Virus record (IMG/VR): IMGVR_UViG_3300044691_000305
Location: 1 to 30,172 of that record
Direction: 5' to 3' (one strand)
DNA length: 30,172 nucleotides
DNA from: a virus
Each line of letters begins with the position of its first letter. The first letter of the stretch is position 1. Shown piece after piece: positions 1 to 30,172 of the stretch. Under the pieces are notes generated by a model. It was not told the origin of the DNA and ran no database searches. It worked only from the letters and a program-made list of their open reading frames with translations. Both the position numbers and the translations under genes were made by a program.

Positions 1-16
1 CCTCGGTTCCCGCCTT
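1..16 (+). repeat. 3' end of variable repeat VR2
   Basis: The bases match template positions 577-592 except at 5, 12 and 15, which are g, g and t opposite adenines in the template. Only the end of the repeat is visible. Bases 5 and 12 carry the same g as the corresponding positions of VR1 (393 and 400). They may therefore belong to a fixed initiation (IMH-like) end rather than to the diversified part. Confidence 0.65.
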
Positions 17-100
17 TGCACGGACACGGACGCAAAAGCGATCAGGATAGCCAAAACGTTCAATGCTGAATGGAATGAATTTTTAAACCCTAAAATATAA
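1..100 (+). CDS. DGR variable protein 1, C-terminal fragment (truncated by window edge)
   Basis: This is the 3' end of a gene entering from the left, open from base 2 (ctc) to the TAA at 98-100 (33 codons). The visible peptide begins LGSRLC and ends NPKI. LGSRLC corresponds to LGSRFC in the next gene, just after its variable segment, and both proteins continue into a short polar helix. At DNA level bases 1-16 align with the 3' end of the template repeat (577-592); the three differences (5, 12, 15) all fall on template adenines. It is therefore most likely a second target of the same DGR, lying in tandem before the gene at 108. The N-terminus and the diversified codons are outside the window, so the protein's length is unknown. 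Confidence 0.75.
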   Translation, partial: LGSRLCTDTDAKAIRIAKTFNAEWNEFLNPKI

Positions 101-107
101 AAACCAA

Positions 108-485
108 ATGAAAAAAGAACTTATCAAATCCTTTGAACGTGCATGTGAGGTTACAGGCGACAACGCAACCAAACTACCTGATGTATCCTGGATGCCGGAG
201 AACCGCGGCAAAGCGATGATCGCCACATATAAAATGGAGATCATTGAAAAAGCGCAAAACATGCTTGACAAGTTTGTGCCTGATTACAGTAAAAATAACC
301 AGCGTAAATGGTATCCGTGGCATGAATGGGTTGCTTCGCGTTCCGCTTTTGTTTACACGTTCGCGCACTGCACGATCACGGGCACGGGCCTCGGTTCCCG
401 CTTTTGCTTCATTGATTCGGAAACAGCTGAGTTTATGGGCACGCAGCATGCCGATCTGTATAACGATATGATGCGGAAAAGCTAA
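108..485 (+). CDS. DGR variable protein 2 (target of the retroelement)
   Basis: This 125-aa protein is the complete target of the DGR. Residues 1-60 are helical and charged. The C-terminal half holds WYPWHEW (68-74), a constant strand VASRSAFVYT (75-84), the diversified residues 85-98, and then GSRFCF and a helix (DLYNDMM). The layout resembles the short YPWF...GSRxCF proteins common in Bacteroidota phages and the C-type-lectin-like ends of DGR targets; this is recalled, not searched. The ATG follows the upstream target's stop by seven bases, so the two are probably co-transcribed. There is no signal peptide, coiled coil or tail-attachment domain, which is unusual for a phage adhesin. Its ligand and location are unknown. 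Being a DGR target is strongly supported by the template/variable comparison. Confidence 0.88.
   Translation: MKKELIKSFERACEVTGDNATKLPDVSWMPENRGKAMIATYKMEIIEKAQNMLDKFVPDYSKNNQRKWYPWHEWVASRSAFVYTFAHCTITGTGLGSRFCFIDSETAEFMGTQHADLYNDMMRKS
330..401 (+). repeat. Variable repeat VR1
   Basis: The segment aligns without gaps to 518-589 (offset 188). Bases 330-359 are identical to the template. From 360 on there are 12 substitutions, at 360, 361, 363, 366, 370, 376, 381, 382, 387, 388, 393 and 400. Every one lies opposite an adenine in the template, and no c, g or t of the template is changed. It encodes residues 75-98 of the target. Confidence 0.93.
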
Positions 486-700
486 AAATAATAGGGCTGC
501 TTGCTGCCACTGCGGTAGTTGCTTCGCGTTCCGCTTTTGTTTACACGAACACGAACTACACGAACACGAACACGAACCTCAGTTCCCACCATGCTTGATA
601 GATATTAAGCAGTAGGGGCCTTGCCAGGATGGCAAAAAACAAACATAAAATTACAGGGCGTTGGTAGCGATAGCGAACACGACCTTAAAAGCAAAGGCTA
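486..700 (+). ncRNA. Probable DGR template RNA region
   Basis: This 215-base stretch without a credible gene lies between the second target and the reverse transcriptase. It contains the template repeat (518-589). Downstream is a small perfect hairpin at 621-635 (arms ttgcca/tggcaa, loop gga). In characterised DGRs the template is transcribed together with flanking spacer, which primes and folds for cDNA synthesis. The RNA ends here cannot be set from sequence. The tail from 590 to 700 would be the spacer. Confidence 0.6.
518..589 (+). repeat. DGR template repeat (TR)
   Basis: The repeat lies between the target stop and the reverse transcriptase, the usual DGR order. Read in the target's frame it has five AAC codons plus TAC, AGT and CAC, alternating largely with ACG. 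Nineteen of its 72 bases are adenine, and 12 of these differ in VR1. AAC codons are typical of templates because replacing the two adenines gives many residues but no stop codon. The match to VR2 extends the 3' end to about 592. The region is also an imperfect tandem of acgaac units. Confidence 0.92.
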
Positions 701-1723
701 ATGAAACGGTATAACAACCTTTATGAAAAGATATACAGCATCGAAAACCTCCGGTTAGCCGATGCTGTTGCGCGTAGAGGGAAACTGGATCAGCCGGGTA
801 TCAGAAAGCATGATGAGAACCGGGAAGCTAACCTGCTTGAGTTACAGGGGATGATCAAAAGCAAAACCTACCGTACAGGGGAATATAAGAAGTTCATTGT
901 AAAGGAGCCTAAGATCAGGGAGATATCTTGCCTTGAATACTTTCCGCACCGCATCCTACATCATGCCATTATGAATGTAATTGAACCTATACTGGTGCCG
1001 ACGTTCACCGCTGACAGTTACAGCAATATAAAGGGTAAAGGGATTGATGCAGCGTGCAATGCTTTAAAGAGAGCTTTATGTGACCTTTCAGGCACTAAGT
1101 ATTTCTTAAAGCTGGATATACAAAAGTTCTATCCGAGCATTGATCATGATATCCTGAAAAAGCTGCTGCGCAGAAAGATAAAGGATAATGATCTGCTGGA
1201 GCTGCTGGACGGGATCATAGACAGCGCATCGGGTGTTCCTATAGGTAATTACCTGAGCCAGTATTTTTCGAACCTGTATCTAACCCCGTTAGATCACTTT
1301 ATTAAAGAGCAACTGCGTGTTAAGCGCTATTACCGGTACGCAGATGACATCGTTATACTCGCTGCCGACAAACCGTACCTGCACGTTCTTCTTGGCGAGA
1401 TACGGAACTATCTAACAATTAACCTAAACCTAACCATTAAAAAAAATTACAAGGTGTGGCCGACATCTGAGGGGATTGATTTCCTCGGCAGTGTGTTTCG
1501 TCATACCCATATCAGGATGCGGAAACGCATCAAAGAAAACTTTGCAAAAGAAGTTGCAGGCCCCAACAGGCCGCAGGTTATAGCGGGTTTTATGGGATGG
1601 GCAAAACGCACGAACAGCAAACGCCTGGTAGAAAAATTAACATTATGTTCGACTTTAAAGACTTCAACATTACAACAAAAGAGAAAGGATATGAGGGAGA
1701 TAAAATTAAGACAGAGCGCTTAA
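701..1723 (+). CDS. DGR reverse transcriptase
   Basis: This 340-aa RNA-directed DNA polymerase copies the template RNA into adenine-mutated cDNA. The palm motifs are clear: LKLDIQKFYPSID (catalytic D139), IGNYLSQ (181-187), RYADDIVIL (YADD 213-216) and a thumb start with IDFLGSVF. The [ILV]GxxxSQ form in motif 4 is the DGR hallmark, where retrons and group II introns have QGxxxSP-like sequences. There is no maturase, HNH or X/thumb extension. The last 25 or so residues (from about 315) are translated from bases that also encode the next gene in another frame and look low in information, so the functional enzyme probably ends near KRLVEKL. No Avd-like gene lies between target and enzyme. Confidence 0.93.
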   Translation: MKRYNNLYEKIYSIENLRLADAVARRGKLDQPGIRKHDENREANLLELQGMIKSKTYRTGEYKKFIVKEPKIREISCLEYFPHRILHHAIMNVIEPILVPTFTADSYSNIKGKGIDAACNALKRALCDLSGTKYFLKLDIQKFYPSIDHDILKKLLRRKIKDNDLLELLDGIIDSASGVPIGNYLSQYFSNLYLTPLDHFIKEQLRVKRYYRYADDIVILAADKPYLHVLLGEIRNYLTINLNLTIKKNYKVWPTSEGIDFLGSVFRHTHIRMRKRIKENFAKEVAGPNRPQVIAGFMGWAKRTNSKRLVEKLTLCSTLKTSTLQQKRKDMREIKLRQSA

Positions 1724-1941
1724 TTGGCCGGGAAATCAAAGTGTATAAGTTTTCAATGGAAGACAGTGCAAAAGTTCCCGGCACGAAGTATCTCGCTATG
1801 CAAATTTATATCGGAGACACGCCATACGTAGTATTTACCATAGCGAAGGCATTGATCGAAGCAATACATAGAGTACCGGCTGAAAAATTCCCATTTAAAA
1901 CGACAATTATTAAAGAAAACGACTGGTTAAAATTTACATAA
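1645..1941 (+). CDS. Small conserved DGR-associated protein, overlapping the reverse transcriptase
   Basis: This protein of 98 residues starts at ATG 1645 (MFDFKDFNIT), 79 bases inside the end of the reverse transcriptase, in the -1 frame. The frame is open from 1597, but the internal ATG begins the plausible protein. It shows EGDKIKTERLIGREI, a beta-rich middle (LAMQIYIGDTPYVVFT) and PFKTTIIKENDWLKFT at the end. I recall similar sequences beside DGR-type reverse transcriptases in Bacteroidota, but know no assigned function. The alternating strands would fit a small beta-barrel of the kind that binds nucleic acid; that is inference. It could be the accessory factor that replaces Avd in this cassette. 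A frameshift fusion to the enzyme cannot be excluded, though no strong slippery heptamer was seen. Confidence 0.75.
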   Translation: MFDFKDFNITTKEKGYEGDKIKTERLIGREIKVYKFSMEDSAKVPGTKYLAMQIYIGDTPYVVFTIAKALIEAIHRVPAEKFPFKTTIIKENDWLKFT

Positions 1942-1942
1942 C

Positions 1943-2083
1943 ATGAAACTATTTAAAGACCTATGCTGCCTTATCGGCATACACGACTGGCGATACCGGA
2001 ACCAGTTTAAGCGGCAATGTGGTAACTGCCAACTGCGACAGATGCGGGTGCCTTATAGTATGAAAAATTGGTTTAAATTTTAA
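1943..2083 (+). CDS. Small cysteine-rich phage protein (46 aa)
   Basis: A short ORF runs from ATG 1943, two bases after the preceding stop, to TAA 2081-2083. It has Cys pairs (LCCLIG near the N-terminus, then CGNC at 26-29) and the pattern C..IGxHxWR...C..C. This resembles the very short zinc-binding phage proteins grouped as DUF1660. The tight spacing and the metal-binding pattern support a real gene. Its function is unknown. Confidence 0.6.
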   Translation: MKLFKDLCCLIGIHDWRYRNQFKRQCGNCQLRQMRVPYSMKNWFKF

Positions 2084-2095
2084 AATATTTATGAT

Positions 2096-2572
2096 ATGGA
2101 CTTATTTGGAAATGAAGACAATTCCGCTACGTTTAGCGAATGCGGAAATTACAGATATAGCTTGTTCCGGTTTTGGGACAGGTCGAAACCCTTCGTTATT
2201 TTCATAGGGCTTAATCCATCGACCGCAAACGAGCAAACGGATGATCCTACAATCAGAAGGGTAAAGAAGCTCGCAGATGGTTGGGGGTATGGCGGTATTT
2301 GCATGATGAATCTGTTTGCCTGGGTAACTCCCTATCCGAATCAGCTTAAGCAAGTGGCTGACCCTATAGGTGAAAACGACAAGTATTTAAAAATTGCAAG
2401 CAGTCTCGGCGTTGACGTGATTTTAGCTTGGGGAAATTTTGACGTTTTCGGAAGGGATCAACAGGTTGTTAAAATGTTTCCGGAAGGCAAAGCACTTGTA
2501 ATAAACAAAAACGGCTCACCAATGCATCCGCTTTATGTTCCGACAAATGTAATTCCAATAAAATACCTATAA
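2096..2572 (+). CDS. DUF1643 family protein
   Basis: This 158-aa protein shows the family signature in order: YRYSLFRFW (about 19-27), FIGLNPSTAN (36-45), DDPTIRR (49-55), WGYGGICMMNLFAW, a P..L....DPIG segment, and VILAWGNF near the C-terminus. DUF1643 proteins are frequent in phage and plasmid accessory regions. No reaction has been firmly assigned to them as far as I know. It is full length and soluble, with no signal or membrane segment, and sits in a same-strand run of small genes upstream of the GemA-like gene. Confidence 0.85.
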   Translation: MDLFGNEDNSATFSECGNYRYSLFRFWDRSKPFVIFIGLNPSTANEQTDDPTIRRVKKLADGWGYGGICMMNLFAWVTPYPNQLKQVADPIGENDKYLKIASSLGVDVILAWGNFDVFGRDQQVVKMFPEGKALVINKNGSPMHPLYVPTNVIPIKYL

Positions 2573-2611
2573 GCAAACAGGGACTAAATCACACTAAATT
2601 CAATTTAAATT

Positions 2612-3031
2612 ATGGTAATAGGATTCAAAAAACAATTTGTAGAGCCGATACTGCAAGGCACAAAGGTTCACACTATTAGAGATGATAAAAGTAACAGGTG
2701 GAAACCAGGTATGATAATGCATATGTATACAGGAGGTAGGTTTTCAAAGGCCTATCATCAATTTACTGAGAAACGATGCGTCTCTACGCAAAATATAAAA
2801 ATATCGGTTGTCAAGGCAAGTGATGTATTAGGTGATGATGAGCATGGATATTTTATTTGTGTTAAGGTCGATGGGATTGAAATAAATACTTTCAACTTAA
2901 ATAAACTCAGCAGTTCAGATGGATTTGATATGCTTGGAGACTTTTTCGCCTGGTGGTTGCCTTTAGCAATGAAAGAACCCAACAAAACCTTTATCGGAAA
3001 AATTATTCACTGGACAGATTTTAAATATTAA
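2612..3031 (+). CDS. ASCH/PUA-like phage protein
   Basis: This 139-aa protein begins with a strand, then FVEPILQGTKVHTIRDD, WKPGMIMHMYTGGR, and ends DGFDMLGDFFAWW...FIGKIIHWTD. The set resembles ASCH-fold (PUA-superfamily) proteins: basic TIR, PG turn, an aromatic helix and a terminal G.iI.W strand. That fold usually binds RNA or modified bases. The assignment is from pattern memory. Its role here is unknown, but the neighbours suggest early or middle phage functions. Confidence 0.65.
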   Translation: MVIGFKKQFVEPILQGTKVHTIRDDKSNRWKPGMIMHMYTGGRFSKAYHQFTEKRCVSTQNIKISVVKASDVLGDDEHGYFICVKVDGIEINTFNLNKLSSSDGFDMLGDFFAWWLPLAMKEPNKTFIGKIIHWTDFKY

Positions 3032-3032
3032 T

Positions 3033-3413
3033 ATGAATAAATACAGCCAATTATTCGCTATCCTTAAAAAAAACGATCTCACAAAGGAGGAGGTTGTTGA
3101 GTGGTTCACCGATGGCCGCACGACAAGCCTGACAGCGCTGAGCGATGGCCAATACAAAGAGTTATTAAGGCGGTTACAAGGCCATAACGGTGTACCTCCC
3201 GGTGATCAGCAGCGCAAAAAACTGATCGGCATTGCCAAGTCTATGAATTGGGGAACCAACACAAAAGCTATATTGAAAAGGTTGGATGACTGGTGCCTCA
3301 ATCAGAAATATAAAAAGAAGCTGATGGCACATAACCAGGCGGAGCTTGGGCTGCTGGTTACCATATTTGAAACAAAAGTTTACCCTGACTATTTACGAGC
3401 TTTAAATAAATGA
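3033..3413 (+). CDS. GemA-like regulator (Mu gp16 / DUF1018 family)
   Basis: This 126-aa protein starts one base after the previous stop. The N-terminal part contains FTDGRTTSLTALSDGQYKELLRRLQG, corresponding to the short GemA segment (GG..S...Ls..E...ll..l). The C-terminal part starts QQRKKLIGIAKSMNWG and continues as helices, like the second GemA block. In Mu, GemA lies in the early/middle region and affects host gene expression and DNA topology. The family match is moderate; it supports the Mu-like character of the phage. The next gene overlaps its stop (ATGA at 3410). Confidence 0.65.
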   Translation: MNKYSQLFAILKKNDLTKEEVVEWFTDGRTTSLTALSDGQYKELLRRLQGHNGVPPGDQQRKKLIGIAKSMNWGTNTKAILKRLDDWCLNQKYKKKLMAHNQAELGLLVTIFETKVYPDYLRALNK

Positions 3414-3997
3414 CCAATACCTACTATCTGACCAGCAAACGCCTTAACGGTTATATTGAGGTTGAATATATCGACGGCATTATAAATGCCGTTAAAACGG
3501 CGCTTAATGAGCCTTTAAAAGAAAAACAATTTGAGGTGTTCACCGATAAGGTTCCAATGTATGAGAAAGACCTCGGGCAGTTAAATCTGATCGGTCTGCA
3601 TGCTAACCGGCTGCTGGCCACTAATGAAAAAATTGCTTTGTTTTGTGCCCTTTACGAAAGGTATAAAAAAGTAAAATACCAGGTGAGCGGTGCGGACACT
3701 GGCAAGATTAAACTGGTTAAATTGGACGAGGCGATGCTTGATCACTACTTCCAGTCGGATAACTTCCTGTTCAGGGGAAAGCACAGCATTAGCAACCTGG
3801 TTAAGTACTTCAACGAGCTTCGTGCTGAATGCGCAGCGCCTAAACACAAGTATCCGGATTACTTCGAAAAAACCTTTCAGGATAAGCTAAAGCAAGGTGA
3901 GGAGAAATTCTATTGGGCGCACCTGCGGAGTATAGGACTTGAGCCGCAGAAAGACCGATTTGGAATAGTAACGGATTGGGTTAAGAAAAAGGATTGA
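3410..3997 (+). CDS. Unknown phage protein (195 aa), translationally coupled to the GemA-like gene
   Basis: The start overlaps the previous stop in ATGA. The protein is soluble, lysine-rich and mostly helical, with FTDKVPMYEKDLGQLNLIGLHANRLL in the middle and a charged C-terminus ending KKKD. I do not recognise the family. Position between GemA-like and a 73-aa gene suggests a middle-gene role, but nothing in the sequence names an activity. Confidence 0.7.
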   Translation: MTNTYYLTSKRLNGYIEVEYIDGIINAVKTALNEPLKEKQFEVFTDKVPMYEKDLGQLNLIGLHANRLLATNEKIALFCALYERYKKVKYQVSGADTGKIKLVKLDEAMLDHYFQSDNFLFRGKHSISNLVKYFNELRAECAAPKHKYPDYFEKTFQDKLKQGEEKFYWAHLRSIGLEPQKDRFGIVTDWVKKKD

Positions 3998-4043
3998 TTT
4001 CTTGTCGGTGGGATTTTCAAACATCTGCACTATTTTTGTGTTA

Positions 4044-4268
4044 ATGGCCTATCACAACGGGAATTACCTTAAGAAAATAGAAACTATCCGGTCGGTCTAC
4101 AACGAAGTAAAAGAGTCAGACAAACCGGATAGCTTCATTGTCCGCAAAATTTTCCCGCAGCGCAATATCAATATTTCCTACAGTTGCTGGATGTTCATCA
4201 AGCATTACGGCAAATCAAGGAAAGGTGAGACTAACCAGCTTAACCTTTTTGATCAGTCGGCCGCCTGA
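4044..4268 (+). CDS. Unknown small phage protein (74 aa)
   Basis: The frame is open from a TTG at 4002, but ATG 4044 (MAYHNGNYLKKIETIRSVYNE) gives the better N-terminus. Just before it, 4031-4038 (tatttttg) fits the Bacteroidota -7 box TAnnTTTG. No TTG box lies at the usual 19-21 base spacing, so any promoter here is uncertain. The body (DSFIVRKIFPQRNINISYSCWMFIKHY) looks like a small helical fold with an F/IVRKIFP motif that I associate with Bacteroidota phages. No function is known. The last 16 bases overlap the end of the convergent gene on the other strand. Confidence 0.6.
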   Translation: MAYHNGNYLKKIETIRSVYNEVKESDKPDSFIVRKIFPQRNINISYSCWMFIKHYGKSRKGETNQLNLFDQSAA

Positions 4269-4699
4269 GTATATTTCATAAACACTACCTCAAAGGTGGT
4301 TTTCACTACTGTCAAGCCATCCCGGCGCTCTTCTTCCACACAGCTTTTCATATCTATAGATTCTATCTGATCGTCGGTGAAACCCTGCAACTTGTCGTAT
4401 ACGGCATCAACAATGTCATAGTAGGACAGGCTCCTTTCAACCGCTGTATCGGGCGCTTTGTCAGAGGTTTCACTTACCGACAGATCAGAGGCAGTCCGGA
4501 CTACAATAGAACCTGTACAACGCTGTTGTTCCGTGGTTACAGTATCGGCAGACAGGATGGCCACCTTTATTAAATTGCAAGGGAACGGAACGGCAGGTTT
4601 CGTGTCGTAAATGTCAATTTGCTTTTTGTCTTTGTCCGTCCACCTCACGCCGGGAATGGACGACAGTAAGCCAACGGTAGTTTTAAATATAATTTTCAT
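4253..4699 (-). CDS. Phage head-tail/tail terminator-like protein (148 aa)
   Basis: This is the last gene of the minus-strand head operon, directly after the gpG-like gene. The 148-aa sequence has a WTDKDKKQIDIYD segment, a strand-rich core with variable polar loops, the helix SYYDIVDAVYDKLQGF and a closing strand TVVKTTFEVVFMKY. This alpha/beta plan (helix for Y.i...v...L, final long strand) is typical of tail terminator proteins, and of Mu gp37-like proteins that occupy this place. The identification is by order and shape only. Confidence 0.5.
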   Translation of the reverse strand: MKIIFKTTVGLLSSIPGVRWTDKDKKQIDIYDTKPAVPFPCNLIKVAILSADTVTTEQQRCTGSIVVRTASDLSVSETSDKAPDTAVERSLSYYDIVDAVYDKLQGFTDDQIESIDMKSCVEEERRDGLTVVKTTFEVVFMKYTQAAD

Positions 4700-4709
4700 A
4701 ATAATTGAT

Positions 4710-5258
4710 TTACCTGGTATTGTTTTTTAATTCTTCGATTACCCTAAGCCGGATACGTTCCTTTAACTCAGGTGTAATCCCTAAATATCGCCTCCTGGGC
4801 ATGTTGATCTGATAGGCTTTAAATGTCAGGCCTTTGATAGCAGCACTTGTAAGCGTGCGCTCGGTAATGCCTTTTTTAAAGGCACCCATGCCCCCGAAAT
4901 ACTTGCTTTTAGGTCCTTTCAAATAGCGGTTACGGCTGAAGGTTTCAGACCTTGGAGCGCGGCTGATCGTACCGCCATTATTGTGAATAGCTGCATAAGG
5001 GACATCACTGCCGACGATGACCGAACTCGGAGATGAGCTAATGATCCTGACGCTCCTTTTGAGCCGGGTTGACTTCACCAAAATCGACCGCCCTGTGTCT
5101 TTTTTACTTTGTCTTTGCTTCCATGCAGCACCATCCCAACTTTGACGTTCAAATGCCTCCAGGCTATAATTAACTACTTCATTGCCAACAATTATAGGCA
5201 ACTGATTGAGCGCCATCTCAAACTTGCTGAAAAAAAGGGTTATTTGTTCGTTTGGCAT
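4710..5258 (-). CDS. Phage virion morphogenesis protein (Mu gpG / tail completion family)
   Basis: The 182-aa protein shows the family's hallmarks. It has an N-terminal helix, WDGAAWKQRQ, KSTRLKRSVRI, then VPYAAIHNNGGTI (about 87-99), and a late MPRRRYLGIT (about 153-162) before a C-terminal helix. The YAxIHNxGG and RRxLG pair is the recognisable feature of gpG/phage_tail_S proteins, which help finish the head-tail joint. It follows the MuF gene in the order expected for Mu-like phages, which supports the call. Confidence 0.8.
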   Translation of the reverse strand: MPNEQITLFFSKFEMALNQLPIIVGNEVVNYSLEAFERQSWDGAAWKQRQSKKDTGRSILVKSTRLKRSVRIISSSPSSVIVGSDVPYAAIHNNGGTISRAPRSETFSRNRYLKGPKSKYFGGMGAFKKGITERTLTSAAIKGLTFKAYQINMPRRRYLGITPELKERIRLRVIEELKNNTR

Positions 5259-5274
5259 AAATCATTTACATTTG
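5243..5274 (+). promoter_or_regulatory. Candidate Bacteroidota promoter, antisense to the MuF gene
   Basis: TTTG at 5243-5246 and TAcaTTTG at 5267-5274 are 20 bases apart, which fits the Bacteroidota consensus on the + strand. The genes on both sides are on the - strand and no + gene follows, so a transcript would run antisense into the 3' part of the MuF gene. One such match by chance in 30 kb is possible. Confidence 0.3.
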
Positions 5275-5321
5275 TATTGTGTGGGACGCGTGCCCATGCG
5301 ACAACGCAAAGGGCGATAGAA

Positions 5322-6662
5322 TCATTTCTGTTGCCTTTTGTCATTTATAAACTGGATGTATTCACCGTCCGGCGTAACAAAAGAGATCTCTTTTAATTCC
5401 GGGAATACCTTGAACCTGTTTTCAGCAGCACCCTTCATTTCAGCTTCGGTAAATTTGGCATCAAGCAAAATGACTACCATGTCAGCTTGTGATGCCGCAT
5501 TAGCAATCAGTTTTTGCAATTTGCTGTAAGTAACCGGGTCGGTGGGCGTTTTCACCTCGCCGTATTCACCGTTAATAATTACATCCGGGTTCTTACCAGT
5601 TTTAGCGGCTGGCAGTAATTCATTGCGCAGTGTTTCCTCGCTCGCATGGATCACAGGCAATATGTCTACCACTATACCATGATCTGCCAGTACGCGGCCA
5701 ACGGTCATCAGGTTTTGATAATCGGGGGCATTTTCGATAGCTGTTTTTCGGTTCACCTGCAACTGGGTTCCGTCCGGTGCCTGGTATTTAATAATATACT
5801 GCTCATCCTGCGGCATATACAGCGTGGCATTATTTATCAGGTGCGGCGGTACATTGTCATAATAAGAAAGACCGTCAGGGAAAGCAATTGCCTTTTTACC
5901 AACATTGAACTTAAACATGTCAGGCACCTTCTCCGGGTATTGAATTTCATCAACAGGTGTAACTGTGCCGGTTCGCAACTGCCTGACCGTGCTGCGGCAA
6001 TTGAAATGATTGGGCGGATAGTACTTATCCCAAAAAGGATCATCAACGGGCCTCACCACTTTATTTAAAGGTCGGCAGATGGTAGAGGTACGGTCGTCGA
6101 TCACCGCGTCAAACTCAAGCAGCGGGAATGTTTTCTTTTGCTCCTGTATGGTTTGCCACTTAGCCGCCATCTGAGCGGAGCCTATAGCGGTGTCATATTC
6201 CGTTCTAAGCCAGTTCAGTTGCTCATTGGTGATGTTCTGTGCTTCCCGTTTGAACTCGTCATAACTTCTGATCTTGCCATCAGGCCCGATGAGCGCCGCG
6301 TTCATTGCCGTTAGATGTTCATGTGTCTTAGCTGCGGAGAACTGCCACACATTGTTTTGCAGGGCCACTAACGTTCTATAATCCGGGCTGTCCCAGGCAA
6401 AGTCGGCAAGGTTACCACCGTACCCTTCAGTGAGAGCCTCCTGCAACTTCGTGCCGTATGCCCTGATCAGGTTAGGGTCTGTCTCAGGCACCTGCTTGGC
6501 GTCCCATAGCTGTTTGATGAGCGCGTTGATATAGCGCTGATAATCGGGAGGTATGTCACCCGCGCTAAGGCTGACAGAATGATCATTGCAGCAGGCATGG
6601 TATATCCCGTTGAGGCGCTCACTAAATTCAGCAAAATTAAAACCACTCAGCCCGACCGGCAA
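5322..6662 (-). CDS. MuF-type minor head protein with C-terminal nuclease-like domain
   Basis: This is a 446-aa protein. Residues 160-228 carry the MuF (SPP1 gp7/Mu gpF) core: AAKWQTIQEQ, D..T...C..L (189-199), then PFWDKYYPPNHFNCR (209-223). MuF proteins sit at the portal inside the head. Residues 290-446 are an extra domain with KNPDVIINGEYGEVKTP (357-373; D360, E369, K371), followed by a helix and VVILLDAK. The D...ExK arrangement resembles PD-(D/E)xK toxins, particularly the CdiA C-terminal tRNase type. MuF proteins fused to toxin-like C-termini are known in other phages. No immunity gene is obvious next to it. The toxin function is inference; the MuF part is secure. Confidence 0.85.
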   Translation of the reverse strand: MPVGLSGFNFAEFSERLNGIYHACCNDHSVSLSAGDIPPDYQRYINALIKQLWDAKQVPETDPNLIRAYGTKLQEALTEGYGGNLADFAWDSPDYRTLVALQNNVWQFSAAKTHEHLTAMNAALIGPDGKIRSYDEFKREAQNITNEQLNWLRTEYDTAIGSAQMAAKWQTIQEQKKTFPLLEFDAVIDDRTSTICRPLNKVVRPVDDPFWDKYYPPNHFNCRSTVRQLRTGTVTPVDEIQYPEKVPDMFKFNVGKKAIAFPDGLSYYDNVPPHLINNATLYMPQDEQYIIKYQAPDGTQLQVNRKTAIENAPDYQNLMTVGRVLADHGIVVDILPVIHASEETLRNELLPAAKTGKNPDVIINGEYGEVKTPTDPVTYSKLQKLIANAASQADMVVILLDAKFTEAEMKGAAENRFKVFPELKEISFVTPDGEYIQFINDKRQQK

Positions 6663-6664
6663 TT

Positions 6665-8005
6665 TTAGCGCCGACGGGCCTTTCCAAAAAAACTGCTATT
6701 GCCAAAAAGGTCAGCTGATAAATTCGACCCGTCGGAGGACGAGGAGGATGAGGAACCTTTTACAGGTTGTGGCCTGGCTGCTGTGATCTCGATACCGAAT
6801 TTATCTTTAACCCAGGCAGGGTCTATTTCGTAATACTGTAAAGCGCCGAGTGTAATTCCCCATAAGACCTTAATATCCTCTGTGGGAACAAATTCAAACG
6901 TGATATTATCGCCTTTAAGGATGCCATGCTGCTTTAAAGCGGGAATGCTGACATTATTCCATTGCTCCTCGAGCAGGGCCATGTCGCTCTGAACGGTCAG
7001 CCACAACATCTGCTGCGCAGCTTCATCCTTTGACCTGGCTCCGTTTTTAGTATCCTGGCCGATGATCGCCCCCGAAATAAGCAGACAAAGCTCATCCCGG
7101 CACATGTCCATTAAATTCTTATACACATCGCCATTGGTAGATACGCCCTGCGCCCATTCAAAGGCTTCCGTGGTGTCGATAATAAAATAAGCAGCAGAAC
7201 CTAAGTCCTTCATCATCTGACTGGCCCTGTCAAGCTGTGTCTTATCCTGTGTATTGGTCTTCATTACACGCGGCGGGATCCCGAATATTTCGCAGAGTTC
7301 AGACCAGCAGCTTTGCGCGAAGCGTTTAAAAAGCACGTGCGGCACAGCCTTATTTAATAGGCCGAGCGGATCGCCGTTATAATACTCCAGTATCCAGGTG
7401 CCGAACTCGGGCAGTTCTCGGTACTTGATCACATCCACATAATTGTAATAATCATGGAGGAACAGCCCAGTTTGCGGCACTATATTGGTTCTCGGTAAAC
7501 TATCCCCGGTGAGCACGTTGTTACCCTCTGCATCCTTGGACATACTTAACTCAACCAGGCTATAACCGCGCTTGCGCATATTCATTTTTTCAGCGGTCAG
7601 GAATCGGTATAGCTTATGATTTTTTAATGTGGTGGTTTGATCTTCGTCTATCTCGCCGTTAACCTTGATGTTAAAGTCGAGCGAATAGATGCGGTTTTCA
7701 CGATTCTCTACCTGCGATGTCAGCAGGGCATCAATTAAAATATCGTCATAGAGGTTTTGCAGCATCCAGTTTTGAGGCTGTAAGTACCTGGCAAGGTCAA
7801 GTGCAAAGTTCCAGTCCTTAATGTCGCGCCTGATCCGGTAAACCGCTTTGTTGTCGTATGGAAGAAAGCGTTTTTTACTATCATCGCTCACAACGCCGTT
7901 GTCTGAATTGTTTTTGGCAGCCAATGTTTGCACGCTATAATCCTGTGCATAGCGATTGTTCGCGGTGGTCGTTTCGTATTTTAATTTTTTAATTTGTATG
8001 CCCAT
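6665..8005 (-). CDS. Portal protein (Mu gp29 / DUF935-like)
   Basis: The 446-aa protein lies between the gp36-like and MuF genes with a two-base gap to MuF, as expected for a portal. Features seen include DDILIDALLTSQVENRENRIY, a YRFLTAEKMNMRKRGYSLVELSM segment, VDVIKYRELPEFGTW and a long central helix region (DELCLLISGAIIGQDT). The ending is a serine-rich, disordered tail (SSSSSSDGSN) and a basic RRR. DUF935 portals of Mu-like phages have this length and arrangement. It would form the dodecameric channel for DNA packaging. Confidence 0.82.
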   Translation of the reverse strand: MGIQIKKLKYETTTANNRYAQDYSVQTLAAKNNSDNGVVSDDSKKRFLPYDNKAVYRIRRDIKDWNFALDLARYLQPQNWMLQNLYDDILIDALLTSQVENRENRIYSLDFNIKVNGEIDEDQTTTLKNHKLYRFLTAEKMNMRKRGYSLVELSMSKDAEGNNVLTGDSLPRTNIVPQTGLFLHDYYNYVDVIKYRELPEFGTWILEYYNGDPLGLLNKAVPHVLFKRFAQSCWSELCEIFGIPPRVMKTNTQDKTQLDRASQMMKDLGSAAYFIIDTTEAFEWAQGVSTNGDVYKNLMDMCRDELCLLISGAIIGQDTKNGARSKDEAAQQMLWLTVQSDMALLEEQWNNVSIPALKQHGILKGDNITFEFVPTEDIKVLWGITLGALQYYEIDPAWVKDKFGIEITAARPQPVKGSSSSSSSDGSNLSADLFGNSSFFGKARRR

Positions 8006-8016
8006 TGGATTGATAA

Positions 8017-8469
8017 TTATTCGTGATTAAACTTTCTCCTGCTGCCGCTTCGCCATGGTACTTCGTCGGTTGGCGCGGGTTGATCGATCTTAGGTATGGT
8101 CCCGCTGTTGGTCTTTCCCCTGGCTAAATCGGTGAGTGTTTGGATTGACCTGTCGTACCTGTCCTTTATCTCGTTATACTCCAATCCTGTATTACATAGC
8201 AGCACTAAATACCACAGCGTAATGATCTTACAATGCACCAAAATGAAAGCGTTCCTGTCGGCACCTGATTGAGCAAATACGGCAACGATGTTATAGATCG
8301 GCCTGCCATCCTTCCAGGTGTTCATATCGTTCGGAGTAAAGATGTTGGTTACCTCGTCAATGGCTATCTCGATAGCTGTAGCGACGATGGTGTCGTCTCC
8401 GTCGATTATAGCTTCCAACTGGTAATCCCTGATGACTGTATTAAAGTCTGCTTTTTCTAAAAATGCCAT
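8017..8469 (-). CDS. Mu gp36-like head-tail protein (DUF1320 family)
   Basis: The 150-aa protein has the DUF1320 pattern: an N-terminal helix, ATAIEIAIDEVTNIF, then a proline/tyrosine segment, a hydrophobic helical block (ILVHCKIITLWYLVLL) and YDRSIQTLTDLARGK before a disordered end. Such proteins form the head-tail connector. The ATG at 8467-8469 is preceded on the minus strand by aggaggt at 8477-8483, a true Shine-Dalgarno at seven bases. This is unusual among the leaders in this window and may ensure strong expression from within the end of the terminase gene. Confidence 0.72.
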   Translation of the reverse strand: MAFLEKADFNTVIRDYQLEAIIDGDDTIVATAIEIAIDEVTNIFTPNDMNTWKDGRPIYNIVAVFAQSGADRNAFILVHCKIITLWYLVLLCNTGLEYNEIKDRYDRSIQTLTDLARGKTNSGTIPKIDQPAPTDEVPWRSGSRRKFNHE

Positions 8470-8471
8470 AA

Positions 8472-10055
8472 TTAAAACCTCCTGTTTGCTCGTGGTTGAA
8501 ACACATATTTGTTTTTGGATTGATGCGTGCGGTTGTTGAGCCAGGCCATTGCACCGTGTGTGGCATCCGGGCCGTCGTCATTGGCGTTGCTGCCCTTTTC
8601 AAAGGCGAGAAACTGATCAATCAGGTCGATCTGATCACTGCCCCTTGCCTCTTCATTAAAATAGACGTTGCGGCGCTCAAAATGCCCCGACAGGCTTTCG
8701 ATACGGTCGAACTTGTCAGCCTTTGGCCGCTTGTCAGCTACTACAGGAATGTAATAGCCTCTTTTCTCGCCCTCGATGTCGAAGTCGTTTACAAACTCGT
8801 CCTGTGCAAAAAGCCCCTCTATCATGTACCTGATATTGAAGTTTTGCAGCTTTTCACATTCGTACAGATCGTACAGCCAGCGCGCGGCGTCAGCCCGGCT
8901 CTTTTGGCGCAGGTACACATGGATGATATGAAACGCCTTGTTCTTCTTTCCTACCAGCACAAGGCCCTTGTAGTCACCCTGCGTCTTGTAGCTCAAGTCA
9001 CCATACATGCACAGGCCGTCATACTCTTTCAGTTTGAACGGGGCACAATACTGGATATCGTCATATTTGAAAACCTTGCCGTCCTCTATATGCCGGTGCA
9101 TATATTCCCGCATGAAAGAGCGGTAAGGCATGTTCTGATACTTTTCACGCCAGTAGGCGGCAGAAGCTTTTTCCGGCCATTCCGGCTCAAACGTGCTCAG
9201 GCTCTTTACGGCACATACGGTGGACACCACAAACTTTACGGTAGCCTTAGGATGGTCTTTTTCTTTTTTGGCTTCCTTTTGCTTATCAATAACGCTGTTG
9301 AAATACAGTTTCAACCGGTTTGTAATGCTGTTTTTATGGAAGTTATTGTTAGCGTAAACAAAGCGCTCGGTAGCCTGCTCGTCCGCATCAAAGCAACCCC
9401 AAACATCTTCGGTAATAAAATCAATCGCCTCACGCATCAGCCGGTCGTTATTCACATGCCGTTTGCTGTCCACGTCATCGACAACGATGTAATCCGGCCT
9501 TTCGCCCTGCTCACGCGCACCCCGCGGATTTCCCATGAAGCCAAGCGACATAAAGCGCACGCCATCGGTCGTGGTAAAGTCGCCGTCTGCCCAGCTGCCG
9601 TGGTTAAACTTTTCGCCATAGTCATTGCGCAGCCGCTTGTTGTGCTGCAACTGTGCCTGTATACCCGAAAGCAGCGCATTTGCTTTGTCCTGCGTCTCGC
9701 CGATCAGGAGCATAAAGCGCAGGTCGTTCTTTACAAAATACAGGTATAGCGGAATACCCATGTCGATATGAACCGACTTGGCGGCAGAGCGGAACCATTC
9801 TGCAAGCGCCCTGATGCGTTTGTTATTGATGATCAGGTTTGCCAGCCATATGTGAAACCAGGCGCAGCGCTTCTTGGCGTAGTTAGGGAAATAGTCTTCA
9901 AACCAGGTTTCGTACTTCTCCTCCGACTTCCGAACACGCTTTAGCTTATTCTCCGGCGTTTCGTGAATATCATAGTCGGTTGCCTGCGCGATCATCGCGC
10001 AATGCTTGTCGTAGTCAGCAAGCAGCTTTAAATACTTCCTGTTGTCTACGCTCAT
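8472..10055 (-). CDS. terL: Large terminase subunit (Mu gp28-like)
   Basis: The 527-aa protein packs DNA. The ATPase part shows a P-loop-like RSAAKS (89-94) after AEWF, a Walker B YIVVDD (189-194) and a coupling-type VYANNNFH. The nuclease part shows LCMYGDLSYKTQGDYKG (D353), RYMIEGLFAQDE (E413) and DDGPDATHGAMAWL (D498), three acidic clusters as in RNase H-fold terminases. Length and motif spacing fit the family. It overlaps the small subunit gene by four bases (10052-10055), indicating coupled translation. Confidence 0.92.
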   Translation of the reverse strand: MSVDNRKYLKLLADYDKHCAMIAQATDYDIHETPENKLKRVRKSEEKYETWFEDYFPNYAKKRCAWFHIWLANLIINNKRIRALAEWFRSAAKSVHIDMGIPLYLYFVKNDLRFMLLIGETQDKANALLSGIQAQLQHNKRLRNDYGEKFNHGSWADGDFTTTDGVRFMSLGFMGNPRGAREQGERPDYIVVDDVDSKRHVNNDRLMREAIDFITEDVWGCFDADEQATERFVYANNNFHKNSITNRLKLYFNSVIDKQKEAKKEKDHPKATVKFVVSTVCAVKSLSTFEPEWPEKASAAYWREKYQNMPYRSFMREYMHRHIEDGKVFKYDDIQYCAPFKLKEYDGLCMYGDLSYKTQGDYKGLVLVGKKNKAFHIIHVYLRQKSRADAARWLYDLYECEKLQNFNIRYMIEGLFAQDEFVNDFDIEGEKRGYYIPVVADKRPKADKFDRIESLSGHFERRNVYFNEEARGSDQIDLIDQFLAFEKGSNANDDGPDATHGAMAWLNNRTHQSKNKYVFQPRANRRF

Positions 10056-10480
10056 GCTATTTCGAGGTTAATACGATGTTGCAGGTACTGCTTATGGAAG
10101 GGGGTGCATTGTGCGGCAAACTTGGGGTCGATCTGACTGATGAAGTTGTCTAGTTCAACCAATACCCTTTTTACAACAAAGGCATCCAGCTTCTTATCCA
10201 GCCGGTCAATGGCCACGTTTAACTTGGAGATCGCATCGGCATTCAGCTTCGCCTCTTTGCCCTGCGCTACGGCAAGCAGCTCCTGCTGTAAAAGCTGTTT
10301 GATCTTGATGGGCGATGAGTGATAGTCACGGCGCTGATCTTCCCAGTTATACTTCTGATACCACTTGTTGACGGTTTGTGTGCTGACACTGAATTGCTCT
10401 GCTATTTCGGCCTGTGTACAGTCGGAATTTTCAATGAACCAATCTTCTGCTTTCTGCCTGATAGCGTCCTTTTTACCCAT
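10052..10480 (-). CDS. Small terminase subunit-like, N-terminal helix-turn-helix
   Basis: This 142-aa protein is the first gene of the minus-strand packaging operon and overlaps the large terminase. Residues 20-45 (CTQAEIAEQFSVSTQTVNKW) form a clear helix-turn-helix. A coiled region follows (NADAISKLNVAIDRLDKKLDAF), then a C-terminus likely to contact the large subunit. A DNA-binding head plus an oligomerising helix is the small terminase plan, and the position matches Mu gp27 / DUF1804 proteins. A separate regulator is less likely given the gene order. Confidence 0.78.
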   Translation of the reverse strand: MGKKDAIRQKAEDWFIENSDCTQAEIAEQFSVSTQTVNKWYQKYNWEDQRRDYHSSPIKIKQLLQQELLAVAQGKEAKLNADAISKLNVAIDRLDKKLDAFVVKRVLVELDNFISQIDPKFAAQCTPFHKQYLQHRINLEIA

Positions 10481-10535
10481 AAAACTTGTTTTATGGAAGC
10501 AAAAATGACCGGAATTTAAGGGTATGTAAAATAAC

Positions 10536-10552
10536 TGTGCAAGGCTTGCACA
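10536..10552. promoter_or_regulatory. Perfect 17-bp dyad in the divergent intergenic region (operator-like)
   Basis: The sequence tgtgcaag-g-cttgcaca has perfect 8-bp arms around a single base, too tight for a hairpin loop, so it looks like a protein-binding dyad. It lies in the 131-base gap between the divergent packaging operon (start 10480) and the protease gene (start 10612). From there a dimeric regulator could govern both late transcripts. No consensus promoter boxes were found beside it. Confidence 0.5.
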
Positions 10553-10611
10553 ACTATTTGGGGAGGGTTAAAAATGCGCTGATTTTTGGAGAAATAAAAC
10601 GGAAATATCGC

Positions 10612-11580
10612 ATGCCAACCTTTGTCCTGAACGATGAAACTAAAGTAAACAGCTATGGATTTCGCATCCCGAACAAAGGTATAGACTTTTCCCGCTTTGA
10701 TCCAAATCCTGTAATGCTGGATAGCCACATCAATAGCTTGGCAACTGTTCTTGGCAGTTGGGAAAAGAGAGTAGTAGAGGGTATACTGCTTAAAGCCGAT
10801 ACTGTTTTTGACAGCGCCGATCCGAATGTGAAGCCGATTGAAGAAAAGGTAAACAGAGGGTTTATCAAAGGCTGCTCCATGGGCGTAATGTTCGATTGGG
10901 ACTACCTGCAAAAGAACGTAGATGACGATACCTGGGAACTGGTGAAATGCGAATTAATGGAAGCGTCACTGTGTGCTGTGCCAAGTAATTCCGGGTCGCT
11001 GGCGCTCTTTAATAAAGATGGCGAGTTGATACCGGAGGACGAGATCAAGCTGACAATGCAAAAACTAAGTGCTAACGAATTAAGAAAAATAAATACTCCA
11101 AACATGGAAAAAATCATTTTATCACACCAGGCACTGTCTGTGCTTGTGGGTTTAGGTGTTACCGATGGCGGCGATGTCGCATCTATCAGCAACGCTTTAG
11201 TAACCTTACAAAATAAGGTAACGGATGCGGAAAAATTAAAAACTACCGCTGAAGGCAAGATGGTCGAATTACAGACTAAGCTTGACAAGCAGGTTAAATT
11301 ACAGGCAGAAACATTGATCGATGGTGCAATTACCGAAGGTAAATTGACTGCCGGAGAGCGGGAAGGTTACCTGGCTGATGCTACAGCAAACTACGAGTTA
11401 ACCGCAAAGCTGATCGGTAAAATTCCGGGGAAAGCAAGCCTGGCAAATTCAATACTAAACGGCAAGGGCGGCGCAACTGAAGTGAAATCGGCGGACGATT
11501 TTGAAAAACTGACTGTTGAAAAACAACTGGCTTTCAAAAACGAGAACCCCGACGCTTACAAAGCACTTTTCGCCAAATAA
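10612..11580 (+). CDS. Prohead protease with C-terminal scaffold-like region
   Basis: ATG 10612 (MPTFVLNDETK) gives 322 aa. The frame is open upstream from 10486, but that part is composed of promoter-region bases. Residues 1-135 look like an HK97-type (U35) protease: PVMLDSHI (H39), GILLKADTVFD, and FIKGCSMGV (S89), with ELMEASLCAVPSN closing the fold. Residues 180-322 are helical and charged (TLQNKVTDAEK..., AITEGKLTAGEREGY), like the scaffold region of Mu-type protease/scaffold proteins. The capsid gene follows after 66 bases. It would mature the prohead and supply the internal scaffold. Confidence 0.85.
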   Translation: MPTFVLNDETKVNSYGFRIPNKGIDFSRFDPNPVMLDSHINSLATVLGSWEKRVVEGILLKADTVFDSADPNVKPIEEKVNRGFIKGCSMGVMFDWDYLQKNVDDDTWELVKCELMEASLCAVPSNSGSLALFNKDGELIPEDEIKLTMQKLSANELRKINTPNMEKIILSHQALSVLVGLGVTDGGDVASISNALVTLQNKVTDAEKLKTTAEGKMVELQTKLDKQVKLQAETLIDGAITEGKLTAGEREGYLADATANYELTAKLIGKIPGKASLANSILNGKGGATEVKSADDFEKLTVEKQLAFKNENPDAYKALFAK

Positions 11581-11618
11581 GCAACTAAGCACACACAGAG
11601 AGTAATTAATCATTTAAT

Positions 11619-11630
11619 ACCCCTAATTAA
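11619..11630 (+). promoter_or_regulatory. ACCCCTAATTAA leader motif before the capsid gene
   Basis: This is the first of five copies of ACCCCTA(A)TTA seen just upstream of start codons in the + strand late region. Here it ends 16 bases before ATG 11647. The pattern is not a Shine-Dalgarno, because it is the complement of one. It could be a promoter, enhancer or mRNA-leader element. Confidence 0.45.
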
Positions 11631-11646
11631 TTTAAACTAAAATATT

Positions 11647-12609
11647 ATGCCTACGAATTTTCCCGAAATGTGGGTCAACCGGGTTGAGTTAAACCTAACG
11701 ACCGCTACCGAAGCGCCATGGCTGTCCGGCATTACTGAACTGGATACTCAGATTGTTGAGATGGGTTCCGGCTCCGCAGGTGAGTCGAACGTTATTCATA
11801 TCCCTACAACGGATTTTGAAGTTGACGTGCTGATCAACAACAATGCTTATCCTATCGCTTTGCAGCAGTATGACGACGATGAGGTGTTGATCTCTCTTGA
11901 CAAATACCAAACCAAGGTTGTTCCTATTTCTGATGACCAGGCCAATGGTGCATCTTACCGCCGGATTGACGCTGCTACAGCACTAATGACCCGTGGTATA
12001 TTGATCGCAAAATACGGCAAAGCCGCCTGGGCGCTTGCACCGGCTGCAAACTCTGCAAATACCCCGGTGATTCAGAGTTCAGGTAGAAGTGGTGAATTTG
12101 CCGCCGACGGCGTAACTGAAGTTATTTGGAGAGACGGAGCCCGCCTTCGCCTGACCTACCAGGACTTGGTTGACCATAAAGCCCAGTATGACAAATTACA
12201 GGTTCCTGCTGTTGGCAGACGCCTGGTATTATGTTCTGATCACTGGAACGATCTGCTGTTAGACCGCAGGCGCTTTGGCGATATGCTTGCTAACTATAAG
12301 ACCGGTGACGTTGCTCCTATGATCGCGGGGTTTGAGATATACCAGTATATCAATAATCCATTGTTTGATAATGGCGCTAAACTTGCCTATGGCTCGGTTG
12401 CCGGAGTCGGTGAATACCAGGCTTCCGTGTCTTTCTATATCAGCAATATAGCAATGAAAACTGGTTTAACCAGGCAATACTTTGCTCCGGCAGGTATCGA
12501 TCCACAAAACCAAACCAACAAACTGGCCTACCGTCACTATTTCATATGCGTGCCGAAACGCCTGAAATATATTGGAGCAATAGGCTCTAAATATTCGCCG
12601 GTAATTTAA
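11647..12609 (+). CDS. Major capsid protein
   Basis: This 320-aa protein follows the protease and is followed by a strong terminator, as expected for the most abundant virion protein. The N-terminus (NFPEMWVNRVELNLTTATEAPWLSGITEL) and the pattern of strands, LDKYQTKVVPISDDQANGASY, the long helix region RIDAATALMTRGIL, LVDHKAQYD, and the late KLAYRHYFICVPKRLKYIGAI suggest an HK97-fold subunit of the kind found in Bacteroidota Mu-like phages. No separate decoration protein was recognised. Confidence 0.83.
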   Translation: MPTNFPEMWVNRVELNLTTATEAPWLSGITELDTQIVEMGSGSAGESNVIHIPTTDFEVDVLINNNAYPIALQQYDDDEVLISLDKYQTKVVPISDDQANGASYRRIDAATALMTRGILIAKYGKAAWALAPAANSANTPVIQSSGRSGEFAADGVTEVIWRDGARLRLTYQDLVDHKAQYDKLQVPAVGRRLVLCSDHWNDLLLDRRRFGDMLANYKTGDVAPMIAGFEIYQYINNPLFDNGAKLAYGSVAGVGEYQASVSFYISNIAMKTGLTRQYFAPAGIDPQNQTNKLAYRHYFICVPKRLKYIGAIGSKYSPVI

Positions 12610-12651
12610 TAACTACTGATAAAAACCCCCGAGAACGATAGCTGCAAACTT

Positions 12652-12678
12652 CCCTCCCGGTAATTCCGGGAGGGTTTT
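12652..12678 (+). terminator. Rho-independent terminator after the capsid gene
   Basis: The arms ccctcccgg (12652-12660) and ccgggaggg (12666-12674) pair perfectly around taatt and are followed by tttt. This is the clearest terminator in the window. It separates capsid expression from the downstream lysis and tail genes. Confidence 0.9.
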
Positions 12679-12689
12679 AAAGAAAGATC

Positions 12690-13202
12690 ATGACGGCACA
12701 CGCTACACGATTACTGAAAACTTTTGACTGGCACAGCATCAATGAATTTCTACTGAGCCTGGCACCGAGTTTCAAATACAACCTAAACATTAAGCTAATG
12801 ACGATCGCATTTATTTGGGTAGCAGTCGACAAGGGATTAGGACTGGATGACACTGCTTTCATTGGCTTGGTGGCTGCATTTGTGACAGAGCTGGTAAGCG
12901 GCATAGTTGCTTCACGGGTGCGTAAGGAGACATTCAGCAGCCTGAAGCTTTCAAGGTTCTCCGTAAAGGTAGCCTGTTACCTGGTGATGATCGGCATCAG
13001 CTACGCCTTTGCTGAAAACTTTAAGCACAGGGGTAATGATATTGCATTTTGGGTGTTCGACTGGCTGCACATCTTTCTGATCGTACAGATCGTGTTCGAG
13101 CATATTGTCAGTATACTGGAAAATGTAGCAGTGATCAGTGGCAAGGATAAGACGCACTGGATAGTAAAAATAACCGACAAACTTAATACGCTATTCTCAT
13201 GA
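12690..13202 (+). CDS. Holin (phage holin family 4-like)
   Basis: The 170-aa protein has hydrophobic helices near 36-50 (MTIAFIWVAVDKGLG), 57-73 (AFIGLVAAFVTELVSGI), 91-106 (VKVACYLVMIGISYAF) and 120-140 (FWVFDWLHIFLIVQIVFEH). The GLVAAFVTELVSGI...R segment resembles the toxin-secretion/phage lysis holin family. Its last four bases overlap the lysozyme gene, so the two form a lysis pair. It would form the inner-membrane pore that releases the signal-less lysozyme. Confidence 0.8.
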   Translation: MTAHATRLLKTFDWHSINEFLLSLAPSFKYNLNIKLMTIAFIWVAVDKGLGLDDTAFIGLVAAFVTELVSGIVASRVRKETFSSLKLSRFSVKVACYLVMIGISYAFAENFKHRGNDIAFWVFDWLHIFLIVQIVFEHIVSILENVAVISGKDKTHWIVKITDKLNTLFS

Positions 13203-13681
13203 TCATGAAGCTTGATGATGCCGGTAAGAATTTAATCAAGGAGTTTGAGGGTCTGCGCCTGTTCGCCTACCAAGATTCAGCAGGTGTATGGACGATCGGT
13301 TACGGTGCCACTTATTATCATGGAGGCAAGCCTGTTAAAAAGGGCGATATGCTTTTAAGTAAAACGGCAGCTGACCAGTTGTTTGATAACACCGTCGCGC
13401 CATTTGAAGCAGCTGTAAATAAACTGGTGAAGATACCATTAACACAACCGCAGTATAACAGCGTGGTATCATTCACTTATAACGAGGGTATCGGAGCCTT
13501 AGCAACATCGCATTTGCTGATCAGGCTAAACGAAAAAGATTACCAGGGTGCGGCAGATGAGTTCCTGAAGTGGGATAAGATTACCGACCCGAATACCAAA
13601 CAAAAGGTTATATCGGCAAACCTGTTAAGTCGCCGTAAAATTGAACGCAAACCATTTTTAACCAATACTATTTCAAAATGA
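13199..13681 (+). CDS. Endolysin, GH24 lysozyme (T4-type)
   Basis: The 160-aa enzyme cleaves the glycan strand of peptidoglycan. The catalytic triad spacing is exact: EFEG (the second Glu), eight residues to QD, five to WT, giving the E-8x-D-5x-T pattern of T4-type lysozymes, with IGYG following. The body and the late SRRKIERKPF match the family. There is no signal peptide, so a holin is needed, and one lies directly upstream. The start overlaps the holin stop; a second ATG at 13205 is equally possible. Confidence 0.93.
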   Translation: MIMKLDDAGKNLIKEFEGLRLFAYQDSAGVWTIGYGATYYHGGKPVKKGDMLLSKTAADQLFDNTVAPFEAAVNKLVKIPLTQPQYNSVVSFTYNEGIGALATSHLLIRLNEKDYQGAADEFLKWDKITDPNTKQKVISANLLSRRKIERKPFLTNTISK

Positions 13682-14106
13682 AAAAACTAATTTTTATACT
13701 ATCATTCGCCCTGCTGGGCATTGTTGAAGCTAAGGCGCAATCCTTTCTTAAACCACTTCAATCCGATCAGACCATCCATAAGGCGGGCCTTGATACAAGT
13801 ACCGCAACGGCTGTAATGCAAATCATACAGATACCAGGTCAGTTAGGAACCCTAACGATACAGGCTGGAGTAACCAAGCTTACCGGAGCGCCGGTTGGAT
13901 CGGTCAAACTGTATGGCTCGACAGATGGAATAAAGTACGATTTCGTCACCACCTCGACAGATACGCTTGCGGTCGCCAACGTTGCCGGGTTACAGGTCAA
14001 AACGTGGAAGTTCACAAATAACCCCTTCCAGTATTATAAAATGATCTATAAGCCGACAGGATCGCAGACATCAACGGTCACCACATCGGCGCTCGGACGG
14101 AAGTAA
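13678..14106 (+). CDS. Secreted protein of unknown function in the lysis region (142 aa)
   Basis: The start overlaps the lysozyme stop in ATGA. Residues 1-20 are a signal peptide (KK, hydrophobic core FILSFALLGIV, cleavage after AKA). The mature part is strand-rich (LGTLTIQAGVTKLTG, GSVKLYGSTDGIKYDFVTT), suggesting a small beta-sandwich. Although coupled to the lysis genes it has no lipobox or membrane anchor, so it is not an obvious spanin. A periplasmic role is inferred from the signal only. Confidence 0.7.
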   Translation: MKKLIFILSFALLGIVEAKAQSFLKPLQSDQTIHKAGLDTSTATAVMQIIQIPGQLGTLTIQAGVTKLTGAPVGSVKLYGSTDGIKYDFVTTSTDTLAVANVAGLQVKTWKFTNNPFQYYKMIYKPTGSQTSTVTTSALGRK

Positions 14107-14284
14107 GGTTACTCTTAAAAGGAAAAACTAAAAGCAAAATATTTAAACAGGGCAGGCAGGTCAAAACACGTACGACCGGGTACTCACGAAAGCAATTGGC
14201 GCGAGGCTATAAATACTGGAGGACTACTCATTAACCAAACAAAGGGGCTGTCGCCTCGCCCTGTTTTAAACAAAGTTAAAGATC
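14107..14284 (+). other. Gene-free 178-base stretch with nested inverted repeats
   Basis: Arms tttaaacagggc (14142-14153) and gccctgttttaaa (14258-14270) form an outer stem (one extra t). gcgaggc (14201-14207) and gcctcgc (14253-14259) form an inner or alternative stem sharing two bases. One frame running to the TAA at 14222-14224 encodes a very basic peptide (KGKTKSKIFKQGRQVKTR, ending KYWRTTH) without any ATG, GTG or TTG start in its upstream part. It may be a structured leader, a terminator-like element or a displaced small gene. Confidence 0.4.
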
Positions 14285-14896
14285 ATGGAAAAACAAACAA
14301 TGCTGGATAAAGCAGCAAAGATATTTGAAGCTTATTCGACAAAAAATATCCTCTATTTCACTGCCGACGGGACTGCATTTTGGGACGACGGCCTTGCAAA
14401 GAACCATGCAGGTACCCTGACAGATAAGACTGTTGAGCAGGTGAGCAGGGAGGAAATTAAAAGCGGGACTATTGAAGTCACACTTACCAAGAGATCACAC
14501 GAAGACCTGGTAACAATGTACGAGGAACATTTTAACGTTTCCCCACCTGACGGCGCTGATGATGATGAAATATCATCTGCTCTTGCTTTTAATATATCCA
14601 TACAGGATCAGCAAGCTGAGGCTGACGCAAAAGCAAAAGCTGAGGCAGATGCGCAGGCGGAAGCAGAGGAAAAAGCAAAGGCTGAAGCACAGGCGCAAGC
14701 TGAAGCAGATGCAATAGCAAAGGCTGCTGCGGAAGCGCAGGCACAAGCGGAGGCAGATGCAATAGCAAAGGCCGATGCAGAAGCACAGGCGGAAGCGGAT
14801 GCAAAAGCAAAGACTGAAGCACAGGCACAAGCTGAGGCGGACGCACAGGCTGAGGCAGACGCAAAGGCAAACGCCGACAAAAGCAAAGGCAAATAA
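14285..14896 (+). CDS. Tail-region protein with Ala/Glu/Lys-rich repeat helix
   Basis: The 203-aa protein has two parts. Residues 1-105 form a small domain beginning with a helix and YFTADGTAFWDDGLAKNHA, a pattern I recall from short proteins beside Bacteroidota phage tail genes, plus an acidic segment (DGADDDE). Residues 108-203 are nearly pure A, E, D, K and Q in units of the AEADA(K/Q)A type, which should form a long single alpha helix. The codons are repetitive (gca, gaa, gag), so long ORFs also appear on the opposite strand; these are shadows. It lies before the tail tube gene. Function is unknown. Confidence 0.72.
   Translation: MEKQTMLDKAAKIFEAYSTKNILYFTADGTAFWDDGLAKNHAGTLTDKTVEQVSREEIKSGTIEVTLTKRSHEDLVTMYEEHFNVSPPDGADDDEISSALAFNISIQDQQAEADAKAKAEADAQAEAEEKAKAEAQAQAEADAIAKAAAEAQAQAEADAIAKADAEAQAEADAKAKTEAQAQAEADAQAEADAKANADKSKGK
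14606..14890 (+). repeat. Low-complexity Ala/Glu/Lys coding repeat
   Basis: About 285 bases of imperfect repeats with units such as gcagaagc, gaggcagat and aaagcaaag encode the repeat helix of the preceding gene. Such a stretch can expand or contract, so length may differ between related phages. Confidence 0.75.
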
Positions 14897-14931
14897 TTAC
14901 CCTTTAAATAGCAATTAAACGATTTTTAAAT

Positions 14932-14942
14932 ACCCCTATTAA
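14932..14942 (+). promoter_or_regulatory. ACCCCTATTAA leader motif before the tail tube gene
   Basis: Second copy of the ACCCCTA(A)TTA motif, followed by an A-rich stretch and ATG 14954. Confidence 0.45.
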
Positions 14943-14953
14943 AAAATAACATT

Positions 14954-15721
14954 ATGGAATTAAGAAGTTTCGGTTTAAAATCCATCAAAGTAGGCGATAT
15001 CCCTGATGATGGCAGCATGTCGGCCATGCTGGTGCCGGTAGGCCTTACCCTTAAGGATACCGCCACACTTAAAGAGTCAGAAGGTACGGTTACCCAGGTA
15101 TATGCCGAGGAGGTAAGCTTTGCCATTGAAAACTTTAAGGACATCGGCGCTTTAGAACTGGACTGGACGACCCTCGACTATACTCCCGAGCAGTTGTTGC
15201 TGGTAAAAGGCGGTGAAGTAGTTGCCGGTGTTTGGAATGCACCTTTAGATGTGGTATACATCGAAAAAAGCTTGCAGATCATCACCAAACGTGACGTGCT
15301 TTTCGAGATACCACGCGCCGATATACGCTCGCTGATCAACGCCAAGCTGGCTAAGAACGGCCTGGCGCAGATCGACAACAAGGCTGTGGTATTGCTACCT
15401 AACAAGGCTGCCCTGTCGCCGCTGAGCATCAGCAAGTATTTACCGCCTGTTGTGGATGCAGGCCCGGCACAGCCCGCTCTTGCCGCAGCTAATGGTAACC
15501 TGGTTGGTATCGCTACGGCTTACCGCGGAGACATTGTCACTATGCTTTGGACAGTAGACACTAAACCACCGGCTGCGGCTAACCCCGGTATCACTACGCC
15601 TGCTGTACTGGCCACCGCTATTACAGGACTGGTTGTAGGTGTTTATAAATTTAAGCTGACTGTAACTGACAGTAACGGGTATAGCAACAGCGCCTTGGTT
15701 ACCGTGACTCGTACAGCATAA
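14954..15721 (+). CDS. Major tail tube protein with C-terminal Ig-like domain
   Basis: The 255-aa protein precedes the tail chaperones and tape measure. Residues 1-160 contain mixed strands (TQVYAEEVSFAIENFKDIGALELDWTT, LLLVKGG, VYIEKSLQIITKRDVLFEIP) compatible with a tail tube fold. Residues 167-255 form an Ig/PKD-like domain: PVVDAGPAQ, a strand-rich centre and YKFKLTVTDSNGYSNSALVTVTRT at the end. Lambda's tube protein also carries a C-terminal Ig-like domain. No sheath gene accompanies it, which argues for a non-contractile tail. Confidence 0.7.
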   Translation: MELRSFGLKSIKVGDIPDDGSMSAMLVPVGLTLKDTATLKESEGTVTQVYAEEVSFAIENFKDIGALELDWTTLDYTPEQLLLVKGGEVVAGVWNAPLDVVYIEKSLQIITKRDVLFEIPRADIRSLINAKLAKNGLAQIDNKAVVLLPNKAALSPLSISKYLPPVVDAGPAQPALAAANGNLVGIATAYRGDIVTMLWTVDTKPPAAANPGITTPAVLATAITGLVVGVYKFKLTVTDSNGYSNSALVTVTRTA

Positions 15722-15730
15722 ATCTATGTT

Positions 15731-16204
15731 ATGAATGTAGAGCAAATTGCTGCAAAAACCCTGCTCAACAGGGGCATAAAGGTGCCGGTGACGGCGCCTT
15801 TATGGTTACGTGCCTTTGGTAAACGGACAATAAACGTGGTGATCACACCCCCTCATTATGGAACCCTGCACCGGATCGGCTTATTGTTCCTAAGTATGGA
15901 CATTACGGAAGAGAAGCTGGAGAAGATTGACGAGGTAAACAGCCATACCCTGTTTTTGGCACATGGAAAATCGGTGTGCAAGATCGCCGCATATGCCATA
16001 CTGAATGGAAAGTGGAGCGGAAGATTGTTTGCGGGGATGCTGTCACGCTACCTGTATTGGAAACTTACCCCGATTAACGGATTTACCATTGCCCGGGTAA
16101 TGGTGATGTTATGCGGAACATCGGCTTTTCCGAATACTATCAGATTGGTAAGCAGTATGAAAATGACCTTGCCGACCCTGAGCCACGAGACCGAGGGGAG
16201 TTAA
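15731..16204 (+). CDS. Tail assembly chaperone, first frame (gpG-like)
   Basis: This 157-aa protein sits between tail tube and tape measure, the chaperone position. Its sequence includes ITPPHYGTLHRIGLLFLSMDI, a central HTLFLAHGKSVCKIAAYAIL helix and RYLYWKLTPINGF. The end (TLPTLSHETEGS) is polar. The second ORF, in the -1 frame, begins within its 3' end, similar to the lambda G/GT arrangement. Whether the second is made by frameshift or by its own start is open. Confidence 0.6.
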   Translation: MNVEQIAAKTLLNRGIKVPVTAPLWLRAFGKRTINVVITPPHYGTLHRIGLLFLSMDITEEKLEKIDEVNSHTLFLAHGKSVCKIAAYAILNGKWSGRLFAGMLSRYLYWKLTPINGFTIARVMVMLCGTSAFPNTIRLVSSMKMTLPTLSHETEGS

Positions 16205-16215
16205 CATGCATCGGC

Positions 16216-16413
16216 ATGAATAGCCCCTGGGGAATGATCTTCAATTTAATAAAAGAGACAAACCTTACCTGGGACGATATTTTTTGGAACATCAGCTGGG
16301 TAAATATTCAAATGATGCTGGCAGATGCCCCGCGGTATGTAGACAGCAAGGACGCTGGTAAAAATAAGCAGCTTGAAGAGGAAGAGGATTTCAGAGAATT
16401 TTTAAAACTGTAG
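16216..16413 (+). CDS. Tail assembly chaperone, second frame (GT-like)
   Basis: The frame is open from 16111 and before. The most plausible independent start is ATG 16216 (MNSPWGMIFNLIKE, 65 aa), 12 bases after the first frame's stop. The sequence has FNLIKETNLTWDDIFWNISWVNIQMMLADAPRY and an acidic end, the pattern of second chaperone proteins in phages of this type. An in-frame overlap of 94 bases with the first frame (-1 relative) would also allow a frameshift product. It ends three bases before the tape measure start. Confidence 0.6.
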   Translation: MNSPWGMIFNLIKETNLTWDDIFWNISWVNIQMMLADAPRYVDSKDAGKNKQLEEEEDFREFLKL

Positions 16414-16416
16414 ACA

Positions 16417-19400
16417 GTGGACGAGTTAGGCCCTTTAAATATTGAGTTTTTAATTAACAACCCGGAAGTACTTGCCCAGGCTAAACAGGTGGAGACTACT
16501 TTACAGCTTGTTAACGATAATGTTGCCGCCAGTGCAACGAAAGCCTCCAATGCGATTACCGCAAAGTTAAAAGGCATGCAGGCCGAACTCCTGCTGTTAA
16601 AGCAGGCATCGGCAGACGCGTTGAAGCTTGATCCGGCCGGATATGGCGTTGGTGCCTATAATAATCAGATCAAAATCCTTGAGCAGTCAATTGCCAAATT
16701 ACAAAGTCAAAGTTCAGTTGCTAAAAAAGCCCTTGCCGATATCGGCACCGACGCAAAACGAAGCATCGACGGGGTATCCTCTTCTATAGGCAACTTAAAA
16801 AATCAAATAGCGCAATTAACCACCTTAAAGGAGCTCACTCCCGATGTCACAAAAATCACAGCTTACAATCAGAAAATACAACAAGCACAAGCTGAAATTA
16901 ACAAGCTGTCAAATGCCGGTAAAGTGGGATTTGATGAGTTAGGGAATGCAGTTGGGAAAAGTACTAACTATTTAACAAAGGGGTATTCATGGATAAGACA
17001 AATAGCCTATGCTCTTCCAGGTGTAGGGGTAGCCGGAATTATTGGTTTTGCAGTGGGGCCTATCATCGAATACCTTGCAAAGCTTGACCTATTCACAGGC
17101 AAGACAAAACTTTTAATTCAACAATTAAGGGATCAGTTAGCGGTTCAAAATGCATTAAATGACGCCAGGTTAGACGCTGCAAAAAAATCTAATGATGAGA
17201 TCGTAAGCGTAACTGAACTATACCGGGCAACGCAAAACCTGAAACTGTCAATTCAGGATCGCACGAATGCTGCCATCGAATTGCAAAACCTCTATCCTAC
17301 TATATTCGGTAACCTGTCTACAGAAGCCATACTGGCCGGTCAGGGTGCCGCCGCCTATAAATCCCTTAAAGAGGAAGTGCTTGCGCTTGCCTATGCTGAG
17401 GCGGTAAAAAACAAAGTATCTCAGTTAGCTACGAGAGAGTTAGACGATGCTTTAAAGATAACGGATTTACAAAGGGAGCAGACCCGGTTGATAAAACAGA
17501 AGGCTGAAGCTGCAAAGGAGTATAAAAACGCAGTGACCGGCGGCGATGAGACCGCCGCTTATGCAAAGAATATTCAGGCTAACCAGGACCTGAAAAAGGT
17601 ACTAAAGGAGATCGGCGATTTGCAGCATGATCAAAACCTGATAACAGTTGAAAGAACTGAGCTGGAGAAACGCCTTGATGATATCCAGGCAAAACGCGGT
17701 ACCAAGGTTTTAACCGGTGGCAAAAATGCTATTGATGAACAGGGCAAAAACGCTTTGGAAAGTCAGAAGAGTATTCTAAAGGCTGATTTAGACACTCAAA
17801 ACGGCATATTTGAAAATGAGGCGAAATCATATGCAGTAAGGAAAGCGGCGCTTCAAAAAGCTTTAGCGGATCAATTGAACATCATCCAGCTTTCACAGAG
17901 GCAGGATTTATTAAATACCAATATTTCTCAGTCTGCCAAACAGCAGATCATAGATAAATATAACGAAGAGCGCGTTAAGGCCACCACTGACTATAATAAT
18001 AAAATAGCCAACCTGGGCAAAAAGGCAAGTGATAAGGAAAACAATGCCCTTGAAACTTTATTGGCTGCCCAAATCAGCTTGCAGGAAAAAATTAAGCAGT
18101 TTACGGCCAAAGGTGAGGAAAAGTCACTTTCACCGGATCAGCAGGCGCTTACTCAAATATCAAATCAGTTTTCGGCGATCACCTTTCAGATCAACCAGGC
18201 TAACAGGAAGTACGATGAGTTTGTAAAGAAGTTCGGCAGCGGTGCCGTTAATGCCTTTAACGCCAATCCTAACAATAAGGTAAAGCTGGCTAAGATCGAC
18301 CCGGCTACATTGTCCGGAGCCGAAAATGCCGCCATTGATAACCAGGCGAACCTGAATGAAAATACCTATATACAGCAGGATATTGATAAAAAGAAAAAGC
18401 TGTATGCCGATTATGAAGCATACCGTTTAAAAGTTGGCGATACTCTTGCTAATAAGGACTATGAAGACCTTTTAAAATCGGGGAAGGATTTTCAAACCTA
18501 TCTTTCAAACATACAGGCATCTATTGACAACACCGATACATCAGGGCCGATTCAAAAAAGAAAAGAATATATACAAAAGGAGCTTGATGCAAACTTACAG
18601 GCGCAAAAGGTAGCACTTGAAAAATTAAAAGAACAGTATGCCTCTTACGAACAACAAAGAGAAGCCTTAATTGAATCGGCTCAAACCAAAGAGGCGGCTT
18701 TGACAAAAGCGGGAGATATGCAGGGTGCGGAACAGGTTCAAAAAGACCTTCAGGATAGACTCGGACAATTAGATGAAGCCAATTTTAAGACGCTGGATTC
18801 ATATAAATCTCTTTATGAAAATATTGATAGGCTGACTACTTCAGAGGCCAAAAAACGGTTAGGGCAACTATATGCTATTGCAGCTGTAGAATTTGCATTA
18901 GGCAAAATCACGGTCGAAGCTTATGCCAAAATAATAAATGGACTCGATTCAACATCGAAAGCGGTTGATGCAAAGTTACCCGAAGGTTTAAAAGCAATAG
19001 GTGCTGAACTATCGCAAATAGGCAGCGAGGTTGGCAATTTCGATGAGGGGCTGGGTAAGGCATTGAATACAGTAGGTTCATTAATAACTGGCATTGGTTC
19101 AATTCAATCGAATCTTAATACCATCAAAGATGTTAATACGGGTTCGTTAGGTAGTATCAATGCAGGATTGGGACTTATAGGTACTGCAATTAGCATTTTT
19201 CGTGCAGTTTACAGCGCGTTTGACACTTCAAAAGATAGAGCCGCACAGCTTCAGTATCAAAATGACCTGCAAATAAAATCGATACAGGCCATTAATACCG
19301 AACTGCAAAGGCAATTGGATTTAACCAAGCAGTTGTATGGGCCGGACAGGATAAGCGGGTATTTAAAGCAATTGGCGGATATAAAGGTAGCTGAGCAGGA

Positions 19401-20316
19401 AAATCAAAACGCAATTAACTCAAAGCTTGCATTAACCGGTATTGCTTCCGTTGATAAATCTATTACGTCGCTTAATCAGGGGCAAAAAATAAATGCACGT
19501 GACCAGGCAATAGTCGATTACTATGTAAAATTAGGAGATTCCGTTTCACTTTCGGGGCAATCAATTGAAGACCTCCAAAAACTGCTCGACAATGGCAAAC
19601 TGGATGCTAAGACATCGGCTCTGGTTCAAAGCCTGGTTGCCTTGCAACAGCAAGCGATAGATACACAGAATGCCCTTAATGCAGACCTCACCGGCACGTC
19701 TTTCGATTCTTTGACCAGCGACATTGTGCAGATGTTTCAGGATGGGAAGACAGCCTTAAATGATTTTGGAGACGAGTTTCAGAAGGTAATGCAAACTGCA
19801 ATTCTTAACTCTTTTAAACGGGATTATTTGGAGAAACAGTTGCAGGGCTTTTACAATGACCTTGCAGCAGATGTGACAGCGCATGGCCAGTTAACTAAGG
19901 ACGATATTGCCGCACTTCAAAACGAGTATAACACCATTCTACAAAATGCAAATACACAGTTCCAGGCAATTCAGCAGGCTACAGGAGTAAATCTAACCAC
20001 CGGAAGCACTACTGCAAGCGCCAATTCGCTTACTGGCGCTATACAAGGCATCACCGCCGATCAGGCTGACCTGTTAGCCGGTCAGTTCGGCGGCTTGCGG
20101 TTAACGCAGCTGGAAACCAACCAAATTATTGTAAAAACACAGGCTGAGGTGATGCTTGAAATGAAGAATCAGACGCTTGTGCAAATGAGAATTGCGGTGG
20201 CTTCGGAACGAAGTGCAGACAATTCTGACGAGATGAAAGTATCGCTTAAAAATATTGATAAGAACACCTCTTCGGATGTATTGACAGGGATATTAAGGGC
20301 AGCAGGTAAAAATTAA
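16417..20316 (+). CDS. Tail tape measure protein
   Basis: This 1299-aa protein is the longest gene in the window and begins with GTG, three bases after the previous stop; no nearby ATG fits. It is helical and rich in A, K, Q and E with coiled coils (MQAELLLLKQ, NAINSKLALT, repeated KALADQLN types). A hydrophobic segment lies at 198-220 (YALPGVGVAGIIGFAVGPII). A Gly/Ile-rich segment lies near 890-940 (SLITGIGSIQ, NAGLGLIGTAISIF). These fit the part that enters the host membrane. If about 1.5 angstrom per residue holds, the tail would be near 195 nm. Confidence 0.88.
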   Translation: MDELGPLNIEFLINNPEVLAQAKQVETTLQLVNDNVAASATKASNAITAKLKGMQAELLLLKQASADALKLDPAGYGVGAYNNQIKILEQSIAKLQSQSSVAKKALADIGTDAKRSIDGVSSSIGNLKNQIAQLTTLKELTPDVTKITAYNQKIQQAQAEINKLSNAGKVGFDELGNAVGKSTNYLTKGYSWIRQIAYALPGVGVAGIIGFAVGPIIEYLAKLDLFTGKTKLLIQQLRDQLAVQNALNDARLDAAKKSNDEIVSVTELYRATQNLKLSIQDRTNAAIELQNLYPTIFGNLSTEAILAGQGAAAYKSLKEEVLALAYAEAVKNKVSQLATRELDDALKITDLQREQTRLIKQKAEAAKEYKNAVTGGDETAAYAKNIQANQDLKKVLKEIGDLQHDQNLITVERTELEKRLDDIQAKRGTKVLTGGKNAIDEQGKNALESQKSILKADLDTQNGIFENEAKSYAVRKAALQKALADQLNIIQLSQRQDLLNTNISQSAKQQIIDKYNEERVKATTDYNNKIANLGKKASDKENNALETLLAAQISLQEKIKQFTAKGEEKSLSPDQQALTQISNQFSAITFQINQANRKYDEFVKKFGSGAVNAFNANPNNKVKLAKIDPATLSGAENAAIDNQANLNENTYIQQDIDKKKKLYADYEAYRLKVGDTLANKDYEDLLKSGKDFQTYLSNIQASIDNTDTSGPIQKRKEYIQKELDANLQAQKVALEKLKEQYASYEQQREALIESAQTKEAALTKAGDMQGAEQVQKDLQDRLGQLDEANFKTLDSYKSLYENIDRLTTSEAKKRLGQLYAIAAVEFALGKITVEAYAKIINGLDSTSKAVDAKLPEGLKAIGAELSQIGSEVGNFDEGLGKALNTVGSLITGIGSIQSNLNTIKDVNTGSLGSINAGLGLIGTAISIFRAVYSAFDTSKDRAAQLQYQNDLQIKSIQAINTELQRQLDLTKQLYGPDRISGYLKQLADIKVAEQENQNAINSKLALTGIASVDKSITSLNQGQKINARDQAIVDYYVKLGDSVSLSGQSIEDLQKLLDNGKLDAKTSALVQSLVALQQQAIDTQNALNADLTGTSFDSLTSDIVQMFQDGKTALNDFGDEFQKVMQTAILNSFKRDYLEKQLQGFYNDLAADVTAHGQLTKDDIAALQNEYNTILQNANTQFQAIQQATGVNLTTGSTTASANSLTGAIQGITADQADLLAGQFGGLRLTQLETNQIIVKTQAEVMLEMKNQTLVQMRIAVASERSADNSDEMKVSLKNIDKNTSSDVLTGILRAAGKN

Positions 20317-20327
20317 AACCATATAAA

Positions 20328-20795
20328 ATGCAGGCAGCATTAGACGCAATTGATATAAAACTGACCTACGGCGTAGTGATCGGAGGGGGCTTAAAGCAAT
20401 TTTTGGCTTACGCTAAAAGGAAGGATAGTGTCAGTCATGATTTTCAGGACGAACAGGGCATCATGAAAGACCTGAGCTCACCGAGGGTTCAGCCAAGGCA
20501 ATTCACTTTAAAATGTGCATTGATCGCCAATAGCCTTGTGGACTTTCATACGAAGAACGATGGTTTTTTTACTGCGCTGATCCTGCCCGGGCCGAGACAT
20601 TTTTACGTAGCTGATCACGACCGGACTTACCTGGTCTATTACGTGGAACAACAAAATGTAACCGGACTGAGCAAGATCATTAACACTGACAAAGTAGGTA
20701 TCAAGTTCGACCTGGTATTAAGTGAAACGAACCCTGCCGATAACATCCCGGCGGTTTACCTGGTGGACGACCAGGACAGGTTTTTAACAGCATAG
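20328..20795 (+). CDS. Distal tail protein-like (155 aa)
   Basis: The 155-aa protein follows the tape measure, where siphophages place the Dit-type hub. Residues include TYGVVIGGGLKQFLAYAKRKDSVSHDF, a SSPRVQPRQFTLKCALIA strand and GFFTALILPGPRHFYVADHDRTYLVYY, then a polar C-terminus. Beta-strand density and the AFL-type features fit a tail-tip protein. The exact class is unclear. Confidence 0.55.
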   Translation: MQAALDAIDIKLTYGVVIGGGLKQFLAYAKRKDSVSHDFQDEQGIMKDLSSPRVQPRQFTLKCALIANSLVDFHTKNDGFFTALILPGPRHFYVADHDRTYLVYYVEQQNVTGLSKIINTDKVGIKFDLVLSETNPADNIPAVYLVDDQDRFLTA

Positions 20796-20800
20796 CAAGA

Positions 20801-22195
20801 ATGAGCGTAACGATCTATACAAAAGCAGGTGAATTAAGGGCCGTCATTGAGCCGGATGAGCAGTCAGCGCAAAGCTGCGGCATCATGCGGGATGATACGG
20901 TAACCCTTAATATTTCTGTTGCTGCCCCAATCGCTTTTCAGATCGGCGACTATGCCACTATTTTCAATAACCGTTACCAGCTTAACCAGGAAGTAAAATT
21001 TAAAAAAGTATCTACTAAAAATTATGAATATATCCTGGTAATGGAAGGATATATGTATGATCTCGGCAAAACAGCATTTTTATTCCTTGATGCTGGTAAC
21101 CACTTTACCGAGGGGCAGTTCACATTTCGCGGCAGGCCCATTGATTTTATCAACGTGATCATTTACAACATGAACCGCATTTACCCCGGTCAGTGGCAAG
21201 TCGGTAATGTGGTAGATGCAGATTATCACACCCTCACTTTCAACTCGCAAAACTGCCTTGAGGTGCTGTCGAACCTGGCACAAACCTTTTTAACAGAGTA
21301 CCTGATCATTGGGCAGACCATTCATTTATACCAGCGGCAGCTTGATAGCGGCATTACGCTTGAGTATGGCCCCGGCAAAGCACTTTTCAGCATCAGCCGT
21401 GATAACCAGTCGACCAACGGACAAGGCGACGTGATAACCCGGTTATACGCCTACGGCAGCAACCGTAACATAGGCAGCAATTACCGCTTTGGCGCGAAAT
21501 TCCTGCGCATGGCCGACAGTCTGTTTATTGAAAAGAATACTGACCTATACGGCGTATTTGAAAAGACGATATTTTTTGATGGCAGCAGCCAAACACCTGA
21601 GATATACCCCCGTAGAACCGGCACTGTTAGCGCTGTTACCAGCCCGTTCATATTTACCGATGCAAGTATCGACTTCGATGTGAACGCCCAGTTAATGCCT
21701 GGCGTGACGGCTAAACTGACCTTTAATACCGGGCAGCTTGCAGGCTATTCATTTACTATCAATGCCTTTAATTATGGTACAAAAACATTTACCATTAATA
21801 AAAACACCGACGAACAAACGATTGATGTGCCGTCTGCCCTGTTATCGCCAGCCATAGGTGATAATTACGTGCTGACAGACATACTGATGCCGCTTTCTTA
21901 TGTAGATGATGCTGAGGCTGAACTGCTGGTCAACGCGCAGAAATACCTGGCTGAAAATTCACCGGCTAAAGTGGTGTTTTCAGTGGAATGCAATCCATTC
22001 TACTTTAAGGCTAACGGTGTGCAGCTTCAGTTGGGCTATATCTATGGGTTGCTCGCAGCTGAACTTGGCGTAGACCGTCAAATCAGGGCCACTGCCTTTA
22101 CCCGAAATATTCGTAATCCGATATTATACACGGTTGAGCTTGCCGATAAGGTAACGGTTCAACCATTGATTGTTAAACTTTTAAACAAGTTTTAA
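20801..22195 (+). CDS. Tail hub/baseplate protein (gpP/Tal-like)
   Basis: The 464-aa protein follows the distal tail gene by five bases. It begins with MSVTIYTKAGELRAVIEPDEQS and includes GDYATIFNNRYQLNQEVKFKKV, YEYILVMEGYMYDLGKTAF, and a domain of the VLSNLAQTFLTEYLIIGQTIHLYQR type. The C-terminal part includes LSPAIGDNYVLTDILMP and a final strand-rich block. The two-domain tail-hub look is similar to gpP/Tal proteins that connect tail tube and fibre. No lysozyme or peptidase motif was seen. Confidence 0.68.
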   Translation: MSVTIYTKAGELRAVIEPDEQSAQSCGIMRDDTVTLNISVAAPIAFQIGDYATIFNNRYQLNQEVKFKKVSTKNYEYILVMEGYMYDLGKTAFLFLDAGNHFTEGQFTFRGRPIDFINVIIYNMNRIYPGQWQVGNVVDADYHTLTFNSQNCLEVLSNLAQTFLTEYLIIGQTIHLYQRQLDSGITLEYGPGKALFSISRDNQSTNGQGDVITRLYAYGSNRNIGSNYRFGAKFLRMADSLFIEKNTDLYGVFEKTIFFDGSSQTPEIYPRRTGTVSAVTSPFIFTDASIDFDVNAQLMPGVTAKLTFNTGQLAGYSFTINAFNYGTKTFTINKNTDEQTIDVPSALLSPAIGDNYVLTDILMPLSYVDDAEAELLVNAQKYLAENSPAKVVFSVECNPFYFKANGVQLQLGYIYGLLAAELGVDRQIRATAFTRNIRNPILYTVELADKVTVQPLIVKLLNKF

Positions 22196-22196
22196 T

Positions 22197-23111
22197 ATGC
22201 CTTTAGATGATGTTGTAAAAATAAAAATGACTCAATCGCCACCTTTTGCGGATGGCGACGCGCCTGTAGGTGATGACCTGGTTTGGGTATGGGATGTTTC
22301 GACAGGTATTTTAAGACAAGCGGCAGTATCGTCTTTGCCTTTTACTGGTGGTGGTGGTGGTGGCGGCGGTACGACCACCTTGCAGGCTTCGCCATTTATG
22401 ATCACCAATGACATGGCTGCTTATAGCTATGATGCACCTACGGACAGCATTACTATCAAAGATGTACGACTGTTGAATAAGTCATTCTACCCGGTGTCGA
22501 CTACGCAGTTTGGCGGTGGCGATCTCCGTTTATCTCAGCTTACCTACCAGCCGGTTTCAGATGATCCGACTAAAGGTATGCTGGTCATTGCAGGCTTTCA
22601 ATTGAACGATGGTGAGCATATAACGATCACCATACCAGGTTCGGGCAGCAGTGCCGACCCGGTATACAATCAATTGCTGGCAGATGTGGTAGAATTAAAA
22701 CGGATGCTGGCACCGTTTACGCCTACTGCTTTAGGAGCCAACGGCGGTAAGGTTTGGTGGCCGTCGGCTAATGCAATTCCTCCTGGATGGGTTGAGTGCG
22801 TTGCTATGCGCGGACTAATGCCGATAGGCAAAGACGGAACGCAGGCCGATTTTAACGCGATCGGTAATTCAGGAGGCGCTAAGTCGGTGAAACTTGCTGC
22901 GAATAACATCCCTGAATTATCAACCACTATACAGCGCCCGCTCAAATTTGAAGATGTAGACAGAGGCACTAACGGTGGCCATAGTAACTGGAGCCTGGAT
23001 AACATAGAAACGATAACCGTCAAGGTGGGTACCGCAGATGCAGGTTTACAAAAAGTCAATACCATCAGTCCGTATATGACAGGAATTTGGATAGAATACA
23101 TTGGAATTTAA
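22197..23111 (+). CDS. Tail-tip protein with collar-like C-terminus
   Basis: The start follows the hub stop by one base. The 304-aa protein has an N-terminal domain with LVWVWDVSTGILRQAAVSSLPF, then an eight-glycine linker (51-58) encoded by ggt/ggc repeats. The C-terminal part (from about 180) reads GGKVWWPSANAIPPGWVECVAMRGLMPIG and ends SPYMTGIWIEYIG. This is the pattern of phage tail collar/microcystin-dependent-like domains (pW..IP.GW..C....G..P.G). The glycine repeat can slip, so the linker may vary in length. Confidence 0.72.
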   Translation: MPLDDVVKIKMTQSPPFADGDAPVGDDLVWVWDVSTGILRQAAVSSLPFTGGGGGGGGTTTLQASPFMITNDMAAYSYDAPTDSITIKDVRLLNKSFYPVSTTQFGGGDLRLSQLTYQPVSDDPTKGMLVIAGFQLNDGEHITITIPGSGSSADPVYNQLLADVVELKRMLAPFTPTALGANGGKVWWPSANAIPPGWVECVAMRGLMPIGKDGTQADFNAIGNSGGAKSVKLAANNIPELSTTIQRPLKFEDVDRGTNGGHSNWSLDNIETITVKVGTADAGLQKVNTISPYMTGIWIEYIGI

Positions 23112-23116
23112 ATAAA

Positions 23117-23127
23117 ACCCCTATTAA
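23117..23127 (+). promoter_or_regulatory. ACCCCTATTAA leader motif before the tail fibre gene
   Basis: Third copy of the motif. It lies between the collar-like gene's stop (23109-23111) and ATG 23132 of the fibre gene, which supports that start over the longer open frame beginning at 23087. Confidence 0.45.
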
Positions 23128-23131
23128 AATA

Positions 23132-25507
23132 ATGAAACGATTAATTATCTTACTGATGCTCTTTGCGGTTACAGTCACCGCATGGGCACAAACGCCGAAG
23201 GCGCCGCAGCCGCGCAGCCGTACAAACCAGCTGGTATCTGATGTAAGCCTGAAGGTGATCAAGCAATTAGCCATCCCATCAGGCCCGGCACCCTACTTCC
23301 CGGCAGAAACGCCGGATTCAATGAAATGCGGCTCATTGTTTAATAAGACTACCACCGGGCAGCCAAATGCCTTAATGGTATACGATTGCTTTTCAGCAAG
23401 CTGGACTACCGCATCATCCGATACGGGGTATTTTAACAGGAAATATTTTAGTGGATCAGGTACTAAAACCGATCCGTTTACCCTAAATGTGGATAGTTTG
23501 CCGAAATATACAACTCTAAGCGGGTACGGAATCACAGATGCCGTGCCTTACTCGGGCGCCACAGGTGATGTGAGTTTAGGATCAAACGATTTTAGTGCAA
23601 GGTTCGGAACATTTGGCGACCCTGGAAATTATGAAGGTATATGGCAGATAGGCGCTGTTTCAAATGGTAACGGGATATCTTTTTACGACAATCTCGGAAA
23701 CAATACCTTTAATATTTCGGCCGGGTACGGAAGTACCAGTGCCCAAAACATTGTAAACGGAAATAATTGGACATTTCACCCTAATATGCTTTTTGCAGGT
23801 GGTGTTCAAATTTGGTCTATTCCTGCAACTTACAATGCTGATCTTTCAGCTCAGTATACGGCCAGAACCTTGATTGATAAAGGATATGCAGACGCGCATT
23901 ATTTAACATCCGGTTCTAGTTTAGCATGGTCAAGCATCACCGGTAAACCCACGACTTTAAGCGGATACGGGATAACAGATGCTGGCACATTAAGTCAGCA
24001 GAATACAAATACATCGAATATTGCTACTAACACCACTAACATAGCGTCAAATTATACTGCTATAGGCAGAAAAGCAGACCGTTTACTGACAAATTATGTT
24101 TTAGGAACAAATGCAGTAATTACGACATCGGATAGCACAAACTCAGCGTTCGGAAAAGTTCAAGCTCAAATCAATACCAATGCGACTAATATTGCTGGTA
24201 AGCAAGCTGCTGGCAATTATGTTACGTCAATCAGTCTGACAACGCCTGGCGTGCTTTATACAACGCCAGTAAACTGGACTGTAGCTTCGGGTGCAGCGTC
24301 TGCAACATTGTCTTTAGCTACTCAAACTGCAAACACAGTCCTTGCGGGACCAGGCACCGGTAGTGCAGCAACGCCAACATTTAGAGCATTGGTTACAGCA
24401 GATATTCCAACACTTAATCAGAACACAACTGGAAGCGCTGGAAGCTTGGTTAACGCACTTACACAAGGCACAGGAATTGCTACTTTTAGCTATAATGGAG
24501 CATCTGCACAAACAGTTGCCATTAACCAAGCATTTGCCCCCACCTGGACAGGGTCGCATATCTTTCAAAATAATGCAGTAGGCACCACTATTACGCCGTG
24601 GATATATATAGCTAACAATACACCAGCTATATCCAGCACAACACAATTATTATCTCCGGCATTAAGTTTTAGAGCTAATATTTGGAATACAACTAATCAG
24701 CCATCTGACTTTATAATATATAATGAAGCAAATAACTTTGGGTCATACTTTACGCTTGCTTATGCATTTAATGGTGGTACACCGAGTCGTGTATTTAATA
24801 TCGATCAGTTTGGTGGTCTAACATTATTTGGAACAAATTCAGCTGGATCTATCAAACTGATAAAATCAGGAATGACTACTTCCAGCGCAGATGGGCTTAT
24901 TCTGACTTCAACAGCCAGCGCGGCTACTTCAGGAGCGCCGGTACGTTATTCTCCAGGACTATTATATCAGGCACCCGTATGGAATACATCGGGCACGCCA
25001 GCCAGTAATATTGTTGAGTTTCGGGAGGAACTGCGTCCGGTATCAAGTACTAGTCCAACAGGCATATTAAACTGGCTTAGCAGGGTGAGCGTTAGTGGTA
25101 CCGGCTCATTTATCAACTCAATGACGCTGAGTAGTACTGGGCTTTTATCCCCGAATCACATTAGTTCTATAACAGCCGCCCCAACTATAGCAGCTGGTTC
25201 AGGCGCAGGAACAAGTCCAACTGTATCTATATCAGGCAATGATATGGCGCAAAAGATCGCCATAACGACAGGCGCAAGCCCAACTGCTTCGGCAACAGTA
25301 GCGACCATAACATTTAACGTGGCTTACGCCTCTGCACCAAGGATCATACTAACCCCTGTTAATTCTGCCGCCGCCGCTTTGAATGGCACTGCACAGGTGT
25401 ATGTTGATGATTCTACCATAGGAACTACAAGTTATGTCATTTCGGTTGGTTCAGTTGGACTTGCCGCAAGTACGACTTATTTATTTTATGCACACGCAAT
25501 TCAATAA
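23132..25507 (+). CDS. Tail fibre-like protein with an N-terminal signal peptide
   Basis: ATG 23132 gives 791 aa. Residues 1-20 (MKRLIILLMLFAVTVTAWAQ) are a typical Sec signal, which is odd for a cytoplasmically assembled fibre. TLSGYGITDA repeats occur near 130 and 273; these are common in phage tail fibres. The middle is Asn/Thr/Ser-rich (NIATNTTNIA) with glycine turns, a beta-structured trimeric fibre composition. The C-terminal 95 residues, starting near SGAGTSPTVSISGND and including FNVAYASAPRIILTP, look like a globular end domain common in Bacteroidota phage fibres. It follows the collar-like gene. A host-surface role is possible because of the signal. Confidence 0.75.
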   Translation: MKRLIILLMLFAVTVTAWAQTPKAPQPRSRTNQLVSDVSLKVIKQLAIPSGPAPYFPAETPDSMKCGSLFNKTTTGQPNALMVYDCFSASWTTASSDTGYFNRKYFSGSGTKTDPFTLNVDSLPKYTTLSGYGITDAVPYSGATGDVSLGSNDFSARFGTFGDPGNYEGIWQIGAVSNGNGISFYDNLGNNTFNISAGYGSTSAQNIVNGNNWTFHPNMLFAGGVQIWSIPATYNADLSAQYTARTLIDKGYADAHYLTSGSSLAWSSITGKPTTLSGYGITDAGTLSQQNTNTSNIATNTTNIASNYTAIGRKADRLLTNYVLGTNAVITTSDSTNSAFGKVQAQINTNATNIAGKQAAGNYVTSISLTTPGVLYTTPVNWTVASGAASATLSLATQTANTVLAGPGTGSAATPTFRALVTADIPTLNQNTTGSAGSLVNALTQGTGIATFSYNGASAQTVAINQAFAPTWTGSHIFQNNAVGTTITPWIYIANNTPAISSTTQLLSPALSFRANIWNTTNQPSDFIIYNEANNFGSYFTLAYAFNGGTPSRVFNIDQFGGLTLFGTNSAGSIKLIKSGMTTSSADGLILTSTASAATSGAPVRYSPGLLYQAPVWNTSGTPASNIVEFREELRPVSSTSPTGILNWLSRVSVSGTGSFINSMTLSSTGLLSPNHISSITAAPTIAAGSGAGTSPTVSISGNDMAQKIAITTGASPTASATVATITFNVAYASAPRIILTPVNSAAAALNGTAQVYVDDSTIGTTSYVISVGSVGLAASTTYLFYAHAIQ

Positions 25508-25543
25508 TTACGATAATATACAGACCATTAAACACATATCATC

Positions 25544-27079
25544 ATGGGAAAGACAAATAAACTATTGCTTGCTTTGATTCCAATTCTGATTGCATTGAAT
25601 GTATCAGCACAAACCGTTAAACCATATTGCGGTCCGTTCTCCCAGCATGCAACGATCAGCTATAGCGGTATGAGTAACCTGACCATTTCAGGCGACAGTA
25701 TCAACTGTTTTAACGTAGCTGGAACAAAGGCCATGTATTTAAATAATTGCAGCCACGTACACATTACTAAATGCAAGTTTACAAACGTCAATTCGTTTGC
25801 TATCGACCTCGAAAATTGCACGGATATAACCATTGATTCCTGTTATTTCTCCTACGTGGGTATGGGCGTTTATGCCCATAACAGCACAGCCGTGAAAGTG
25901 AATGCAAACTATATGCTTAATATTAATGGCGTTGATGCAAGTTATCTTGGCCATGCCGTGCAATTTGATCATGTGAACGGAGCCGGCAACCGGATCAATT
26001 ATAATAGGATCGAGAATGTAAAAGGAGTTGCTGTGCATCCCCACGACCAGATAAGTGTCTATCAGTCTAATGGCTTATTGGGCGATTCAATACAGGTGAT
26101 CGGTAACTGGATACGTGGAGGACAGCAATATGCCTGGCCTACAAGCAGTAGTGGCGCTGCGGGAATTGTTTTGGGTGATGTAGGCGGAAGTTATCAGGTA
26201 GCAAGAGGCAATCTGCTTGTTAATGCAATGGCAATCGCCGCAGATTGCACTGCATCCAATCTTAAAGTTGACCACAACAGGATATATGCTGCGCAGCAGG
26301 CAAATAATTCTGTGGGCTTATTGTTTTGGGGTTCAGGCGGTACAAATAATTATGATGGCAATAATCAGATTAATTTTACAAGCGCTAACGGAACCATCAT
26401 TAACTGGTATATATTCCCATCGACCCCAACACCTACGGCATGGTCTACCAATACGGCACAGCATTCGGCCGACGGTTCAGTAATAGCGTCCATGATCTCT
26501 ACCCCCATGATTGCCGCCTGTACAGTCTCAACACCTCCTAATATTACCTATTCGGCATCAACGCAGACAATAACCTATGGAACACCTATAACGAACATGT
26601 TGCCTGTAAACACAGGCGGAGCAGCAACAAGTTACGCCATTAATCACGCGCTGCCTTCCGGATTAAGCTTTAATACGTCGACCGGTCAGATCAGCGGGAC
26701 GCCAACCGGCGTGGCAGCCATCGCAAGCTACATAATTACATGCACAAACCCGGCAGGTAGTTCGGCTTTTACCACATCAATAACCGTTAATGCGGCCCCA
26801 TTGATCATTACAGCAAATAGTAAAACGAAGTATGTCGGTACCTTAAACCCACCATTGAATGTCAGCTATTCGGGCTTTGTAAACGGAGATAGTTCTGCCA
26901 GTTTAACAACATTACCCACTATCAGTACATCTGCAACAGTAGCCTCGCCGGTAGGTAGTTACGACATCGTTTCAAACGGCGCTGTCGCCGGTAATTACAT
27001 CATTAGCTATGTCGACGGCAAGTTGATAGTTTACCAGGGCCTCGGGGTAAAGCATCATTACATTTTAATATCCAATTAA
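25544..27079 (+). CDS. Secreted beta-helix protein with putative-Ig and MBG domains
   Basis: This 511-aa protein has a signal peptide (cleavage after A22, SA-Q). Residues 30-290 are a right-handed beta-helix (repeating ITISGDSINCFNV, VHITKCKFTNV, ITIDSCYFSYV, with stacked N, C and V), the pectin-lyase-like type found in phage tailspikes and polysaccharide lyases. Residues about 330-415 contain ALPSGLSFNTSTGQISGTP, the putative-Ig (He_PIG) signature. Residues 420-496 (LIITANSKTKYVG ... YIISYVDGKLIV) are an MBG-type domain. It may be a glycan-binding or depolymerising tail spike or an exported cell-surface protein; no catalytic residues could be assigned. Confidence 0.72.
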   Translation: MGKTNKLLLALIPILIALNVSAQTVKPYCGPFSQHATISYSGMSNLTISGDSINCFNVAGTKAMYLNNCSHVHITKCKFTNVNSFAIDLENCTDITIDSCYFSYVGMGVYAHNSTAVKVNANYMLNINGVDASYLGHAVQFDHVNGAGNRINYNRIENVKGVAVHPHDQISVYQSNGLLGDSIQVIGNWIRGGQQYAWPTSSSGAAGIVLGDVGGSYQVARGNLLVNAMAIAADCTASNLKVDHNRIYAAQQANNSVGLLFWGSGGTNNYDGNNQINFTSANGTIINWYIFPSTPTPTAWSTNTAQHSADGSVIASMISTPMIAACTVSTPPNITYSASTQTITYGTPITNMLPVNTGGAATSYAINHALPSGLSFNTSTGQISGTPTGVAAIASYIITCTNPAGSSAFTTSITVNAAPLIITANSKTKYVGTLNPPLNVSYSGFVNGDSSASLTTLPTISTSATVASPVGSYDIVSNGAVAGNYIISYVDGKLIVYQGLGVKHHYILISN

Positions 27080-27105
27080 TCAATTCAAATAAATCAATTC
27101 AAATA
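27078..27105 (+). repeat. Two perfect 14-bp tandem units before a secreted protein gene
   Basis: The unit aatcaattcaaata occurs at 27078-27091 and again at 27092-27105 without a gap, beginning at the stop of the beta-helix gene. It is a recent duplication in a leader; a regulatory role is not shown. Confidence 0.7.
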
Positions 27106-27113
27106 AAAAAACC

Positions 27114-27497
27114 ATGAAATCAATTATTTTATTCGCATTACTGGCCGTGTTCTCAATAGCAACATTTGCCCAGGTAAAATCCAATCCAAACAAAAAAACG
27201 AAACCTTCGGCTGCTGTAAAAGTAGATGCCGCGGATAGTACTGAAACGTACGTCTTTAAAAAATCGCAGGCCATCTACCTCTACAAAGCCCTTGAGGATT
27301 ATAAACACTTTATCGCCATGTCTGACGAGGTGACAGCTGGGCAGGCTAATAAATTATATATCCCCCGCGTGGATTCTATAGAGCATATACTGAGAAAACA
27401 GGCGGAAGCTTACCAAGTTAAACAAAAGCCTGTAACAGATAGCCTCACGCAAACCAAAGTGAAGCAGGATAGCTTAAAAGCAAAGAAAAGTAAATAA
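27114..27497 (+). CDS. Small secreted protein of unknown function (127 aa)
   Basis: An N-terminal signal peptide (MKSIILFALLAVFSIATFAQ) is followed by a lysine-rich helical protein with KKSQAIYLYKALEDYKHFIAM and a charged C-terminus ending KAKKSK. I do not recognise the family. Its place between a secreted beta-helix protein and the membrane/DUF5675 genes suggests export to the periplasm near the lysis genes. Confidence 0.68.
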   Translation: MKSIILFALLAVFSIATFAQVKSNPNKKTKPSAAVKVDAADSTETYVFKKSQAIYLYKALEDYKHFIAMSDEVTAGQANKLYIPRVDSIEHILRKQAEAYQVKQKPVTDSLTQTKVKQDSLKAKKSK

Positions 27498-27503
27498 GTA
27501 TCA

Positions 27504-27514
27504 ACCCCTATTAA
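27504..27514 (+). promoter_or_regulatory. ACCCCTATTAA leader motif before the 2-TM membrane protein
   Basis: Fourth copy of the motif. The following TTTAAAC is shared with the copy before the capsid gene, and ATG 27525 lies 10 bases after the motif. Confidence 0.45.
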
Positions 27515-27524
27515 TTTAAACACA

Positions 27525-27977
27525 ATGAACAATTTATCAATTTGGAAAAGAATAACCTCCCCGACTCCCAAGTTTTGGGTGAGGTTTCAGATTATCTGCC
27601 TGCTTCTTTCGGCTGTAACCGGCCATGTTATGGGTAATCACATTTTATCGCCAATGGTTGGCGGCTTACTCGTTGGACTGTTCGGCGGCGGTGCTGCATT
27701 TGCACAATTCGCTGTCAAGGATTCTGAAATTATTAAAGAGGTTATTAATGACCCTTTAAGTATCATTGACAAGATCGGCGAACTGCAAAGCGATTTCGTC
27801 ACTGTAAAGGATGCTGTAACGAAGCATATCCCGGCTACGATTGCAGATGTAAGTAAAGTGATCGCGGATAATAAAGCGCCCGCATTGCCTGTCGCTGAAA
27901 CGAATAATGTAAGCATCCCGTCATCGGAGGGGAAACCCGATGTACAGGCTCAGGTTGATGAAACGGTAAATACTTAA
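27525..27977 (+). CDS. Two-TM membrane protein, possible second holin
   Basis: The 150-aa protein has two hydrophobic segments (about 22-36, IICLLLSAVTGHVMG, and 44-62, MVGGLLVGLFGGGAAFAQF) separated by a short loop. A long soluble C-terminal helix region follows (IIKEVINDPLSIIDKIGELQSDF) and a disordered end. Two helices with a GGLLVGLFGGG motif and a gene just before an enzyme-like DUF5675 protein fit a holin or pinholin-type role. No family was recognised with certainty. Confidence 0.55.
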   Translation: MNNLSIWKRITSPTPKFWVRFQIICLLLSAVTGHVMGNHILSPMVGGLLVGLFGGGAAFAQFAVKDSEIIKEVINDPLSIIDKIGELQSDFVTVKDAVTKHIPATIADVSKVIADNKAPALPVAETNNVSIPSSEGKPDVQAQVDETVNT

Positions 27978-27980
27978 CGC

Positions 27981-28409
27981 ATGAAACTGCTTTTAATCCG
28001 TAAGATAAAGGACGATCAAACTACCATCGGTGACTTGTTTACCGATGGTAGTTTTGAATGTCATACCCTTGAAGACAAAGACAGGGGACTTACACAGACA
28101 ATGACGCATGCCGAGGTAGCAGCCGTAAAGGTTTACGGCAAAACGGCAATTCCTTCCGGTACTTATGAGGTAGTGATCAGTTGGAGTGAAAAGCATAAAC
28201 GGATGCTTCCGCATCTGCTTGATGTACCAGGTTACGGTGAGATAGAAATGCATATTGGAAACTTTGCAGTTGACACGTTAGGCTGTATTCTGTTAGGAGT
28301 AACGGCAGGTAAAGACTTTATCGGCAGCAGCGCCATCGCATTCAATAAGTTCTACGCTAAACTTCTGACGGCTATTAAAACTGAAAAAGTATTTATAACC
28401 ATTCAATAA
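27981..28409 (+). CDS. DUF5675 family protein
   Basis: This 142-aa protein has the DUF5675 features: LLLIRKIKDDQTTIGDLF, CHTLEDKDRGL (27-37), a YGKTAIPSGTYEV segment and MHIGNFAVDTLGCILLG (90-106). The H91...D98T..GC102 arrangement recalls the His/Cys pair of L,D-transpeptidase-like enzymes, so a cell-wall role is possible, but it is not proven. It begins three bases after the 2-TM protein's stop and is followed by a lipoprotein, a lysis-like order. Its 5' part contains a striking 14-bp inverted repeat. Confidence 0.75.
   Translation: MKLLLIRKIKDDQTTIGDLFTDGSFECHTLEDKDRGLTQTMTHAEVAAVKVYGKTAIPSGTYEVVISWSEKHKRMLPHLLDVPGYGEIEMHIGNFAVDTLGCILLGVTAGKDFIGSSAIAFNKFYAKLLTAIKTEKVFITIQ
28018..28054 (+). 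repeat. Perfect 14-bp inverted repeat inside the DUF5675 gene
   Basis: aaactaccatcggt (28018-28031) pairs perfectly with accgatggtagttt (28041-28054) across a nine-base loop. It spans codons 13-25. A stem of this strength in an mRNA near the start could pause ribosomes or control expression; the T-rich part belongs to the stem, so it is not a standard terminator. Confidence 0.75.
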
Positions 28410-28415
28410 AGCAAA

Positions 28416-28973
28416 ATGACAAAAGCATTAACACTTATGCTACTGGCCGGGACGGCAGTAGTATTTACATTCATGAGCTGCAAAGTCAGGAAGGTGACCA
28501 CATCGATAGTTAAGAGTAGTGATCACTCGCAGGTAATTCAAATGAAAATCGGCACTTCATTGTCGCTCGACAGTTCAACAACATTCACATCGGTTAACCA
28601 GGTAGACATAGACACCTCAAGCTATGAAGTTGAAATCACCCCGGATAGTGGTACAGTGACGATCATCAAGGGCGATTACACAGGCCATGCATCAAAGGTT
28701 CTAATTAGAGGTAAAGGGAATGAAAAGAAAGTTGTAGAGCAGTTGGTCAAGCAGGCTAACCATATCACAACCACGTCAGTTACCAAAGATAGCACAACTG
28801 TTAAAAAGGATGTACAGCAGTCTAAAAAGGATAAGCAATCAACCTCTACACCAAGCGTATACCCGTGGATATTTGCTATACTTGCTGTGATTGCGATATT
28901 AATTGCTCTATATTTCTATTTGCGGGGCATGGGTCTATTTACCGTCGGCGATATCGAAAAGAAACTCAAGTGA
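28416..28973 (+). CDS. Lipoprotein with C-terminal membrane helix, possible unimolecular spanin
   Basis: The 185-aa protein has an N-terminal lipoprotein signal ending FMSC (C22), a 125-residue soluble middle rich in S, T, K and V, and one hydrophobic helix at 149-169 (YPWIFAILAVIAILIALYFYL) with a short basic tail. An acylated N-terminus plus a C-terminal membrane helix is the u-spanin architecture: it would link outer and inner membranes and fuse them in the last step of lysis. The gene follows DUF5675 by six bases. The lipobox is not canonical and the middle lacks recognised motifs, so the call is inference. Confidence 0.6.
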   Translation: MTKALTLMLLAGTAVVFTFMSCKVRKVTTSIVKSSDHSQVIQMKIGTSLSLDSSTTFTSVNQVDIDTSSYEVEITPDSGTVTIIKGDYTGHASKVLIRGKGNEKKVVEQLVKQANHITTTSVTKDSTTVKKDVQQSKKDKQSTSTPSVYPWIFAILAVIAILIALYFYLRGMGLFTVGDIEKKLK

Positions 28974-28984
28974 ATTAAATTCAC
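28970..28984. promoter_or_regulatory. 15-bp perfect palindrome at the lipoprotein stop codon
   Basis: gtgaattaaattcac has 7-bp perfect arms around a central a and overlaps the TGA stop. It lies 60 bases before the methyltransferase start. AT-rich and tight, it looks like a dimer-binding site rather than a hairpin. Confidence 0.35.
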
Positions 28985-29024
28985 CTGGAAAGACATACTT
29001 ATAATTCGGGTAAACAAAGCAGTA

Positions 29025-29034
29025 ACCCCTAATT
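29025..29034 (+). promoter_or_regulatory. ACCCCTAATT leader motif before the methyltransferase
   Basis: Fifth copy of the motif, nine bases before ATG 29044, in a 70-base gap that also carries the palindrome at 28970-28984. Confidence 0.45.
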
Positions 29035-29043
29035 ATAAATAAC

Positions 29044-29844
29044 ATGTCAGTAAAAATGAAAACGCCGATTAGCTATTACGGCGGCAAACAAAAATTAGCA
29101 ACCAAAATCTGTTCTTTGATACCACGGCATACGCTCTACTGTGAACCCTTTATCGGTGGTGGTGCAATATTCTTTGCGAAAGAGCCATCACCGGTTGAGG
29201 TTTTAAATGACACCAATAAAGAGTTAATGAACTTTTATCGTGTGGTCCAGAATGAATTTGTCAGCCTTGAGAAAGAGATCAGGATAACGCTGCATAGCCG
29301 CGACCTTCATCGTAAAGCATCTGTTATTTACAACTTTCCGGATATGTTCAGCGAGATCAAACGCGCCTGGGCAGTATGGGTTTTAAGCAGTCAGTCCTTT
29401 TGCTCTCAACTGGATAGTACTTTTGGATACGACATCTCTAAAAATACGACTACCAAGAAGATCATTAACAAACGCGATAACTTTACAGAGGACATGGCTA
29501 TAAGGCTTCAGAACGTTCAATTAGAGTGTGCTGATGCTTTGTATGTGGTACGTAGCCGCGACTCAGCCGAAAGTTTCTTTTATTGCGATCCACCTTACTT
29601 TAACAGCGATTGTGGGCATTATGATGGATATAGTGAACAAGATTTTGAAAACCTGATATCTTTACTGAGTGAGATTAAAGGTAAATTTCTCTTGTCTTCT
29701 TATCCATCAAAACTGTTATTAGATTATTCTAAGCGTTTTGAATGGCATACCTGGTCGGTGGAACAATCTGTGTCAGTAAATAAGAAAGGGGGTCGCATGA
29801 AACGTAAAACTGAGGTTTTAACAGCTAACTATCCAATAGGTTAA
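29044..29844 (+). CDS. D12-class DNA adenine-N6 methyltransferase (Dam-like)
   Basis: The 266-aa enzyme shows the D12 (Dam-like) order: ISYYGGKQKLATKI (SAM-binding start), YCEPFIGGGAIFF (motif I), EVLNDTNKELMNFY (motif II-like) and FFYCDPPYFNSDCG with the catalytic DPPY (motif IV). KFLLSSYPS follows. The target is usually a short adenine-containing site, but cannot be read from the protein. No restriction enzyme is adjacent, so it is probably a protective or regulatory orphan methylase of the phage. Confidence 0.9.
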   Translation: MSVKMKTPISYYGGKQKLATKICSLIPRHTLYCEPFIGGGAIFFAKEPSPVEVLNDTNKELMNFYRVVQNEFVSLEKEIRITLHSRDLHRKASVIYNFPDMFSEIKRAWAVWVLSSQSFCSQLDSTFGYDISKNTTTKKIINKRDNFTEDMAIRLQNVQLECADALYVVRSRDSAESFFYCDPPYFNSDCGHYDGYSEQDFENLISLLSEIKGKFLLSSYPSKLLLDYSKRFEWHTWSVEQSVSVNKKGGRMKRKTEVLTANYPIG

Positions 29845-29849
29845 AAAGA

Positions 29850-29972
29850 AGCCCGGACAGATGAGTATTTGCCAACATTCACCACAACACAACGCCCGAA
29901 AGCGCTCTGCGTCCGGGCTGTACCTATAATGGGTAAACAAAGCCTGGATTGGTGTTGTCATGAATGTTGGCA
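29850..29972. repeat. Two interleaved inverted repeats (pseudoknot-like) downstream of the methyltransferase
   Basis: Repeat 1: agcccggac (29850-29858) with gtccgggct (29911-29919), perfect. Repeat 2: 29870-29890 (tgccaacattca...acaacac) with 29952-29972 (gtgttgt...tgaatgttggca), pairing at 19 of 21 positions. The left arm of repeat 2 lies inside the loop of repeat 1 and its right arm lies outside, so both stems together would form a pseudoknot. Confidence 0.7.
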
Positions 29973-30172
29973 TTGCAAATATATACCTTTAAATGACTTT
30001 TAAAGACTGTTTAAATAGCATTTCTAAAACATGTTTAAGTGTGCGTTTTTTGTATATTTCGTTTTTCCTTAATGCAGTTTTGGTTTTTGCGTTTATAAAT
30101 AAGCTTAAACATATTTTGATTTTACATTTAAATGACTAAATTCGTGTAACTTATTTATTACAATTTAATATT
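29973..30172. other. AT-rich gene-free right edge with operator-like repeats
   Basis: No ORF of useful size was seen. Repeated elements include atgtttaag (30031-30039), its inverted partner cttaaacat (30104-30112), a degenerate half-site tgtttaaa (30008-30015), and the direct repeat tttaaatgact (29988-29998 and 30127-30137). This looks like a control region for a gene to the right. Confidence 0.45.
30115..30144 (+). promoter_or_regulatory. Candidate promoter pointing off the right edge
   Basis: TTTG at 30115-30118 and TAAATTCG at 30137-30144 are 18 bases apart, near the Bacteroidota consensus (TTTG, about 19-21, TAnnTTTG). The second box has C for the expected third T. It is next to the inverted half-site at 30104-30112, so it may be repressed. 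Confidence 0.35.

Follow-up and report, generated by a model that had tools for sequence, protein, structure and literature searches.

Phage diversity-generating retroelements (DGRs) are known almost only as tail-diversifying devices, and the DGR at this locus raises the question of which proteins it diversifies and where they act. The window, the whole 30,172 nt stretch analysed (IMG/VR record IMGVR_UViG_3300044691_000305), is a contig fragment without its left end, and the DGR core sits at the left end of what remains. The reading that we favour, with a probability of roughly 0.6, is that this phage DGR is active, that it diversifies small early proteins (the phrog_11581 family) and not tail adhesins, and that these proteins probably bind variable host factors, most plausibly those of defence.

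The DGR core and its target genes

The features of the core are as follows.

1–100, + strand: end (3') of the second target gene, which lies upstream (the long paralogue, ~168 aa in relatives), stop codon at 98–100
108–485, + strand: complete DGR target gene, 125 aa (phrog_11581, E 2.5e-12; family alignment A1; model pLDDT 93)
330–401, + strand: variable repeat VR1, codons 75–98 of the 125-aa target; 12 mismatches, all at template A
518–589, + strand: template repeat (TR), non-coding, between target and reverse transcriptase (RT), in the same position in relatives
701–1723, + strand: DGR reverse transcriptase, 340 aa, with YADD and IGNYLSQ (60 viral relatives)

A sequence-only reading of the window had proposed a DGR with a VR and TR that differ at 12 of 72 nt, all at template adenines, and this was re-derived here. 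The 19 adenines of the template take all 12 mismatches and the other 53 bases none (P = 3e-9 for such confinement by chance). The two RT motifs named in the same reading, YADD and IGNYLSQ, were also confirmed, in a protein with the intact reading frame of a DGR-type RT that matched RVT_1 (4e-18) and phrog_1423 (9e-110). Approximately 16 related contigs, some near-copies of one another, have the same arrangement, with VRs that differ from the template only, or nearly only, at adenines. This recurrence in many phages rules out an assembly artefact or a chance repeat.

Two of the 12 VR1 differences, at 393 and 400, are near-fixed 3' positions. The corresponding template bases, 581 and 588, are the two 3'-most adenines of the TR and are represented by G in nearly every VR of the clade, which suggests that they are more likely marks distinguishing target from template than random mutations. 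We take them to be comparable to the IMH and IMH* of BPP-1. The same two positions bear on the fragment at 1–100, the frame of which reads LGSRLCTDTDAKAIRIAKTFNAEWNEFLNPKI followed by a stop codon (compare LGARLCTENDDYATYIGKQFIDIWNEFLNPSK in L006). It is the C-terminal end, LGSRLCTDTDAKAI...NEFLNPKI and stop, of a target that matches the long (~168 aa) paralogue of L005/L006, and the earlier identification of a second target is thus retained. The VR in this fragment is limited to bases 1–14, opposite TR 576–589 (the 3' end of its VR), and includes two A-to-G changes, both where nearly every VR of the clade has G. The fragment alone therefore does not show mutagenesis, which qualifies the claim that it carries the same signature as VR1.

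VR1 is not at the C-terminus of its target, as ~27 residues come after it. The phrog_11581 family, which has no assigned function, was matched by 19 of the 21 targets. A Pfam search of the targets gave no convincing match, the family profile found no relative in the PDB, and neither lectin nor fibre features were detected in them. When used alone as a query, the window target retrieved no relatives from viral contigs or phage records, and the family came to light only via RT neighbours and a longer paralogue. The family alignment (A1, 21 target sequences) was too divergent for a collection scan, and phrog_11581 was found in 4 of 395 genomes of the phylum, a number too small to be of use.

The RT frame overlaps the next gene (1645–1941) by 79 nt (1645–1723). 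Similarity to other RTs mostly stops near residue 316, and the last ~24 residues may therefore reflect a lost stop codon or a frameshift.

Target types, gene order and sequence variation among relatives

A search with the RT found 60 viral loci, and TR/VR pairs were identified in nearly all of them using a script that scores A-only mismatches. In the majority type a single large target ends in the VR, and the repeat is ~100–140 nt long. The ~17 loci nearest the window are of a small-target type with short repeats (~61–89 nt) and, mostly, two or three tandem targets of 120–170 aa that continue for ~21–32 residues after the VR. On the RT tree the small-target DGRs require a single change (support 83/83), a value as low as this being reached in none of 500 shuffles (mean 11.8), and this suggests that the target switch probably happened once in this RT lineage. 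No tail target was found in the window's small-target clade. Conversely, no phrog_11581 member was detectable in the records of 28 tail-target relatives, several of which are fragments. A 29th record, G436 of L110, proved to be a small-target relative whose contig keeps only the last codons of the target.

Up to five family targets were found per phage among the relatives, including remote ones, and they lie among early genes wherever the context could be read. In G400, the nearest relative and syntenic with the window, a repressor on the minus strand is followed by a 119-aa target, MuA (phrog_310), MuB (phrog_296), more early genes, a long target, a short target, the TR, the RT, the gene equivalent to 1645–1941, an ASCH gene and onward. 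The remote target therefore comes directly after the repressor and precedes the MuA transposase, and its VR differs from the TR by 12 changes at A and one other, at the last base. G399 carries two remote copies at the equivalent site, again between the repressor and MuA. In G397 the order is repressor, HTH gene, remote target, RecT and exonuclease VIII, and no MuA was found. A VR outside the family genes was not found in any of these three contigs. The earlier description of a Mu-like phage with small targets arranged in tandem, well away from the tail genes, was therefore supported, with copies in the early regions of relatives, Portal_Mu (5e-57) and Phage_Mu_F (4e-13) matches in the window (gp36 fell under its cut-off) and the MuA- and MuB-like genes of G400.

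The short target of G399 (L005 5421–5741; G399 7159–7525) has an apparent frameshift in or beside the VR, and the other copies in that contig are open. At a VR of G399 (L086, ~7601) the match to the TR reaches further 5' (87 nt) than in G400, as though retrohoming had co-converted some of the template flank. L002 and L006 (IMGVR_UViG_2840957180_000001 and _000004), two different phages that both have this type of DGR, share an IMG genome number and are apparently two prophages in one isolate.

Members of the family were also found in Bacteroides phages that have two kinds of target. In LoVEphage (MW660583), BI-TP1, Versailles and BT-TP2, one TR matches both a VR in the tail region, next to the RT, and a distant VR with no non-A mismatches over 95–98 nt. 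In all four the remote gene is a phrog_11581-family member in an early or recombination region. The BT-TP2 copy follows the repressor and HTH genes, across the origin of the record, and those of LoVEphage and Versailles are not close to the repressor and have methyltransferase and recombination genes nearby. Relatives among crAss-like phages were considered as further dual-target phages and are not counted, as the cr56_1 homologue is without a VR recognisable by eye as adenine-derived. This gene of the crAss-like phage cr56_1 (L067 2492–2899) is a short homologue of the target scaffold, and an RT lies beside a tail gene elsewhere in the phage.

Comparison of closely related copies provided evidence that family members are being diversified. 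Among six LoVEphage-group genomes the remote gene has 39 variable columns, 23 of them in the VR, and every one of these 23 is at a TR adenine. The Bacteroides prophages L068 and L069 differ at 16 of 585 nt, with 15 differences in the VR and 14 of those at template adenines. Adenine-specific VR variation, which the sequence-only reading had proposed to look for among reads from one phage population, was thus observed in these related phages, and DGR activity on family members is demonstrated in both groups at the level of sequence variation. Between G399 and G400 the scaffold outside the VR has a dN/dS of 0.017 and the VR an excess of amino-acid changes. The low scaffold value, together with VR changes at adenines, indicates proteins that are constrained and functional, with a VR that is being rewritten.

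The target scaffold, the template RNA and a candidate accessory gene

According to PMC8144416 the variable domains of DGRs are systematically C-type lectins, and the diversified product of the window had likewise been suggested to be lectin-like, with a structure prediction proposed as a check. An AlphaFold2 model of the 125-aa target (pLDDT 93) consists of two helices, a two-stranded hairpin and two further helices. The VR covers residues 75–98, and in the model the changed residues are where the second strand ends and in the loop that follows. A Foldseek search of the PDB with this model returned nothing with E < 1, and the good matches in a viral library were to uncharacterised phage proteins only. 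The lectin-type tail targets found in this RT lineage served as a control and matched 5vf4 (E 1e-6), which the phrog_11581 family does not; we take this entry to be the DGR variable protein of Thermus aquaticus. A longer Bacteroides form of the target gave a poor model (pLDDT 68) and was excluded from the fold search. As the model is confident and has no match in the PDB, the scaffold is probably not a C-type lectin, a prediction from one confident model built on a 21-sequence alignment.

A cryptic C-type lectin fold, which would make the difference from other DGR variable proteins merely apparent, is doubtful in our view. It would agree with Benler et al. 2021 (PMC8008677), who called both Quimbyvirus targets C-type lectins, and 18 columns, the last of the profile, do align weakly between the phrog_11581 targets and the lectin-type tail targets of the RT lineage. 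In dual-target phages the shared TR also makes VR peptides resemble those of lectins. Against it, the model with a pLDDT of 93 has no PDB match, the VR is followed by helices and not by a closing strand, and the lectin-type targets of the same lineage recover 5vf4 where the phrog_11581 family fails to do so. The lectin-like label was consequently not upheld. In the classical phage DGR the VR lies in a C-type lectin domain and is C-terminal in a tail or surface protein; the window target has neither a PDB relative nor a predicted fold match, extends beyond its VR, and has relatives in an early-gene context.

Two further parts of the element, an RNA structure around the TR and a gene downstream of the RT, were also conserved.

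495–507, + strand: 5' arm of an RNA stem bracketing the TR; 12 pairs with 609–620, 9 of them changed on both sides (10 phages)
609–620, + strand: 3' arm of the stem, pairing with 495–507
622–634, + strand: small conserved hairpin directly 3' of the stem; 4 pairs, 3 changed on both sides
655–685, + strand: third conserved hairpin, ahead of the RT start, with covarying pairs (columns 209–249 of A5)
1645–1941, + strand: candidate DGR accessory gene, 98 aa, phrog_19665 family, with the same family beside the RT in relatives

In the RNA structure as a whole, 19 of 25 pairs have both partners changed in one or more of ten phages, and 95.6% of cells pair. None of 500 shuffles was as good, and slid controls came nowhere near. 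As the stem brackets the TR and covaries, the TR would lie within the loop of a structured RNA. A search of the window against Rfam was negative, and scans of it for promoters and terminators did no better than chance.

The family of the gene at 1645–1941 was found beside the RT in 27 loci of the RT lineage, including an archaeal virus (BK063673). The BT-TP2 RT reading frame (L063 15930–17300) has a weak C-terminal match to it (E 3e-5) and is a possible natural fusion of the two genes. The protein had no convincing match in Pfam or the PDB; judged by eye, its pattern of strands and helices might resemble an OB fold. Avd (PF05635) was not found in the 9 records searched. Other types of DGR accessory are known, and the absence of Avd does not exclude membership of the DGRs. 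Both the candidate accessory gene and the covarying TR stem look new.

Role of the targets and comparison with known systems

The sequence-only reading had left the product as a free or capsid-decorating protein or one acting inside the host. Of these options, action inside the host is the best supported. Nothing was found in favour of capsid decoration, since the genes are in early regions and the copy of one relative is directly behind the repressor. Early expression within the host appears likely from this order, and a cytoplasmic, non-virion location is suggested by the order together with the targets having no signal peptide or membrane segment evident by eye. If so, the RT, probably aided by the 1645–1941 protein, would copy the TR RNA held in the loop of the conserved stem and misincorporate at adenines, and the cDNA would replace the VRs beside the RT and, in relatives, others several to tens of kb away. 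The products would be cytoplasmic and appear early in an infection or upon induction, each showing ~10 variable residues, at the end of a beta-strand and in the adjoining loop, on a constant and probably non-lectin scaffold. Several differently diversified copies would constitute a small repertoire. The most likely role, suggested by early intracellular expression and by precedent, would be intracellular binding to variable factors of the host, among which parts of its antiviral defence are the most plausible.

Other roles were weighed against the same evidence. That the targets diversify immunity or superinfection control, binding repressors or early proteins of competing prophages, would suit the copies near the repressor in G399, G400, G397 and BT-TP2 and the IMG genome number with two different phages of this DGR type, but the LoVEphage and Versailles copies lie elsewhere, beside methyltransferase and recombination genes, and we consider this role unlikely. 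Internal virion proteins, injected with the DNA to act in the cell at entry, would join a non-surface protein with action inside the host, and small soluble proteins can be packaged; the position in an early operon, and not with the head genes, makes this very improbable. Virion-associated or secreted binders (adhesins or decoration proteins), encoded off the tail module, would bring these phages into line with classical DGR phages, as tail or structural proteins make up most of the viral DGR targets that have an annotation (PMC8144416), and the Versailles homologue has been automatically annotated 'tail protein'. This is quite improbable given that the copies, by their gene order, fall in early, recombination or immunity regions, that lectin or fibre features were not detected, and that the four Bacteroides phages already have a separate tail-region target beside the RT in the same DGR.

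A remote non-structural target has already been noted for Quimbyvirus, as a C-type lectin near defence-related genes (Benler et al. 2021, PMC8008677). Quimbyvirus and LoVEphage appear to be of the same kind, as both match the same B. dorei prophage record. In these phages a single DGR has a VR in a presumed tail-region protein and a remote one in a gene that is presumed to be non-structural and adjoins methyltransferases and a tRNA ligase (PMC8008677). The window clade differs in that a tail target was not found, as many as five family targets are present, the VRs are ~61–89 nt, the context is Mu-like or a recombination operon, and the predicted fold is not that of a C-type lectin. In four temperate gut phages a second, distal VR outside the RT cassette, near counter-defence and methyltransferase genes, has been described with tail proteins as the primary targets (PMC12629997, 2025); the parts of that paper available to us do not describe the phrog_11581 family, the small-target clade, the accessory gene or the RNA stem. 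What appears to be new here, from the sequences compared, is that the remote targets belong to one protein family, common to a clade in which nothing else was seen to be targeted.

Among other systems, Hankyphage is also a Mu-like transposable Bacteroides phage with a DGR, and differs in its large C-lectin target (VR at residues 2188–2225) and Avd-like gene (Benler et al. 2018, PMC6199706). The Bordetella phage BPP-1 shares the TR/VR pair, A-specific mutagenesis and a DGR-type RT (PMC6199706), but has a tail-fibre lectin target, a 134-bp VR and the accessory protein Avd. The putative antigen sensors of multicellular bacteria are, according to the abstract, conflict-system proteins diversified by DGRs and thus a precedent; they are encoded by cells and not among phage early genes (PMC10907252).

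We suggest tentatively, at somewhat less than an even chance, that this DGR lineage was re-aimed from the virion surface to an intracellular, non-lectin repertoire that is among the first proteins expressed and is directed against host defence, with its own accessory protein and TR RNA. If true, targeted hypermutation would serve the intracellular arms race as well as host recognition, and the family would provide a second natural scaffold for DGR-driven diversification, together with a candidate new accessory factor and a defined RNA element. Inducible Bacteroides phages, such as BI-TP1 and the LoVEphage group, carry family members, making the question testable in laboratory strains.

Two other features of the window were observed. 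The Mu F-like head protein (5322–6662, − strand) has a C-terminal CdiA_C-type domain (PF18451, residues 356–433, E 2.5e-11), a type of domain known from contact-dependent growth inhibition. Downstream of the DGR, at 2096–3031, are DUF1643 and ASCH-like small genes, and an ASCH gene is also found near the remote target of BI-TP1.
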